Assembly (NCBI GenBank): GCA_022448265.1
Contig: JAKVCC010000008.1
Span: 42,587 to 106,586 of the forward strand
Direction of reading: 5' to 3'
DNA: 64,000 bases
DNA from: Pirellulales bacterium
GTDB taxonomy: Bacteria; Planctomycetota; Planctomycetia; Pirellulales; Lacipirellulaceae
The stretch's first letter is position 1. Every line of letters starts with the position of its first letter. This document shows, piece by piece, positions 1 to 64,000 of this stretch. Below the pieces are notes generated by a model. The model did not search any database. It was not told the origin of the DNA and was given only the letters and a program-made list of their open reading frames with translations. Both the position numbers and the translations under genes were made by a program.

Positions 1-902
1 TCCAGCAACCAGCGGCAAAAAGGATCTTGATCGCGATCGGCATGACTGCGTACTTCGTAAGCCGCGCGCCGGGGACTCAGCTGATAAAGCCGCTTCAGTG
101 TCATGAGCACATCCGCATTGACGCTTTCTTCACGGCCCGCGAGATCATTGCGAATCATCGCCGTGCCGGGCTCACTGAGAGCCCAACCCAAACGGCGTAT
201 GAGCCCCGTCAAAGACGCCCGCGTTTCCACACACTGGTAGCCACCACAGCCACAGGCTGGATTGGGATCCGCCTCAAACCGATTGGCGTGCGAAGCAGGC
301 ACGACAACCTTCAAGTGGCCTAGTTCGCCAGCCTGGCCAAGCCCATAAAAAACGCTGCCTCCCGAAATCACACAACCTCCCAGGCCCGTGCCGGTAGTAA
401 TAAAAACGCTGGTCCGTGCATCTGATTTATGCCCATAGCGGGTGAAATCGTCGTCCTGCCCGGCGGCATTCGCATCATTACAGGCAAAAACCGGAATCGA
501 GCAGGCTGCCCGTTCCCGGACAGCGCCCGCGAGCAGCTCACCAAACGGAACCTCCCACAAATGCTTGGTTTCCGGGGTACCCAGGTTGGTAACCTCGAGG
601 ATGGCGCCGCCAGCCGAACAAGGGCAAGGAACCGTAACGGCGATGCCGGCAATGTGTGTCCAGGCCGCCCCCAATTCCTCCAATACCCCCTGGATACCCG
701 CGACGATCTGCGAAATCGTTTTCTGCGGTCCTTCCTCGGTAAGACTGGGAAGTTTAATCAGGTCGGGCCGCAATATGTTGTCTGCGGCCAGGTCAGTGGC
801 GCCAAACTTAATGTCGCTACCGCCCATATCTACGCCCACGCGCAGGCAAACTTCGCGACCATCCAGGGTTTGTTTCGTCAACGTTTCAAGACTCAAGATC
901 AA
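1..902 (-). CDS. ROK-family sugar kinase (glucokinase-like), C-terminus cut off by window edge
   Basis: The minus-strand frame reads as a ROK kinase, which phosphorylates glucose or a related sugar with ATP in the cytoplasm. The phosphate-binding loop GVDMGGSDIKFG lies near the N-terminus. A central stretch ending FACNDANAAG, then TTGTGLGGCV, GELGHLK and the ROK zinc motif CGCGGYQCVET follow in the expected order. The gene runs off the left end, so the C-terminus is missing. The start is uncertain: the frame has no ATG between an upstream in-frame stop and the phosphate loop. TTG codons at 902 or 881, or GTG at 839, are the candidates, and I took 902. galM starts about 270 bases away in the opposite direction, so the two may share a regulatory region. 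Substrate specificity cannot be read from the sequence. Confidence 0.85.
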   Translation of the reverse strand, partial: MILSLETLTKQTLDGREVCLRVGVDMGGSDIKFGATDLAADNILRPDLIKLPSLTEEGPQKTISQIVAGIQGVLEELGAAWTHIAGIAVTVPCPCSAGGAILEVTNLGTPETKHLWEVPFGELLAGAVRERAACSIPVFACNDANAAGQDDDFTRYGHKSDARTSVFITTGTGLGGCVISGGSVFYGLGQAGELGHLKVVVPASHANRFEADPNPACGCGGYQCVETRASLTGLIRRLGWALSEPGTAMIRNDLAGREESVNADVLMTLKRLYQLSPRRAAYEVRSHADRDQDPFCRWLL

Positions 903-998
903 CTGCGCTTTCTTCAAGTCGTCGTTATCGTTCGAGTCCCAGATCGACGCCGGTCGCCGGAGGACAGACCCATCATAACGACGCAAACGGTGGACTGC

Positions 999-1021
999 CT
1001 AGAACCCATTTTAAAACCATC
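999..1021 (-). repeat. Dispersed intergenic motif, copy A
   Basis: Read on the minus strand this contains TTAAAATGGGTTCTAGG. The core AAATGGGTTCTAG recurs at 26468-26480 and 58524-58536. This copy lies in the spacer between the divergent ROK kinase and galM genes. It is preceded by GATGGT, as is copy B. Its function is unknown. Confidence 0.6.
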
Positions 1022-1173
1022 AGCTGGCGGAAAGGTCGCCAAAAATTGTCCCGCCATACCAGATTTTGCAACTGGTTTAAGGTCTCTGCGCCGCTTGCCA
1101 GGGCCGATTCCCGTGGGGATAATTTCGTTCGACAACACGTGCCCTGCTCCTTCACCTTAGGAAAACGCCCTGC

Positions 1174-2169
1174 ATGCAACACCTCGCAACAAATACCAGT
1201 GGAATGACGGCCAAATGGATCGCACGGGGAGCCACCCTTACTGAATTGCACGTACCGGACCAGCGGGGTGTATTGGCCGACGTCGTATTGGGGTTTGATG
1301 AGATCGCCGGATATGCATCCCCCGCGAACCAGTACTTTGGCTGCACGACCGGCCGCTATGCCAATCGAATCTGCGGGGGCAAGTTCTCACTCGATGGCAA
1401 ACAGTATCAGTTGGCAGTAAACAATGGTCCCAACCATTTGCACGGGGGCCCTACACGCGGGTTGGATAAGGTCGACTGGCAAGCGGAACCATTAGATGAT
1501 GGGGTTCGTTTCACTTATACCAGCCCAGCGGGCGAAGAAGGATTTCCCGGCCAGTTGTCATTGGCGGTCACATATACGCTCACCGACACAAACGACCTGG
1601 AGATCGATTATCAAGCTACAACTGATGAGCCGACCATAATCAATCTAACCAATCACACCTACTTCAACCTCGCTGGCCATGGATCGGATAGCATTCTGGA
1701 TCACGAGCTTTGGATCGATGCCGATCGCTACACTCCAACCGACCAGCACGCCATTCCGACTGGCGAGCTGGCGGTGGTGGAAAACACGCCGTTTGATTTC
1801 CGCCACCGGAAACGTATTGGAGAGAATTTCGCCGCCGTCGCAAAAACTCCAGCCGGTGGTTACGACCACAACTATGTACTCAACAGCGAATCCGATGTAC
1901 TACGAAAAATTGCGGAGGTCTTCGACCCCACATCGAGACGCGTGATGCACGTTTTGACGGATCAGCCGGGCGTACAATTCTATACGGGCAACGGCCTCCA
2001 TGGCCAAACTGGCAAGGGTGGCAAGACCTACACCGCGCAATCGGCCCTCTGTTTAGAAACACAGCATTTCCCAGATTCGCCGAATCAGCCAGACTTTCCG
2101 ACCACAGTGCTGCAACCTGGAAATACCTATCGCCATCGATGCGTCTACGCCTTCTCAGCAAATTCGTAA
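1174..2169 (+). CDS. galM: Galactose mutarotase (aldose 1-epimerase)
   Basis: This 331-residue protein should interconvert the alpha and beta anomers of galactose or glucose in the cytoplasm. Family motifs appear in order: NGPNHLHGG (about residue 88) and NLTNHTYFNLAG (about residue 160), which together hold the two active-site histidines, then GYDHNYVL (about 230). LETQHFPDSPNQP near the C-terminus holds the catalytic glutamate, Glu295. The length matches the family. The start is the first ATG of the open frame. The neighbouring ROK kinase is divergent, which fits a small hexose-uptake locus. Confidence 0.93.
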   Translation: MQHLATNTSGMTAKWIARGATLTELHVPDQRGVLADVVLGFDEIAGYASPANQYFGCTTGRYANRICGGKFSLDGKQYQLAVNNGPNHLHGGPTRGLDKVDWQAEPLDDGVRFTYTSPAGEEGFPGQLSLAVTYTLTDTNDLEIDYQATTDEPTIINLTNHTYFNLAGHGSDSILDHELWIDADRYTPTDQHAIPTGELAVVENTPFDFRHRKRIGENFAAVAKTPAGGYDHNYVLNSESDVLRKIAEVFDPTSRRVMHVLTDQPGVQFYTGNGLHGQTGKGGKTYTAQSALCLETQHFPDSPNQPDFPTTVLQPGNTYRHRCVYAFSANS

Positions 2170-2477
2170 GATTTTGTCGGGGCAAGCCCCTCAACTTGAT
2201 CGACTGGATTTGCAATATCGCATTGAGGCAATGCCAACATAGCAACGTGATTCATTGCTCTGCACCGCCGAGAAGAACCATGGATTGGTCCCGGAAGGAG
2301 AAAGCCATATGCGCTAGGCTGCGCGGACAGCGTGTACCTGCAAAGCCCACGCACCTATCGCGATTTGGGGCAGATGGTTCCACTGTTTAGACCAACGGCA
2401 GAAAACTAACGAACACCTGCAAACTGGCTTACAGCAGGAAGCCAGAAGACTGACTGAAATCCCAGCTTGGGAAGCAA
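2170..2477. other. Spacer between convergent galM and greA
   Basis: No gene is visible. Two small hairpins could act as 3' ends. One is GGGG-CAAG-CCCC just after the galM stop. The other has a 7-bp stem, CTGGCTT (2424-2430) with AAGCCAG (2439-2445). Neither has a T-run. Confidence 0.4.
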
Positions 2478-2957
2478 CTAATCCTCAAAGCGCAATTCCA
2501 AGATTTCAAAACGATTGGTACCGGCGGGAACTTTGATCTCTACCTGCTCACCCACTTTTTTCCCGAGAAATCCCTGTCCCAGCGGCGAGGTGATCAGAAT
2601 CTTGCCAACGTCGTAGTCCTCTTCGCCTGCGCCCACTAGCGTAAATTCCTCGGTGTCGCCAAAGTCGAGGTCTTTGACTTTGACCGTTACTCCAAACACT
2701 ACCTGGTCTTTCGGCAATGTGGCGGTATCGACAATGTCAGCTCGTGACAGTTTGTCGCGGAGGAGATTGATTTTTGCCTGCAACAAACCCTGACTTTCGC
2801 GGGCGCCGTGGTACTCAGCATTTTCGCTCAAATCACCTTCTGCACGAGCCGCCGCAATCCGTTCTTCGATCACGGGCATCTCTTCATTTTCTTTTTGGTT
2901 AAGCTCTTCCTTGAGCTTATCGTAACCGGTGCGAGTCATCGGTACACGTTCAGACAT
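2478..2957 (-). CDS. greA: Transcription elongation factor GreA
   Basis: This 159-residue protein rescues backtracked RNA polymerase by stimulating cleavage of the nascent transcript. The N-terminal coiled-coil finger is clear: [13 protein letters not shown] opens it, and the acidic tip [16 protein letters not shown] carries the Asp/Glu pair that reaches the polymerase active site. The C-terminal FKBP-like domain follows, with [11 protein letters not shown] and [17 protein letters not shown] chose the ATG at 2957 (MSERVPM). It gives the normal GreA length and has a GGTGAGG stretch upstream. The frame stays open for about 100 more codons upstream, but that stretch does not resemble GreA. Confidence 0.95.
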
Positions 2958-3384
2958 GATGGCCTCACCCATAAACCAAATAAAACGGGTCCCCCGCGCG
3001 GCATAGACGCTCACGGAAGACCCAGCTACCAATCGTTGTATGTTTATTCTCTCGATCAACGACCTCCTGTAAAGATCGCCAATCCATCTAATTTTCAATA
3101 ACCGTTCACACCCGATGTAAGCAAAAAATCGGGGGCGCCCCGTCGCTGCCTCCGGCCCAGGCAGAACGGGCCGCCGCGTAAGTGACCCTCTGCCACTGCG
3201 TCCGGCATTTCTGAGTCCAAGAGCTTGGCCAAAAAACCACTTTCCAGGCAGGATTTCCGACAGATTCAAAAATTCTCGGGGAAGGGTAAAATCGTTGTGT
3301 CCCGGCAGTCCTTGCCCGACTCACGTTTATGCTGTTTACGCTGGTTCACTCGGCGTTGCCCGCAGCATGAACAGTTACCATTTT
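2958..3384. other. Spacer upstream of greA
   Basis: This holds the likely greA leader and promoter region, read leftward. A TTGAAA element is visible on the minus strand around 3099-3104 but has no good -10. An AGGAGG is also present on the minus strand near 3062-3067. It is followed by a TTG in the greA frame, so an extended greA start cannot be fully excluded. No separate gene is supported. Confidence 0.35.
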
Positions 3385-4089
3385 TTAGACTTCGGCCATA
3401 TAGAGCAGGCAACCACAGGATTTGCAAAAAACGGGCTTGGAAAGCAATAGCTCATTTTGCATATTCAACGTAATCTGGTAGCCGCACCCTTGGCAGGTGC
3501 ATTCGGCGGCCGCCGCCATTCCTTCGGAACCCTTGGCTTGAATGATCCGCTGGTAATCGCTCTTGATATCTTGCGGCAATTCCTGCTCGGCGGTGGCCAG
3601 TTCGCCTTCCAGGCGTGTCATGTCGGCCTGAATGACCGCTCCTTCCGCAGCAACCTCCTGCCGGCACCTGTCGAGTTCCTTCTCCGCGGCCGCCATCTGG
3701 ACCCGCGATTCAGCGACGGCGACCTCCAATTGGTCGACTTTTTCCATTGACTCGAGCGCCTCGTCTGCCAAAACGCTATTGGCCATCTCCGAGGCCGCGA
3801 TCTGCTCCAACAAGGTCTGATATTCCTTGTTACTACTGCAAGTATTGAGCTTCCCTTTGAGGTCCAGAATCTTGTTTTCACCCGTCTTCAAGTCAAGCTG
3901 CTTTTGATCCACGTTTTTTTTCGTGTGCTTGACCGACTCCTCAATCGTGCCAACCGTCTGCTGCTGCCGCGTGACATTAGCTCCATGCGCCTGAACCTTG
4001 TGCGGCCCACGCTCCAACCGTCCCCGCAAGTCACCCAGCTGTGAGTGGATCCGATGCAACTCACGGAGTACCGTGGTAGATACCGCCAT
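3385..4089 (-). CDS. Coiled-coil protein with C4-type zinc ribbon (DUF164/zf-RING_7 family)
   Basis: This 234-residue protein has a long charged helical region (about 1-185), predicted as an antiparallel coiled coil. A C-terminal zinc ribbon follows, with two Cys pairs in CTCQGCGY and FCKSCG. The architecture matches the widespread C4-type zinc-ribbon family, whose molecular role is not settled; nucleic-acid or tethering roles have been proposed. The ATG at 4089 (MAVSTTVLRELHRI) has a GGGGAG ribosome-binding site a few bases upstream. Earlier in-frame starts would add an unlikely leader. The gene lies downstream of the primary sigma factor on the same strand, with a 224-base gap. Confidence 0.85.
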   Translation of the reverse strand: MAVSTTVLRELHRIHSQLGDLRGRLERGPHKVQAHGANVTRQQQTVGTIEESVKHTKKNVDQKQLDLKTGENKILDLKGKLNTCSSNKEYQTLLEQIAASEMANSVLADEALESMEKVDQLEVAVAESRVQMAAAEKELDRCRQEVAAEGAVIQADMTRLEGELATAEQELPQDIKSDYQRIIQAKGSEGMAAAAECTCQGCGYQITLNMQNELLLSKPVFCKSCGCLLYMAEV

Positions 4090-4313
4090 TAATTCTCCCC
4101 TGCAAGTCATGCCTCGCCGTGGCGAGCGATTACCCAAAGTCAGGCAGTGCTGAACAGTTCAACCATCCTCCCTCCCCCTAATTGTAACGACGATTTCATT
4201 TTCCATAAGGTACTGCGTACCGCCCTCCAACCCCGGCCCCACCTGTGGCCCCACATCCGGCCGAAAAACTGCCAAGAAAACGCCAGAGCGGACCGGGCCG
4301 GGTGCCCCATCTA

Positions 4314-6140
4314 CTAGGCCGCGGCCAACGTGTCCTCCGAAGTCAGTTCGCCCCAAGATTCTTCCTCGACAGGGATTGGGCTATCGACGACATATTCGGA
4401 TAGCTCGGCACTGCGGACCGGGTGTTGGAGCTTGGCGACCGCCTTGGCTTCGATCTGCCGGACGCGTTCGCGGGTGACCTTGAAAATACGGCCCACCTCC
4501 TCCAAGGTATAGCAATAGCCGTCCGCCAACCCGTACCGCAAACGGATGATTTTTCGCTCGCGGTAGGTGAGCGTCTTCAACAACTCGTCGATTTTTTCGC
4601 GAAGCATGCCGTTGTTAGCCAGGCTCAGCGGATTGTCGACATGCTGGTCTTCGACAAATTCTCCAAAGCTGCAATCTTCGTTTTCGCCAATCGGCCGATC
4701 CAGACTGACCGGCGTGCGACCGATGTCAAGCACGTGCAGGGCCTCCTCAAGATCGACCCCGGCGGCATCGGCCGTCTCTTCATGGGTCGGCAAGCGACCC
4801 AACTCGTGCTGCAAACGCTTGGCGGTCTGCTGCAGCTTGCTCAAGACATCAATCATGTGGACGGGAACGCGAATCGTTCGCACCTGGTCAGCAATAGCAC
4901 GGGTAATCGCCTGACGAATCCACCAAGTCGCATAGGTCGAAAACTTGAAGCCTCGACGATATTCGTATTTGTCCACCGCGCGCATGAGTCCCGTGTTGCC
5001 CTCCTGAATTAAATCCAGGAAGCTCATGCCCCGGTTACGGTATTTTTTGGCGATAGAGACCACCAATCGCAAGTTTCCGCTGGAAAGTTCACGCTTGACG
5101 CGATCGAATTCTTTAAGCTGTGACCGCAAGAGGGTGCATCGCTTTCGCAAGCTGCTCGGCGTCTCCAGCGTTTTCAGCATGAGTGCGCGCATCTCCCTGC
5201 GAACCGGCTCAAGGCGCGTCGGGGCTGCGCCCTCCGCCCGCAACTGATCGCGATGTTGCTGCAGGTGATCCATGCGGCGAGAGAGTTCTTCCAGATCTTG
5301 CATTAAGGGTTGTACGCGTCGCGTCCGCAAACTGAGCTCCTCAACAAGTGACAACATTTTTTCTCGATTGCGCATGTATGCCTGCCGTGCCTGCTGCTTT
5401 TCTTTTGCAGATGCACTACGACGAACGAGCGTAGCAAACAACCGGCGCTGCTGTTGGATCATATTCCGAAGTGTCGGGAAATTAACCGGCATTCGCGCCG
5501 AAATCTGCTCCTTGGTTAGCCGCTCGGTAAGCGACACCTTAACTGTTCGATCGAACGGCAAATCGCCCGCGTGGACCTTTTCCAGAGTTTGACACGTCGC
5601 GTCCAATGCAAAAAACGAACGGAGCAGGTTGCGACGAAACCGCTTGCGGGTAAGTTCAATTTTTTTTGCAAGCGTGATTTCCTCTTCTCGCGTAAGCAGA
5701 GGAATCCGGCACATCTGTGACAAGTACATCCGAATCGGATCGTCGGTCAACTTAGGAAGCTCGTCGGCAAACAGCGCCTCGCGATTGTCTTCCCCTGCGA
5801 TAGCCTCATCAGACTCCTGCTGACCCGAAGGCCGCCGGCCTTCCCCAAAACTAACACCTAAACAGTCGGCCACATCAAGCAGAATATTAACTTGCGCCGA
5901 GTCGGAAGCTTCATCCGGAAGAAAATCATTGGCCTGCTGATAGGTAATAAAGCCCTGCGACTTAGCCAGCGCAATCAGGCGGCTTAGAGGCATCTTGGGG
6001 GCGACCGACGGGCGAGGGGCGAGCGTTGCATCTTTGGCGCAGTCACCTGAACCGGCAGAACTTATCGCCACAAGGGGTTTCGCGGTGGAGATTCTCGTAG
6101 CCGAGGTTTTGCTCGAGAGCGTTTTAGTCAAGGGGGTCAT
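4314..6140 (-). CDS. rpoD: Primary RNA polymerase sigma factor (sigma-70/RpoD/SigA)
   Basis: This 608-residue protein directs RNA polymerase to housekeeping promoters. Region 1.1 is recognisable at about 50-95 and region 1.2 ([11 protein letters not shown]) near 133. A helical non-conserved region of roughly 190 residues precedes region 2. Region 2 contains [16 protein letters not shown], the core-binding DLIQEGN and the melting element [16 protein letters not shown]. Region 3 begins after [12 protein letters not shown]. Region 4 has [15 protein letters not shown] and the helix-turn-helix [20 protein letters not shown]. The ATG at 6140 ([10 protein letters not shown]) is chosen because AGGAGG lies about eight bases upstream; a longer frame starting at 6224 lacks this. 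It follows dnaG by 86 bases, the classical primase-sigma operon order. Confidence 0.96.
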
Positions 6141-6226
6141 CACAAACTCCTCCTGCACTTCCTGTGCAAATGGAAAAGTACGGGAACCATCCAAGCATTT
6201 CACCCGTCCGTGGGTGAAGAACATGC

Positions 6227-8107
6227 CTAGCGGTCATTCTTCTGGGGGGGCATCAACTCCTTAAAAAATTGACTTAGCTGCTTGTCTTCTTCTTTCGGGT
6301 GGAGAGATTTTTTATGGAAGACGGCCTTCTGCTGATTGCGGCGAGACTCTCGATGATGCTCATCAAGTCGATCCAACAAGTCGATGGCTCGTTGCCGCGC
6401 GTCGTTGGCAACTTTTTCGCGTCCGCGCTCGTCGCACTCAACCAGAACATTCTTTTCAGCGCTATCATCGGTGGCCAGTATCAATTGCTCGAACGACGGT
6501 GTCTGCCCTCCTCGATACAACCGAACCACGTCCTGAAAAGTCCTGCGACAAAACGGATTCTCGATCTGTGCGGGATCAAGGCGGTCGGCAAGCAGTGGCA
6601 CAACATCGGCATGATGGATCAATAGCTCGATAAGTTCTCTTTCCCAATGCGAGAGTTGGATGCGGGAAGGCGGTACTGTCGCCGCCTCGCCCGCCCTATC
6701 CCGCACACCGACACGGGCGGTGTGCTGCCGCGCCGTAATTTCGTGCCGCCTGGCTACAAGCCGCGTCCGCAGCGTCTCTTCGGCGACACCAAATTGACGC
6801 GATAATCGCGACATCACTTGCTGTTCGCGCACCAACGCTGTGGACGTCGCGGAACTCGCACTGGGCATTCCGCGGGCCAGCGTATCGAGAATCGCCTCCA
6901 CCGCTTGGGCTGAAGCGTGCGTAGTTGGGGCTGATGCCAATCCGTTGGTCACAGCAACAATCTTGTGTTCGAGGGCGTCGACCGCAGTCGACAACTGATG
7001 CCTAAATGATTCGCTTCCTTGCGAGGCAATAACATCACATGGATCGGCCCCCTGAGGCAAGGTCAGAATTCGTAAATCAATTTCCTGCGACACAAAGAGT
7101 GCTAGCAACTCATCCAAGATCTGCATGGTCCGCTTTTGTCCGGCGTCGTCGCCATCGAGCACCAGCGTGATGCGATCCGTAAAGCGGCGCAGGAGAGGCA
7201 CGTGTTTTTCACCAAGTGCCGTGCCCAAGACAGCCACCGCATGGGTGATTCCGTGCTGATGTGCCAGAATCACGTCGGTGTACCCCTCCATCACAACAAC
7301 AGTTTGCTCACGGGCAATGCCCTCCCTGGCAAGATCAAGCGCGTAAAGCTGGCTACTCTTACTGAACAAAGGTGTCTCGGGGCTGTTGATATATTTTGCT
7401 TCTGGACGATCGGCATCGTTTGCAACCTGCCCCGGAAGCACGCGCCCACCAAACGCAATCGGCCGGGAGCGAGTATCCCGAATCGGAAACATTAGCCGTC
7501 GGCGAAAGCGATCGTAGTAGCCCTGTCCGCTCTGCCGGGAAGCGACAAGCCCCACCCTCTCCAGTACTGCCGGTGACCACTCAGTCTGCCGCGCCTCGGT
7601 GAGCAGCCAGTCCCACCGATCCGGCGCCATTCCCAGGTGAAATCGTTCGGTCGTATCTTGGCTAATTCCGCGGTGGCTGAGATAACTTCGCGCCACCTCG
7701 GCCGCCGGATCAGCCAACAAGTAGCGATGGAATTTCTCTTCGGCCCAGGCGACGGCCTGATACAAGTTGCGACGCTCGAACTCGCTGGACTGGCCCGACG
7801 CTTGCCGGGAGGGGGCCAACGTAATGCCTGCCCGATCGGCCAGCATTTCCAGCGATTCTCTGAATTCCAGCCCTTCGATGCGCATCAAAAAACTGAAGAT
7901 GTCGCCACCAATATCGCAAACCCAACATTTGAACGACTGCCGTTCGGGGTTCACGTGCAGACTGGGGCGCGAGTCGTCGTGCCAGGGACAAACGGCTACA
8001 TAGCCTCGGCCCTGGCGGCGCAGCGCCATGTAACTGCCAACCAGATCGACAATGTCAACCGCCTGACGAACCTGCTCTTTGGCATCCTGCAAACTGGAGA
8101 GGGACAT
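6227..8107 (-). CDS. dnaG: DNA primase
   Basis: This 626-residue protein makes RNA primers for replication and partners with the DnaB helicase. The N-terminal CHC2 zinc domain has Cys40, His43, Cys61 and Cys64. The catalytic core includes [16 protein letters not shown] and the TOPRIM fold, with [10 protein letters not shown] (Glu274) and LVLDGDDAG (Asp318, Asp320). The C-terminal helicase-interacting region is less conserved, as expected. The ATG at 8107 fits the conserved N-terminus. It is oddly preceded on its strand by nine consecutive C residues two bases before the ATG, with no Shine-Dalgarno. Confidence 0.96.
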
Positions 8108-8404
8108 AGGGGGGGGGCGGGTTAGGGCAAGGGGCGGGGGTCAAACTTCAGCACAGGGCGGGGGGAACTGTTGGTGCCGCCTCGACACTAACCATTATTC
8201 ACCTCGCAACGTGGGTTTCAACTTAGCGCAGCAAGCAGGCTATTCAGGGCTACTCGGCGGCAACGAACCACAGAGATCGAAGTTTAAACCGCTGACAGCC
8301 CGCCAGCATCGTCGGGCCAGGCGGCTAGCCCTCTCGGTACGCATCGCCAAACGGGGATGCGATACTATTGTTCATTCCTTGCCCCCTCCGGGTGGCGTCC
8401 CTCA
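8108..8404. other. Spacer between htrA-like gene and dnaG
   Basis: Apart from the G9 tract at 8109-8117 directly beside the dnaG start, I see nothing that can be assigned. There is no convincing promoter, terminator or small gene. Confidence 0.3.
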
Positions 8405-9664
8405 CTAGTTCGTTGGCCGTGGCCGCTCGGCTACTTTTACCTTAAGCGTTAGTTGGTCCGGACCGTCTTGCCCGTAACGTATGATGCCTACCGAAACAAT
8501 TCCGCCTATTTTGGTTGCGGCTATCGCCCGGCTCATAAGCGTGGGATCTGAGTATTCGACACCGTCCCACTTGAGGATCACGTCACCGACCTCCAAGCCG
8601 GCTGCAGCAGCTGGTGTATTCGGTTTGACCTCCACAATCAACACGCCCTGTCCTCGGTCTAAGCCCAGGCGGCCAGCAACCTTGTCGGGGACCTCCATCG
8701 GCTCCACGCCCAAAAAACCCCGGCTAATGTAGCCGTCTTTGCGTAACCGCTCGTAGCTTTCACGTGCAATGGCGCTGGGGATTGAAAAACTGATACCTTG
8801 GTATGATCGGCCCACGATGGCCGTATTGATGCCCACAATTTTTCCGTCCACGTTAACCAACGGGCCACCACTATTACCCGGATTGACAGCCGCGTCAGTT
8901 TGCAAGAACTCTTTGTACACACCCGATATACCACGACGCTCCTTGGCGCTAACAATACCGAAGGTAATACTTTTTTGCAGTCCAAAGGGGCTACCGACCG
9001 CCCAAACCAGGTCCCCAACGTCCAGGCTATCGCTGTCACCCCACACAGCAGGAATCAGGTCGTCAAGGTCGGTCTTCAAAACCGCTACGTCGGTGCCCGG
9101 ATCCCTACCCACAACGGCCGCTGAACCAATGCGACCGTCGCTGAGCTGTATTTCGACAATTGCCACACTGCCGACCACATGGTCGTTGGTGATAATATAA
9201 CCGGCTTGGTCGACGATCACTCCCGAGCCCTGCCCAATGCCTTGTCCGCCTCTCCGACTGCGCAGTGGGTCGACGTTTACCACACGCACACTGACTACGC
9301 TAGGCGCAACATACTGGGACAGTAGTCGCGATGCATCGGAAATTGCACCCAGGTTGACACCCGGCAGGTTTTCCTGCGCCATGTCATACTTAGCGCGCTC
9401 TTCTCCCGCAGTCAACGAATACTGCACGCGCTGAATCACATTGGGAGCAATGAACAACGCCAGGAGCAATCCAAAAATCCACAACAATCGCTGCAGTCGC
9501 GGCAGCCGCGGCAAGTCATGCTCCGTCACGGGCTGCGTAACCGGCGAGGGCGGAGTCGATGGCAGCGTCAACCCTCGCTCCGGTTCTTGTGCCAGAGCCT
9601 GCGCGGAAAGTACCTCCTGAGATACTGCGACAACGTCGCTGGGCGGGTTTGGTTCGTAGTGCAT
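8405..9664 (-). CDS. HtrA/DegP-like serine protease with one PDZ domain, membrane anchored
   Basis: This 419-residue protein is probably an envelope quality-control protease. A proline-rich cytoplasmic head (1-57) precedes one transmembrane segment (about 60-77). The trypsin-like domain follows with the triad His162 (TNDHVVG), Asp192 (DPGTDVAVL) and Ser265 (NPGNSGGPLV). A single PDZ domain (about 315-410) includes RGFLGVEP and AAAAGLEVGDVIL. The ATG at 9664 has GGAAAGG just upstream. The anchor and single PDZ make it closer to DegS or plant-type Deg proteins than to soluble DegP. It lies downstream of dnaG on neither operon nor divergent terms that would suggest a shared job. Confidence 0.93.
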   Translation of the reverse strand: MHYEPNPPSDVVAVSQEVLSAQALAQEPERGLTLPSTPPSPVTQPVTEHDLPRLPRLQRLLWIFGLLLALFIAPNVIQRVQYSLTAGEERAKYDMAQENLPGVNLGAISDASRLLSQYVAPSVVSVRVVNVDPLRSRRGGQGIGQGSGVIVDQAGYIITNDHVVGSVAIVEIQLSDGRIGSAAVVGRDPGTDVAVLKTDLDDLIPAVWGDSDSLDVGDLVWAVGSPFGLQKSITFGIVSAKERRGISGVYKEFLQTDAAVNPGNSGGPLVNVDGKIVGINTAIVGRSYQGISFSIPSAIARESYERLRKDGYISRGFLGVEPMEVPDKVAGRLGLDRGQGVLIVEVKPNTPAAAAGLEVGDVILKWDGVEYSDPTLMSRAIAATKIGGIVSVGIIRYGQDGPDQLTLKVKVAERPRPTN

Positions 9665-9813
9665 TTTACCTTTCCATCACACCATCACAATCGCAACGGA
9701 GCTGCCAGTCGACTTGCATCCGTTGTGACGAACGCGGCATCCGGCTAGCGGCCACACGCTTCCGCTGCCAACCACACCATCTTGACAACGGGGCAGCTGA
9801 AATTGCTGGCTTG

Positions 9814-9819
9814 TATAAT
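9814..9819 (+). promoter_or_regulatory. Candidate -10 box for aat
   Basis: A perfect TATAAT lies 67 bases before the aat start. The -35 position at 17-bp spacing (GGGCAG) is poor, and a TTGACA upstream at 9782 is too far away. This is a plausible but unproven promoter. Confidence 0.3.
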
Positions 9820-9886
9820 ACCATCTTTAGGGCAAAATTGTCCGATTTCCGTTCCGCTTCCGTGCCCTCGAAGATTTACCGCTGCT

Positions 9887-10567
9887 ATGCCTTGCTCCGA
9901 GTACTTTCCGCCACCCGCCGATTCGTCCCGCGACGGCTTGGTCGCCGTAGGCGGCGAATTGAGTCCAGAACGGCTGCTCGACGCCTACCAGCACGGGATT
10001 TTCCCCTGGCCTGGATATCCGGATGATCCGATGCTTTGGTGGTCGCCCGATCCCAGGGCCATTTTACCCTTGGACGGCCTGCGGATTTCCAGGCGTCTCC
10101 GGAGAAAACTGCGTTCAGGAGTTTTTCAAACAACTTGCGATACTGCTTTTGACGAGGTGATCCATGGCTGTGCCACTGCGCAGAATCGCTTGCACAATAC
10201 CTGGCTCACCGACGAGATGGTCGCCGCTTACTGCCATATGCATACACTGGGCCATGCGCATAGTGTCGAAGTTTGGCATCAGGGCGCGCTGGCAGGCGGC
10301 ACCTATGGCCTGGGAATCGGCGGCTTCTTTGCCGCAGAAAGCATGTTCTATCGCCTGCGCGATGCGTCGAAAGTCGCTTTGGCTGTTCTTGTAGCCCATT
10401 TGCGAGCCCGCGGTTTCGTGTTGCTGGACGTCCAGCAATGGACGGCTCACACGGGGAGACTCGGCGTTGTCGAAATTCCGCGGGATGCGTACCTGCAAAC
10501 GTTGGCCGATGCTCTACCAGTAAACGTAACGTTTGGCGAGCGGCTGGAAGGGCTGAACTTTGCCTAG
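9887..10567 (+). CDS. aat: Leucyl/phenylalanyl-tRNA--protein transferase
   Basis: This 226-residue enzyme attaches Leu or Phe from tRNA to the N-terminus of proteins with basic N-terminal residues, marking them for ClpS/ClpAP degradation (N-end rule). Motifs include GLVAVGGELSPERLLDAYQHG, HGIFPWP, LWWSPDPRAIL, the NTWLTDEM segment, EVWHQGALAGGTYG and AESMFYR. I chose the ATG at 9887 (MPCSEYFPPP), which gives the usual family length; the frame is open for 35 codons further upstream without family similarity. It is flanked by minus-strand genes, so it is probably monocistronic. Confidence 0.93.
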   Translation: MPCSEYFPPPADSSRDGLVAVGGELSPERLLDAYQHGIFPWPGYPDDPMLWWSPDPRAILPLDGLRISRRLRRKLRSGVFQTTCDTAFDEVIHGCATAQNRLHNTWLTDEMVAAYCHMHTLGHAHSVEVWHQGALAGGTYGLGIGGFFAAESMFYRLRDASKVALAVLVAHLRARGFVLLDVQQWTAHTGRLGVVEIPRDAYLQTLADALPVNVTFGERLEGLNFA

Positions 10568-10725
10568 CCCGCAAATTTCATATGCCTACGCTGAATACCA
10601 AATTTTAGCAGACCACTTGCTTCACTGCCGACGTCGGTCTGATTTGCGGCAACGAGCGCACAGGGCCCTAGGAGCGACTTTAGCCCTTCTTCGAGGCGAT
10701 GCCTACGATTCTCCTCTGCGGCGAC

Positions 10726-11637
10726 TCAAACAATCAGGCCGCGCAGCACATTGTAGCTGAGCTGCAGCGACAGGCACCGGCGCTCCACCGACCCTTCGAA
10801 CGCCTGATCTTCCACCTCGACACAAACGGGGCCGTCGTACCCCACATCGGTCAGCGCAGCAACCCACCGGCCCCAATCGATGTCGCCCAAGCCAGGTATT
10901 TTGGCCGTACTGCGCTCCATGGGCGGCACCAGCGTTCCTACATCGTCGAGCACCTCGACGTCGATTCGCATGTCTTTGGCATGGGCATGGAATATACGCT
11001 GGCCGAATTCGCGAATGGGGGCAATCGGATCAACAAGTTGCATCCGCAGGTGAGACGGATCGTAATTCAGCCCGAAGCTGGACGAAGGAATCAACTCAAA
11101 CATGCGCCGCCAAGTCGCAGGCGTGCAGGCCATATTCAAGCCAAAGGGCCAGGTGTGCGCAAAAAGCATTGGACAATTCTCGATGCCGATGCGCACGCCC
11201 CGATCTTCTGCTTGACGCACTAGATCGGGCCAATATTTCTTGAATAACCTAAAATTATCGTCAAGCGAAAGCAGATGATTTGCGCCAACAAATGTATTGA
11301 CAGTCGATAAACCCAACAGGGCCGCCGCATCGAAAACCTTTGGCAAATGACCCCGCGCGGCGCTACCCTGCTCGGCATCTGCGGACAGTGGGACTGAATA
11401 ATATCCCAGCGCACTGATTTCAACACCGTGCTTGTCGCAGAGGGCCCGCACATCGTCGGCCTGACTGGCTGTGAAATGGGTGACATCCAGATGTGTCACC
11501 CCGCCGTATTTGCGGTCCGGCCCCTCGCAAGGCCAGCACATCACTTCGACGCAGTCGTAACCAATCGAGGCGGCGTGCTCAAGAACCTGTTCGAAGGAAA
11601 GGTCGCCGAAGATCGCGCTGACGTAACCAAGTTGCAT
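10726..11637 (-). CDS. Sugar phosphate isomerase/epimerase family protein (xylose-isomerase-like TIM barrel)
   Basis: This 303-residue protein belongs to the AP-endonuclease-2/xylose-isomerase-like TIM-barrel superfamily. Metal-ligand positions typical of the fold are visible: the Glu in GIENCPM, the Asp-x-x-His in NYDPSHL, the His in FHAHAKD, and a Glu near the C-terminus in VCVEVED. Planctomycetes carry many such paralogues, often for sugar or inositol catabolism, and the exact substrate is not readable here. I prefer the ATG at 11637; a TTG three codons earlier is also possible. The gene lies downstream of the two PLP enzymes on the same strand, with a 138-base gap. Confidence 0.85.
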   Translation of the reverse strand: MQLGYVSAIFGDLSFEQVLEHAASIGYDCVEVMCWPCEGPDRKYGGVTHLDVTHFTASQADDVRALCDKHGVEISALGYYSVPLSADAEQGSAARGHLPKVFDAAALLGLSTVNTFVGANHLLSLDDNFRLFKKYWPDLVRQAEDRGVRIGIENCPMLFAHTWPFGLNMACTPATWRRMFELIPSSSFGLNYDPSHLRMQLVDPIAPIREFGQRIFHAHAKDMRIDVEVLDDVGTLVPPMERSTAKIPGLGDIDWGRWVAALTDVGYDGPVCVEVEDQAFEGSVERRCLSLQLSYNVLRGLIV

Positions 11638-11775
11638 GGCATTCAAGTGGACGAGAGGATAGGTGGGCCAGTGTGGACGATGTAAAAACAGCCAAAAGCC
11701 CCTGGCCAGCCTAGTGTGGCCAGCCGCCTACGATAAACCAACCGTGCGCGAAGTCCCGTACACGGAAAGTCCGCG

Positions 11776-12924
11776 TTACAGAACTCCAAAGGCTCCTTCT
11801 AAATCCTGCTGCAAATCTTCGTAGGCCTCCAAACCGACCGATAAGCGAATCAGGCCATCAGCGATACCGTGTTTTTTTCGATCGGCCGCATCGTAGCTGG
11901 CGTGCGACATCGAGGCCGGCTGCTCGATCAGCGATTCAACCGCGCCCAGGCTGACCGCTAGTTGAAACAGGTGCGTCGCTTCTACGAATCGTTTCGCCTC
12001 CGCAAATTCGCCGCGAAGTTCAAAGGAGAGCATGGCTCCAAACGGGCCCCCCTCCATTTGACGCCTAGCAATATCATGCCCCGGGTGGTCTGGCAGTCCC
12101 GGGTAGTGGACCCGCGCCACGCGGTCATGCGACGACAGCCACGTTGCCAACTCCAGCGCAGTACGACTCTGTTCGCAAACCCGCACCGCAAGCGTTTTCA
12201 AACCGCGCGAACACAAGAAAGCCTCCCAGGGCCCCATGATCCCGCCGGTGGCATTTTGCACAAAATAAAGTTCGTCCCACAGCGACGGGTCGCGAACAAC
12301 CAACGCCCCGCCGACCAGATCACTGTGACCGCCGATGTACTTGGTCGCCGAATGCATGACCAAATCGGCGCCAAGTTCCAAAGGGCGCGTAAGCACTGGG
12401 GTCGCAAACGTGCTGTCCACGCCCAACAGCGCGTCGTGGCGATGGGCCACCTCGGCACAAGCACCGATATCGGTGATGGTCAGACGCGGATTGCCGGGGC
12501 TTTCAATCCATAACAACCGGGTCGCCGGCGTGATGGCCGCCTCAACGCTGGCCAGATCCGTGGTATCGACCAGCGTCACCTGGATGCCAGCACGGCTGGA
12601 TATTTTGTGGAGAAGCCGGTAAGTGCCGCCATAGATGTCACTGCCCGCCAGAACATGGTCGCCCGCTTTGAGAAGGCCCATCGCACAGTGGATAGCCGCC
12701 ATGCCACTGGCAAAAGCCAGCGCACCACAACCCGCCTCCAGTGAGGCGAGAGTGCTCTCCAGGGCAGCGCGCGTGGGGTTGCCGCTGCGCGAGTAATCAA
12801 ACTCACCCCACTCGCCCGCGCCAGGCTGTACGTAAGTCGCCGCGAGATGCAGCGGCCGGACGACAGCGCCGGTTGCTGCGCACTTTTCGTTGCCAACGTG
12901 GATCGCCCGGGTTTTAAAGTGCAT
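11776..12924 (-). CDS. Trans-sulfuration PLP enzyme (cystathionine gamma-synthase/lyase family), copy 1
   Basis: This 382-residue protein belongs to the Cys/Met-metabolism PLP family that makes or breaks cystathionine and related thioethers. Landmarks are the N-terminal TRAIHVGNE, the tyrosine loop FDYSRSGNPTR and the PLP-stacking SDIYGGTYRL. Next come WIESPGNPRL, the Schiff-base Lys195 in HSATKYIGGHSD, and SLGAVESLIEQPASMSH. The set fits cystathionine gamma-synthase, gamma-lyase or beta-lyase; sequence alone does not decide. A second family member starts upstream (12960-14219) with only a 35-base gap on the same strand, so the two are probably co-transcribed and may split synthesis and cleavage steps. 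Confidence 0.9.
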   Translation of the reverse strand: MHFKTRAIHVGNEKCAATGAVVRPLHLAATYVQPGAGEWGEFDYSRSGNPTRAALESTLASLEAGCGALAFASGMAAIHCAMGLLKAGDHVLAGSDIYGGTYRLLHKISSRAGIQVTLVDTTDLASVEAAITPATRLLWIESPGNPRLTITDIGACAEVAHRHDALLGVDSTFATPVLTRPLELGADLVMHSATKYIGGHSDLVGGALVVRDPSLWDELYFVQNATGGIMGPWEAFLCSRGLKTLAVRVCEQSRTALELATWLSSHDRVARVHYPGLPDHPGHDIARRQMEGGPFGAMLSFELRGEFAEAKRFVEATHLFQLAVSLGAVESLIEQPASMSHASYDAADRKKHGIADGLIRLSVGLEAYEDLQQDLEGAFGVL

Positions 12925-12959
12925 GTGGTCGCTCGGTGTAATTGCGCTCTGTCACTGCG

Positions 12960-14219
12960 CTAAGGCATTTCCAGAGCTTGCCCAAGATCGGCAATCAAAT
13001 CTTCGGCATTCTCGATGCCGCAAGCAAGTCGAATCATATTGTCGGGGATGCCAAACTGACTCCGCTCTTCAGGCGTACACTGATAGTAACTCATGACCAG
13101 GGGCTGCTCGATCAGCGACTCCACACCGCCCAAACTAGGAGCGATGCGCGGGATCTTCACCGCATCGACAATATCGGCAGTGACGCGCCAGTCGGCATCC
13201 TGTATCAAAAATGTGACAAGCCCCCCAAACCCGCGCATCCAGCGTTTCGCGATTTTCGCGTAGGGATGCGAGGCCAACCCTGGGTAAAACACCCGCTCAA
13301 CCCGTGGATGGCTCTCCAGGTATTCTGCGACGCGTTGTCCGTTTTCGTTGTGCCGCTGCATCCGCAATTCAAATGTTTTCAAACCGCGCGCGAGCAAATA
13401 CACGTTTTGTGGACTATTGACCGCGCCCATAATGCCCCGCAGGTTGCGGACCGACTCCATTTTCTCTTTGGTTCCGATCACAGCTCCCGCCAGCAGGTCG
13501 TTGTGCCCACCCAGGTATTTGGTAGCCGAATGCAGTACGTAATCGATCCCGGAATCAATGGGTCGCAGATTATACGGAGTGGCAAGCGTGGCGTCGATCA
13601 AGGTATCGATACCATGACGCCGGCCAATATCGGAAAAACGTTCCAGATCGATACAACTCATATGCGGATTCGTCGGCGATTCGCTTATGAGCATCTTCGT
13701 ATTGGGCGTGATGGCCCTTTCCATGGCTTCATAATCGCAGGTCCGGACCTGACGCGTCACGACTCCGAAACGTGACAAATGCTTGGTGCAAAATTCACGG
13801 CTCCGGTGGTAGCACTCGTCGAAAAAAACGACTTCATCCCCCGCGCGGAGTTTTGACATCAGCAGGCCCACCATCGCAGCCATGCCGCTGGAATAGAGCA
13901 CCCCGTCTTCGCCCCCCTCTAGCTCAGCCAGCTTGCGCTCGACAACCCTTTCGCCCGGATGCCCATACCGGCCATACTCTTCGCGAGGTTGTTCCTGCTG
14001 AATGAAGTCGATAATCGCCTGCGTATCAGCAAACGTGTAGGTCGAAGCGCAAAATATGGGATCCGTAACCGAATCGCCCGGCTTCTGACGCGCCTCACCG
14101 GCGTGGACCGACTTGGTAGAAATATCGTTCAAAAACTCGGCAGGCAAAGCCTTCACGTTCGGCTGGACCGCTTCGGACGGATCGCGGGGACGCTGTTTCG
14201 CCATTTCAAGGTGATTCAT
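12960..14219 (-). CDS. Trans-sulfuration PLP enzyme (cystathionine gamma-synthase/lyase family), copy 2
   Basis: This 419-residue protein is the second Cys/Met PLP enzyme of the pair. It has about 35 extra N-terminal residues before the conserved TKSVHAGEAR. Family features are EYGRYGHPGERVVE, YSSGMAAM, DECYHRSREF, ISESPTNPHM, Lys234 in HSATKYLGGHND and SLGGVESLIEQPLVMSY. It is clearly diverged from its neighbour (YHRSREF replaces the usual YGGT loop), which argues for a different thioether substrate. The start at 14219 (MNHLEMAKQ) or 14204 (MAKQ) is not settled. Its leader carries a strong intrinsic terminator 58 bases before the start, which suggests attenuation. Confidence 0.9.
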   Translation of the reverse strand: MNHLEMAKQRPRDPSEAVQPNVKALPAEFLNDISTKSVHAGEARQKPGDSVTDPIFCASTYTFADTQAIIDFIQQEQPREEYGRYGHPGERVVERKLAELEGGEDGVLYSSGMAAMVGLLMSKLRAGDEVVFFDECYHRSREFCTKHLSRFGVVTRQVRTCDYEAMERAITPNTKMLISESPTNPHMSCIDLERFSDIGRRHGIDTLIDATLATPYNLRPIDSGIDYVLHSATKYLGGHNDLLAGAVIGTKEKMESVRNLRGIMGAVNSPQNVYLLARGLKTFELRMQRHNENGQRVAEYLESHPRVERVFYPGLASHPYAKIAKRWMRGFGGLVTFLIQDADWRVTADIVDAVKIPRIAPSLGGVESLIEQPLVMSYYQCTPEERSQFGIPDNMIRLACGIENAEDLIADLGQALEMP

Positions 14220-14714
14220 AGGGGAAGCAGGGGCTGGGGACTGGGGCGGATTCGAAGCTCGTACCTGGTAATTCACAAAAAAAACCGCACTTACGCTCGG
14301 TAAATGCGGCTTGTGAAAGCTGCTTCGAATTCCAATGGCCAACCAATATCCTGTCGCCACCGAACTCCTGTTGCCATGTTTGCTACCAGACGCCTTCAGG
14401 TGCTTTGCGTTGGCAACGTTTTGGCTCTTTAGCAGTTTCGGCTGCAAGCGGCCACAAATCCCGAGTTGCTGTAAGTTTACGCAGCAATCCACCAGGATGC
14501 AAGCACGTTTCGCGAAAGGCGAAGTTTTCCTGGCAATTTAGCTGTCCACCGCCAGCGCCAGCAGTGCATCAGTTCATTTTTCTCCAGCGGCGCACCAATG
14601 AGTAACTAGATGCACTTCCCTGAACCTGTTGTCGATCTTGACCCCATCCAGGTCACTTGAGAATATCCGCGCCCCGTACTTTTTCTCACCCTCCCCCACT
14701 TTGCTGGTGTTTCC
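14220..14714 (-). promoter_or_regulatory. Leader and divergent promoter region; candidate attenuator or riboswitch for the PLP-enzyme operon
   Basis: This 495-base spacer separates the minus-strand PLP operon from a plus-strand lipoprotein gene. It holds the intrinsic terminator at 14277-14309. Two further inverted repeats nest around it: ATTCGAAGC at 14250-14258 with GCTTCGAAT at 14322-14330, and TTCACAA at 14272-14278 with TTGTGAA at 14311-14317. Farther upstream in the leader a smaller hairpin is seen (TTGCTG with CAGCAA, about 14464-14485). Its loop and flank contain CTTAC, which could pair with GTAAG of the terminator. I compared the leader by eye with SAM-I, SAM-II, SAH, cobalamin and T-box signatures and found no match. 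Confidence 0.5.
14277..14309 (-). terminator. Rho-independent terminator inside the PLP-operon leader
   Basis: On the minus strand CCGCATTTAC pairs with GTAAGTGCGG around a CGAGC loop and is followed at once by eight T residues. One of the ten pairs is a G-U wobble, which pairs only in minus-strand RNA; on the plus strand it would be a mismatch, and no T-run follows there. The next minus-strand gene upstream is more than 3 kb away, behind plus-strand genes. The obvious transcript for this element to stop is therefore the PLP operon itself. Confidence 0.75.
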
Positions 14715-15356
14715 ATGACTGGTCCTTCCAAACGATTCGTCATGCGCCATCTAGCTTGTGTCGTGCTACTTGCCTGTACGCTCTTCGCCAGTTGCCGCTC
14801 CCCATATTATGCCGACCGGGGGATCGGCCTAGGCGCACTCACAGGTGCGGGCGCAGGCGCCATCATTGGCAATGCGACCGGCGGAAACGCTGGTAGCGGC
14901 GCGTTGATTGGCGCGGGCCTCGGCGCACTGACCGGTGCGGCCGTTGGCACGGAAATGGACGCGCTTGCTGCTCAGAATCGGGCAGCGATCGCCGCTCAAA
15001 TGGGCCGCCAGGTGCAAGCCGGCGCGGCAAATATTCAAGAAGTGATCGCAATGACCCAGGCAGGAGTAGATCCTCGGCTCATCCAGAACTACGTGAGAAC
15101 GTCGGGCGTGGTCGCTCCTTTGGCGGCAAGCGATGTAATCTATCTGCACGAACAAGGCGTTTCGACCGACGTTATCCAGGTGATGCAGAGCCCACCGATG
15201 GTGCAGGCGCCGCTCGTGGCAAATCTTCCCCCCGTAATTGTCGAAGAGTACTACTACGGCCGACCCGCTTGCTACACCCCCCATTTCGGATATCACCACG
15301 GCTACCACCGGGGCCGCCGTGGCCGTACCAGCTTCGGCTTCTCGATTTCGAAATGA
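14715..15356 (+). CDS. Glycine-zipper lipoprotein
   Basis: This 213-residue protein has a signal peptide ending in the lipobox LFASC, so it should be lipidated and sent to the envelope. Residues about 37-85 form two glycine-zipper hairpins (GIGLGALTGAGAGAIIG and GSGALIGAGLGALTGAAVG), like the outer-membrane SlyB/OsmB-type zipper domain. The rest is a helical segment followed by a His/Arg/Gly-rich tail (YHHGYHRGRRGR). Proteins of this kind sit in or under the outer membrane; the specific role is unknown. The ATG at 14715 or the one eleven codons on (MRHLACV) may be the start. Confidence 0.75.
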   Translation: MTGPSKRFVMRHLACVVLLACTLFASCRSPYYADRGIGLGALTGAGAGAIIGNATGGNAGSGALIGAGLGALTGAAVGTEMDALAAQNRAAIAAQMGRQVQAGAANIQEVIAMTQAGVDPRLIQNYVRTSGVVAPLAASDVIYLHEQGVSTDVIQVMQSPPMVQAPLVANLPPVIVEEYYYGRPACYTPHFGYHHGYHRGRRGRTSFGFSISK

Positions 15357-15496
15357 GACAGGGACAGCTGCGCGGCGCGGCGACGGCACGTCCATCTTCT
15401 CTTTGGTGACCAAGCGTTTGCGCTTCGCACCAGCCTCGCGCGGCCTAGTGCTGCCGCGGCTATCGATGACAGGGGAAAAATCGTTATACTTACCTA

Positions 15497-17497
15497 ATGA
15501 CCAAGCTCCGTCTTGCCGCCGCGGGTGTGAATCAAACACCCCTGGCATGGGAAACCAACTGCAACAACCTGCTGGCTGCTATCTCGGCCGCGCGCGAGGC
15601 GGAGGCGGGGGTACTATGCTTGCCGGAACTCTCGATCACTGGCTATGGCTGCGAAGACACCTTCTTTGCGACCGGCGTACAAGAAACCGCGCTAGAAATT
15701 CTCGCCGAAATCGTCCCCCAGACGCAGGACCTAGTCACAACCCTGGGCCTGCCGCTGGCCATTGACGGCCAACTCTACAATGTGATGGCCCTTTGTTGCG
15801 ACGGGAAGCTGCTGGGCCTGGTTGGCAAACAGCACCTAGCTGCCGACGGCATTCACTACGAACCTCGCTGGTTTGCGCCTTGGCCAGCGGGCCACGTTCG
15901 GGAAGTTTCAATCGGAGCGTCCGCGTATCCGGTCGGCGATTTGCTGTTCGATTGCGGCGGTGTGAAAATCGGCATGGAAATCTGCCGGGATGCCTGGGTC
16001 GACGACCGTTCGGGGGGGCGGCTGGCCGCTCGCGGTGCGGATATTATTCTCAACCCCAGTGCCAGCCACTTCGCCTTTAACAAACAAGAAATCCGCCGCG
16101 AGTTCGTCCTTCGGGGTTCGCGCGAGTTTCACGTCAGCTACGCCTATGCCAATCTATTGGGCAACGAATCGGGGCGCGCGATCTTTGACGGGGGAACACT
16201 CATTGCCAGTCGGGGAGAGATGCTGGCCGCCGGGGCGCGCCTCTCGTTCGCCGATTGGGTAATGGCAACTGCCGACATCGACGTAGCTGCCTCGCGCCGC
16301 GATCGAGAGGGGGCATCCCGGCCGCGCTGCGACCTGCAGAGCCTGGGCGGCGCGACGATCGAGGCCCAGTGCACGTTTCCGCCCCCGACGGCGCCGCGCA
16401 CGGCCACCCGCCCGGCCGCCTGGGATGCTTCACCGGCCTCCAAAGCCGAAGAATTTTCCCGGGCCGTACCGCTCGCGCTATTCGATTATCTTCGCAAGAG
16501 TCGCGCCGGCGGCCTGGTGGTCTCGCTGAGCGGTGGAGCCGATTCCTCAGCCATAGTCACGATGGTCTGGCTCCTGGTAGAGCTGGCCATCGCCGACATT
16601 GGCCGGGAAGTTTTTTTGCGGAAGCTCGCCCATATCCAGGGTCTTGCCGAGCAGCCCAATAACGGGGCGCTGGTTGGCCGGCTACTGACGTGCGTCTATC
16701 AACGAACCCGCAACAGCAGCCAAGTAACACACAGCGCTGCGGTCCAGGTCACCAAAGCCGTGGGAGCAGAGTTCGTAGAGTGGAATATCGACAACCTAGT
16801 GGATGGCTATGTCGATATGGTCTCGCAAGCCACCGACCGCCAACTTACGTGGAAGCAGGACGACCTGACGCTGCAAAACATTCAAGCCCGCGTACGGGGA
16901 CCGGGCGCATGGCTGTTGGCTAATATGCGCGGGGCCCTGCTGCTGGCCACCAGCAATCGTAGTGAGGCAGCGGTCGGCTACGCCACCATGGACGGCGACA
17001 CGTGCGGCGGGCTCGCGCCAATCACCGGCATCGACAAAGCGTATTTGCTCGAATGGCTCCAATGGATGGAGCGGGCGGGGCCAGCTGGCGCCGGTCCACT
17101 CGATGTGTTGGCGGTAGTCAATTGCCAAGAGCCGACGGCCGAACTTCGCCCGCCAGGAGAACATCAGACCGATGAAGGCGACCTGATGCCGTACACCGTT
17201 TTAGATACGATCGAACGGGCAGCCATTCGTGATAAACAGATGCCCGTTGAAGTACTGCAAACGCTGGAAGCCCGCTTTGCAGATTACTCACAAACACAGT
17301 TGGGACACTGGACAGAGCGATTCTTTCGGCTCTGGTGCCGCAACCAGTGGAAGCGAGAACGCTACGCCCCTTCGTTTCATCTTGACGATGAGAACCTCGA
17401 CCCCAAGACATGGTGCCGTTTCCCCATCTTGTCGGGCGGATTTGACCGTGAGCTGGCCGACCTGCGTGCGAGAACAGGGGCGGACAAGCAGGAATAA
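15497..17497 (+). CDS. nadE: Glutamine-dependent NAD+ synthetase
   Basis: This 666-residue enzyme converts nicotinic acid adenine dinucleotide to NAD+ using ammonia released from glutamine. The N-terminal nitrilase-type glutaminase has the triad Glu44 (LPELS), Lys111 (GLVGKQH) and Cys163 (GMEICRDAW). The C-terminal synthetase has the ATP pyrophosphatase loop SGGADS at 345-350, then ATSNRSEAAVGY and GDTCGGLAPI. This is the two-domain form typical of many bacteria, at normal length. The start MTKLRLAAAGVNQTP fits the nitrilase fold. A TATACT lies only seven bases before the ATG, so the transcript could be leaderless. Confidence 0.95.
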   Translation: MTKLRLAAAGVNQTPLAWETNCNNLLAAISAAREAEAGVLCLPELSITGYGCEDTFFATGVQETALEILAEIVPQTQDLVTTLGLPLAIDGQLYNVMALCCDGKLLGLVGKQHLAADGIHYEPRWFAPWPAGHVREVSIGASAYPVGDLLFDCGGVKIGMEICRDAWVDDRSGGRLAARGADIILNPSASHFAFNKQEIRREFVLRGSREFHVSYAYANLLGNESGRAIFDGGTLIASRGEMLAAGARLSFADWVMATADIDVAASRRDREGASRPRCDLQSLGGATIEAQCTFPPPTAPRTATRPAAWDASPASKAEEFSRAVPLALFDYLRKSRAGGLVVSLSGGADSSAIVTMVWLLVELAIADIGREVFLRKLAHIQGLAEQPNNGALVGRLLTCVYQRTRNSSQVTHSAAVQVTKAVGAEFVEWNIDNLVDGYVDMVSQATDRQLTWKQDDLTLQNIQARVRGPGAWLLANMRGALLLATSNRSEAAVGYATMDGDTCGGLAPITGIDKAYLLEWLQWMERAGPAGAGPLDVLAVVNCQEPTAELRPPGEHQTDEGDLMPYTVLDTIERAAIRDKQMPVEVLQTLEARFADYSQTQLGHWTERFFRLWCRNQWKRERYAPSFHLDDENLDPKTWCRFPILSGGFDRELADLRARTGADKQE

Positions 17498-17630
17498 ACC
17501 GGACACCAGCCGATAGGCTCATTCTGCTGCGACCCCCCAGTGCTTTTTCGTCGGCAGTCCGTCAGATCAGGAAAAGTCAGCACGCCCCGAGTGAAAAAGT
17601 ATCGCTCCGACGCGCGGGCGCCGAACAAGA

Positions 17631-19832
17631 TCAGCCTCCAATCACCATCCGCCAGCACCGGTGGATGCGCTTGTTACGGAAGTCCTCCGGCACAGTCTGT
17701 TTACTAATTTCTCGCAAGCTCACTCCAGCCAGTGCCCCTTCGTCAAGTTTGAATCTCCTGGAATTGGTAGAAAAAAATACAATGCCGCCGGGCGTCATGC
17801 AATGGATAACCTGATGTAATAAGGCCACATGATCGCGCTGAATATCCCAATCGTGTTCCAACTGGCGGCTATTGGAAAAGGTGGGCGGATCGACGACCGC
17901 CAAATCGAATTTTTCTTCACCCACAAGCGAGCTGAGAAACTGGCCAGCATCGCTCCGCACGTAACGGTGTCGCGGTGAGCCAAATCCGTTGAGCTTGAGA
18001 TTTTCGGTGGCCCATTCCTGGTAAGTCGCCGACAGATCGACCGAGGTCGACCGAGCCGCCCCGCCGGCGGCTGCATAAACCGTAAATGCCCCAGTGTAGG
18101 CAAAAACATTGAGAAAATTCTTGTCCGCAGCCGCGTCGCGGACCATGGCCCGCGTCCGGCGGTGATCCAAAAACAGGCCCGTGTCGACATAGTCGGATAA
18201 ATTGACTTGAAAACGCAAACCACCCTCATGCACGACGCGCAAGGCCTGCAGCTGATCAATCCGACCGTACTGCGCATTCGCCCGTTGCCGAAGCCGCTGC
18301 TTGACAAAAACCAGTTCGTGCGGCACCTCCAGAGTTTTGGCAGCAGTAGCCACCATCGCGTCGAGCCAATCTGCGTGCTCCGCCGGGGTGCGGGCATGGG
18401 GCCGCTCATACTCGGCGATGTGCAGCGCCCCTTCGTAACAATCCACGACCAGCGGAATCTCGGGTATGTCACGATCGTAAACCCGATAGCAACTGATTCC
18501 TCGTTTCGAGGGCCAACGGCGCAGGTGCCGGGCAAGCTTGCGCAATCGATTGGCAAATTCTTCGGATTGGCGAGCGGCCTCTTCGCGGAGCCCCCCAAAC
18601 GCCGGACGCTGTTGCTCTTGAGGCGCCCGCGGCGAATCCGAAGTCTCGGCCAATGCCTGCGCGCGGGGCGGTCGTGGACCATGGAACTGAAAATAGGTGC
18701 AGGCAATTTGCCCATTGAACAGCTTACGGCGACGGTCGGCCTGTTGTCCCACCAGTTGCTCGAGGTCTGTCTGGGCCGAGAGGATATAGTGCGACCAGGT
18801 CTTCAAACGCCTTAGCACTTCGGGCAGAGTGCGATAGAGGGCTTCCACCTCCGACTGATCACCCAAGCGTAATCCGTAAGGCGGATTCATAATGGTGCAG
18901 CCCCATTTGCGCTGCGACTTGAGATCAGCAAATGCCCGCTGCTGAAAATGCACATCCTTTTCCACCCCCGCGCGCTCAGCGTGATAGCGGGCCAATTTGA
19001 GCGATTCGGCTTCGATGTCGGTACCCATTGGCCGCTCAGCCAGGGTCGGCAATCGCAAATCGTCTGCCTCTTCGCGCGCCAGCTGCCACGGTTTGTCTGG
19101 CACAGCCGGCCACTGCTCGGCGGCGAACGCGCGGCCGCACCCAGGGGCTTGGCGCCTCCCCAACATGGCCGCCTCAATCACGATGGTGCCCGTCCCGCAA
19201 AAAGGATCGATTAGCGGGCGCTCTGGATTCCAATAGCTGAGTTGCACAAGAGCCGCCGCCAAAGTTTCCCGAATCTGTGCAGGGGCCGAGAGGGTGCGAT
19301 AACCGCGCCGATGTAGACCATCGCCCGAAGTGTCCAGCGACAGCGTGACTTCATCGTCTAAAAGGGCAACCTCCACCGGCACAGGCGTACCTGTCTCGGG
19401 CAGGGCGACGACCTGATGCTTGCCCAGCAAACGTTGGACGATTGCCTTCTTGATGGTCCGCTGGCAGGCCGGCACGCTGCTGAGCTGCGATTTTCGCGAC
19501 CGGCCCCGCACTGGAATCGCTGCGTCGGGGGCTATCCACTCTTCCCAAGGCACAGCGCAGGCTGTTTCGAAGAGCAGATCGAAATCAGTCGCAGAAAATT
19601 TTGACATCTGCAGGAGTACGCGGTCGGCCGAGCGCAACCAGAGATTGGTCCGACAAATGGCCGCGACGTCACCTTCAAACTCAATACGCCCCGGACGCGC
19701 CACGCGCCCCTCGTAGCCGAGGTGGTGGAGTTCGCGCACGACGATCGCTTCGAGGCCAAACGCGGCAGTGGCGACAAGCTGGAACAAGGGTGGAAAGCTG
19801 AAAAGGGAGGACAACGGGGAAGGCAGCGTCAT
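17631..19832 (-). CDS. rlmL: Bifunctional 23S rRNA methyltransferase RlmKL
   Basis: This 733-residue protein matches the fused enzyme that makes m2G2445 (RlmL half) and m7G2069 (RlmK half) of 23S rRNA (E. coli numbering). The N-terminal half has a THUMP domain (about 60-165), then DPFCGTGTIVIEAA (209-222) for SAM binding and the catalytic NPPYG (316-320). The C-terminal half has a second Rossmann methyltransferase with NVFAYTGAFTVYAA and VVDPPTFSNS. The length is slightly above the E. coli protein. It converges with nadE across a 133-base gap, and no operon partner is visible. Confidence 0.93.
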   Translation of the reverse strand: MTLPSPLSSLFSFPPLFQLVATAAFGLEAIVVRELHHLGYEGRVARPGRIEFEGDVAAICRTNLWLRSADRVLLQMSKFSATDFDLLFETACAVPWEEWIAPDAAIPVRGRSRKSQLSSVPACQRTIKKAIVQRLLGKHQVVALPETGTPVPVEVALLDDEVTLSLDTSGDGLHRRGYRTLSAPAQIRETLAAALVQLSYWNPERPLIDPFCGTGTIVIEAAMLGRRQAPGCGRAFAAEQWPAVPDKPWQLAREEADDLRLPTLAERPMGTDIEAESLKLARYHAERAGVEKDVHFQQRAFADLKSQRKWGCTIMNPPYGLRLGDQSEVEALYRTLPEVLRRLKTWSHYILSAQTDLEQLVGQQADRRRKLFNGQIACTYFQFHGPRPPRAQALAETSDSPRAPQEQQRPAFGGLREEAARQSEEFANRLRKLARHLRRWPSKRGISCYRVYDRDIPEIPLVVDCYEGALHIAEYERPHARTPAEHADWLDAMVATAAKTLEVPHELVFVKQRLRQRANAQYGRIDQLQALRVVHEGGLRFQVNLSDYVDTGLFLDHRRTRAMVRDAAADKNFLNVFAYTGAFTVYAAAGGAARSTSVDLSATYQEWATENLKLNGFGSPRHRYVRSDAGQFLSSLVGEEKFDLAVVDPPTFSNSRQLEHDWDIQRDHVALLHQVIHCMTPGGIVFFSTNSRRFKLDEGALAGVSLREISKQTVPEDFRNKRIHRCWRMVIGG

Positions 19833-20011
19833 GTGAAACGCACAAGATAGGACGGTTCCATCATGACCGTCCAGGGATGGAACCGCCAGTCCACATTCCT
19901 CCGGTGGGCTAAGAGCGGGCGTGGAGACTTTTGGTGAGCATCACTTGTAGCGCGTTGATGCCGTTGGGGGCTCACTTGCAGTTCGATCAACGTCCTACAC
20001 TTCTCACAGCA

Positions 20012-23000
20012 TCAGTCCACTTGCTTGATCGGCGGCGCGAGAACGTCGAAGTCGGCTTCGACCCCGCCACCTCCCAAATCAACCACGCCTTGATTAGTGG
20101 TCCCCAGCGTAATCGTCGCCGAGCGGTCCACAACGCCAAAGACACCTGCAGTTTCCGTCAACAAAAAGTCCATGCCACCCGCCGTGGCCGTGTTTCCTCG
20201 CAAGTCAAGGTTGATACGTGCTGCCGCACTATTGGACTCGATGGCAACCGCATCGCCACCGGCAGACGAATTGGTAAAGCTATTGGCATCAAAAGGTGCT
20301 ACTCCCGTTTGATCGCCAATAGTGGCATTAAGAGTCCGATCAGTCGTCACCAAGAAATCGACTGTCGCGCTGGCAGCGCTATTGTTGGTGATACTATTGT
20401 TCTCGATCAGGAACTGAATATCACCCGAGCCCTGACTAATATCAGCATGCAAGGCAAAGCTGTTGTCAGCTGCGATCGTGTTGCCCTCAATTCGAATATC
20501 CACTTCACCCGCATTGGCCTGCGTATTGAAGTCGAATGCCACCGTATTCGAGGCAGTCGTATCGAGCGTGCTATTGCGGAGCACAAAATCAAGTTCTCCC
20601 GTCCCGCTGTCGGTCACGACGACCCCGTCCCCAGCACCAGCCAGGCTGATCAGCGACAGATTATCAAACACGATTGCGGAGTCACTTGTGTTGAGATTAT
20701 CGACCGTGACGGTACTGCCGGCCAGGCTTTCAGCCGTTACATCGTTGAATACGGCGTCGGCGACTTCCGTCACTAGGATGGCGGTCCCCGCAGTGCTCAG
20801 AGTACCGCCGTCGCCGTCGGTACCCGTGGCCGTGCCAGCCCCCACGCGAATGCGCGCTCCGACGATTCCAGTGGTATTGTTCAGCACGATGCCATTGGTC
20901 GACCCGTTAGTTACATTAACTGTGTCGAAGCTTACGCCCACGTTCTCAATAGTTATGCCGTCGATTTCTACACCGACACCGCCGGTGGTATCAATGGTAT
21001 TAGAGTTGGTGGCATCAGTGGGTCCCACCACCAACAAATTGCCGCCGCCGATGGCACGAAATGCTGTACCTTGGTCGGACCGCAGATTCACTCCCGTGAA
21101 ACCGATCGTCGCCCCTGGGTTTGTGGATAGGTCCACGGCATGGTTGAAGCCGGTAACCGTAGAACTCACCAAGTTACCAAACGCAATCGTGCCGCCGGTG
21201 TTACCCGTGACCAACAACCCATTCCCGGTCTCGTCCACGGTGCCACTAAAGGTAATAGTATTACCCGTTCGATTTTGAATATCGATTGCCCTGCCACCTC
21301 CACTATTGGTCACGTCAGCAGCAATGGTCACGGTAGCATTATTGGCTGGATCCGGATCACCGTCGTTTTCCACGGCACTGCCAGTTCCGTTATTCACAAT
21401 TGCGCTGGTACCGTTAATGTCGTCAATATTGACTGTACCCCCGCCGTCAATAAACAGCGTGCGACCGCCCCCCGCTGTTGCGATCAAATCGTTAAAGGTG
21501 ATGGTGGTACCAACATTGTTGTTATCGATGACCACAGCGTCACTGTTGCCCGTATTGACGGTTGTCGTGTTGGTAATAGCTACCGCCGCATCTACATTGT
21601 CCCTGATCACAACCCCACCATTACCCGCGCCGCTATCTTCAACCAGGCCGGAATAAGTGACCGTACCGCCCGTACGATTCCGAATATCGAGCGAAGTACC
21701 AACAGCGTCGCGAATCGTTGCCGCCAGCGCCAGGTCTGTAAAGCCGCCATCTACAACAAGACCTCGCAGGGCATCGACAATGGCTACAGTATTTTCAACT
21801 ACGGGTGTGCCGGTGACGTTGCGGAGCACCACCGCATCGCCCGAAGCATCGGTGATGTCAAGATTCGCCAGCGTCGGTGCCGCAACTCCATCAGCCATTA
21901 TTGCCGTCACGGCGTCGTCGATCGTCAAATTGTTGACAATATTATTGTCGGCCATGGTAATCACGTTGACGCCGCTGCCAGTCGCATCGACCATGGGCCG
22001 CGCGAGCCCCTGTGCGCCGGGCGCAGTTTCGGGCAGAACAATCACATTGAGTTCATTTGTATCGACCAGGTGAGCGATCGCGTTGCCACCACTGTCTAAA
22101 CCTTCACCCAAAATCCGCTGTCCGTCCTGCAGGACGATTTGCCCTTCTCCCCCTGCGAACGCCGACCCCCCATGCGCGAGAATGATGGAGTTCTCTTGGC
22201 TAGTGGTTCCTGGTGCACTGTCGACTTGGGTTAAGGATTGGAAGGGGTTTTCAAAAGTTCCATCTCCGCCTAGGCCCGCGGAACTATTGACGTGCACAAT
22301 ATTGAACGCGTCGTTGGTACCTTGTATGGTGAGCGGATCACCGGCGGCGCGCGTTCGCCTTTGACTGGTGGTGGCGATGAAGTCGTTGCGCAATACCGGC
22401 TCGCGAAAGCGGTCGAGAATTGTTCCGCAAGGGCTGTTGTAGCGATTGGTGCGGCCCACAAACCAGGTAATTCCAAACACCACGTTCGTTGCATACACGC
22501 TGTCATCAGTTACTTGCAATGACATGGCGACGTCGGGTACCGCATATCCGCGAACACCCATTCGATAGCCGGTAGCGTCCAGCGATCCGCCCCAAATATG
22601 ATACGTGCCGAAAAATGCCCATGCCTCTAAATCATCCGTGATTCGCTTGGCAAACTCGCTGTCGACGACAGTATGGGCCGTATCGACATAAAACGATTCT
22701 GCCGCGCCAAATATCTCGTTGCCTCCAAAGACCGGCAATCCTGCAGCACTCAGAACCGCAGCACTCGTCTTGGTCCGATCCAAGGGGAAATGGCCGTTGA
22801 CGCGCATGTCATACGAGTCGCCCAGCGACTCCAGACTAAAACCGAGTTGCGTGAAGAAATTGTCGGCAGAGGTGCTCTGCCCGTCCGTCCAAAAGCTCAG
22901 CCCCATAATCCTTTCGGGATCACGGCGCATCAACGGCGAAGTGGAAAGGGTGTGTTGCCGATAACCAACTCCCAGGTTAAAGCCACTGCCAAAACCGTCG

Positions 23001-23284
23001 CTGAGAGTGCCTTGGCCATCCAGATACCAGATAGCCCCCTCTTGGCTAAAAACCTTCATCGCACCCAACGAGAGTACGTCATCTCGCGTCCCATAACCTT
23101 GCGTGTGGTAATTAAAGCGTAATGCGGTACCGAGTTGGCGATTGAAAAAACTCCCTGAACCGTGATAGCTGGCAGGGATTACGCCTCCTTCCTGGGCGCA
23201 AAGTGGCACACCGCCAATCACCAGAGCCAGGCAGATCGCGGCCAGTCGGTTACCCAAGAGTAGGTGGCGCTTCGGTGTCCTCAT
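20012..23284 (-). CDS. Secreted protein: N-terminal beta-barrel-like domain plus long right-handed beta-helix passenger
   Basis: This 1090-residue protein begins with a signal peptide (about 1-30, ending VPLCAQ). Residues about 35-285 show alternating aromatic and polar strands (ALRFNYHTQGYG, GFNLGVGYRQ, YRMGVRGYAVP, VVFGITWFVG), which looks like an outer-membrane barrel of the inverse-autotransporter kind. From about 310 a GDGTFENPFQSLTQV segment opens a long Asn/Thr/Asp/Gly/Val-rich region. That region carries recurring hydrophobic steps such as GTSLDIRNRTGGTVTYSG and GRAIDIQNRTGNTITFSG, consistent with a parallel beta-helix. No catalytic residues are identifiable. The role could be adhesion, surface layering or polysaccharide binding. 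The barrel assignment is by pattern only. Confidence 0.75.
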   Translation of the reverse strand: MRTPKRHLLLGNRLAAICLALVIGGVPLCAQEGGVIPASYHGSGSFFNRQLGTALRFNYHTQGYGTRDDVLSLGAMKVFSQEGAIWYLDGQGTLSDGFGSGFNLGVGYRQHTLSTSPLMRRDPERIMGLSFWTDGQSTSADNFFTQLGFSLESLGDSYDMRVNGHFPLDRTKTSAAVLSAAGLPVFGGNEIFGAAESFYVDTAHTVVDSEFAKRITDDLEAWAFFGTYHIWGGSLDATGYRMGVRGYAVPDVAMSLQVTDDSVYATNVVFGITWFVGRTNRYNSPCGTILDRFREPVLRNDFIATTSQRRTRAAGDPLTIQGTNDAFNIVHVNSSAGLGGDGTFENPFQSLTQVDSAPGTTSQENSIILAHGGSAFAGGEGQIVLQDGQRILGEGLDSGGNAIAHLVDTNELNVIVLPETAPGAQGLARPMVDATGSGVNVITMADNNIVNNLTIDDAVTAIMADGVAAPTLANLDITDASGDAVVLRNVTGTPVVENTVAIVDALRGLVVDGGFTDLALAATIRDAVGTSLDIRNRTGGTVTYSGLVEDSGAGNGGVVIRDNVDAAVAITNTTTVNTGNSDAVVIDNNNVGTTITFNDLIATAGGGRTLFIDGGGTVNIDDINGTSAIVNNGTGSAVENDGDPDPANNATVTIAADVTNSGGGRAIDIQNRTGNTITFSGTVDETGNGLLVTGNTGGTIAFGNLVSSTVTGFNHAVDLSTNPGATIGFTGVNLRSDQGTAFRAIGGGNLLVVGPTDATNSNTIDTTGGVGVEIDGITIENVGVSFDTVNVTNGSTNGIVLNNTTGIVGARIRVGAGTATGTDGDGGTLSTAGTAILVTEVADAVFNDVTAESLAGSTVTVDNLNTSDSAIVFDNLSLISLAGAGDGVVVTDSGTGELDFVLRNSTLDTTASNTVAFDFNTQANAGEVDIRIEGNTIAADNSFALHADISQGSGDIQFLIENNSITNNSAASATVDFLVTTDRTLNATIGDQTGVAPFDANSFTNSSAGGDAVAIESNSAAARINLDLRGNTATAGGMDFLLTETAGVFGVVDRSATITLGTTNQGVVDLGGGGVEADFDVLAPPIKQVD

Positions 23285-23657
23285 CCAAGGAATCTCCCGT
23301 CAATAATCTTGCACGCAGCTTCCCTCACCCGGTGGATCGCACACGCCCGCAATGGGCTGAAACAATCCACTCGCGTCCACGAAGATTTTGTGGAGCGCTC
23401 CGTGCCTGGGCAACGGTCACTCATATGTTCGAGACTTTTTGATAAGATTTTGTAGAAGATCGCCCCCAGATTTCCCGAGGCGGAAAGATCGTAGGAGGCG
23501 CCCCATTCCCTGGCAAGGGCATTTTCAACACCCAATAACGTGTTGCCAGGCGCAAGCATCCCCGCAGGAAAATACGCCGTCTGGGGAAGGCCCAACGAAA
23601 TCATCGCGCGGGATGAGTCGTTCGCTACATTGCCAACATCTCAAACACAAAATGCAT
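23285..23657. other. Spacer upstream of the barrel/beta-helix gene
   Basis: This stretch should hold the promoter of the 1090-residue protein and the 3' end of the cyclophilin transcript. I see no convincing -10/-35 pair, hairpin or small gene. Confidence 0.3.
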
Positions 23658-24494
23658 TCAATAGGCAATCTTGCGACGCGTGACCGCGGCGATAAAGAGC
23701 AAGACGCCCACTGCTATCATCAGCGAGGACGGCTCAGGAATGCTCGCCAAGGTTACGCTGGCAACCGGAGGCGTCGGCTGAAAACCGCCGCCTGGGAGGA
23801 ATGCTGCGACCGCGGCAGCCGCCTCCGGGACTGGATCGAGGACGAACGCCCGTTCAATAAAAACCAATTGATTATCATCCAAGATAGGAATATTGCTGCT
23901 CCCGACGCCCCCGCCCGACAGGCTGGCTGTCTGCAGGCTACGAATCAAGTCCACCGTCGCAAAATCTAAAACCCGGGCAAACGGAACGAACTCACCGATA
24001 CTGCCGCCCGGATCTAGGCTCGGTATGTCATCCAAATTGATAAAGAAGCTGCTCGTACCACTATTAGCCCCTGTGCTGGAGAGCGCGAGCGAGACCGTTC
24101 CGCGCTCATTGGTCAAGCCCGTTGTATCGAAGTCAATCAGCCCGTCGCCGTTCAGATCTGTCACGACAGGATCAAATGCGGTTATCGGAGGGAAGTCGCT
24201 AAAGGCCGCAGGAAGCTCGAAACCAGGCAATTGAAATCCTCCCATCTGCAACACAAAGTCGGGAGTCCCTTCTGCGGACACCTCGTTATTTCTATTGATG
24301 ACCGTGCGGTCATAGCTGCCTGAAGTTACGTATTTGAGCATGTTGTCAACATGCCCTTGCAAGTTCGGATTCCCTGTTGGATTTAGTTCCATGTCGAATG
24401 TTCCCACATTGGTGTCGAACCGAACCGTCTCGGCGACCACGGTGGGGACGAACAACAATAGAGCAATTACAGTGCGTAAGAGTCTGAAATGCAT
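23658..24494 (-). CDS. Cyclophilin-type peptidyl-prolyl isomerase domain protein with PEP-CTERM sorting signal
   Basis: This 278-residue exported protein has a signal peptide (MHFRLLRTVIALLLFVPTVVA). A cyclophilin-like fold follows, starting VRFDTNVGTFDMELNP. Further cyclophilin-like segments are DRTVINRN, FVLQMGGFQ, RGTVSLAL, TSSFFINLDD and FARVLDF. The usual active-site order is kept, but several catalytic positions look altered (for example FVLQMGG in place of FMIQGGD), so isomerase activity is uncertain. The C-terminus carries PEPSSL, a hydrophobic helix and TRRK, the PEP-CTERM tag recognised by an exosortase. I chose the ATG at 24494 because the signal peptide begins there. Confidence 0.87.
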   Translation of the reverse strand: MHFRLLRTVIALLLFVPTVVAETVRFDTNVGTFDMELNPTGNPNLQGHVDNMLKYVTSGSYDRTVINRNNEVSAEGTPDFVLQMGGFQLPGFELPAAFSDFPPITAFDPVVTDLNGDGLIDFDTTGLTNERGTVSLALSSTGANSGTSSFFINLDDIPSLDPGGSIGEFVPFARVLDFATVDLIRSLQTASLSGGGVGSSNIPILDDNQLVFIERAFVLDPVPEAAAAVAAFLPGGGFQPTPPVASVTLASIPEPSSLMIAVGVLLFIAAVTRRKIAY

Positions 24495-24889
24495 GGACAA
24501 ACCCGCAAGATTCCAAGGATAAAAAAGTGGGGCGGCCGCGCGGCCTACTAGTGAACCTATCCAAAAACACCCAGCGTCTACTAGCAACCGTGATAGGCGC
24601 CCCGCGTACATTTTTTTTGGGGGGGGGATTCTAAGTGCATGGGCCTCTCATTTCACGTTATTTGCATCCTCGGCAGGCGTCAAGAAAATCACTGCTGCGC
24701 GCCTCTGCGAAAGTCCTACCAACGGAAAAATCGTTACAAGTAGCAGCACGTGCTACGCGCTGAGCGCTACGTGCCAAAACGGCCCATCGAACGGCTTGCC
24801 TCCGGATTTGCTCCCTGCGGAACTCGGACCTAATCTTGCAGAATAGGTGTCTTCGAACTGTCGCAGCGATTCGCGCCGAGAGCACACGT
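24495..24889. other. Divergent spacer with a T8G9 homopolymer junction
   Basis: This separates the cyclophilin (minus) from the AAA ATPase (plus). Eight T residues (24611-24618) run directly into nine G residues (24619-24627). Such a tract is prone to slippage, but it lies in no reading frame. No clear promoter boxes are seen. Confidence 0.4.
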
Positions 24890-26398
24890 ATGGATTCAGA
24901 CCAAATAGCTGCGACAACGATGTCGCAAGATCCAATTTCGGGCTCTGAAAACGATCTCGATTCTTTGCTCACGCGCATCAATCAATTGACCGCCGGCCAG
25001 GATCCGGCCCCGCCAGGCCCCCCCTCGCCCAGCCTGACAATGCCCGTCCCCGCACCTGGTGCAACCGCCCCACCCGCAACGGTGGACCACACCCCGTCAC
25101 CAAACTCGGTATGCGCCCTAGCCGAAGACAGGGAAACCGGCGCGTGGCAGCCGCGAGAACTGGAATCCCTTGACGAAGCGGGGATCAGCGAGGGTTTGCT
25201 CGAGCACCTCGCGCTCCGTTGTTTGGCCGCGGCAGGAGATCAGTCTGGCCATCAGTTGGCCGAGCAACACGGAATTCCGTTCCGCCTTATCGAACCGATA
25301 CTCAACGGGCTAAAACAGGCGCAGCTCGTCGCTTATCGAGGCGCAGCTCCGATGAATAACTACGTTTACCAACTGACAGATCTGGGACGTGAAAGCGCCA
25401 AGAAACTGTCGCATTTGTGCAGCTATTTTGGCACCGCCCCGGTCACGCTCAACGCTTATATCGAGAGTGTTTCCAGCCAAACGCTGACCAAGATGCACCC
25501 CACACTCAAAGACCTGAAGCTGGCCTTCTCAGACCTCCTGGTCAATCAGAAGATGCTCCACCGCTTAGGTCCCGCGGTCAACTCAGGGCGCGGTCTGTTC
25601 TTATTCGGCGCCCCAGGCAATGGCAAGACGAGTATTGCCGAGCGTGTCACCAAGGCCTTCGGTGACACGGTTTGGGTGCCGCGCGCTGTTGTCATTGACG
25701 GAGAAATCCTGCGTGTTTTTGACCCCGGACTGCACGAAGAAGTGCCGGTGGAAGAAACAGGGGGCCTGCTGCAGACCAGTGCCGTAGATAAGCGATGGGT
25801 CCGCATCCGCCGACCGACGATCGTGGTTGGCGGTGAGCTGACGATGGATGCCCTCGAAGTTGCCCCCAGCTCAGGCAACAATGTCAGCGAGGCACCACTG
25901 CAAATAAAAAGCAACTGCGGAACGCTCGTTATCGACGACTTTGGCCGACAACGCATGTCAACTGATGAGCTACTCAACCGCTGGATCGTGCCGCTAGAGA
26001 AACGCTACGACTTCTTACAACTGGTAAGCGGAAAAAAGATTCGGGTACCCTTTGATCAGTTGATCATTTTTTCGACCAACTTGGAACCCAAGGACCTAAT
26101 CGACGATGCCTTCCTTAGGCGTATTCCGTACAAGATCGAAGTGCCCGATCCTAGCGAAGCGGAGTTTCGCAAGCTATTTGAAATCATGGCCCCTATCGTT
26201 GGCCTTCCCTACGATCCGGATGCGGTCGACTATCTCATCAACACGCACTACAAACCGATGGGCCGAGCTTTCCGCTGCTGCCAACCGCGCGACCTGCTCC
26301 TGCAAATCCGCAACTACTGCCACTATCTCGACGCCCCACCGCTAATGTGCAAAGAGTATCTGGATTACGCAGTAGAGAACTACTTCGCGATCATGTAG
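24890..26398 (+). CDS. AAA-family ATPase with N-terminal winged-helix-like domain, function unassigned
   Basis: This 502-residue protein begins with a low-complexity Pro/Ala region (35-75). A winged-helix-like segment follows (about 100-175): LLEHLALRCLAAAG, GLKQAQLVAYRG and YQLTDLGRESAKKL. A 'lid' helix region then leads into the ATPase core with Walker A GAPGNGKT (240-247), Walker B LVIDDFGR (346-353) and sensor-1-like IIFSTNLEP. RRIPYKIEVPDP is a likely arginine-bearing sensor. This is probably a planctomycete-conserved predicted ATPase; I do not know its partner. The ATG at 24890 is preferred over one 18 codons earlier. The gene is flanked by minus-strand genes and appears to be monocistronic. 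Confidence 0.8.
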   Translation: MDSDQIAATTMSQDPISGSENDLDSLLTRINQLTAGQDPAPPGPPSPSLTMPVPAPGATAPPATVDHTPSPNSVCALAEDRETGAWQPRELESLDEAGISEGLLEHLALRCLAAAGDQSGHQLAEQHGIPFRLIEPILNGLKQAQLVAYRGAAPMNNYVYQLTDLGRESAKKLSHLCSYFGTAPVTLNAYIESVSSQTLTKMHPTLKDLKLAFSDLLVNQKMLHRLGPAVNSGRGLFLFGAPGNGKTSIAERVTKAFGDTVWVPRAVVIDGEILRVFDPGLHEEVPVEETGGLLQTSAVDKRWVRIRRPTIVVGGELTMDALEVAPSSGNNVSEAPLQIKSNCGTLVIDDFGRQRMSTDELLNRWIVPLEKRYDFLQLVSGKKIRVPFDQLIIFSTNLEPKDLIDDAFLRRIPYKIEVPDPSEAEFRKLFEIMAPIVGLPYDPDAVDYLINTHYKPMGRAFRCCQPRDLLLQIRNYCHYLDAPPLMCKEYLDYAVENYFAIM

Positions 26399-26457
26399 AA
26401 GCCTCCCTCAAAATCGGTAGCTGGGGACAACAAGTCTCGCGAATCTTGTCGGCCACC

Positions 26458-26480
26458 GATGGTCTTGAAATGGGTTCTAG
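26458..26480 (+). repeat. Dispersed intergenic motif, copy B
   Basis: This contains TTGAAATGGGTTCTAGC (26465-26481), identical over 17 bases to copy C at 58521-58537, and it shares a 13-base core with copy A. It begins GATGGT like copy A. It lies between the convergent AAA ATPase and dcd genes, 60 bases after the ATPase stop. Confidence 0.65.
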
Positions 26481-26517
26481 CCTGAGGCGTGCGTTAAAAC
26501 GACAGAATCCAGCCGAC

Positions 26518-27093
26518 CTAACTGTGCGAGCGCTCCAGCCCGAAGTCCAGCGGTAACTGCGGGTCGTTGCCGTGCTCAGGATCCAGTTCTTCGAACATGA
26601 GGCTCGGCTGGATATCGTGGTTGTGCTGGTACTTGCTGGAGTAACCTTCGACTTCACCAACGAGCTCGTGATAGATGATCTGGCATATCTCCGTGCCGGC
26701 GTAAATACGGACCGGCTGGACGGCAAACATTTCCAGTGTCCAGTAACCGGCAAATCCCGCATCGCCAAATCCGGCCGTCACGTGGACGAACAAACCCAGG
26801 CGGCCCACGGACGAACGGCCCTCGATCTGCGGCACAAGGTTTCGGGTAATGGTCCGTTCCACCGTACGGCCAAGATAAAGCTGATTAGGACTGAGGACTA
26901 TTCCTTCTGCGGGAATCGTAATACGCCGCACCCGGTTGGCCTTGGCCATGTCAAGGACCACCTCCTCGTACACCATCAACTCGTTATGCAGCGATAGATT
27001 ATAACTATTGGGATTGATTCGCGCGGGGTCGAACGGATCGATGTCGATCTCGTCGCCCATCCGCTTCTGAATCTCGTTTCCTGACAGTATCAT
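26518..27093 (-). CDS. dcd: dCTP deaminase
   Basis: This 191-residue enzyme deaminates dCTP to dUTP, feeding thymidylate synthesis. The trimeric dUTPase-like fold is evident: MILSGNEIQKRM, PNSYNLSLHNEL, and EGRSSVGRLGLFVHVTAG with GFGDAGFAGYWTLE, which holds the catalytic glutamate and substrate pocket. The tail GYSSKYQHNHDIQPS is also typical. Length and all core motifs are intact. Whether it is a plain deaminase or the bifunctional dCTP deaminase/dUTPase cannot be decided by eye. nth lies 68 bases upstream on the same strand, so the two may be co-transcribed. Confidence 0.93.
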   Translation of the reverse strand: MILSGNEIQKRMGDEIDIDPFDPARINPNSYNLSLHNELMVYEEVVLDMAKANRVRRITIPAEGIVLSPNQLYLGRTVERTITRNLVPQIEGRSSVGRLGLFVHVTAGFGDAGFAGYWTLEMFAVQPVRIYAGTEICQIIYHELVGEVEGYSSKYQHNHDIQPSLMFEELDPEHGNDPQLPLDFGLERSHS

Positions 27094-27161
27094 CCGGGGG
27101 TTCTCTCCTTAGTTATCGACCTCAGGGTATTTGGGCCCCTCCCTAACCGGACCCTTCACCA

Positions 27162-27854
27162 TCAGACCATTGAAACGTCCAAACCAATTCGAGGACAAAA
27201 CCGCCTCATCGAACAATCGTCGCAACGGGGCCGTCGAGCAGAACAAATAGCACGCCCGTGATGGATCATCCGATGCGAAAACACAATCCACTCCTTTTTA
27301 GGCAAAAGGCGCATCAAATCACGCTCGACCCTGACCGCATCCCGTTCGCCTGTCAAACCCAGACGGCGACTCAAACGGCCGACATGCGTATCGACCACCA
27401 CACCGGTCGCCAAGCCGAACGCGGTACCCAAAACGACGTTGGCAGTTTTGCGCCCCACGCCGACAAGTGAAACGAGCGCATCCATTTCTTGGGGGACCTC
27501 GCCCTCAAATTGCTCAACAAGATCCGTACTACAGGCCTTAATGCTTTTGGCCTTGTTGCGAAACAATCCGATGCTTTGCACACTTTTTTCGATCTCCTTT
27601 AGCGATGCCCCAGCAAAGTCACCTGGTGTCTTGTACTTGCGAAATAAGTCTTTTGTAACCAGATTCACGCGATGGTCAGTGCATTGGGCGGATAGGATGG
27701 TGGCGATCAAGAGCTGAAATGGTGTCTGATGCACCAGGGCGCACGGTGCCTCGGGATAATCTGCCTTCAAACGCCGTACGACCTTCGCCGCCAGGCTCTT
27801 CGTAGCTGTCTCGGCAATCTTATTTTTGCGAGACGTCGGGCGCGGAACGGCCAT
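27162..27854 (-). CDS. nth: Endonuclease III (base-excision DNA glycosylase/AP lyase)
   Basis: This 230-residue enzyme removes oxidised pyrimidines and nicks the resulting abasic site. The helix-hairpin-helix is ALVSLVGVGRKTANVVLG, containing the catalytic Lys. The catalytic Asp lies in VVVDTHVGRLSRRLGL. The 4Fe-4S loop has the exact C-x6-C-x2-C-x5-C spacing in CSARRPRCDDCSMRRFC. A basic N-terminal extension (about 25 residues) precedes the conserved core. The gene is followed by dcd on the same strand, giving a small nucleotide/DNA-maintenance pair. Confidence 0.95.
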   Translation of the reverse strand: MAVPRPTSRKNKIAETATKSLAAKVVRRLKADYPEAPCALVHQTPFQLLIATILSAQCTDHRVNLVTKDLFRKYKTPGDFAGASLKEIEKSVQSIGLFRNKAKSIKACSTDLVEQFEGEVPQEMDALVSLVGVGRKTANVVLGTAFGLATGVVVDTHVGRLSRRLGLTGERDAVRVERDLMRLLPKKEWIVFSHRMIHHGRAICSARRPRCDDCSMRRFCPRIGLDVSMV

Positions 27855-28507
27855 AGATGACTTCCGATACCAACAGACGTAAAAAAGAAACCACTAACAG
27901 CAAGAAAACATCTAGCAAAAAAACCACCGAGAGCCAAAACATCAGAGTTAACAATCAACTAAAAAAAGCAACGAGCCGACAATCAAAAAACTAATGATCG
28001 ATGCCAGTAACGCAGACCGCACCACCTAGCACGGCGGCCGCCGGGCGTTATTGTGTCGGACCTGTGGAGGGTGTCAAGGCGCAGAGGGGCCAACGCCGCA
28101 TCAGGCCAAAGCGGGCCCCGACTGGGGCTAGGTGACGCAAAAAAAGAATTCCCCCGGCCCGAATCCTGGCCACCGAGCCCGTCGCCATACATTTGCACCG
28201 GGGTGAATGGGCGTCACCCCCAGCGGTGGGCCTGGGGTCATGTGCCAGGGATCGTAAAATGGCATGCCCATGGCCCTGGAATTGTCCTGCAAACCACCGG
28301 CTTTAACTGGTCCTCCCTCTGGTACCCGCCTATAATCTTATGGCGAGTCCCCCTCCCCCTCCCCCTACGCCTACAGTTGTTGCCTCTGCATGCCATGCCT
28401 CTTTCCCGTCCCCATGCCGGCCCAAACGCTGACTTCAAGCCCTGACTTCAACACCGGCAGCTCCAACGTCCTCCACACGCCTGCCCTACTAACACGAGCG
28501 CACACCG
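27855..28507. other. Long divergent spacer between nth and the DUF309 gene
   Basis: This 653-base gap is A-rich on the plus strand for its first 150 bases, then GC-rich. It contains TATAAT at 28331-28336 without a good -35, and three tandem CCCCCT units (28349-28366). I see no open frame with coding character and no recognisable RNA gene. Confidence 0.35.
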
Positions 28508-28891
28508 ATGCCTACCGCCCCGCCCGACCGCAGTCCGCTCTACCTTCAAGGTATCCGCTACTTCAATGAATGCGACTTTTTTGAATCGCATGAAACCTGG
28601 GAAGAACTGTGGACCGAATACCGGGGAGAAGCACGTCGGTTTTACCAAGGCCTGATTCAAGTGGCCGTGGCCCTTCACCATTTTGGAAATGGAAATATCC
28701 GAGGGGCAAAAAAAGTTTACTTGACCAGTCGTGCTTACCTCGAAGAATATCCGGCCACCTACGAAGGACTCGACCTAGAATCTTTTTTAAAACAGTACGA
28801 AGCGTGTTTTGCGACCGTACTTGCCAGCGACGAAGAGTTTCCGAAGATCGAAATCGATGTGGAGTTAATTCCGGAAATACATTTGGAATGA
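28508..28891 (+). CDS. DUF309 domain-containing protein
   Basis: This 127-residue protein matches the DUF309 helical family. The sequence GIRYFNECDFFESHETWEELW is followed by FYQGLIQVAVALHHF, GNIRGAKKVYLTS and a LEEYPATYEGLDLESFL segment. The conserved His-Glu-Trp and Phe-Tyr-Gln-Gly motifs form the presumed core. The biochemical role of the family is unknown. It starts at the ATG at 28508. The next gene downstream begins about 200 bases later behind its own candidate promoter. Confidence 0.87.
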   Translation: MPTAPPDRSPLYLQGIRYFNECDFFESHETWEELWTEYRGEARRFYQGLIQVAVALHHFGNGNIRGAKKVYLTSRAYLEEYPATYEGLDLESFLKQYEACFATVLASDEEFPKIEIDVELIPEIHLE

Positions 28892-28944
28892 CATAAAAAC
28901 GGACCAGAAAGCAAAAGGGCTGCGGGACAAGCGACTGTGGAACT

Positions 28945-28972
28945 TTGCGGCCATTGAATTACAAGATACAAT
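28945..28972 (+). promoter_or_regulatory. Candidate sigma-70 promoter for the LON-domain/folE pair
   Basis: TTGCGG (28945-28950) and TACAAT (28967-28972) are separated by 16 bases, about 120 bases before the LON-domain gene. Position and boxes are plausible. Confidence 0.35.
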
Positions 28973-29092
28973 TGCGAACACTTACTCCTATGCTCTTAGC
29001 CCACTTGGTGGTACTCTCCTTTTGACAGTCAGTCTTCCTATCCACAGTCGCCACTTCTACACTCTCCCCACTCCCCAACAGGCCGGTTGTCT

Positions 29093-29833
29093 ATGTTGCC
29101 CTGGAACGCTGAAGATTTGACCTTTGACGAAGCCCGATTTCACGGCAAGGCCCGGTTATTTCCGGTGCCAAATCTGGTCATGTATCCGCACGTAATGCAG
29201 CCTCTCAATATCTTTGAACCTCGCTATATAGAAATGCTAAACGAAGCGCTCGATAGTGACGGACTGATCGCCATGTGCGTGCTGATGCCCGGCTGGGAGA
29301 AGGACTATGAGAATCGGCCGCCCGTGCACTCCTATGCATGCTTGAGCCGCGTTGTAACCCACCAAAGGCAAGAAAACGGGCACTACAATATCTTGCTACT
29401 TGGAATGCGACGTGTGCGCATTGAAATGGAGCTAGACGCGGCACGGTCTTTCCGAGAAGCCCGTGTGGCGTTACTCGATGATTTCTGCCTGACAGAAAAC
29501 GACGCCGAACGGGTCGGATTGCAAACGGCGCTGACGCAGCGATTCCAAGAATGCCTGCCCGAGCAGAAGGCGATCCATCCGGCCTCGGCGGAAATGCTCT
29601 CGACGGAAATCCCGCTCAGCGTACTCACCGACCTGGTAAGCTTTGCGTTGCCCCTGGATCTCAAAACCAAATGCGAGTTGCTCAGCGAAAACGACGTCGA
29701 TCGTCGGGCCTGGATTCTGCTGGACGCATTGGATCGCCACGCCGACGAGGATCGGGGCGCCGATCACCCCAATAATCCGTTCGCCCACCGTCCCGCGTCA
29801 GGCGGTTATTTCCCCCCCTTCAGTGAGAATTGA
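29093..29833 (+). CDS. LON peptidase substrate-binding (LAN) domain protein
   Basis: This 246-residue protein consists of an ATP-dependent-protease La N-terminal-type domain without the AAA or protease parts. Typical segments are [50 protein letters not shown] and [12 protein letters not shown]. Its role is unknown; stand-alone LAN proteins are common in bacteria. The ATG at 29093 begins the conserved part closely enough; a TTG two codons earlier is possible. The folE start lies eight bases after its stop, which suggests translational coupling. Confidence 0.87.
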
Positions 29834-29841
29834 CTCGTTTC

Positions 29842-30504
29842 ATGCCTTCGACAAAAAAAAAGAACCCGGCGCCTCAACTGGATCACGACTGCGTAACCGG
29901 TAGGCCCGATTCAGCCGCGCATGCCAATGCGAGCCACAAGGTGGATATGCCACGCATCGAACGGGCTGTTCGTGAAATCCTGGCCGCGATCGGCGAAGAT
30001 CCCGACCGCGAGGGATTGCAGGATACCCCAGCACGCGTCGCCCGGATGTATGCCGAAATGTTCAGCGGATTGCACAGCGATCCGCGGATTCATCTGCAGA
30101 AGTTTTTTACGGAAAAGTATGACGAAATGGTGCTAGTACGCGACATCGCGTTCAATAGCATGTGCGAGCACCACATGCTCCCATTCATTGGCAAGGCACA
30201 TATCGGCTACGTCCCCAACGGCAAAGTTGTAGGTCTCAGCAAGCTGGCCCGTGTGGTCGAGGGAGTATCGAAACGCCCCCAGGTGCAGGAGCGAATGACA
30301 GAACAGATTGCCGACTTACTGATCGAGGAATTGGAAGTCAAAGGCGTGGCAGTTGTAATCGAGGCATCCCACTCGTGCATGGCGATCCGCGGCGTCCGCA
30401 AGCCGGGCAGTGAGTGCGTGACGTCGGCGATGAAGGGTCTATTCCGCTCGAATCTGTCGAGCCGCTCGGAAGTCATGACACTGATCTACGGCAACCGCAG
30501 CTAA
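29842..30504 (+). CDS. folE: GTP cyclohydrolase I
   Basis: This 220-residue enzyme converts GTP to dihydroneopterin triphosphate, the first step of folate (and possibly queuosine-type) synthesis. Motifs are [37 protein letters not shown] with zinc-ligand Cys and His, [34 protein letters not shown] with the second zinc Cys, and the family end around [11 protein letters not shown] Lys-rich N-terminal extension of about 30 residues precedes the core. The ATG at 29842 follows the LON-domain gene by eight bases. Confidence 0.96.
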
Positions 30505-30600
30505 CACATGGTTGCGAGGTGCCAACCACGAGGGGTGAGTTTAGATACTTTCGATTAATTCGCGCGGATCGACAACGAAAAACAGACGACTCCACCGACT

Positions 30601-31455
30601 ATGTCCCTATTAATCCAGTTCCTGCTGCGGCTCACCTTTGGGCTGGCAGTGGGAATGGGAATCACACCTGCTCGCCTGGTAACCAGCGGCTATTTTCGCA
30701 ATCATCTCTATGTGACACTAAGCCTGTCGTTGCTGGCAGCACTGCTCTCCTACTCGTTTATGCCCGCGGCTTTCGGGTATGCCATGGGGGCGGCGATCTG
30801 CAGTTATGTGGGATCCGTCTATTGGTTGTTCGAGAAACCGGGCCCCGGAAAATTGCTACTGCTACTGGTGGCCCTGGCTGCCTGGACGGGAGCTTCCAGC
30901 CAACCGCCAAGGCTTGTCGATGCGAAAAAAAAAATCATCGAGAATGTGGTCTACTCAGATAACACAGTTAGCCAAGCGGTGTCTGCAGAAAATACTGACA
31001 AATTTCCTCGGCGATTGGTGAGAGGGCAACTCGGCCAAGGTTTCTTGTCGGCGGCCTCAGTGGTTAGCTCGGGCCTCTTATTGGGCATGACCATGGCAGC
31101 TATGCTTTTGGGGCATTGGTATCTTAATACACCCACCATGGAATTGGTGCCGCTCAGGCGATTGATTGGGGCCATGGGCGTGGCGGTCTCGCTGCAAATC
31201 GTCATTTCGACGTTGGGGCTGTGGGGTGAAATCGCCGCTACCGACCAGCTTTCCGTGCCGTGGATTCTATTTGTCATCCTGCGCTGGACCTTCGGGCTCT
31301 TAGGAGTTGCGGTGCTCACCTGGATGGCGTGGCAAACATTGAAAATTCCCAACACACAAAGTGCCACAGGCATTCTCTACGTGGCCGTTATCGGCACGTT
31401 TGTCGGGGAAACAATGGCCCTGCTACTGTCGAGCGAGTCACTATATCCGCTATAA
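30601..31455 (+). CDS. Predicted multi-pass membrane protein, function unknown
   Basis: This 284-residue protein is dominated by hydrophobic helices. I count about eight candidate membrane segments, for example FLLRLTFGLAVGMGI, LSLSLLAALLSYSF, LLLLLVALAAW, SVVSSGLLLGMTMAAMLL, LIGAMGVAVSLQIVI, WILFVILRWTFGLLGV and ILYVAVIGTFVGETMALLL. One soluble, charged loop (about 100-140) separates the halves. I do not recognise a family and see no cofactor-binding motifs. It lies 97 bases after folE and before the small zinc-ribbon membrane protein on the same strand. Confidence 0.75.
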   Translation: MSLLIQFLLRLTFGLAVGMGITPARLVTSGYFRNHLYVTLSLSLLAALLSYSFMPAAFGYAMGAAICSYVGSVYWLFEKPGPGKLLLLLVALAAWTGASSQPPRLVDAKKKIIENVVYSDNTVSQAVSAENTDKFPRRLVRGQLGQGFLSAASVVSSGLLLGMTMAAMLLGHWYLNTPTMELVPLRRLIGAMGVAVSLQIVISTLGLWGEIAATDQLSVPWILFVILRWTFGLLGVAVLTWMAWQTLKIPNTQSATGILYVAVIGTFVGETMALLLSSESLYPL

Positions 31456-31611
31456 TGGCGGGGCCAATAACCGGGGTCGCACGATCCAGGACCTAAACGC
31501 TGCCGAGCCGACCCCCAGCTTCCTAAACCGCCGGTCGTCGCTGTCCCCTGGCCATGGGTCCCTGCTCATGGGCCATGCTAATCCTTTAGCCGCTTCAAAT
31601 GAGGCCCCACC

Positions 31612-32067
31612 GTGAACGTCACCTACGCCTGTCCAGCATGTGAAGTTGGTGTGCGACTAACGTTCGACAGCAAAACGCCAGCGCTGGTTTGTCCACACTG
31701 CGGCGAGCGACTGGCGATTTCCGGCGATGCGGTTGCCGGCGATTCTGTCAAGCGTTGCCTGAGCTGCCCCAGTACTGACCTGTACGTACGCAAAGATTTT
31801 CCGCAGCGGGTCGGCATGGCTTTTGTAGCAGCCGGGGTCATCGGCAGTTCAATCGCCTGGTACTACATGGATGTCTACTGGACGTTCGGTATACTATTCG
31901 CGACGGCGATTGCTGATTTCGCGCTCTACATAGTGGTAGGCGACGCACTGATGTGCTATCGCTGCCAGTCGCAATACCGTGGAGTCAAGGAAATGAATAG
32001 CCACGACAGCTTTGATCTGGAGATGCATGAACGATATCGACAGTTGGCGGCACGGCTCGAGCAGTAA
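31612..32067 (+). CDS. Small zinc-ribbon protein with two membrane helices
   Basis: This 151-residue protein has an N-terminal zinc ribbon (CPACEVGV and CPHCGERL). A second Cys pair in CLSCPSTDLYVRKDFPQR and a third, CYRCQSQYRG, follow the membrane part. Two membrane helices lie at about 67-87 and 90-110 (MAFVAAGVIGSSIAWYYM and FGILFATAIADFALYIVV). The start is a GTG at 31612 with a GAGG stretch upstream. The function is not known; it may be a redox or metal-sensing protein serving the downstream oxidoreductase, but only adjacency suggests this. Confidence 0.75.
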   Translation: MNVTYACPACEVGVRLTFDSKTPALVCPHCGERLAISGDAVAGDSVKRCLSCPSTDLYVRKDFPQRVGMAFVAAGVIGSSIAWYYMDVYWTFGILFATAIADFALYIVVGDALMCYRCQSQYRGVKEMNSHDSFDLEMHERYRQLAARLEQ

Positions 32068-32104
32068 TGATGTACGAAAGTAGTTCCGACCCTCGGTAGT
32101 ACCC

Positions 32105-35080
32105 ATGGACGTCGAACAACAGCGCATCGAAGAAGACCTACGGGGACAGATTGCCGGCGACGTGTATTGCGACGACCTGTTTGTGCAGCTCTACGCCACC
32201 GACGCCAGCATTTACGAAGTGCCACCGCGAGGCGTTGTCAGGCCGCGAACCGTCGAGGACGTTGTCGCGACCGTGCGCTATGCGGCCGAGCACGAAATCA
32301 CTTTGCACCCGCGGGGCAGCGGGTCGGGCCTGGCGGGAGAGTCGCTAGGGAGTGGATTGATCGTTGATTTTTCCAGGTACATGCGCCGCATCGTCGACAT
32401 TTCGGATGATAGTGCGCGGGTCCAGGCAGGGGTCGTCCTCGATCAACTGAATTCCAAACTGGCCGCCCGCGGCCGCGTTTTTGGCCCTGATCCGGCCACC
32501 AGCCAGATAACGACTATGGGCGGTGTGGTGGCGGTGGATGCCGCCGGAAGCCGCTGGCCCGCCTATGGCTCAGCCCGCAGTTACGTCCGGTCGCTGGAAG
32601 TGGTCTTGGCCAATGGCGACGTCGCTCGCCTCGCGCTGCACGATCTTCCGCCTCCCGCGCAGGGTAGCGAAGAATCGTCGCTCGCTCCGCTACTGCGCGG
32701 ACTGCATACGATACTCAATCAATTTGCAGAAGAGATCCAGAGCAACCAGCCTCGCAGCCTAGTGAACAGCTGTGGCTACCGGCTCGATGACGTGCGAATC
32801 GAGGATCAGCTCCACCTGGCGCGCTTGTTTACGGGCAGCGAGGGAACCTTGGGCCTGATTACCGAGTTGGAAGTCTCGACCTGCCCCATACCTAACCATT
32901 GCGGCAGCGTGCTTTTTTTCTTCGAAAGCCTGGAAAAGGCGGCCATGGCGGCGATCGAGCTACGTTCGCTGGGACCGAGCGCATGCGATCTGATGGATCG
33001 ACGGCACTTGAGCCTGGCGCGAGAAAGCGACCGGCGCTATGAACTGCTGATCCCCCAAGGGGCTGAAGCGGTCCTCTTGGTTGAACAACAAGCCGATTCC
33101 CCGACAGAACTTCAAGATCGATTGGCGGCGATGGTCGACCTCGTGCAGCATCAATCCGCGTTGGCGTCGGGAGCGTACGTAGCGGCCGATACTTACGATC
33201 ATGAATTGTTGTGGCATTTGGCTATGCATTACGTCCCCACACTATATCGCCTGAAGGGTTTTACCCGTCCTATTCCGATTATCGAAGCTATCGCCTTGCC
33301 ACCTGAGGAGCTGCCAAAATTCTTGCACCATCTGCAGCAAACACTGAAGCAAGAGCAAATAATCGCGTCGCTTTTTGGGCATGTCGGACACGGCCAACTT
33401 CACATCCGCCCCTTTCTCGACTTGGGCAATCCGGACGACGCAAAAAAAATGGCATCGCTGGCCGACCACCTCTATCCACAAGTTTGGGACTTGGGCGGCA
33501 CCATCAGTGGTCAACATGGGGATGGCATGAGCCGCACGTCCTACGTGGCAGCTCAGTATGGTCCATTGGCCGATGCCTTCGGCAACATCAAAGAACTATT
33601 CGATCCGGAGTTGATTCTGAACCCGGGAAAAATTGTGGCCGAACAAGGCGCAGGCATCACCGAACACTTGCGCCAAGTTACCTACCCACTGCCGGAAAAA
33701 CTTGACCTTGCCGACGAGCGGCCCACGTCGCCAGCCGACCCCATAATTGAACTCCAGCTCGATTGGCGGCCGGAGGAAATGCTCCAATCCGCGCGGGCCT
33801 GCAACGGCTGTGCGTCCTGTCGCACCCAAAGCGAAAATACTCGCATGTGTCCCATTTTTCGCTATGCGCCGCGTGAGGAAGCGTCGCCGCGAGCCAAAGC
33901 CAACCTAGCACGTGGCGTGCTAACCGGGGCACTGCCCGCCAGCACTGGCCTGGAAGAGGCATGCAAAGAGATTGTCGATTTGTGCGTTCACTGCCACATG
34001 TGCCGACAGGAGTGTCCAGCCAATGTGGACATCCCCAAGCTGATGGTTGAAGCCAAAGCAACTTTTGTTGCAACCAATGGTGAAAGGGTCCATGATTGGC
34101 TAATCGCGCGAGTAGACAACTTGTGCCGGATTGGCGCAAGTTTTTCTCGTTTGGCCAACTGGACCCTGCGCAATCGATTCGCCCGCTGGCTGCTGGAAAA
34201 AATTCTGGGCATCGCGCAGGGACGCAAGTTGCCGCGTTTTAGTCGTCGACCTTTTCTGCAACAGGCGGAGAATCGCCGCTGGCACCGTCCGCAACATGAT
34301 TCGAAGGACAAGGTCCTCTATTTCGTCGACACGTATGCCAACTATTGCGACACGCAACTAGCACAGGCATTTGCCGCCGTTTTGCGGCACAACGGTGTCA
34401 ACGTGTATGTTCCCGGAGGCCAGCGGCAGGCCGGCATGCCGCTCATTTCCCGAGGCGTGCTGGAACCGGCGCGGCAGGCCGCCGAAGAAAACGTGGCCCT
34501 TCTGGCGGAGGCGGTACGTCAGGGACACAAGATCGTAGCAACCGAGCCATCGGCCGCACTGGCTCTGACGCACGAGTATCCAATCCTGCTCCCCGGCGAT
34601 CACGATGCGGAATTGGTGGCGAACAACGTTTTCGAAGCATGCCACTATCTTTGGCATCGGCACCAGCAGGGCAAGTTGCGTCTTGATTTTTCCCCACTGG
34701 AGCTGACGATCGGCTACCACCTGCCTTGCCACACCAAGGCCCTGGCGATGGGCACGCCCGCAGTGCGCCTGCTCGAGTTGATTCCCGAACTTCAGATCGA
34801 GCGACTGGAAAAGGGATGCAGCGGCATGGCCGGTACCTATGGCATCCAGCGCGTCAATTACCGCAACAGTCTGCGGGCCGGACTGCCCTTGCTCACGGCA
34901 ATCCGCAACGGCAATTTCCAACTAGGTGCCACCGAATGTAGCACCTGCAAGATTCAGATGGAGCAGGGCACCTCGCGGCCTACGATCCACCCGATCAAAC
35001 TGGTCGCTTTGGCCTACGGCCTGATGCCCGAGATGCACACATTGATCGATAGCCCTGCGGAAGAACTGGTGGTAACATGA
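32105..35080 (+). CDS. Fused FAD-linked oxidase / Fe-S oxidoreductase (GlcD-GlcF-like, D-lactate/glycolate dehydrogenase type)
   Basis: This 991-residue cytoplasmic or membrane-associated enzyme probably oxidises a 2-hydroxy acid. The N-terminal FAD-binding (PCMH) domain (about 40-220) includes LHPRGSGSGLAGESLGSG. The FAD-oxidase C-terminal part has FGHVGHGQLHIRPF and ISGQHGDGMSR. A ferredoxin domain with two 4Fe-4S motifs follows at about 565-640 (CNGCASCRTQSENTRMCP and CVHCHMCRQECPANVDIP). The C-terminal CCG domain has YHLPCHTKAL, KGCSGMAGTYG and CSTCKIQMEQG. In E. coli these parts are split between GlcD and GlcF. moaD overlaps its stop by four bases, so it heads the molybdenum-cofactor transcript. 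Confidence 0.92.
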   Translation: MDVEQQRIEEDLRGQIAGDVYCDDLFVQLYATDASIYEVPPRGVVRPRTVEDVVATVRYAAEHEITLHPRGSGSGLAGESLGSGLIVDFSRYMRRIVDISDDSARVQAGVVLDQLNSKLAARGRVFGPDPATSQITTMGGVVAVDAAGSRWPAYGSARSYVRSLEVVLANGDVARLALHDLPPPAQGSEESSLAPLLRGLHTILNQFAEEIQSNQPRSLVNSCGYRLDDVRIEDQLHLARLFTGSEGTLGLITELEVSTCPIPNHCGSVLFFFESLEKAAMAAIELRSLGPSACDLMDRRHLSLARESDRRYELLIPQGAEAVLLVEQQADSPTELQDRLAAMVDLVQHQSALASGAYVAADTYDHELLWHLAMHYVPTLYRLKGFTRPIPIIEAIALPPEELPKFLHHLQQTLKQEQIIASLFGHVGHGQLHIRPFLDLGNPDDAKKMASLADHLYPQVWDLGGTISGQHGDGMSRTSYVAAQYGPLADAFGNIKELFDPELILNPGKIVAEQGAGITEHLRQVTYPLPEKLDLADERPTSPADPIIELQLDWRPEEMLQSARACNGCASCRTQSENTRMCPIFRYAPREEASPRAKANLARGVLTGALPASTGLEEACKEIVDLCVHCHMCRQECPANVDIPKLMVEAKATFVATNGERVHDWLIARVDNLCRIGASFSRLANWTLRNRFARWLLEKILGIAQGRKLPRFSRRPFLQQAENRRWHRPQHDSKDKVLYFVDTYANYCDTQLAQAFAAVLRHNGVNVYVPGGQRQAGMPLISRGVLEPARQAAEENVALLAEAVRQGHKIVATEPSAALALTHEYPILLPGDHDAELVANNVFEACHYLWHRHQQGKLRLDFSPLELTIGYHLPCHTKALAMGTPAVRLLELIPELQIERLEKGCSGMAGTYGIQRVNYRNSLRAGLPLLTAIRNGNFQLGATECSTCKIQMEQGTSRPTIHPIKLVALAYGLMPEMHTLIDSPAEELVVT

Positions 35081-35322
35081 GAGTTGTCGTGAAGCTATTT
35101 GCTGGGGCCCGCGAAGCTGTTGGCGACTCGGAGATTTCCACTGAAATCCCTGACAACTCTTCGATACGCGTGCTACGGGAATCGTTGTTAAAGCGCTACC
35201 CGACCCTGCAGCCGCTACTGCCGCATGCGATGTTTGCCTTGAACGCGGAATACGCGGGCGACGACGCCTCGATACCGGAGGGTGCTGAAATTGCCTGCAT
35301 CCCGCCGGTCAGCGGCGGCTAA
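35077..35322 (+). CDS. moaD: Molybdopterin synthase sulfur-carrier subunit
   Basis: This 81-residue ubiquitin-fold protein carries sulfur as a C-terminal thiocarboxylate. It ends exactly in the required SGG, preceded by IPPVSGG, and has the typical LFAGAREAVGDSEI opening. The ATG overlaps the upstream oxidoreductase stop (ATGA). moaE follows 30 bases later. Adenylation by MoeB or an equivalent is needed; no such gene is in the window. Confidence 0.92.
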   Translation: MRVVVKLFAGAREAVGDSEISTEIPDNSSIRVLRESLLKRYPTLQPLLPHAMFALNAEYAGDDASIPEGAEIACIPPVSGG

Positions 35323-35352
35323 TCACAACCCAAATTATTCTGTGCCTCTCTC

Positions 35353-35775
35353 ATGATTGAGCTAACCCGCGATCTCGTGGATGCCAGCGCCCTGGTGGAA
35401 CGCGCAACGTCGCCCAGGGTGGGCGCAGTGCTGATGTTTTTAGGCGTTACGCGGCAGTTTGACGAAGATCGTGAAACGGCATCGTTGCAGTACGAGGCTT
35501 ATGAGAAAATGGCCTTAGCGGAGTTGGCCCGGTTGGAATCCGAAGCGCGCCGAACCTGGCCAATCTCGGAATGTTTGATTGTCCATCGGTTAGGCCTGGT
35601 TCCGCTTGGGGAAGCGAGCGTGGCGGTTGTGACGGCCAGCCCGCACCGCAGCGAAGCCTTTGCTGCGGGACAATGGCTGATTGATACACTGAAAGAACGT
35701 GTCCCCATTTGGAAACAAGAACACTGGGTCGACGGGACCAAAGATTGGGTGCATGCAACAGAGCTAAAGAAATGA
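35353..35775 (+). CDS. moaE: Molybdopterin synthase catalytic subunit
   Basis: This 140-residue subunit converts cyclic pyranopterin monophosphate to molybdopterin with sulfur from MoaD. Conserved parts are GAVLMFLGVTRQ, LQYEAYEKMALAEL, HRLGLVPLGEASVAV, SPHRSEAF and the active-site lysine stretch LKERVPIWKQEHW. Length is typical. Its stop overlaps the moaA start (ATGA), indicating tight coupling. Confidence 0.95.
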   Translation: MIELTRDLVDASALVERATSPRVGAVLMFLGVTRQFDEDRETASLQYEAYEKMALAELARLESEARRTWPISECLIVHRLGLVPLGEASVAVVTASPHRSEAFAAGQWLIDTLKERVPIWKQEHWVDGTKDWVHATELKK

Positions 35776-36791
35776 CACATGACGAGGGACCACAATTCGA
35801 AAATGCCTTAATCGACCGGTTGGGTCGCGTGCATACGAATCTGCGATTGAGCGTGACAGATCGGTGCAATATTCGCTGCTTCTATTGCATGCCAGCTGAA
35901 AATGTCGAGTATCGGCCCCACGAAGAGTTGCTCCACTACGAAGAAATCGTGCGATTCACGCGTGTCGCCACCACAGTCGGCATCAACAAACTCCGCATCA
36001 CAGGCGGAGAGCCGCTGGTACGTCGCGACTTGCACACGCTCATCGCAGAATTGGCCAAGCTTCCAGGCATTGAGGATCTCGCCCTGACCACCAATGGCAT
36101 GCTGCTGGGCGAGCAAGCTGAACTGCTCAAAGCGGCGGGACTCAAGCGGCTGAACATTAGCCTGGACACCCTGCGTGAGGAGACCTTCCAGCGCATTGCG
36201 CGCCGCCCGGGCGTGCAGCAGGTTTTGGACGGCATCTTGGAAGCGCAGCGCGTGGGCTTCCAGCAGATCCGGCTCAATGCGCTGGCCATTGCGGGCCTAA
36301 CTGAACAGGATGTAGTTCCGCTGGCAGAGTTTTCGCGCTCGCACGGTTTTGAATTGCGATTCATTGAGTTCATGCCGCTAAGCGCCGAGGACGTGTGGGA
36401 CTCCGAACGAGTCCTGACCGGAAAGACGCTGCGCCGACTGCTGGAAGAGGCGTTTGGCCCGCTCGTGCCGGCGAAGCGAAACGATCCGCATCAGCCCGCA
36501 GTGGACTACCAATTTGCTGATGGTCAGGGAAAAATAGGCCTGATCAATCCCGTCAGCGAGCCCTTTTGCGGCAACTGTAACCGCTTACGATTAACGGCCG
36601 AGGGGCAGATCCGCAACTGCCTATTCGCCACTCGAGAGTGGGATGCCCGGGCCATACTACGAGGCGAAGCGGACGATGACGAGCTCCGGAAACTTCTACG
36701 CGATTGTGTCGCCGCCAAGCAGCCAGCCCACGGCATTGGAGCAGACGACTTCGAAAAGCCACAGCGGGCCATGTATCAGATCGGCGGATGA
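35772..36791 (+). CDS. moaA: GTP 3',8-cyclase (MoaA), radical SAM
   Basis: This 339-residue enzyme starts molybdenum-cofactor synthesis by rearranging GTP. The radical SAM cluster is CNIRCFYC (Cys32, Cys36, Cys39). GGEPLVRRDL, NISLDTL and LRFIEFMPL are conserved. The C-terminal auxiliary 4Fe-4S site is CGNCNRLRLTAEGQIRNC, and the protein ends in the GG needed for activity (MYQIGG). The ATG at 35772 overlaps the moaE stop; a longer open frame upstream (from 35709) is not used. A cysteine desulfurase follows nine bases after its stop. Confidence 0.96.
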   Translation: MTHDEGPQFENALIDRLGRVHTNLRLSVTDRCNIRCFYCMPAENVEYRPHEELLHYEEIVRFTRVATTVGINKLRITGGEPLVRRDLHTLIAELAKLPGIEDLALTTNGMLLGEQAELLKAAGLKRLNISLDTLREETFQRIARRPGVQQVLDGILEAQRVGFQQIRLNALAIAGLTEQDVVPLAEFSRSHGFELRFIEFMPLSAEDVWDSERVLTGKTLRRLLEEAFGPLVPAKRNDPHQPAVDYQFADGQGKIGLINPVSEPFCGNCNRLRLTAEGQIRNCLFATREWDARAILRGEADDDELRKLLRDCVAAKQPAHGIGADDFEKPQRAMYQIGG

Positions 36792-36800
36792 CGAGAACCT

Positions 36801-38048
36801 ATGTCAAAACCATCAGTCGGCGATAGGGTCCCCGAGAGCTGTGCCCCCAAACCGGGTTTGGAAACGAGTTCTACAACTCTGCCCCAGTCGCGGTGGCGGA
36901 TCTACTTGGACAATGCTGCCACGAGCTGGCCCAAGCCGGCGACCGTCTACGACGCTGTCGATCAAACCCAGCGTCACTGCGGCGCGGCAGCCGGTCGCGG
37001 CGCCTACCGGCATGCCCAGCAAGCCGAACAGTTGATTGCCACGGCGAGAGTCGCTTGCGCGCGCTTGCTGGGCGTAGAAGCCCCCCACCAGATCGCGTTC
37101 ACCGAGAATGGCACAGCTGCTTTGAACCTAGCCATCCATGGCCTGCTAAGCCGTGGCGACCACGTGGTGACCACCGTCTGCGAGCACAATTCGGTCCTCC
37201 GACCGCTCACCACCCAACGCGAGCGCAACGGTGTCAAAGTTTCCTACGTGGGTTGCGATCCGGTAGGGCGCATCGACCTGGACGCCTTTCGGGAGGCTCT
37301 GGGCCCCCACACACGGCTGGCAATTGTAACGCACGCATCGAACGTTACGGGGGCGCTGCAGCCCATCGCCGAACTTGCGTCAATGGTCCGCGCGCGGGGT
37401 GGGCTACTGCTGGTGGATGCAGCCCAGACCGCCGGCTGTGTGCCGCTGAACACCGAGTCGCTCGGAATCGATCTACTGGCCACTGGCGGGCATAAAGGCC
37501 TGCTTGGCCCTCTGGGCACCGGAATCCTCTACGTGCGGCCAGGCCTTGAAGCTCAATTGCACCCCCTTTTCCAAGGAGGCACCGGCACGCACAGCCAAAC
37601 CGATTCGCAACCCGCCGAAATGCCCCAGCGTCTGGAGGCGGGAAATCTGAACGTGCCTGCCCTGGCAGGATTGGCAGCGGCCGCGAATTATCTGCAGCAG
37701 CACACCGTCGAGGCCATTGGTCAACAGATTGCTAGGCGGTGTGCCGAGCTTTGGCACGGACTCCACGCTATCCCGAAAGTCCGTCTGGTGGGCCCCGATC
37801 CAAGCCAGCCCCGAGTGGGCGTTGTGAGCTGCCGCGTTGAGGGGTATGATCCCCAAGAGGTCGCCGCGGGGCTCGACGCGACCTACGGCATCCAGTGCCG
37901 GGCCGGACTGCACTGCGCACCTCGAATGCATCAGGCCCTGGACAGCCTCAGCCTGGGAGGGCTGGTCCGCTTTAGTCCCGGCTGGGCGACGACGGCCGAC
38001 GACATTGAAAGCACGCTAAATGCCGTCCGGGCGTTTGCGGGCGGGTAA
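36801..38048 (+). CDS. Cysteine desulfurase-family class V aminotransferase
   Basis: This 415-residue PLP enzyme should take sulfur from cysteine as a persulfide. Landmarks are YLDNAATSWPKP, the PLP-binding Lys232 in ATGGHKGLLGPLGTG, and the catalytic-Cys-type tail CRAGLHCAP. The EAGNLNVPALAGL helix end is typical of the SufS/CsdA-like branch. A 30-residue N-terminal extension is unusual but may be a spurious choice of start; the ATG at 36801 has no better rival nearby. Its position directly after moaA suggests it supplies sulfur to MoaD or to the cofactor itself, but this is inferred from context only. Confidence 0.9.
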   Translation: MSKPSVGDRVPESCAPKPGLETSSTTLPQSRWRIYLDNAATSWPKPATVYDAVDQTQRHCGAAAGRGAYRHAQQAEQLIATARVACARLLGVEAPHQIAFTENGTAALNLAIHGLLSRGDHVVTTVCEHNSVLRPLTTQRERNGVKVSYVGCDPVGRIDLDAFREALGPHTRLAIVTHASNVTGALQPIAELASMVRARGGLLLVDAAQTAGCVPLNTESLGIDLLATGGHKGLLGPLGTGILYVRPGLEAQLHPLFQGGTGTHSQTDSQPAEMPQRLEAGNLNVPALAGLAAAANYLQQHTVEAIGQQIARRCAELWHGLHAIPKVRLVGPDPSQPRVGVVSCRVEGYDPQEVAAGLDATYGIQCRAGLHCAPRMHQALDSLSLGGLVRFSPGWATTADDIESTLNAVRAFAGG

Positions 38049-38056
38049 GAAATCCA

Positions 38057-38506
38057 ATGACCAAGTCCGCATCAAACCGACCAGAGGCTGCATCGGAGCA
38101 GCCCTGGTATCGCGATGGCCTCCGCTTCGAGTGTACCGGCTGCGGCAACTGCTGCACGGGGGCGCCAGGTTACGTGTGGGTCAACCAGGCCGAGATCGAG
38201 GCCTTGGCCGAGCGGCTGGGAATGCCTGTGTCCCGTTTCGAACGGCGTTACGTGCGCAAGATCGGCATTCGGCGTAGCCTGAAAGAATACGCGAATTTCG
38301 ATTGCGTGTTTCTCGACCGCAAGACGCGTAAGTGTACCGTCTACGAGCAGCGACCACGCCAATGCCGCACCTGGCCCTTTTGGAAGTCCAACCTGCGCAC
38401 CCCCCAAACGTGGAAAGCTACCTGCGAAGTGTGCCCAGGCAGCGGCCAGGGAAAGCTCTACCAGCTGGAGAAAATCGAGGAACAGGCGGCCGTTGTCTCG
38501 GTCTGA
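38057..38506 (+). CDS. YkgJ-family cysteine-cluster protein
   Basis: This 149-residue protein has the family signature CTGCGNCCTG near its N-terminus. The further conserved segments CVFLDRKTRKCTVYEQRPRQCRTWPFW and CEVCPGSG follow. Such Cys-rich proteins are thought to bind a metal or Fe-S centre; the role is unproven. It starts nine bases after the cysteine desulfurase stop, so it is the last gene of the molybdenum-cofactor run and may handle sulfur or iron for it. Confidence 0.87.
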   Translation: MTKSASNRPEAASEQPWYRDGLRFECTGCGNCCTGAPGYVWVNQAEIEALAERLGMPVSRFERRYVRKIGIRRSLKEYANFDCVFLDRKTRKCTVYEQRPRQCRTWPFWKSNLRTPQTWKATCEVCPGSGQGKLYQLEKIEEQAAVVSV

Positions 38507-38613
38507 GGGGCTGCTGGAATGTCAAAATGTACGGGATAGGTAAAGTTTTTGGGATTCCGAGACGATGGAATAATTGGGAAATCCCATCCAATGTGGTCCA
38601 CTCCCGCGTCTGA

Positions 38614-38657
38614 GGACGTCGCGCAAACTGCTTAAGCTTCGCAGTTTTCTGTCGTCC
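38614..38657 (+). terminator. Candidate terminator hairpin after the molybdenum-cofactor run
   Basis: The inner stem pairs AAACTGC (38625-38631) with GCAGTTT (38641-38647). An outer stem pairs GGACG (38614-38618) with CGTCC (38653-38657). Only a short TTTT lies inside, so this may be a weak terminator or a different structure. Apart from this hairpin and the promoter at 38775-38803 I see nothing in the spacer 38507-38887. Confidence 0.4.
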
Positions 38658-38774
38658 GGTGGCAGCTCTTTGACAATTGACTTTTCCCGAAAAATAGCGT
38701 TGGTAACGCCTGCAGGGTCCACCCGCAGCCGGTGTTTTTGGCGCCGTGAGGCCCCGCTTTCAGAGGCCACAATG

Positions 38775-38803
38775 TTGACACTAATGCTTATGCCAATTAC
38801 ACT
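38775..38803 (+). promoter_or_regulatory. Near-consensus sigma-70 promoter of the HU gene
   Basis: A perfect TTGACA (38775-38780) is followed after exactly 17 bases by TACACT (38798-38803), about 84 bases before the HU start codon. This is the best promoter match I saw in the window and fits the high expression expected for HU. Confidence 0.65.
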
Positions 38804-38887
38804 TGGGACGAGAGCGTTGCCTCGCAGGCAGGCTCCTCCGCACCCCTGTGCGACGCACCAATCCTTCTTATCGTAGGGGAGCTCGTC

Positions 38888-39337
38888 GTGACGAAAAAAG
38901 AAATTGTAAAGACCATTTCCGAAGAGATCGGTCTGACGCAGCTAAAGACCAAGGAAATCGTACAAAAGACCTTCGACGCTATCATCGACACGCTGGTGGA
39001 GGACGAGCGGATCGAATTGAGGAATTTTGGCGTCTTTGAGGTAAAAAGGCGGGCCGCACGCAAGGCCCGCAACCCGCGTACCGGCGAGAAAGTCTTTGTC
39101 CCAGAGAAGTTTGTCGTGACCTTCAAGCCAGGCAAGGAGATGGAGGAACGCGTCAAGGAACTCGAGCGACGGGCTGCGGCCAATGCGGCCGCATCGGACC
39201 ACTCTCCATCGGTAAATGGCCCACCTGCTCCTGGTAGCGGCCCTGTGGCGGGGATGACGACAGGAAAACTTCCCTCCGGCCAGGAGGCCCCCCCCACCAC
39301 GACCGGTGGCGAAAGCTACACTCCTACCACGAGTTAG
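38888..39337 (+). CDS. HU/IHF-family DNA-binding protein with C-terminal extension
   Basis: This 149-residue nucleoid protein has the complete HU core (about 1-95): [39 protein letters not shown] and the DNA-inserting [16 protein letters not shown] arm. It is followed by about 50 residues of Ala/Pro/Ser/Thr/Gly-rich disordered tail. Ordinary HU proteins stop at about 90 residues. The start is a GTG at 38888 with GGGGAG upstream. A near-consensus promoter precedes it. Confidence 0.93.
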
Positions 39338-39758
39338 GAGTCGGTTAAGGCCCCAGGTGTTCTCAGTCACATGAGTCCCCCTCGCATGAGTCGACGCCCA
39401 CACGGGTCCCCCGAACTATGCGAGGAATCGGTAAATCCTCTTCTCAATCAAGCAATTTCCCAGCGCCGGTGGCTCACAATCAACCAGAACTGCACTGCAA
39501 TTGGGCAATTTGGAAATTACTAAGTTGCCAGTTTGGCCTCGGCGCGGCAGGGCCCTTTCGCTAAGATTCCGCACCTTTTCTACTGGGCGCGGCCAAACCG
39601 TATCGGTACGCCGTCCCATGAAGACTTTTCGATTCGCGAGACTGTTTGCAGGCGGTAGGCGAGTGTTTGCGCCTATCAAAGTGCACGTAATTGAGGTTTG
39701 GACTTGGCAGCCCTGGGCTGCCAGGAACCGCTTCATTGCTCAAGGAGGAGCTACGCTG
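39338..39758. other. Spacer between HU and the small lipoprotein
   Basis: I see no gene, clear terminator or promoter. The only element is the strong ribosome-binding site of the next gene at 39742-39750. Confidence 0.3.
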
Positions 39759-39977
39759 ATGCGTAAATGGCTCTTAACTTTCGTGGCAATCTGCTCGTTG
39801 GCGAGTAATACGGGTTGTTTATTGCCGATGTACTCGGCCGATCCAACCCGACGCGCCCAACAGCTTATTTACACGTCGGAGAACCTGCGCGCCATATTGG
39901 ACGAGTGGGAACGGATCTGGTTTCTCGACATGCCGTCGCATCTGACACCACACAGCACGCATGGCGGGATTATCTGA
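39759..39977 (+). CDS. Small predicted lipoprotein (72 residues)
   Basis: A signal peptide (MRKWLLTFVAICSLASNTG) ends at a lipobox-type Cys20 (SNTGC). A short mature part follows: SADPTRRAQQLIYTSENLRAI, LDEWERIWFLDMP and an ending HGGII. The start is supported by AAGGAGGAG at 39742-39750, eight bases before the ATG, one of the best ribosome-binding sites in the window. The compact motif-rich mature part suggests a conserved small envelope protein, but I cannot name a family or function. Confidence 0.75.
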   Translation: MRKWLLTFVAICSLASNTGCLLPMYSADPTRRAQQLIYTSENLRAILDEWERIWFLDMPSHLTPHSTHGGII

Positions 39978-40196
39978 GAGGGGTTCCCAACCGTTTGCCA
40001 GCAATTCCTTGCGGCAAGCCATGCTACCGGTGCGCGCGGGCTGCAAGGCTCTGGGGCACATCTCGACTCAAATCGGACTCCAATCCGGGGCGAGGTAGCC
40101 GGGGTAAGCGGGCAATTTGAGAAAAATCCAGGACTCAGCGGTAAACGGCATCGACCCGGCCAACAACCAGTCTGCTTTCAGCGGCCTCTTGAGGCT

Positions 40197-41297
40197 ATGA
40201 CGGTTGCTTGGCGAAAAAAGCTTCCCCCCCCCTTAGTGGACCCTATTGGTGCCCCCCAAGGTACAGGTAGATTAGATCTTGGCCCCACCTTTGGTGCCAC
40301 TAGCCTTCCCAAGGCTGTATCTCCACACACCTCACAGATCTGGCATACTCCATTGTCCTCTACTTCCAACCACACGGCACCGGTTGATTTGAGTGTCCAG
40401 CTCGGGCGGCTACGGTTGGCCAATCCGGTGATGGTCGCCTCGGGCACGTTTGGGTATGCCCGCGAGATGGAATCGCTGGTCGATATGTCTCGACTGGGAG
40501 GCATCGTTCCCAAGACCATCACCTCACAGCCGCGTAAGGGCAACACTCCTTGGCGAACCGTCGAGACCCCGTCGGGAATGCTCAACTCCATTGGCCTGGA
40601 CAACGACGGCATCGACGCCTTTGTAGCACATCATTTACCATACCTGAGTGGCCTGAACTGTCCGGTTTTGGTGAGCATCGCGGGCCGGACTCATGAAGAG
40701 TTTGTCGCCATGGCCGAGCAACTTGCCGGCGAGCCGGGCGTCGCTGCGCTGGAGCTGAACATCTCTTGTCCCAACGTTAGCGGCGGAGTCGATTATGGTG
40801 CCGACCCGGACATGTGCCAACGCTTGGTAGCGGCCTGCCGCCAACACTGCCCACATCCGATCATCGCCAAGCTCAGCCCGAACGTAACCAGCATCGCCCT
40901 TATTGCTCAGGCGGCTACCGCAGGCGGAGCTGACGGCATCTCCCTGATCAACACCTGCCAGGGCATGGCTATAGATTGGCGGCGAAAGCAGCCCACTCTG
41001 GGAAACATCATCGGTGGTCTCAGCGGTCCGGCGATCAAGCCCATCGCCCTGCGCGCAGTTTACCAGGCCGCGCAGGCGGTCGAGACGCCCATCATCGGTA
41101 TCGGTGGCATCGCCACCATCGATGACGTCATGGAATTCCTGGTAGCCGGGGCCACGGCGGTTCAACTTGGGACGGTGAACTTCTACAATCCAAAGGCATC
41201 GACAGAAATCCTGGACGCGCTCCCGGCGGCCCTGGCCGCACTTGGAGCTGCAACCGTAGCGAACGTAGTCGGAACACTACAAACCGATAGCGGATGA
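40197..41297 (+). CDS. pyrD: Dihydroorotate dehydrogenase, class 1B type catalytic subunit
   Basis: This enzyme oxidises dihydroorotate to orotate in pyrimidine synthesis. The FMN TIM barrel is clear: NPVMVASGTFGYA, PKTITSQPRKGN, NSIGLDNDG and LELNISCPNVSGG, where the Cys is the catalytic base of class 1 enzymes. KLSPNVTSIA, GGADGISLINTC, GIGGIATIDDVMEFLVAGA and QLGTVNFYNP follow. The start is unclear. The ATG at 40197 adds an unconserved leader of about 60 residues. A TTG at 40353 would begin just before VDLSVQLGRLRL and give a normal length, which would leave 39978-40352 as spacer. The NAD-linked PyrK partner is not nearby. Confidence 0.9.
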   Translation: MTVAWRKKLPPPLVDPIGAPQGTGRLDLGPTFGATSLPKAVSPHTSQIWHTPLSSTSNHTAPVDLSVQLGRLRLANPVMVASGTFGYAREMESLVDMSRLGGIVPKTITSQPRKGNTPWRTVETPSGMLNSIGLDNDGIDAFVAHHLPYLSGLNCPVLVSIAGRTHEEFVAMAEQLAGEPGVAALELNISCPNVSGGVDYGADPDMCQRLVAACRQHCPHPIIAKLSPNVTSIALIAQAATAGGADGISLINTCQGMAIDWRRKQPTLGNIIGGLSGPAIKPIALRAVYQAAQAVETPIIGIGGIATIDDVMEFLVAGATAVQLGTVNFYNPKASTEILDALPAALAALGAATVANVVGTLQTDSG

Positions 41298-41416
41298 CCA
41301 AAACCGGCCCTCGACGCGTCGGCACACAGCGTCGGTGCCCCACGCATCGTGGCGTAGCCAATCGAACCGCCTTGCGGTACCAGCCTCCAAACCCACAACT
41401 CGCATCCTAAAATCCC

Positions 41417-42385
41417 ATGAAAGTTCTCAGCGGCATTCAACCCACGGGCCGACCCCACTGGGGCAACTATTTCGGGGCGATTACCCAATACATCGCGTTA
41501 CAAGAAGCTGAGCAAGCGTTTTACTTTATTGCCAACCTGCACGCGCTTACCACCGTGCGCGACCAACAGCAGTTGGCTGAGTACACACTCGACTCGGCCA
41601 TGGATCTGCTGGCCTTGGGACTCGACCCGCAGCAAGCGGTCCTCTTTGTCCAATCCGACGTACCCGAAGTGAGTGAGCTTTGCTGGCTGTTGCTCACCAG
41701 CACACCGATGGGCCTGTTGGAACGTTGTCACGCTTACAAAGACAAGAAGTCCAAGGGACTAGCGTCAGGGGCGGGCCTGTTTACTTATCCAGTTCTGCAA
41801 GCCGCCGACATATTGGCCTACGACAGCGATACCGTGCCAGTCGGCGAAGATCAGGTCCAGCATATCGAGGTCTGCCGCGACATTGCCGGCAGTTTCAACC
41901 ACCAGTTTGGCGAAGTGTTCGTGTTGCCCAAGGCCAAGGTACTCGACAGCTCTGCTCGAGTTCCCGGCACCGACGGCGAAAAAATGTCGAAGAGCTACGA
42001 CAACACCCTGGACGTTTTTGAAGATCCGGGGCGGCAAAAAAAACAAATCATGCGGATCGCTACCGACTCCCGGCCGATGGACCAGCCCAAGGAGCCCGCC
42101 GACGACATCCTCTACCAGCTCTATTCGCTGGTTGCGCCGGAGGATCAGCGGGAAGAAATGGCCCAGTTGTATCGCCAGGGCGGTTTTGGCTACGGCGATG
42201 TCAAAAAGGCTCTGGCTGTAGCGGCAGAGGCGTTTTTCTCCGAAGCCCGTGCTGGACGCGACGACTGGGCGGCCCGGCCCGACGACGTCCGCGACATCCT
42301 GCAAATGGGGGCGGCTCGGGCCCGAAAAAAAGCCGGCCAAGTTCTCGACCGCGCGCAGCACGCCTGCGGACTCAAGGGCTACTGA
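41417..42385 (+). CDS. trpS: Tryptophanyl-tRNA synthetase
   Basis: This 322-residue class I synthetase charges tRNA-Trp. The HIGH-type signature is [16 protein letters not shown] near the N-terminus. The active-site segment [16 protein letters not shown] and the KMSKS loop ([12 protein letters not shown]) follow, then the tRNA-binding helices ending [21 protein letters not shown]. Length is normal for bacterial TrpS. acpS follows 12 bases later on the same strand. Confidence 0.96.
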
Positions 42386-42397
42386 GAGGTCTATCCC

Positions 42398-42793
42398 ATG
42401 GCAATGCAAATCATCGGTATCGGCACCGACATCATCGAGTGTTTGCGAATCGGGCAGATGATCGAACGGCACGGAGAATTATTCATCCGCCGCGTCTATA
42501 CGGAACACGAGATTGGCTACTGCTCAACGAAGAAGTCGGCTACGCAGCACTATGCCGGGCGCTGGGCTGCCAAGGAAGCTGTGCTAAAGGCCTTGGGCAC
42601 CGGCTGGCGGCGCGGCATAAGCTGGCGGGACATCGAAGTGCGCAATCAGCGGAGCGGCGCGCCGTCGATCACCTTGCGCGGTGGTGCGCGAGAGGTGTTT
42701 GAGGAGCTGGGCATTCGTCAAATCCATATCAGCATTTCCCACTGCCGCAGCCACGCGACTGCCACTGCGATTGCCGAAGGCCATGCGAGCTAG
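42398..42793 (+). CDS. acpS: Holo-[acyl-carrier-protein] synthase
   Basis: This 131-residue phosphopantetheinyl transferase activates acyl carrier protein. It has the two family signatures: GIGTDIIECLRIG at the N-terminus, with the metal-binding Asp, and the GRWAAKEAVLKALGTGW helix, with the catalytic Glu-Lys region. A C-terminal IHISISHCRSHATATAIAE strand completes the fold. The start MAMQIIGIGTD is two codons long before the conserved Ile-Gly and could be the second Met. It follows trpS closely. Confidence 0.94.
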   Translation: MAMQIIGIGTDIIECLRIGQMIERHGELFIRRVYTEHEIGYCSTKKSATQHYAGRWAAKEAVLKALGTGWRRGISWRDIEVRNQRSGAPSITLRGGAREVFEELGIRQIHISISHCRSHATATAIAEGHAS

Positions 42794-42893
42794 CCCGCCC
42801 GCTCCCTGCGCCCATCTCTCACCCTTGCCGCCACTCGACTTCTCCTTGCCTCAACGCGACCACTTCGCCACCCTACCGAAAAGGGCAAACCAT

Positions 42894-43310
42894 CTATTCG
42901 CCCACAGCGGTTACAACAATGCGACGCGTGCGCGGCCGCACATCGCACTCCAAATGAAAAATCTGTTGCCAAGTGCCTAATACTAGGCGGCCAGCCGCGA
43001 CGGGGACCGTCAGCGAGGGGCCCAACCAAGTGGCCTGCAGATGCGAGTGGCCGTTGCCATCCTGCCAGGCTTTTTCGTGGCCGTACTCATTGTTAGGCGG
43101 GATGAGTTGATCGAGGATTTCCGGAAAATCTGCTTGCAAGCCGGGCTCAAATTCGATGGTGCCAATGCTCGCGGTACTACCCACATTGAACACATTGACC
43201 AGCCCCGTCTCCAGACCGCTCCGCTGGAGAACCTCGGCTACCAGCTCGGTAATATCTTGTAGATGCCGATGCCCGCTAGTTTGAATCGAAATATTTTCTT
43301 GGTACGCCAT
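42894..43310 (-). CDS. yjbQ: YjbQ/UPF0047 family protein
   Basis: This 138-residue protein matches the YjbQ family, some members of which have weak thiamine-phosphate synthase activity. Conserved parts are VNVFNVGSTASIGTIEFEPG, NGHSHLQATWLGPSLTVPV and RLVLGTWQQIFHLECD, which supply the His/Glu metal-site residues. The usual HTTA motif is replaced by VGSTASI. It lies convergent with acpS across a 100-base gap. The physiological role is unknown. Confidence 0.9.
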   Translation of the reverse strand: MAYQENISIQTSGHRHLQDITELVAEVLQRSGLETGLVNVFNVGSTASIGTIEFEPGLQADFPEILDQLIPPNNEYGHEKAWQDGNGHSHLQATWLGPSLTVPVAAGRLVLGTWQQIFHLECDVRPRTRRIVVTAVGE

Positions 43311-43782
43311 GAGTGGTGGCCATAGGGGGTGGGAACTTAGGGCCTATCCCTTAAACGGTACGCGGGACGCCCCTGTCACGGTAGCGATCGTAGGCTCCTA
43401 GTATTTTGGGGTAGATTCTTAGCCTTTTTGCCGTGTCACAACGGACGCCTGGGGTTGCCGGCGACCGAGAAAAGACTCGCCGCTACCAGATGACAGCTGT
43501 ACTCAGGCAGAGCATCTCCAGGTCAGCAATCGGTTGCTCCAACTTGGCAGGGCCCCGGTAAAGGATTGCCAATTGATTCTTGCTATCAAACAAGAACGAC
43601 GAAATAAAGGCAAGTGGCTTCTCGAAACATCTTGCGCGACCCATCGGGCTAACGCACGCGGGGCCCAACGGACTAATAATCCGTTTCCGATAGCGGCAGG
43701 GGATACTGTGCCGGTGAAGCAGAATCTGCGGAGAGGGGTGATGCTATGCTAGCCCGCAAGCGCCGGCAACGGGGGGGGCGCC
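43311..43782. other. Spacer between topA end and yjbQ
   Basis: This 472-base gap separates two minus-strand genes. I see no convincing coding frame, promoter or RNA. Only a small AGGG-CCTAT-CCCT hairpin lies near the yjbQ end. Confidence 0.3.
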
Positions 43783-46581
43783 TTAGCGATTCTTCTTGGC
43801 CACTCGCTTCTTGGCGGTCGATTTCTTTTTGGTTACTTTCTTTTTGGTTACTTTCTTTTTGGTTACTTTCTTTTTGGTTACTTTCTTTTTCGCAACTTTT
43901 TTCTTGGGTGCTGATTTTTTCTTGGCACTTTTTTTCCTCTTCGGCGCAGGGCCCTGGGCCGCCTTGTCCGCGAGCAAGCTAACCGCCTCGTCGAAGGTGA
44001 TCTCTTCGACAGTCATGCCCTTGCGAAGCGAGACGTTAGTAGCACCGTCGGTAATATAGGGACCGTAGCGGCCGTCGAGAATCTGAACCGGCTTTTCGGT
44101 CACTGGAGAGGGGTGGTCGTAGGTCCGCAGGGGCGGCTTTTTGGTTGCCCCACGGCCACGCGTTTTAGGTTGGGCCAGCAGATTCAGCGATTGCTGTAGC
44201 GTGACGTCGAGCGGCGAAATTTCCGCCGGCAGCGAACGGGTTTCATCGCCACACTTAACATATGGACCATATCGCCCGTTATACGCCATCACCTCCTGGC
44301 CGCTACGCGGGTCAGGTTTTTCTTCGCCTTCTTTATTCCTAACCGGCGGCATTGGCGGATGATCGCCAAGATTTCTCGGCAGAGAAAGCAGCTTGAGGGC
44401 GGTTTCGAAATCGATCTCCTCGGGATTCATGCCCTTGAGCAGACCCGCATTTTGCGGTTTCTCTTCATCCTCCGTCGAACCTCGCTGGATGTAGGGGCCA
44501 AAACGTCCGGTTTTCAGATAGACCGGCTTGCCCGTCTCGGGACAAGAACCTAGCGGCTCATCGGCCAATTGCGCCTGCTTCAGCAGTTTGAGCGCCGCCT
44601 CCAGCGTCACTTCGTCGGGCGGCGTTTCGTCCTTGAGCGAGGCGGTACGATCACCCTGTTCGACGTAGGGCGAGTAGCGCCCTACGCGAACGTAGACCTC
44701 AGGCCCCGCCTCCGGAGTACCGATGTAGATGCGGCTGATTTTGGCCGGATCGATCTCGTCAATCTTGTTCTCCAGTTGTTTCTTCAGTCCCGGTGCGCCA
44801 TTGCCAAAGTAAAACTTATCCAGGTACTCAACATGCCCCTGTTCGCCGCGGCTAATCGCATCGAGATCATCTTCCATCTGGGCAGTAAACTGATAGTCGA
44901 CCAGCCCGCCCAGGTTTTCTTCCAGGAGCGTGACAACGGAAAATGCAATCCAAGTTGGCACCAGCGCCCCGCCCTTTTTGAACACATAGTTCCGTGCCAA
45001 AATCGTATCGATAATGGAGGCATAGGTACTCGGACGTCCAATGCCCCGTTCCTCGAGCGCCTTGGTGAGTGCCGCCTCGCTATAACGTCCGGGCGGTTGT
45101 GTGCTGTGTTCCTTGGCCGCTAGGGCAGTGCAAGTGAGCCCATCGCCGACCTCCAAATTCGGCAACGATTTCTCTTGGTCGGCTAATTCGGCATTGGGAT
45201 CGTCCGATCCCTCGACATAGGCTCGCAGGTAGCCGGGAAAGTCAATCGTCTTGCCACTGACCTGAAAAATACAACCTTCGCCCTCGATGGTGACAACGAT
45301 TCGCCTGCCCCGCGAATCGGCCATCTGGCTGGCAATCGTCCGTTTCCATATCAACTCAAACAGCCGGAATTCATCGGTCCCCAGGCTCACCTTCATCACC
45401 TCGGGTAATTCAAATGGATGTCCGGCCGGACGAATGGCTTCATGCGCCTCTTGGGCGTTCTTGACCTTCGACTTGTAGGTACGCGGCTCCGCGGGCAAAT
45501 AGTCGGCGCCATAATTTGCATCAACGAGTTTGCGGGCATCTTCGACCGCCACCTTAGCCAGGTTGGTCGAGTCGGTACGCATGTAAGTGATGTGGCCGTT
45601 TTCATAAAGGCTCTGGGCCACCTGCATCGTGCGCCGCGCGGTGAAGCCGAGTTTCCGGTTCGACTCTTGCTGCATTGTACTAGTGGTAAATGGCGGGTAA
45701 GGCCTGGTGGTATACGGCTTCTCTTCAATCGACTTTACCCGAAAATCTCCGCCTCGAATCCGTTCGGCTAGACTGTGGGCGGCGTCGCCGTCAAGCAACA
45801 TTAACTCAGAATTTTTCAGTTTGCCGGTCTGCGAATCAAAATCCTTGCCGGTAGGGATCTTCCGGCCTTCCACCGACATCAGGGGCGCGTCTAGCGCCTG
45901 GCCACCCGCTTTGGCGAACGTGCCGAGCAAGTCCCACCAACTGCCCGAAACAAACGCCATTCGCTCCCGTTCGCGCTCAACAATCAGCCGCACTGCCACG
46001 CTCTGAACACGGCCTGCCGAAAGCCTTGGGCGCACTTTCCTCCAGAGCAGGGGTGAGACTTCGTAACCGAACAAGCGGTCGAGAATGCGGCGCGTTTCCT
46101 GGGCGCGAACCAATCCCTCGTCAACATCGCGGGGGCCTTCCATCGCAGTCTGAATCGCGGCCTTGGTGATTTCATGAAAGACTAGCCGGTGTACGGGCAC
46201 TTTGGGTTTGAGCAATTCCAGCAAATGCCAGCTAATGGCCTCTCCCTCGCGGTCTTCGTCGGTTGCCAGATAAAGGGCACTTGATTTCGCTAGCTTTTCT
46301 TTGAGCAACTTGATGTGCTTGGTCTTACCGGGAGGGACCACATAGATGGGCGTGAAGTTGTCGTTCACGTTCACCCCCAAATTCGACCAGGATTCGCCTT
46401 TGTACTTGGCCGGAATCTGTTTGGCCCCTTGCGGCAGATCGCGCACGTGGCCAATACTCGCCTCGACCACAAAACCCTTACCCAGGTACTTGGCAATGGT
46501 CTTGGCCTTGGCAGGCGATTCAACGATGACTAGGACTTGGCCACCCGACTTTTGGGCCTGGGCCGCTTTCTTCTTTCCCAT
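43783..46581 (-). CDS. topA: DNA topoisomerase I (type IA) with lysine-repeat tail
   Basis: This 932-residue enzyme relaxes negative supercoils. The TOPRIM domain has VIVESPAKAKTIAKYLG and DEDREGEAISWHL. The catalytic tyrosine is in HITYMRTDSTN, and the GRPSTYASII region is conserved. The C-terminal part has four topoisomerase C-terminal repeats recognised by GR[YF][GS]PY (for example GRYGPYVKCGDETRS) in place of the usual zinc fingers. A highly basic tail follows, containing four tandem KKKVT units. The start MGKKKAAQAQKSGG is also basic. The length is above the family average because of the repeats and the tail. Confidence 0.96.
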   Translation of the reverse strand: MGKKKAAQAQKSGGQVLVIVESPAKAKTIAKYLGKGFVVEASIGHVRDLPQGAKQIPAKYKGESWSNLGVNVNDNFTPIYVVPPGKTKHIKLLKEKLAKSSALYLATDEDREGEAISWHLLELLKPKVPVHRLVFHEITKAAIQTAMEGPRDVDEGLVRAQETRRILDRLFGYEVSPLLWRKVRPRLSAGRVQSVAVRLIVERERERMAFVSGSWWDLLGTFAKAGGQALDAPLMSVEGRKIPTGKDFDSQTGKLKNSELMLLDGDAAHSLAERIRGGDFRVKSIEEKPYTTRPYPPFTTSTMQQESNRKLGFTARRTMQVAQSLYENGHITYMRTDSTNLAKVAVEDARKLVDANYGADYLPAEPRTYKSKVKNAQEAHEAIRPAGHPFELPEVMKVSLGTDEFRLFELIWKRTIASQMADSRGRRIVVTIEGEGCIFQVSGKTIDFPGYLRAYVEGSDDPNAELADQEKSLPNLEVGDGLTCTALAAKEHSTQPPGRYSEAALTKALEERGIGRPSTYASIIDTILARNYVFKKGGALVPTWIAFSVVTLLEENLGGLVDYQFTAQMEDDLDAISRGEQGHVEYLDKFYFGNGAPGLKKQLENKIDEIDPAKISRIYIGTPEAGPEVYVRVGRYSPYVEQGDRTASLKDETPPDEVTLEAALKLLKQAQLADEPLGSCPETGKPVYLKTGRFGPYIQRGSTEDEEKPQNAGLLKGMNPEEIDFETALKLLSLPRNLGDHPPMPPVRNKEGEEKPDPRSGQEVMAYNGRYGPYVKCGDETRSLPAEISPLDVTLQQSLNLLAQPKTRGRGATKKPPLRTYDHPSPVTEKPVQILDGRYGPYITDGATNVSLRKGMTVEEITFDEAVSLLADKAAQGPAPKRKKSAKKKSAPKKKVAKKKVTKKKVTKKKVTKKKVTKKKSTAKKRVAKKNR
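43826..43885. repeat. Four tandem 15-bp units encoding KKKVT in topA
   Basis: The plus-strand unit TTTTTGGTTACTTTC occurs four times in perfect register (43826-43840, 43841-43855, 43856-43870, 43871-43885). Because the unit is a multiple of three, copy number could vary without breaking the reading frame. On the coding strand it encodes lysine-rich pentads in the DNA-binding tail. Confidence 0.9.
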
Positions 46582-46867
46582 ATTGTTATCTTTCCATCTT
46601 CCTTTTCCCCAAGTTCCTATTTTCCCCTGGCCCTGTTCCCCCTGGTGCTATTCCCCTGGTGCTGGGCTGTGTGTTAACGGCAATTTGGATTTCTGCCGGT
46701 TTTTGCCTCTACGCCTGTCCACCACTCATTGGGATTGCATTTAGGCCGATCTGCCATAGAATCACGGGCCGCTTCGGTAAGCGCACATTGGTTCGTCAAT
46801 CATTACTGCTGCACCGGTTGGGCTGTCAAGTGCTTCCAACCGGACAAAATCGGTCCCAGAAGCCTGT

Positions 46868-49318
46868 ATGGCCAGCCCATTTTACTATTTTCGCAAGCAT
46901 CAGAAGGCTTTTTTAGCAGTTGCAGCGGTGCTTGCTATGGTGATCTTCGTTTTTGCGGACCTGTTGAGCAGTGCCGTTTTATCTTCTCGCGGAAAAGACC
47001 CCCGCTCCGATATGACGGTGGCCACCTGGAATGGCGGCTCGATGACAGGGCAGGAATTGCATGGGCTCACGCAGCGTCGGCTTTTCATCAGTCGCATACT
47101 CACAGATTTGAAAGAATCCGGAGCGCGGCGGGTGTTTGACAAGGGTGGAAGTCCCATGGAGCCGACCGTTCCAAGTTTTATCCTGCCGAAAAACGCCACC
47201 ATAGACAACATAAGCAGCGTTTGCATATCTAACCGCATTCTAGCTCAACTCGCGCAGGAAGCCGGTATTGCGGTTAGCGATGATCAGATCAATCACTATC
47301 TGAAAGAGATTAGTTTTGGCCAACTTGGCGCACAAGAAATCCAGCTCGCGCTGCGCAGCGGTCGTCAAGGCGATCTGCGGCAGTCGGAAGAGTGGCTGTT
47401 TTCTGGCCTGCGAGAAATGCTACTAGCTAACACCTATCGCTCCAGCTACTCCTCAGCCCTGCGTTGTGTGACGCCCGAACAGCGATGGCAGGATTGGCGG
47501 CGCGTGAACGAGCGCATCTCGGTGGAAGCGGCCATATTGCCAGCGGAACATTTTGTCGCGATGGTCCCCGAGCCTGACGAAATTGAAGTCGAAGCGTTCT
47601 ACGATCAATACAAGAATGAAATAGGCGGGGGTCAGCAACTCGTAATGGGGCGCCCACTCCCCACCCGGCAACCAGGATTCAAAGAACCTCGCCGCGTGCG
47701 ACTTCAATATCTTCTGGGCGAGCTTGCCCCCAAAGCCGAAGAAGTTTCCGACAGCATCTCAGAAGAAGAAATTGTCGACTACTACGAAAAAAACAAGCAA
47801 CAGGATTTTGTCGAACGCAAAGCTCCGGCAGCCGAGGACGTAGCGGAAACCGTGGATGCGACCGATACGAAAACGGACGAAAGCAGCGAAGCTTCGACCG
47901 ACACCAAGGTCGCCCCAGAGACCGGCGCCGGGACTGATTCGGAGACAGATTCACAGCCTGACGAAGAGACCAACGCTGCAACTGATGAGGAAAGTGGCGC
48001 TGAAGTCGGTGCGAAGTCTGCAGAAAATGCTGAAGACGGTCCACCAGCCCAAGACAACTCTTCGAGTCGCGTCCGTCGCGCCGGTCCGTTCCGATTGGTG
48101 GCTACAGAGGACGAGACGGATTCAGACAGGGAAGACGCTGACGAAGAGGGGGAAACCCGTGTAGCAGACGGGGCACTAGAATCCGACTCCGATCAACCAC
48201 CGCCGGCGTTACCAGACGCGCCGGTGACGCCAGATAGTGAAAACGCCAATAGCGAGAACGGCGGCGACAGCGGTGGCGCCGTGGAGTCGCCTGCCGATCA
48301 GCCGGACGACGAAGCTGTGGAGTACGTCCCCCTGGAGAGTGTTCGGGATCAAATTCGCCGCCAGTTGGCTAACAAAAAAGGGGCCGTAGAACTCGAGCGA
48401 ATTGCCCACCGTGCCAACGGCCGATTGGAGACGGAATACCAACCCTATGGCCTCCAGGTAGCCGAGGCCAAGGACCAAAAGAGCGATCCGCCTCCGCCTC
48501 CACCAAATCTTCAAGACTTGGCTGCCATGGCAAAAGAAATGGGGCTTGTCCACGAAACAACCATATTGCTTTCGTATCGCGCGCTAGCCGACACCCACGT
48601 CGGAGCAGCAACCGATGCACAAGGACAGGCCTTAAACAATGGACAAAGACAAGCCTTAAGCGTCAGGCAGGCCGCTTTCACAACATTGGATTTGTTCAAG
48701 CCCTTTCTTGCCAAAGATCTGGACGGCAATTGGTATGTGGTGATCAAAACAGAAGACCGGGCAGCCCGCGTCCCCCCGCTTGACGAAATTCGTGACCAGG
48801 TCGTTGACGCCTGGAAAAAACGTGAGGCAGCCAGGTTGGCGCTGGAGGAGGCAGAGCAACTTGCAAAAAATGCAGAGCAGGCGGGCAGTACGCTCGACCA
48901 TTTTTTTGCCGGCAAAAAATTCAAGACTGTGACCACCGACATGTTTAGCTGGCTGACCTTTGGTCCGATCCCGCTGGAGTATCAACAGCGGCCGCCTCAA
49001 CTAGGCGAGGCGCCGCCTTTGCAATCGGTGGGGACAGAATTCATGACCAAGGCTTTTCAATTGGAGTCGGAAAAAGTCGTGGCCATGCTCAACCACGATC
49101 AATCCCAGGCCTACGTCATACGGCTTGCCAGCCGTGAACAGACCTTGGCACAGCTCCGCCAGCAGTTTCTTGTCGATGCCAACAGTTCGATTGCCAGCTA
49201 CATCATGACGGGTTTGCGCGCCCGAAATGCGCAAACCTCGCTGGAAACACGACTGAGAGATCGTGTGCAACTCGACGAGAAGCTGAATGAGTACCTTCGG
49301 GGGGATGCGGAACCGTAA
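46868..49318 (+). CDS. PpiD/SurA-N-like membrane-anchored periplasmic chaperone with acidic insertion
   Basis: This 816-residue protein begins with FYYFRKHQKAFLAVAAVLAMVIFVF, a single N-terminal anchor like PpiD (about 12-35). A SurA_N-type helical domain follows, with VATWNGGSMTGQELHGL, SNRILAQLAQEAGIAVSD and SEEWLFSGLREMLL. It continues to about residue 300 and is followed by an acidic low-complexity region (about 315-490) rich in Glu, Asp, Ser, Thr and Pro. The C-terminal half (QAAFTTLDLFKPFLAKDLDG, KAFQLESEKVVAM) resembles PpiD ends. I see no complete parvulin isomerase motif, so it is probably a holdase rather than an isomerase. Confidence 0.8.
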   Translation: MASPFYYFRKHQKAFLAVAAVLAMVIFVFADLLSSAVLSSRGKDPRSDMTVATWNGGSMTGQELHGLTQRRLFISRILTDLKESGARRVFDKGGSPMEPTVPSFILPKNATIDNISSVCISNRILAQLAQEAGIAVSDDQINHYLKEISFGQLGAQEIQLALRSGRQGDLRQSEEWLFSGLREMLLANTYRSSYSSALRCVTPEQRWQDWRRVNERISVEAAILPAEHFVAMVPEPDEIEVEAFYDQYKNEIGGGQQLVMGRPLPTRQPGFKEPRRVRLQYLLGELAPKAEEVSDSISEEEIVDYYEKNKQQDFVERKAPAAEDVAETVDATDTKTDESSEASTDTKVAPETGAGTDSETDSQPDEETNAATDEESGAEVGAKSAENAEDGPPAQDNSSSRVRRAGPFRLVATEDETDSDREDADEEGETRVADGALESDSDQPPPALPDAPVTPDSENANSENGGDSGGAVESPADQPDDEAVEYVPLESVRDQIRRQLANKKGAVELERIAHRANGRLETEYQPYGLQVAEAKDQKSDPPPPPPNLQDLAAMAKEMGLVHETTILLSYRALADTHVGAATDAQGQALNNGQRQALSVRQAAFTTLDLFKPFLAKDLDGNWYVVIKTEDRAARVPPLDEIRDQVVDAWKKREAARLALEEAEQLAKNAEQAGSTLDHFFAGKKFKTVTTDMFSWLTFGPIPLEYQQRPPQLGEAPPLQSVGTEFMTKAFQLESEKVVAMLNHDQSQAYVIRLASREQTLAQLRQQFLVDANSSIASYIMTGLRARNAQTSLETRLRDRVQLDEKLNEYLRGDAEP

Positions 49319-49889
49319 GGGGCCGCGACTAGCGCCAACGGCTCAGGCCCCGAAACCCTGCTGTGCCTACCGTTCTACTACAATTTCTTGCTATTTCACT
49401 CTTTCTACTGGGTTCCCGCCGCAGTACGTTTGGCAGTCTGGCGTGCCACACAATACGGCAGTGAGATGCACGCGGACTCGACTCAGTTACGCCGACAATG
49501 TTGGGGTGACGTCGTGTGCGGTGTTAATTGCGTCCCCCGCCGCGCGATCACCGAAACATGACCCGAGCACAAAGGGCAAGAAGAAACGCCTCAAGATTGC
49601 TAGTGATCCAGCAGAAAGACTCCAAACGCTTTCGGATTGAGACAGATTGACTAGCAATGCCTCATGGCGCCACTAAAATCACACACAGGTCCAAAGCGGG
49701 GAAATGGGGCCCCTCAGTTGGGCATTACAAGTGAATTTTTGAAGTTTCTAAAAAAATACCAAGCTAAGGTATCCGGCCGGGAAGCACCAGGTCCTGGCGG
49801 GTCCACTATTATCCCTGGCAAGTGCAGATCGATGGAACTGGTGAGCTCGCGAAACCGTAGCCCTGGAGATGCCATCCACTTGGAAGGCT
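49319..49889. other. Spacer between convergent PpiD-like and glgB genes
   Basis: The 571-base gap contains one stem, GGGGCC (just after the stop) with GGCCCC about 22 bases on, which lacks a T-run. I see no gene with coding character. Confidence 0.3.
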
Positions 49890-52112
49890 TCAGACGCGGC
49901 GTGGCTTGAACACGCTCACCGCCAGTGGCGGAATTGTAAACTCAGCCGAGAAGGGGCGGCCGTGGCTTTCTTGCTGCACGGCTTGAACACCGGGGCCGTT
50001 ACCGACGTTACTGCCGCCGTAGCAGGTAGAGTCAGTATTGAAGATTTCGTCGTACCATCCCCCCTCGGGGAGGCCGAGGCGGTAGTTGTTCCGGACGACT
50101 GGGGTAAAGTTGCATGCGACTATCACGAAATCGCTTGGATTTTTTGCGCGGCGAAGATACGCCAGCACACTGTCAGTATGATTTTGGCTGTCGATCCAAT
50201 CGAAGCCCTGATCTTCAAAATCAACCTCGTGTAGTGCCGGTTCGCGCCGATAGATCCCATTGAGGTCGGCGACCAACTTTTGCATCCCTTGGTGGGATTC
50301 CGACTGAAGTAGATCCCACTGCAGTTCTTGATCACAATTCCATTCGTTCCACTGGGCAATTTCGTTACCCATGAACTGCAGTTTCTTGCCAGGGTGTGTC
50401 CATTGGTATCCATACAGAAGCCGGAGATTGGCAAAGCGCTGCCACAAGTCGCCGGACATCTGTTCGAGAAGCGAGCCTTTGCCATGCACCACTTCGTCGT
50501 GGGAAAAGGGAAGTGCAAAGTTCTCGGCGAAAGCGTAGACCAGCGAGAACGTCAACTCGTCGTGATGATAACCTCGGTGGATTGGCTCATACCGCATATA
50601 GCGGAGAGTATCGTTCATCCAACCCATATTCCATTTGATGCTAAAGCCGAGTCCGCCCACGTAGGTTGGACGGGAAACGCCTTCCCACGCGGTTGATTCC
50701 TCAGCAATAGTCAGCGTCCCCGGGTATTGCAAATGAACTTGCTCGTTGAATTCCTTGATAAATGAAATGGCGGCCAAATTTTCCCGGCCACCATCTTCGT
50801 TGGGTATCCAATCTCCGTCTTCACGGCTGTAGTCCAGGTACAGCATCGAAGCGACCGCGTCGACGCGGAGCCCGTCAATGTGGTACTTGTCGAGCCAAAA
50901 GAGGGCGTTGGCCAGCAGGAAGTTACAAACCTCGTTGCGGCCGTAGTTGAAGATTTTAGTTCCCCAGTCCGGATGTTCGCCCTGCCGCGGGTCGGCATGC
51001 TCATAAAGAGCAGTTCCGTCAAAGAGATCCAGACCGTGGCTATCTTTGGGGAAATGGGCCGGGACCCAGTCGATGAGCACCCCAATTCCGTTTTGGTGGC
51101 AATGATCGACGAAGTACTTGAAGTCGTCGGGCGATCCATAACGACTTGTAGCAGCATAGTAGCCGACGGTTTGGTAGCCCCAACTGCCGGTAAAAGGATG
51201 CTCGCTCACCGGCATGAGTTCCAGATGCGTGTAGCCCAACTGTTGGCAATACTCGACCAACTGGTGGGCCAATTCTCGATAGTTCATCCATTGGCCATCG
51301 CCATTGTGGTTGGACCGCCAACTACCCAAATGCACCTCGTAGATCGACATCGGGGCATCCAGTCCATTATTGCGATTGCGCGTAGCCATCCATTCGGCGT
51401 CCCCCCACTGGTACGCATTCAGGTCCACTACGATATTGGCGGTTCGCGGCGGGACCTCGGCGGCAAATCCATAGGGGTCGCATTTCTCGACAACGTTTCC
51501 GCCACGACTCTTCACCGAAAACTTGTAAAGCGTTCCGAGGGGGAGTTCTGGGACAAACAACTCCCAGATGCCACCAGTACGGTGCTTTTGCATCGCGTGC
51601 GTGCGACGATCCCAATTGTTAAAATCTCCGACGATGCTAACGCTTTCGGCGTTGGGAGCCCACACCGCAAAGTTGATACCCGTGATCCCGCCAACATCTC
51701 GGCGATGAGCGCCCAACCGCTCATAACAGTCCCAATGCCGCCCCTCACCCAGCAGGTGCAAATCGTAGTCTGAAAGAAGCGGCGGAAAGGCATAGGGATC
51801 GTGCATAGTCGACTGCTCGCCTACTTTGTTGATGGCCCGAAACTGGTAAAAGGGGCCTGAACTCGGATCTTCTATTCCTGGGGTGCATATCGCTTCGAAC
51901 AACCCGGCCGGATGGATCCGCCGCATGGGCTTTGACAGCCCGCGTTTAGAATCCACGAGCCACACTTGCTGCGAGTCCGGCAGGTAGGCCCTCACCGCCA
52001 CAACCCTGCGACCATCCTCGACGATTTCATGCGGCCCCAAAACCGTGCCCGGATTCTCGTGGTATCCACCGATCAGCGGGGCAATTGTCTTGACGTCAAC
52101 CTGGGTACGCAC
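49890..52112 (-). CDS. glgB: 1,4-alpha-glucan branching enzyme
   Basis: This 740-residue GH13 enzyme makes alpha-1,6 branches in glycogen. It has both N-terminal carbohydrate-binding modules (about 25-115 and 120-230, the second with GDFNNWDRR). The catalytic barrel has nucleophile Asp418 ([11 protein letters not shown]), acid Glu471 (LTIAEEST) and Asp539 (FSHDEVVHG). An [12 protein letters not shown]-like region and a C-terminal beta domain complete the protein. The length is typical of GlgB type 1. No other glycogen gene is adjacent. The start at 52112 gives the full N1 domain. Confidence 0.95.
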
Positions 52113-52222
52113 GGCACTGGCCCTTGCTAGCAGTCTGTTGTACTTGAAATGCTGCTACTTCGCCCGTCAAAAATGGAGTCCGAGCTGTTAAATCGCGGGT
52201 TCCAAACGGGAGCATCCTCCGT

Positions 52223-52825
52223 TTAGGCCGAGGCTCCCAGCGCCTCCCGCAACGACCGCGGAAAAATTCGCCAGCGCGAAACGTTGTGACCAACTCCCCG
52301 ATGCAAGGAGGAAGGACGTCTGTCCCTGACAGAAATTCGCGCGCGCCCCGCAGGAATCACCGCCTCTGCCACAATGGGCTCCGGTAATGGATCGAGTGAC
52401 GAAGCGGAGCAATCCAATGCGGCGTCGTCAAAGTGCCAGGCCTGGCAGTCGACCTGATGAAACTCCGAGGCACGACTGACCCGCTGCCAAAGATCGTGAT
52501 CGCGGACGTTGACAATTTTCCCGAACCGCTCCCACCGCCAATTATTGGCTCGCCACTCATCAAGTCCCAATTTCATGCCGCGACTCACGTAGCGGCTTTT
52601 GGTTACTAGCGTAACGCGGGCAGATCCCTCAAGTGCTTCGAGGCCGCGCACCACCGCCAACAGCTCCAGCCGTTCGCCGCAGACGGCCTCCTCGGTGTCG
52701 GACGCCGAAAAACGGCGCTGCGTATCAAGATCCTGGAGTACAAACCGCCAGGTTTGGCATGTACGACGATTACGGCTTGCTTCGGCAAAAAGCAAGTAGT
52801 GGGGAGATTTGGACATCATGTGCAT
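52223..52825 (-). CDS. RNase H-like protein with degenerate active site
   Basis: This 200-residue protein follows RNase HI closely in layout: FAEASRNRRTC for strand 1, ERLELLAVVRGLEAL for helix 1, LVTKSRYVSRGM for strand 4, and WRANNWRWERFGKIVNVRDHDLWQRV for the basic handle. The catalytic quartet is broken. The first Asp is Glu15, the Asp of the TDS motif is Lys76, and no C-terminal Asp is evident; only Glu54 (RLEL) is kept. It is therefore probably not a nuclease but may bind RNA-DNA hybrids. Three closely spaced ATGs (52825, 52819, 52816) could start it. A roughly 60-residue C-terminal tail is extra. Confidence 0.75.
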   Translation of the reverse strand: MHMMSKSPHYLLFAEASRNRRTCQTWRFVLQDLDTQRRFSASDTEEAVCGERLELLAVVRGLEALEGSARVTLVTKSRYVSRGMKLGLDEWRANNWRWERFGKIVNVRDHDLWQRVSRASEFHQVDCQAWHFDDAALDCSASSLDPLPEPIVAEAVIPAGRARISVRDRRPSSLHRGVGHNVSRWRIFPRSLREALGASA

Positions 52826-53178
52826 TGCACACAGCGCACCAGCGCTGCGGTCTTCATTGGGCCGGGAGCATCAAGCGTCAGCTGCTTCGGTACTCCACTT
52901 CGAGGATGAATGCGACACGCGTCCAATGCGCGCCCGGACAAAAACCTTGGTTCTGTCCGAAATAGTTCATCGGTAAATTGCCCGCAGCTTCTCCAGTTTA
53001 TAATGGCCCGTTTTTTTCTTGACTTTCCCCCTTAGACCGGCTGGCTTAGGCGCGCTTCGGTGTGCCCAGCCACAGAAATGCTTCTTTCGTCTGGGTAGTC
53101 CTATCGTCGCTATTGCTGCGACTAAACTACATTGACGTCTCGGTTGATTCGCTTTTGAGCCTCATTGAACGTGACCGG
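52826..53178. other. Spacer upstream of the RNase H-like gene
   Basis: This 353-base gap contains TATAAT (52999-53004) and a seven-T run (53011-53017) on the plus strand, but no plus-strand gene follows. On the minus strand the same AT-rich patch reads TTATAAA and could be part of the leftward promoter of the RNase H-like gene. Confidence 0.3.
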
Positions 53179-54507
53179 TCAGCAATTTGCTGTCGACTTA
53201 GTGGCCTCAGTAACCAAAGCCGGAAGGTCGTCGAGTGCGGCAATGTCTGCAGCGATGCGCGGATGCGCGAAGATGCGGACCCGTTTTACATAGTCGTCGA
53301 ATTGTCGCCGGGCAAGCGTTTCGACCACAGGAGAAATCTCTCCGAGCGGGCGGTAGCAATCCTCCTTTGCAAAATGGACGCCGATTTGGAACTGCACCTC
53401 CAGTTTGACGGGCGGGGCATCGAACAAAACCTCGTGCGGGGCAACCTTCCGTCCCAGGGCACTGGCGGCAAGCTGCGCAACATTGGTGGCACATCGGACT
53501 AACCACGTAAACGGCTTGCGCGCAAGTCGCTGGTAGAGCTCGGGCTCTTGGAACAAGCTGTACCCGGCAACCCTTTTGTAGAGTCGCCGGGAAGGGCCAA
53601 ACAGACCGTCGAGCAATTCGTAAGCCGGCCCCTCGCCGGCACTGGCCAGCATCTGATCGATGAAGGGCCGCTCGGTCAATGCAAACAAAGATTGGGGTTC
53701 AAGTCGGTCGTGGAGCAGCACAAAGGCCCGTTGGAACATCGCCGTGGCAGAGCGGACCGCGTGATGCCAATAGACCTCGCTAAACATGACGTAGCGGGCA
53801 AATACCATCATCTCTGCTGCGGTCTTGCCCTTTTCCGAGATCGCCAATCGATGGGCATGCTCGTCGAGACAAAGGCTCTGAATCAGGCGGGCTTGGTCAA
53901 AATTTCTGCCATAGGGAACGCCTGCATGAAGACTGTCGCGCATCAGGTAGTCCATCTTATCGACATCAATGGGACCCGAGAGCAAACTCTGCAAAATCTT
54001 TCCAGTCGGCCCTTTCCCCTTGCCAGTCAGCATGGCCAAGACTTCGTCTGGATCGATTTTCCATTCACGCACCAGCACCTCGGCGATTTCGCCTTCCTGC
54101 AAAAAGCGCCGAGCAAATTCCTCGTGCCGCGGCAATCCCGGCAGCGCCATATCTTCCAGCGGATGACAAAAAGGCCAATGGCCTACGTCGTGCAGCAAAG
54201 CCGCAACCAGGAAATGCTCGGCGTCGCGAGGCTCGACCACTGCCGCAAAGCGAGAATCCTCTGCCAGACGATCCAGAAACAACAGCGCCATCCGGTAGAC
54301 GCCAAGCGAGTGTTCAAAACGCGTATGGTTGGCCGCAGGGTACACAAGGCTTACCAGCCCAAGTTGGCTGATCTGAGCCAATCGCCGGAACGCCGGTGTG
54401 TCAATCAGATTTCTGACCCTGGGTGTCACCGGTACGTCAAGTTCGGGGGGAATGCGCAACACTCCGCAACGGCTACGCAACGCGGCAATTTCAGGAATGG
54501 TTCGCAT
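53179..54507 (-). CDS. HD-domain phosphohydrolase (dGTPase/YwfO-like)
   Basis: This 442-residue metal-dependent phosphohydrolase has the family layout: PAFRRLAQISQLGLVSLVYPAANHTRFEHSLG provides the first His and basic cluster, then LLHDVGHWPFCHPLED provides the HD pair, and GPIDVDKMDYLMRDS provides the last Asp. Members act on nucleotides such as dGTP or on other phosphates; the substrate here is not known. It is the last gene of a minus-strand run after the ACT and zinc-ribbon genes, with a 28-base gap. Confidence 0.9.
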   Translation of the reverse strand: MRTIPEIAALRSRCGVLRIPPELDVPVTPRVRNLIDTPAFRRLAQISQLGLVSLVYPAANHTRFEHSLGVYRMALLFLDRLAEDSRFAAVVEPRDAEHFLVAALLHDVGHWPFCHPLEDMALPGLPRHEEFARRFLQEGEIAEVLVREWKIDPDEVLAMLTGKGKGPTGKILQSLLSGPIDVDKMDYLMRDSLHAGVPYGRNFDQARLIQSLCLDEHAHRLAISEKGKTAAEMMVFARYVMFSEVYWHHAVRSATAMFQRAFVLLHDRLEPQSLFALTERPFIDQMLASAGEGPAYELLDGLFGPSRRLYKRVAGYSLFQEPELYQRLARKPFTWLVRCATNVAQLAASALGRKVAPHEVLFDAPPVKLEVQFQIGVHFAKEDCYRPLGEISPVVETLARRQFDDYVKRVRIFAHPRIAADIAALDDLPALVTEATKSTANC

Positions 54508-54535
54508 TGAAACTACGTGATTTGGTCGGCTGTAG

Positions 54536-55228
54536 TCACATTCCTGGAACCAAAGGTAAATTCATGACAAAGCGGAGACCAACAGTGATGAGAAAGTACA
54601 ACGCACAGTGGAAAAATGCGGTGCCAACTTCCAGGTCGAAGCAGACCAGCGCGGCAAATGTGCCGACGCCCAGCACAAATAGTCCCAAGGCAATAATCTG
54701 AAGCGTATTTAATCCTTCTGCGTAATTCGCAAAAAGTTGCGATCCCAGGTACCAGTAAATACCCCACAAAAGTGCGTACACCAGACCGCAGGCGAGGGAG
54801 CGAACCAGCACGGTCGTCCCTTGATAAACACCTAATTCATCGTCCCGCAGAAACGTGTAGCCCGCATAGGCCAGTAGCGGTCCAAGCAATGCGGCCCCGC
54901 CCGCCAAAGCATAGATACGAGCGTCTCCAAGGTCACTTCGTCCGAACAACCAGGCAACCGCCAGGGCCAGAATGCCAATGCATACCACGGCGACCGTCAC
55001 GTTTACGCTAAGAGTGGCCTCCTTGCGTTTGATTGGCTTAAGTACCGATCGCCCCCGCGCGTCCTTAGCCCCCGCTTCCAGTTCCGGTGCGTGAATGACA
55101 ACTTCGTCGCCCGCTTTGGGAATTTCGATGGGGCCTTTGCACTTGGGGCAAGCACCTGTTTTTCCGCCATGTTGATCACCGACTGAAAAACGGGTGTGGC
55201 ATCCGGGACAAGTGACTGATATTGGCAT
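54536..55228 (-). CDS. Zinc-ribbon protein with several membrane helices, function unknown
   Basis: This 230-residue protein starts with a zinc ribbon (MPISVTCPGCHTRFSVGDQHGG and ACPKCKGPIEIP). A short polar linker is followed by five or six membrane helices, for example VTVAVVCIGILALAVAWLF, IYALAGGAALLGPLLAYAG, VLVRSLACGLVYALLWG, LQIIALGLFVLGVGTFAAL and FFHCALYFLITVGLRF. This layout, a zinc ribbon fused to a membrane region, is frequent in planctomycetes but has no known role. The ATG at 55228 opens directly on the ribbon. The ACT-domain gene ends 11 bases upstream. Confidence 0.75.
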   Translation of the reverse strand: MPISVTCPGCHTRFSVGDQHGGKTGACPKCKGPIEIPKAGDEVVIHAPELEAGAKDARGRSVLKPIKRKEATLSVNVTVAVVCIGILALAVAWLFGRSDLGDARIYALAGGAALLGPLLAYAGYTFLRDDELGVYQGTTVLVRSLACGLVYALLWGIYWYLGSQLFANYAEGLNTLQIIALGLFVLGVGTFAALVCFDLEVGTAFFHCALYFLITVGLRFVMNLPLVPGM

Positions 55229-55239
55229 GATGGTGAACT

Positions 55240-55746
55240 CTAGTCCCAATCCTTGAGATCATCCTCATGAACAGAGCGAAACCCCTTGTCCGCCAAAGTA
55301 TCTAATGCCATTTCAATGTTGTCGACCATCAAAGCCACGGCCGGATTGCCGTTTGGGCGCGCCAAGAGCGGGTAAACCTGCGAGATGTTGATTTCCGCCT
55401 GCAGCAGTGCCGTACAAACCTGGAGTAAGGGTTGCGGGCTGTCTGGCAATTCAACGCCAATTAGGTCGGACTCGACGATCGCCAGACCGGCACGCTCCAA
55501 CACCTCGCGGCCTTGTTCTGGATCGCTAAGGAGAAAGCGGACAACGGCGCATTCGGCGGAGTCCGATATCGTCAGGGCCACGATTCGCACGTTGCTCCCT
55601 TCGAACCGGCGGACGACCTCCAAGAGTTGTCCTACCCGGTTTTCCAGAAACACCGTAAATTGACGAATCGAAGGATAGTCACGACCGCGCATCGTCGCGA
55701 AGTCGATTCCCGAACCCTCGCTGCCCGAATGGCCTTCAGAATGCAT
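55240..55746 (-). CDS. Protein with two ACT domains
   Basis: This 168-residue protein has two ACT domains in tandem. The first is IRQFTVFLENRVGQLLEVVRRF with NVRIVALTISDSAECAVVRFLLS, and the second is LLQVCTALLQAEINISQVYPLL with PAVALMVDNIEMAL. ACT domains bind amino acids or similar ligands to regulate enzymes or transport. No catalytic part is attached. The ATG at 55746 has GGGAG upstream. It is the first gene of a three-gene minus-strand run. Confidence 0.9.
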   Translation of the reverse strand: MHSEGHSGSEGSGIDFATMRGRDYPSIRQFTVFLENRVGQLLEVVRRFEGSNVRIVALTISDSAECAVVRFLLSDPEQGREVLERAGLAIVESDLIGVELPDSPQPLLQVCTALLQAEINISQVYPLLARPNGNPAVALMVDNIEMALDTLADKGFRSVHEDDLKDWD

Positions 55747-56115
55747 GACCTTAACTCCCTACAACGCTCATCAGTTCACAACGTAAACCACGGACTAGTA
55801 TAGGGTTATTGATTCGTCCTTGCAATCTAATACGACCTGCCGTTCACGAGTCCATTCAACAATCTAGCCGATATTCCCGGGTCTTGCGGTCAGCGGCACT
55901 CAGTTCGGCGCGGGGATTTTCAGACGTCAAGCGGAACCATAAGTAGGCACTCGCCCGGCTCATAAAGAGCCCAGCGCAGACCAGCAACTATGGAATGCCC
56001 AATCCGATTGGCCGCCGCCCCTAGTCCCACTGCAGCCCGCTAGGCCAGCCAGGACCGATCGACTAGGATAGGCGAACCGCACCGGCTTTGGCCCTACCCC
56101 AACCATCGGCGACGC
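55747..56115. other. Divergent spacer between ACT and thioesterase genes
   Basis: This 369-base gap should hold two promoters. I see no strong -10/-35 pair, no terminator and no small gene. Confidence 0.3.
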
Positions 56116-56523
56116 ATGCAGCACGAATTCGAAATTGAAGTCCGCTACTACGAGACAGATGGCCAGGGTGTCGTTCACCATTCGAACTACTTTCAGTATT
56201 TCGAATTGGCTCGGGTCCATATGCTGAAGTCGGTCGGCTACGACTATGCCGACTTTGAGCGAGAAGGATATTTCCTGGTCGTCCATAGCATCAGTTGTCG
56301 TTACATACTCCCCGCGCACTTTGGCGACACGCTACGGATGGTCACAACGCTGGAGCGTGCCACGCCCGCGCGGCTCAACCATCGCTACGAAGTATTCAGA
56401 GAGGAAGTCTTATTGGCGGAAGGACTTAGTACGGTTGCCTGTATCGACAGACAGGGAGTGGTCCAGCGCATCCCGGCGGCGCTGCTGCGTACCGACTTGC
56501 AGGTCCGCCAAATGGATTCGTAG
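56116..56523 (+). CDS. Acyl-CoA thioesterase, YbgC/4-hydroxybenzoyl-CoA type
   Basis: This 135-residue hot-dog-fold protein hydrolyses acyl-CoA thioesters. The active-site segment is YYETDGQGVVHHSNYFQYFE with the catalytic Asp, followed by ARVHMLKSVGYDY and the CRYILPAHFGDTLRM strand. Length and layout are normal. birA follows 42 bases later on the same strand. Some YbgC proteins belong to Tol-Pal clusters, but no tol genes are near here. Confidence 0.9.
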   Translation: MQHEFEIEVRYYETDGQGVVHHSNYFQYFELARVHMLKSVGYDYADFEREGYFLVVHSISCRYILPAHFGDTLRMVTTLERATPARLNHRYEVFREEVLLAEGLSTVACIDRQGVVQRIPAALLRTDLQVRQMDS

Positions 56524-56565
56524 CGAACAACTTGCCACAAAGAAAGGCAACGGACTGGTTGCACC

Positions 56566-57375
56566 ATGAATGGCAGTGCGGCAACCCGGCGCGATCTCTC
56601 CCGTGTGGTCGACGAAACGTGGATGGACCGGGTTCATTTCTTGCCAGAGGTTGATTCCACCAACTCAGTAGCGCTACAACACGCACGGTCGACCACCACC
56701 AACCTGTCCGAGCTGTTTTTTGCCGACCACCAGCGTCGCGGCCGCGGCCGCAGTGGCAATACCTGGTGGTCTGCAGAGGGGGCACTGACATTCTCGGTAC
56801 TGCTCGGTGAGTTGCCTATCGGCAACGCGCAGATTCCTCAGGTCTCGCTAGCAGCAGCGGTCGCAATTTGCCGGGCGCTGGAACCCTACGTGCCACAGGC
56901 CGAGCTAAGATTCAAATGGCCTAACGACGTTTTTCTGAATCAGCGCAAGGTCGGCGGCATTTTGATCGAGTCGCCAGCCCGCCGGCCACCGCGGCTGGTG
57001 ATCGGCGTGGGCCTCAATGTCAACAACCCGATCAGCGTCGCGCCGCCCGCGATCCGTCGGCATGCGATCAGCATGATCGAGGTGGCGGGCCAGCACTTGG
57101 ATCGGGTAAACATTCTGGTCGATTGGCTTACGCAAATGGACACGTGTCTGGAAATGCTGACCTCGGGCGATCCGGCTCTTCCCAAACTATGGCGGACCTA
57201 CTCACTCCTCACGGGACAATGGCTGCGGGTCAAAACATCTCCAGCGGAAATAACTGGAACCTGCCTGGGTATTGCCGACGACGGAGCACTGATAATCCAA
57301 AGTGATACAGGAGCCAATCCGGGTCTGCAAACCTGCTCCAGCGGTGTGGTAGCCGAATTCCGGCCCACGCGTTAG
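56566..57375 (+). CDS. birA: Biotin--protein ligase (BirA catalytic form)
   Basis: This 269-residue enzyme attaches biotin to acetyl-CoA carboxylase. It has the biotin-binding GRGRSGNTWWSAEGALTFS loop, the FKWPNDVFLNQRKVGGILIE segment with the catalytic Lys, and GVGLNVNNP. A DNA-binding helix-turn-helix is absent, so it is a group I ligase and not a repressor. The start MNGSAATRRDLS is 24 codons before the conserved LPEVDSTNS; nearby alternatives are possible. Confidence 0.93.
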   Translation: MNGSAATRRDLSRVVDETWMDRVHFLPEVDSTNSVALQHARSTTTNLSELFFADHQRRGRGRSGNTWWSAEGALTFSVLLGELPIGNAQIPQVSLAAAVAICRALEPYVPQAELRFKWPNDVFLNQRKVGGILIESPARRPPRLVIGVGLNVNNPISVAPPAIRRHAISMIEVAGQHLDRVNILVDWLTQMDTCLEMLTSGDPALPKLWRTYSLLTGQWLRVKTSPAEITGTCLGIADDGALIIQSDTGANPGLQTCSSGVVAEFRPTR

Positions 57376-57502
57376 GCGCGGCTACATGGTAGACAAAGTG
57401 CACAGGACTTCTAGCTTAGCCTACAATGCAAAGCCTCCCATCTGCACCTAAAGGTAGGGCTCGTCGAAAGGTGGTTATACGTTTCCCAACTTTCAATCTT
57501 GG

Positions 57503-58498
57503 TTGCGACCGCTCCTCGGACGGTCTGCGTTCACCCTTGTTGAATTGCTGGTGGTGATCGCGATCATCGGCGTGTTAGTCGCAATGCTGCTTCCCGTCGT
57601 GCAGGCGGCCCGCGAAGCGGCCAGACGCGCAAGTTGCACCAACAATCTTAAGCAGATCGGGCTGGCCATCCACCAGCACCATGATACCCAGGGTTTCCTG
57701 CCGCAGTCGAAGTGGAACCAGAGTTACGGCCACTTGCCCAAGCTCTTGCCGTATTTGGAGATGCAAAGCGCCTACGAACGCGGCGAAGTCGCTGAAAACC
57801 CGGGACCCCATCACCCCGGCTTCCGCACCCTGTCGAGCCTGGAAGTTCCAGCATTCTTTTGCGCCTCCGATGGTTCGCCGCGAACACACGATTACGTATG
57901 CTCCTACAATCCTGACGTCTTCGACGAGGGTGCGATTACAAACTACGTCGGGGTTGGCGGCGCCGGGCATGGCCACCTCTACTCGAATCATGAGGATGGC
58001 GGGTGGGAACTCGCCACCGACTACCCCTATTTTGACCCCAACTGCAACGGGGATAGCACCGACAACGGCCAGGGGTTCTTCTATCGCTCCGACTATCACT
58101 TCTGCGGTAAGCTAACTTTTGCCATGGTGGAGGACGGCCTGAGCAACACAGTGATGATGGGAGAAATCCTGCCGGAAAGGACCCAATGGTCGCAGTGGGC
58201 TTTTAGCTGCCAGGGTATGACTATGGCGATTCCGCCCAATGCGCGTAAAGCAGATGGCTCGTTCTACGACCGCAATGATTATGCGAATGTCTGGGGAGCC
58301 CACAGTAGCCACCCCGGCGGGGTTCAGTTTGTCTTTGGCGACGGCCACGTCGAGTTTGTCCCGGAATCGACCTCTGACGCTGTTTACCGTGCCTGGGGGA
58401 CGATCAATGGTGGAGAACCGGGTGGACAATGCATCAAAACTCCATTCGAACAACTAGAAATAGGTTCAAAACCCGGTTGTTGGGGCAACTTCTCGTAA
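57503..58498 (+). CDS. DUF1559 protein with prepilin-type N-terminal cleavage/methylation motif
   Basis: This 331-residue protein has the planctomycete DUF1559 architecture. The N-terminus is [20 protein letters not shown], a type IV pilin-like segment with Ala rather than Gly before the processed Phe. Then come [30 protein letters not shown] and the C-terminal H-x9-DG motif in [17 protein letters not shown]. Such proteins are thought to be pseudopilin-like surface or secretion components; hundreds may exist per genome. Only a TTG at 57503 offers a start in frame, because an in-frame stop lies 16 codons further up. It lacks a clear ribosome-binding site. Confidence 0.9.
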
Positions 58499-58518
58499 AC
58501 TTTCACGCCTTCTGGGGA

Positions 58519-58537
58519 TTTTGAAATGGGTTCTAGC
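58519..58537 (+). repeat. Dispersed intergenic motif, copy C
   Basis: This contains TTGAAATGGGTTCTAGC (58521-58537), identical over 17 bases to copy B at 26465-26481. It lies about 20 bases after the DUF1559 stop codon, in the spacer before the convergent PuuD-like gene. Confidence 0.65.
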
Positions 58538-58715
58538 ATCATGCTTGGATGGCGACGCTGTCGGCTGAAATTGCTAGTTGCTTCGCGCGTGAGGTGACGC
58601 AATCCTAGCCCGGAGATTTCATCAACCTCGTCGCGAGAGGCCGAAAAGTGCGGTAGCTGCAAGGCAAACAGCTTTTCTGGGTTTAAGTCGACCGTGCAAC
58701 GAGCATCCCAACCTA

Positions 58716-58752
58716 AGGCCTAGCACCCGCTTTTTATGCCGGTGCTAGGCCT
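58716..58752. repeat. Perfect 12-bp inverted repeat (hairpin) between convergent genes
   Basis: AGGCCTAGCACC (58716-58727) pairs perfectly with GGTGCTAGGCCT (58741-58752) around a 13-base loop containing TTTTT. It lies between the convergent DUF1559 and PuuD-like genes. No T-run follows on either strand, so it may be a bidirectional 3' end or an unrelated palindromic element. The rest of the 58499-58809 spacer holds only repeat copy C. Confidence 0.6.
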
Positions 58753-58809
58753 CTGGATCTCGCTGCGTTTCCTACGAGGGAAACCCCTTGCTGCTACAAA
58801 ATAAACGAC

Positions 58810-59553
58810 TCACGCCACTAGGCTCATGGAGTGGCTCGACTCAGCGACACCTAGAAGGAACTCTTCAAATATTCTTGCGTCCAGCGCCGAAGCGGTATCG
58901 GCTTCCGGATGAAATTGGGTCCCCATCGCAAACCAATCCGACATAGTGCTTTCAATGGCTTCAACCACTCCATCGGGGCAACGGGCAGTAACCGCAAAGC
59001 CCGGGGCGACCTCATCAATGGCCATGTGGTGCATGCTATTTACGCGCAACTCGCCGTCTCCGTAAACGCGATCCATGAGCGATCCGGATGCAATCTCCAA
59101 CGTGTGGCGATGGGCAGGATCGAGTGGATCCTTGTGCGGCAGTGCCTCGGGAAGATCTTCCGGAATATGCAGAAACAAATTGCCCCCTTGGGTTAGGTTG
59201 AGCAACTGCATTCCCGCTCCAATACCAAATACAGGCAGACGTCTTTCAGAAATTTTACGTGCCATGCATCGGTCGAAAGCCTCGCGCCGCGATTCTTGCA
59301 GACGCACCGTTGCGTGCAGCATCCAGCCGTCGCGGCGGGGATCCAAATCGGCTCCGCCCACAAGCACCACACCAGCCAAACGGTCGAGAACCTCGTCGAT
59401 GTCTTCTTCCGTTTGAAACGGTGGGATGATAATCGGAACGCCACCTGCCTCGAGAACCGCATCGTAGTAATTCGCTGTGACAAACGTGTACGCCGGGCTA
59501 TCGCCCTGAGCTGATCGAAAGTCTGCATTAATCCCAATTAGTGGCTTCGTCAT
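58810..59553 (-). CDS. PuuD-like class I glutamine amidotransferase fold, catalytic Cys missing
   Basis: This 247-residue protein has the gamma-glutamyl-GABA hydrolase (peptidase C26) layout: MTKPLIGINADFR, AGGVPIIIPPF, GVVLVGGADLDP, VFGIGAGMQLLN, HRHTLEI, VNSMHHMAIDE and GTQFHPEAD. At the nucleophile elbow the family has GICRG, but here it reads GIGAG, so Cys112 is Gly and the following Arg is Ala. His215 and Glu217 are kept. The protein is probably not a hydrolase of the usual kind. The start at 59553 has GGGAG nine bases upstream; a longer frame exists. Confidence 0.85.
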   Translation of the reverse strand: MTKPLIGINADFRSAQGDSPAYTFVTANYYDAVLEAGGVPIIIPPFQTEEDIDEVLDRLAGVVLVGGADLDPRRDGWMLHATVRLQESRREAFDRCMARKISERRLPVFGIGAGMQLLNLTQGGNLFLHIPEDLPEALPHKDPLDPAHRHTLEIASGSLMDRVYGDGELRVNSMHHMAIDEVAPGFAVTARCPDGVVEAIESTMSDWFAMGTQFHPEADTASALDARIFEEFLLGVAESSHSMSLVA

Positions 59554-60163
59554 CGTTTCGCACTCCCTTTCGGACGCGTTTGATCGCGTCATCAATGACT
59601 CCCTTCAGAGTGTCGCTGCCAGAGGAATAGATACAAGGCGAAACCGACGGCCCCCTCCAACTCGGACCAGCACCCCCGACTACTGCAAACGTTTTCAAGT
59701 GCGCAATTAAAAGATCCAACACGCTCATGCTGAGATCCAAGACTCTTACGCAGAAAACCAAGGCGGCAGTTGGCCACCCCTGCTCCCGCTTCGAGGGAGA
59801 GCTACCTGGAAACAAACTCCAGGACACACTGGGGGACTTACCAACTGGGACTTGCGCAGGGGGGGAAGCCAAAGGGGACGGCCAAAGGGGGCACTACATA
59901 ACCCACTAAAATGAAGACCGTCAGATCGATTTCCGTATCGCTCTAGCCTCAATAGACTCCTAGGAATGGTGTGGCCGTGTCACGCAGCCGGTGGGTAATG
60001 CAAGTCAGTCGGGAAATTAACCCATCTGAAAAAAATGGCAAGCCGATCGCACATTTTGGGTCAAACGGACTGGTGTTGGCACAATATCATTGTGAGATTG
60101 CCGATGGTCTTCCGGTTGGTCAGTTTTTGCACAATGGCTTCATCACTTCCCCAATCTGGCAAC
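59554..60163. other. Long spacer between PuuD-like and CPBP genes
   Basis: Both flanking genes are on the minus strand. The 610-base gap contains a small GCTCCC/GGGAG hairpin near 59783-59803 and GC-rich, purine-rich stretches near 59830-59895. I see nothing I can assign. Confidence 0.3.
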
Positions 60164-60904
60164 TCACATCAACATATGGTACCCGATGGTAAAAATCGCT
60201 GCGTCGATCAGCAGATGACTCAACCAAGGTGCCAGCAGCGATTCACTTCGATGGTACAGCCATGCCCAAAAGAAGCCGCCACAGGCGACCGCTAAAGAAA
60301 ACAGCCAAGTTGAAAGCGAAAAAAAACCGAAGTAGGTGCCGAGGACGATCACGTGATGGGCCATGAATCCAAGCGCCGAAATCGTGGCGGCCGGCCAGCA
60401 CGATAACAGCGACTTGAGTTGGGCAAATACGAACCAGCGCCAATAGTATTCCTCAAGCAACGAATGGCAAAGGCTATAGAACACCCCCAGGGCGATAAAC
60501 TGCCAAGGCTGGTTTATCCCCAGCTCGGCGACTTTGTCGCGGATGGGCTGCTGGCCCAGCAGAAAAAACTCGCTCGTCTTCAGCCAAGTGTGATAGAGGA
60601 CTACTCCCGCGAAAAAGACGATCAGCCCAAAGCCGACTCCCAGCGCAACGCCACGGGAAGAGAACAGATTAAATCGCAAACGTTGCCGCTGCACCAGCGC
60701 CATCCAGAACAGGGGAAAGGCAAATTGCACTGCCTTGGCGATCGAGTAAGTTGCCTGCTGCGCGCCCGCCGCCAATCCCTTCGCCCAGACGAAATAGGCC
60801 AACGTTACCAAACTTGGCAGCACCATCGCAAAAACGACTGCCAGCCAATTCCAACTCTTCGTGGAGCGGCCCCAACGGTCACTGGTCATTTCATCATTGA
60901 TCAT
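60164..60904 (-). CDS. CPBP-family intramembrane glutamic endopeptidase (Rce1-like)
   Basis: This 246-residue multi-pass membrane protein carries the three CPBP motifs: EEYYWRWFVF for the EExxxR site, FMAHHVIVL for the FxxxH site, and WLSHLLIDAAIF for the HxxxD/N site. Membrane helices surround them, including the first at about 22-42. Bacterial members act in bacteriocin self-immunity or protein maturation, with unknown targets here. An ATG at 60904 is preferred to a GTG three codons earlier. The divergent OleA gene starts about 100 bases away. Confidence 0.9.
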   Translation of the reverse strand: MINDEMTSDRWGRSTKSWNWLAVVFAMVLPSLVTLAYFVWAKGLAAGAQQATYSIAKAVQFAFPLFWMALVQRQRLRFNLFSSRGVALGVGFGLIVFFAGVVLYHTWLKTSEFFLLGQQPIRDKVAELGINQPWQFIALGVFYSLCHSLLEEYYWRWFVFAQLKSLLSCWPAATISALGFMAHHVIVLGTYFGFFSLSTWLFSLAVACGGFFWAWLYHRSESLLAPWLSHLLIDAAIFTIGYHMLM

Positions 60905-61004
60905 TTGCTGCACCGGTTTACGGCATCCAATCCGCCCTGTATTTTGAAGACATCACTCCACCTGGCTACGGCAATCGGCTGACAAATACTAGCTGTTTTC
61001 TTCC

Positions 61005-62090
61005 ATGCGTTATCGTAAAGTTTACCTTGAATCCTTCGGTTATACCCTGCCGGACGAGGTCGTTACCACCGACGCCTTGGAGCGGCGCCTCTCGCCCGTC
61101 TATGAGCGTCTGCAATTGCCTCATGGCCGCTTGGAATTAATGACCGGCATTCGTGAGCGGCGTTTTTTCCCTCCCGCGACATCTCCCGGTTCGATCAGCA
61201 CTGTGAGTGGCGAGAAAGCCATTGTTGCCAGTGGCATCGATCGGCAGCATATCGGGGCACTGATTCACGGTTCGGTTTGCCGCGATTTCCTCGAACCGGC
61301 CACTGCCTGCAGCGTCCATCACAACTTGAGCCTTACAACCGACTGCCAAATCTACGACGTATCCAACGCCTGTCTGGGCCTTCTGACGGGCATGGTTCAA
61401 ATCGCCAATATGATTGAACTGGGGCAGATTCGCGCGGGATTGGTTGTCGGTACCGAGTGTGGCCGGCACCTAGTTGATAGCACTATTGCACGGCTCAATA
61501 CCGATCTGAGCCTCACGCGGCAGAGCATTAAGCACCTCATCGCTTCGCTCACCATTGGCTCGGGTAGCGCTGCGGTATTGCTCTGTGATGAGCAACTGAG
61601 TCAAACACGCAACCAGGTTTCTGCTGCCGGATATCGGGCCCACACCGAGCACCACCACCTCTGCCACAGCGAGGGACTCGAGAGCTTCATGCACACCGAC
61701 AGCCAGCGACTGATGCACGAAGGCGTTGCCACGGGCGCCGAGACCTTTGTGCATTTCCTATCGGAAACAGGTTGGCGACCGGAGGAAATCGACAAAACGG
61801 TGTGCCACCAAGTAGGCGTCGCCCAACGCAAAATGCTTTTCGAAAAGCTGGCCCTTGATCCGATCATGGACTACACAACACTCGAAACCCTTGGCAATAC
61901 GGGAGCGGCAGCGCTACCGTTGACGATGGCGCTGGCGCTGGAAAACACGCACATATGCTCCAACGATCGGGTAGCGATGATGGGAATCGGATCGGGAATT
62001 AACTGCCTGATGATCGGTGTGCACTGGCAAGAAAGCCGCGTGCTCGGTCAACTTGAAAGAGGCCCCGTTGACACTACCGATCCGGCATGA
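61005..62090 (+). CDS. oleA: OleA-type 3-oxoacyl-ACP synthase III (thiolase superfamily)
   Basis: This 361-residue enzyme condenses two acyl-CoA chains head to head, the first step of long-chain olefin synthesis in ole-pathway bacteria. Matches to OleA as I remember it include SRDYLEPSTAS (here CRDFLEPATAC) and the nucleophile Cys in DVSNACLGLL. Others are the LTIGSGSAAVLL strand, KTVCHQVGVAQ with the catalytic His, LGNTGAAALP with the catalytic Asn, and the ending AMMGIGSGINCLM. The pathway partners OleB, OleC and OleD are not in this window. The gene is divergent from the CPBP protease and convergent with the kinase. Confidence 0.85.
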   Translation: MRYRKVYLESFGYTLPDEVVTTDALERRLSPVYERLQLPHGRLELMTGIRERRFFPPATSPGSISTVSGEKAIVASGIDRQHIGALIHGSVCRDFLEPATACSVHHNLSLTTDCQIYDVSNACLGLLTGMVQIANMIELGQIRAGLVVGTECGRHLVDSTIARLNTDLSLTRQSIKHLIASLTIGSGSAAVLLCDEQLSQTRNQVSAAGYRAHTEHHHLCHSEGLESFMHTDSQRLMHEGVATGAETFVHFLSETGWRPEEIDKTVCHQVGVAQRKMLFEKLALDPIMDYTTLETLGNTGAAALPLTMALALENTHICSNDRVAMMGIGSGINCLMIGVHWQESRVLGQLERGPVDTTDPA

Positions 62091-62190
62091 GAAGCCCCGC
62101 TGTCGGCTCCTATCAGAAACACCCTGTCGGGAACCCCGTCACAAGCAACCCGTCGAGTCCAAGCCTCATCATGGAAACTACTACGACACG

Positions 62191-63744
62191 TCATCCACTT
62201 CCACTCAGGGCCACCACCAAAATCACTCCTATCACGACGAGTAGCGCTGCACCGATCCCCACATACAGCCAGGGAGAGGGACCGTAGCTAGGCCCCATGT
62301 AACCCGGTGGGCGCAAGGGATTGATTTCGCCCGGCAGCGACCGAAACCGGGCCGCCACTTGCTGCTCGGCCTGCTGCCTTTCTAGCGTTTCTTCAATCAA
62401 TGACTTTTGCGGGCCATCTGCGACCGTGTCCTGTATCGCAGGTGCCAGATTGTCCGTCGAACTTGCCAGATCGCCAATCTCCACCGACTCTTCATCGGAA
62501 ACTGCTTCTTCCTCCAGCGGTGCCAGGCCAATATCTTCTTCCTCTTCAAATTTTTCGCCTGCGGCTACCGCAGCATCCTTGTTCGCCCCCTGGTTAGAGC
62601 CATCGTCCAGTCGAGTACCACCTCCTCCGATGGATTCGGCAAATCGGCGATAAACGTTGCTACCCATTCCTGAACCGGGACCCGAATCTTTGCCGCTACC
62701 GCCTACTTCTCGGCCGTGATCCTCAAGCCAGTCGGTCAATCGATCCACGACATCTTGGGCAGTTGGATAACGGTCGGCAGGCGACTTGGCCATCATTTTT
62801 CCGCAAATGTGCAACAAAGCGGGCGGCACATCGGGCCGCTCCTGAAGAATGCTTGGCGGAGACTCGGTCTGATGCTTCATCAATCGCTGAGAAATCGATC
62901 CCTGCGGAAAGGGCGGATGTCCGGTCAACAGAAAATAGAGCGTACAACCCAGACTATAGATATCAGACCTAGCATCGGCATCATGACTTTTTAGCGCTTG
63001 TTCGGGCGCGAGGTAGTCGGCCGTACCCAGCACATTCTCGCTGTTTTCGAGCGTCAGTGAGGCTTCATCATCGGTAATGCGCGCCAATCCCATGTCGAGC
63101 AGTTTGACGACTTTTTGATCATCCAGCAGACAGTTTGCAGGTTTGATGTCGCGATGTATCAATCCCATTTCGTGGGCATGGACTAGGCCCCGCGCAGCCT
63201 GGGCGATGTAGTCGGCAGCGGCATAAAAATCAAGCGGGCCTTGCTCCTTAACCAGCAAATGCAAGTCTTGGCCCGGCACAAATTCCATGACCAAAAAGTG
63301 AGTATCCCCTTCCTGGTCGATGTCGTAGGCCCGCACAATATTCATGTCATCTAACTTGGCGGCGGCACGCGCTTCAATTCGAAATCGCTCGAGATAGGCC
63401 GGGTCTTCAACCCGATTGCGCGGCAATACCTTGATTGCACGCGGCGCCCGCATCAATATGTGCTCAGCCAAGTAGACCGTACTCATGCCCCCCTTGCCAA
63501 TCTCGCCAAGCAATTTGTATTTTCCAAGAATAAAACCCCTGTGCTTCCCCGCCAGAAGCTTACTCGCCTGCCACTGGGTTATCAGGCTGTCCTCGACAAG
63601 TGCCGCAGCAAGTGCCTCCTGCCGTTCGGGCAACTCGCCGTGACGCTGCTGGTAGTTCTTCTGGAACTTGGATAGTTCGTCCTCTTCAACCAACTGGCTG
63701 CGTTTCACTAGGTCCAGAAAACTTTGAGTTGTTGCTTTTGACAT
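62191..63744 (-). CDS. Hanks-type Ser/Thr protein kinase with C-terminal membrane anchor
   Basis: This 517-residue kinase has an N-terminal helical extension (1-70) seen in planctomycete kinases. The kinase domain has glycine loop LGEIGKGGMSTVYLAEH, Lys105 (AIKVLP), HRDIKPANCLL with Asp199, and LLDMGLAR with Asp217 in place of DFG. The activation end is DYLAPEQAL. A long acidic linker (about 390-460) leads to a transmembrane helix near the C-terminus (WLYVGIGAALLVVIGVIL). The target is unknown. The gene converges with oleA. Confidence 0.93.
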   Translation of the reverse strand: MSKATTQSFLDLVKRSQLVEEDELSKFQKNYQQRHGELPERQEALAAALVEDSLITQWQASKLLAGKHRGFILGKYKLLGEIGKGGMSTVYLAEHILMRAPRAIKVLPRNRVEDPAYLERFRIEARAAAKLDDMNIVRAYDIDQEGDTHFLVMEFVPGQDLHLLVKEQGPLDFYAAADYIAQAARGLVHAHEMGLIHRDIKPANCLLDDQKVVKLLDMGLARITDDEASLTLENSENVLGTADYLAPEQALKSHDADARSDIYSLGCTLYFLLTGHPPFPQGSISQRLMKHQTESPPSILQERPDVPPALLHICGKMMAKSPADRYPTAQDVVDRLTDWLEDHGREVGGSGKDSGPGSGMGSNVYRRFAESIGGGGTRLDDGSNQGANKDAAVAAGEKFEEEEDIGLAPLEEEAVSDEESVEIGDLASSTDNLAPAIQDTVADGPQKSLIEETLERQQAEQQVAARFRSLPGEINPLRPPGYMGPSYGPSPWLYVGIGAALLVVIGVILVVALSGSG

Positions 63745-63791
63745 GACGTGTCGGGATCAATCTATTTAGCTAGAGATTCTGGGACGAAACA

Positions 63792-64000
63792 TCAAGGCTT
63801 GGACGACGAGCGGCCGACCGGCTGCCATGGAACGGGGCCACCTTGCCAGGGCCCAATGGGCACGATACACACCCCATCAGCCCCATAGCCAGATGGCCCA
63901 ATACGAGGCGACGACAGAGCCTGGGGAGCGAGACCAGTATTCTCTGCTGCCCCTAGAGTCTGCTGGCCACCGAATACCCTCAAAAAATCGGTCGGCACCT
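63792..64000 (-). CDS. Possible C-terminal end of a protein running off the right edge
   Basis: An open frame enters from the right edge and stops at 63792. It reads PTDFLRVFGGQQTLGAAENT and then a Gly/Pro-rich low-complexity tail (GPWQGGPVPWQPVGRSS). It is on the kinase strand, 47 bases upstream of the kinase start, so it could be a co-transcribed gene. Nothing identifies it, and it may be chance. Confidence 0.3.
   Translation of the reverse strand, partial: VPTDFLRVFGGQQTLGAAENTGLAPQALSSPRIGPSGYGADGVCIVPIGPWQGGPVPWQPVGRSSSKP

Follow-up and report, generated by a model that had tools for sequence, protein, structure and literature searches.

A probable SAM-II-like riboswitch with a predicted antiterminator ahead of a Cys/Met-metabolism gene in Pirellulales

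What controls the minus-strand gene that starts at position 14219 of this planctomycete DNA, behind a hairpin with the look of an intrinsic terminator? The window, i.e. the whole stretch of 64,000 nucleotides that was analysed, comes from a host genome of 3.64 Mb. The regulated gene (12960-14219, minus strand) encodes a Cys/Met-metabolism PLP enzyme of 419 aa that is cystathionine gamma-synthase-like (Pfam PF01053, 418 bits), the closest sequence of solved structure being the cystathionine gamma-synthase 1i41 (E 2.4e-103). None of the best 25 of 54 NCBIfam models was matched at its cut-off. The next gene on this strand, starting 35 nt further downstream, encodes a second Cys/Met PLP enzyme (11776-12924; PF01053, 472 bits) and probably belongs to the operon of the first; a weaker second match adjoins the first in many relatives. 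A sequence-only reading of the locus had stated that no minus-strand gene lies within more than 3 kb upstream. This holds: the likely genes of 14715-17497 are all on the plus strand, the minus-strand ORFs within this interval overlap them, and the next long minus-strand ORF ends at 17631.

The same reading had placed an intrinsic terminator just before the start codon, and folding supports it well beyond chance. The terminator (14277-14312, minus strand) consists of a hairpin at 14312-14282 with 13 pairs, including an AAG/UUU foot and an inner stem of 10 bp with one G-U pair, and of eight T at 14284-14277. The segment 14316-14276 folds at -17.1 kcal/mol (z = -4.7), and one of 200 shuffles was equally good. 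This hairpin tops the list of terminator-like structures between 12000 and 19000, a list that as a whole shows no excess (8 vs 7.0 expected by chance). Two inverted repeats nested around the hairpin had also been reported and are present (9 nt, 14250-14258/14322-14330; 7 nt, 14272-14278/14311-14317); on inspection by eye they are not common to the loci of relatives.

About 110 bases upstream of the terminator lies a near-invariant element of 43 nt, CTCGGGATTTGTGGCCGCTTGCAGCCGAAACTGCTAAAGAGCC (14465-14423, minus strand), which is probably a SAM-II-like aptamer. On this strand, P1 would pair 14464-14461 with 14441-14438, the third strand GAUUUG occupies 14460-14455, and the P2 pseudoknot comprises P2a (14453-14451/14425-14423, GGC/GCC) and P2b (14445-14442/14435-14432, GCAG/CUGC). 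The layout is SAM-II-like, with a short P1 (2-4 bp), a GAUUU third strand, the P2 pseudoknot and GCUAAA. Among the first 30 homologous loci, 28 carry the element with few changes and the two misses are contig ends (126 and 2 nt of upstream sequence). A covariance model built from the element, R1, matched 205 of 396 Pirellulales genomes with one copy each (174 of 252 among the good-quality genomes), and a new search of 30 genomes with laxer filters gave a second, partial match in one. Over the phylum, R1 matched 14 of 392 genomes, namely 11 Pirellulales, including the source genome, and three of a distant family, f86. In 30 genomes without a match (16 from the order, 14 from the class), a repeat search with laxer filters scored at most 22.8 bits (E 0.14). 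In named genomes the aptamer pattern fits at least 119 stretches; among the 80 matches listed, all are planctomycete and include the genera Rhodopirellula, Rubripirellula, Lacipirellula and Bythopirellula. The pattern had no match in viral contigs.

Further counts were made on 171 loci, one per genome, a non-random sample of 167 of the 205 R1-matched genomes (the best listed places plus 30 weaker ones) and four f86 genomes. The same PLP-enzyme gene, as best tblastn hit, lies downstream in 165 of them, the others being two contig ends and the four f86 loci; this agrees with the methionine/SAM-pathway context expected of a SAM-II member. Conversely, three loci (L380-L382, in the Pirellulales genomes G040, G041 and G058, which R1 did not match) have the gene with no aptamer upstream (best 4.0 bits with filters off), so some families lost the switch or never had it.

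P1 and P2 pairs were counted in the 168 of 171 loci that could be parsed with a pattern demanding UUU, UUGC and GCUAAA; of the remaining three, two lie at contig edges and one has no leading G. The third pair of P1 is formed in 117 of the 168 loci vs 69.3 expected on reshuffling (maximum 89 in 2000), as C-G, U-A or A-U, and is unpaired in 51. The fourth pair shows no excess over chance (70 of 168 vs 64 expected). In alignment A3, pairing reaches 82.9% for P1, 96.6% for P2a and 99.5% for P2b, and the covariation score of this alignment (49 distinct rows) was reached by none of 500 shuffles and by no slid control. Most P2 pairs are invariant and carry no information either way on P2 covariation; at one P2a pair, L077 and L093 have U-A in place of G-C, a change on both sides, and six loci have an A-C mismatch. 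Both the P1 covariation and the P2 pseudoknot expected of a SAM-II member were found. Four loci (L071, L076, L078 and L090) have insertions of tens of nucleotides that separate P1 from P2 and seem self-complementary by eye, like an additional linker stem.

The sequence-only reading could match no known riboswitch class by eye and had suggested an Rfam search and an alignment of related leaders; together these point to a SAM-II-like class and reveal the covariation described above. At Rfam's own cut-offs, the whole window has no match. The sole match up to E 5 in 14200-14720 is to SAM_alpha (RF00521), which at 14.1 bits (E 1.4; cut-off 36) is weak if taken alone. Likewise, 16 loci of relatives gave no SAM match at E 1, and a search with RF00521 gave none among the 12 genomes of Pirellulales listed. 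When 20 aptamers of about 78 nt were compared with 4227 Rfam families at E 10, the six sense-strand matches were all to SAM-II models; they fall in five of the 20, and the other 15 have no SAM-II match. Four ssnA matches among these 20 are all antisense to the aptamer and were rejected, and microRNA and other odd Rfam matches in relatives' loci and f86 loci were treated as unrelated. For instance, L026:2746-2856 is a long near-perfect inverted repeat whose hairpin shape produces matches to plant microRNA models.

The f86 elements bridge the two models, with 27.0-34.0 bits for R1 and 28.9-36.3 bits for SAM_alpha, one of the four attaining the cut-off of 36 (36.3 bits). With the SAM-II long loop model (RF01726; cut-off 44), scores are 25.7-27.3 bits for the f86 elements and 15.8 bits for one Pirellulales aptamer. 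The link to SAM-II thus rests on the f86 elements that match both models, on the Rfam matches of the short aptamers and on the layout. Two further RF00521 matches, L230 and L240, were not counted as members because the aptamer pattern did not fit them; L230 lacks most of loop 1. The f86 loci themselves (L072-L074 and L231), from a different class of Planctomycetota, carry near-canonical SAM-II elements with an immediate terminator. The ORFs that follow are of about 170 aa and encode something other than the PLP enzyme; for the two at L072, Pfam gave no match.

The Pirellulales element shares with SAM-II (RF00521), as described for the metA element of Agrobacterium (PMC1273637), a single P1 stem with a P2 pseudoknot, the GAUUU third strand, the CUUGCA and GCUAAA motifs, downstream methionine genes, a promoter just ahead of P1 and the frequent presence of an intrinsic terminator. 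It differs in its P2a of 3 bp, with perhaps a fourth pair in the window, in a P1 often of 2-4 bp, in its short linker and in its score (14.1 bits vs 36). The long-loop variant (RF01726; PMC2864571) belongs to the same class, but it has no match in the window up to E 5. The binding core and the short P2a also recall SAM-V (metY/bhmT, Pelagibacter), which is reported to superimpose on SAM-II (PMC6061858). Unlike SAM-V (RF01826), however, the window has no P3 helix between P1 and P2, where the linker is 4 nt, and the SAM-V model gave no match in the window up to E 5. The nucleotides that contact SAM in SAM-V (U8-U10, U20, U47, A48 and A50 in SAM-V numbering, with the correspondence made by hand) are present in the 168 parsed loci, where the pattern required them. 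Judged by its sequence, the aptamer fits best as a divergent member of a riboswitch class already known (SAM-II-like), and its ligand would be SAM.

A sigma70-type promoter is predicted at 14474-14502 on the minus strand (-35 TTGCAT at 14502-14497, a spacer of 17 nt and -10 TAAACT at 14479-14474). In the 165 loci kept for the promoter scan, 102 score at least 8 of 12 vs 3.7% of shuffled upstream stretches, and 138 score at least 7 vs 13.0% of shuffles, the window itself scoring 7. Of the 138 loci that reach 7 or more, 103 have a -10 box ending 9-12 nt ahead of the aptamer's GGG. Similarly, the promoter of the metA element was put just before P1 (PMC1273637).

The sequence-only reading had proposed a terminator/antiterminator leader for a Met/Cys enzyme, noting that such enzymes are often under SAM or related riboswitches. 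Conservation and covariation support a leader of this general layout, probably under SAM control, but not the specific pairing of CTTAC with GTAAG: the CTTAC (14475-14471) overlaps the predicted -10 box and, being at or before the likely transcript start, is unlikely to act. The data imply another antiterminator, in which UGUGGC (14456-14451) pairs with GCCGCA (14310-14305) and CUCGG (14465-14461) with CCGAG (14300-14296), all on the minus strand. Its 5' strands lie inside the aptamer (14451-14465) and its 3' strands in the arm and loop of the terminator. Computed pairings that share one strand are thus mutually exclusive, and one of them is an intrinsic terminator, as in an attenuator.

A simple terminator finder set at -8 kcal/mol reported a hairpin in 115 of 171 real leaders, and also in 43 of 171 shuffled ones. 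Sequence evolution supports this antiterminator. The 5' arm of the terminator keeps GCCGC, which is complementary to the P2a strand GYGGC, while the remaining hairpin drifts. Among 103 leader hairpins, 77 have GCCGC within their first 10 nt, vs 10 of 208 other hairpins from the same loci; these 208 are pattern hits, probably many of them intragenic, and a weak control for true terminators, and at least two of the ten are the reverse strand of leader hairpins. GCCGC is present in none of 35 hairpins of the window scan, which include the leader hairpin in trimmed form. These counts, as well as those of pairing between an aptamer and its own partner, are restricted to hairpins of -12 kcal/mol or stronger outside f86; the latter are further limited to hairpins of up to 46 nt, which keeps 92 loci. 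The duplex of an aptamer with its own terminator arm (-17.2 kcal/mol) is more stable than with permuted arms (-16.1 kcal/mol), beating all 5000 permutations, and shuffled arms give -10.6 kcal/mol. The covariation between terminator and P1 strand persists in a test that starts from 83 of the 92 loci and takes a single locus for each distinct aptamer tetramer (47): 7 of 5000 permutations reached the observed pairing, and the fraction was at most 0.011 in 20 further draws. Permutation tests of this kind remove relatedness only in part. This covariation is exemplified by CUCGG/CCGAG and CUUGG/CCAAG (L012, L043 and L132).

When the transcripts of the 92 loci are cut before the 3' arm of the terminator, the P2a strand pairs with the arm with a probability of at least 0.5 in 77 of them, and the P1 strand does so in 53. 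For the window, the antiterminator has a probability of 0.98-0.99 at transcript ends 14296-14290; this falls to 0.58 at 14287, and at 14284, where the terminator stem is complete, the antiterminator no longer forms. Truncated transcripts were used because, at equilibrium, the full leader of the window prefers the terminator to the antiterminator; hence the decision, and with it the ON state, must be kinetic.

Taken together, this leader is very probably an OFF riboswitch of SAM-II type that senses SAM and acts by terminating transcription. We infer its start site and its switching in the cell as follows. RNA polymerase would start a few bases ahead of the aptamer. With SAM bound, the pseudoknot would lock the CUCGG (P1) and GUGGC (P2a) strands, so that the GCCGCA arm, which is made later, could fold into the terminator and would thereby turn the operon off. 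Without SAM, both aptamer strands would pair with the 5' arm and loop of the terminator once these are made, delaying the terminator and allowing read-through into the two trans-sulfuration-type genes. Since bound SAM would keep these two strands within P1 and P2a, it should favour termination.

Several other explanations were weighed against this SAM-responsive terminator. The fold could be that of SAM-II and recognise another ligand, e.g. S-adenosylhomocysteine or a pathway intermediate, as might be imagined from the score far below the SAM-II cut-off and the shortened P2a. We consider this unlikely, given that all positions reported to contact SAM (PMC6061858) are kept, as required by the pattern that fitted 168 of 171 loci, and that the gene resembles an enzyme for a methionine precursor, a usual target of SAM-II. 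It is slightly less likely still that the conserved element is an operator or a protein-binding RNA leader and that the terminator is an attenuator under the control of a protein or of translation: the great invariance of the element would be possible for a protein site, but P1 and P2a covary, the sense-strand Rfam matches are SAM-II models only, and insertions of tens of nucleotides between P1 and P2 are more easily reconciled with an RNA fold than with a linear site.

The hairpin might also end a small RNA running from about 14470 to 14277, the operon downstream not being switched at all. Such an RNA would fit the predicted promoter and the strong terminator, which together would give a transcript of about 190 nt. 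However, the same gene follows 165 of 171 copies, 19 of 165 loci have no strong terminator and a start codon that abuts the aptamer, and the terminator arm remains complementary to the aptamer; we regard this explanation as very unlikely.

The loci with abutting start codons raise the question of whether the riboswitch always acts on transcription. A strong compact terminator is present in 92 of the 165 loci; in 19 others it is missing and an in-frame ATG abuts the aptamer. No locus has both, and by these criteria 54 have neither. All 19 belong to one family, f15 (Pirellulaceae), and two of them (L179 and L219) have no in-frame start other than the abutting ATG ahead of the conserved part of the protein. 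These 19 loci resemble the start-region control described for SAM-V (PMC6061858). We lean somewhat towards the view that the pair of aptamer and gene kept its sensor and changed its output within the order, many families using an antiterminator made from the P1 and P2a strands of the aptamer and part of f15 hiding the start codon directly (...CUAAAGAGCC-AUG). Judged from the loci with an assigned output, this looks like a change between transcriptional and translational control on the same gene. The 54 loci to which these criteria assign no output include L062 and L064-L070, where both aptamer and gene are present.

Named hosts of SAM-II in passages of PMC2258182 and PMC2704228 are alpha-, beta- and gamma-proteobacteria and Bacteroidetes, and by term counts the main texts of PMC2258182 and PMC3766115 do not mention planctomycetes. 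In titles, abstract openings and some passages of the literature on SAM-II or riboswitches with planctomycetes, no description of the element was found. A candidate motif from Proteobacteria and Planctomycetes, 'Rhodopirellula-1', which has no Rfam number (PMC2864571), could be the same thing. In 2007, the expression mechanisms of SAM-II were described as not experimentally established (PMC2258182). The present locus would extend SAM-II-type control to an order of Planctomycetota that the Rfam model misses, and would place a methionine-pathway operon under that control. Moreover, it would provide an explicit antiterminator for a switch of SAM-II type, backed by sequence evolution. The terminator and start-codon versions before the same gene offer a directly testable contrast and, if the two-output reading is true, the order would be a natural experiment in the exchange of riboswitch outputs. 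Finally, a SAM-II-looking element is also present in another planctomycete family (L235:1510-1581, minus strand, genome G548), where it scores 25.0 bits with RF00521 and 16.9 bits with R1.
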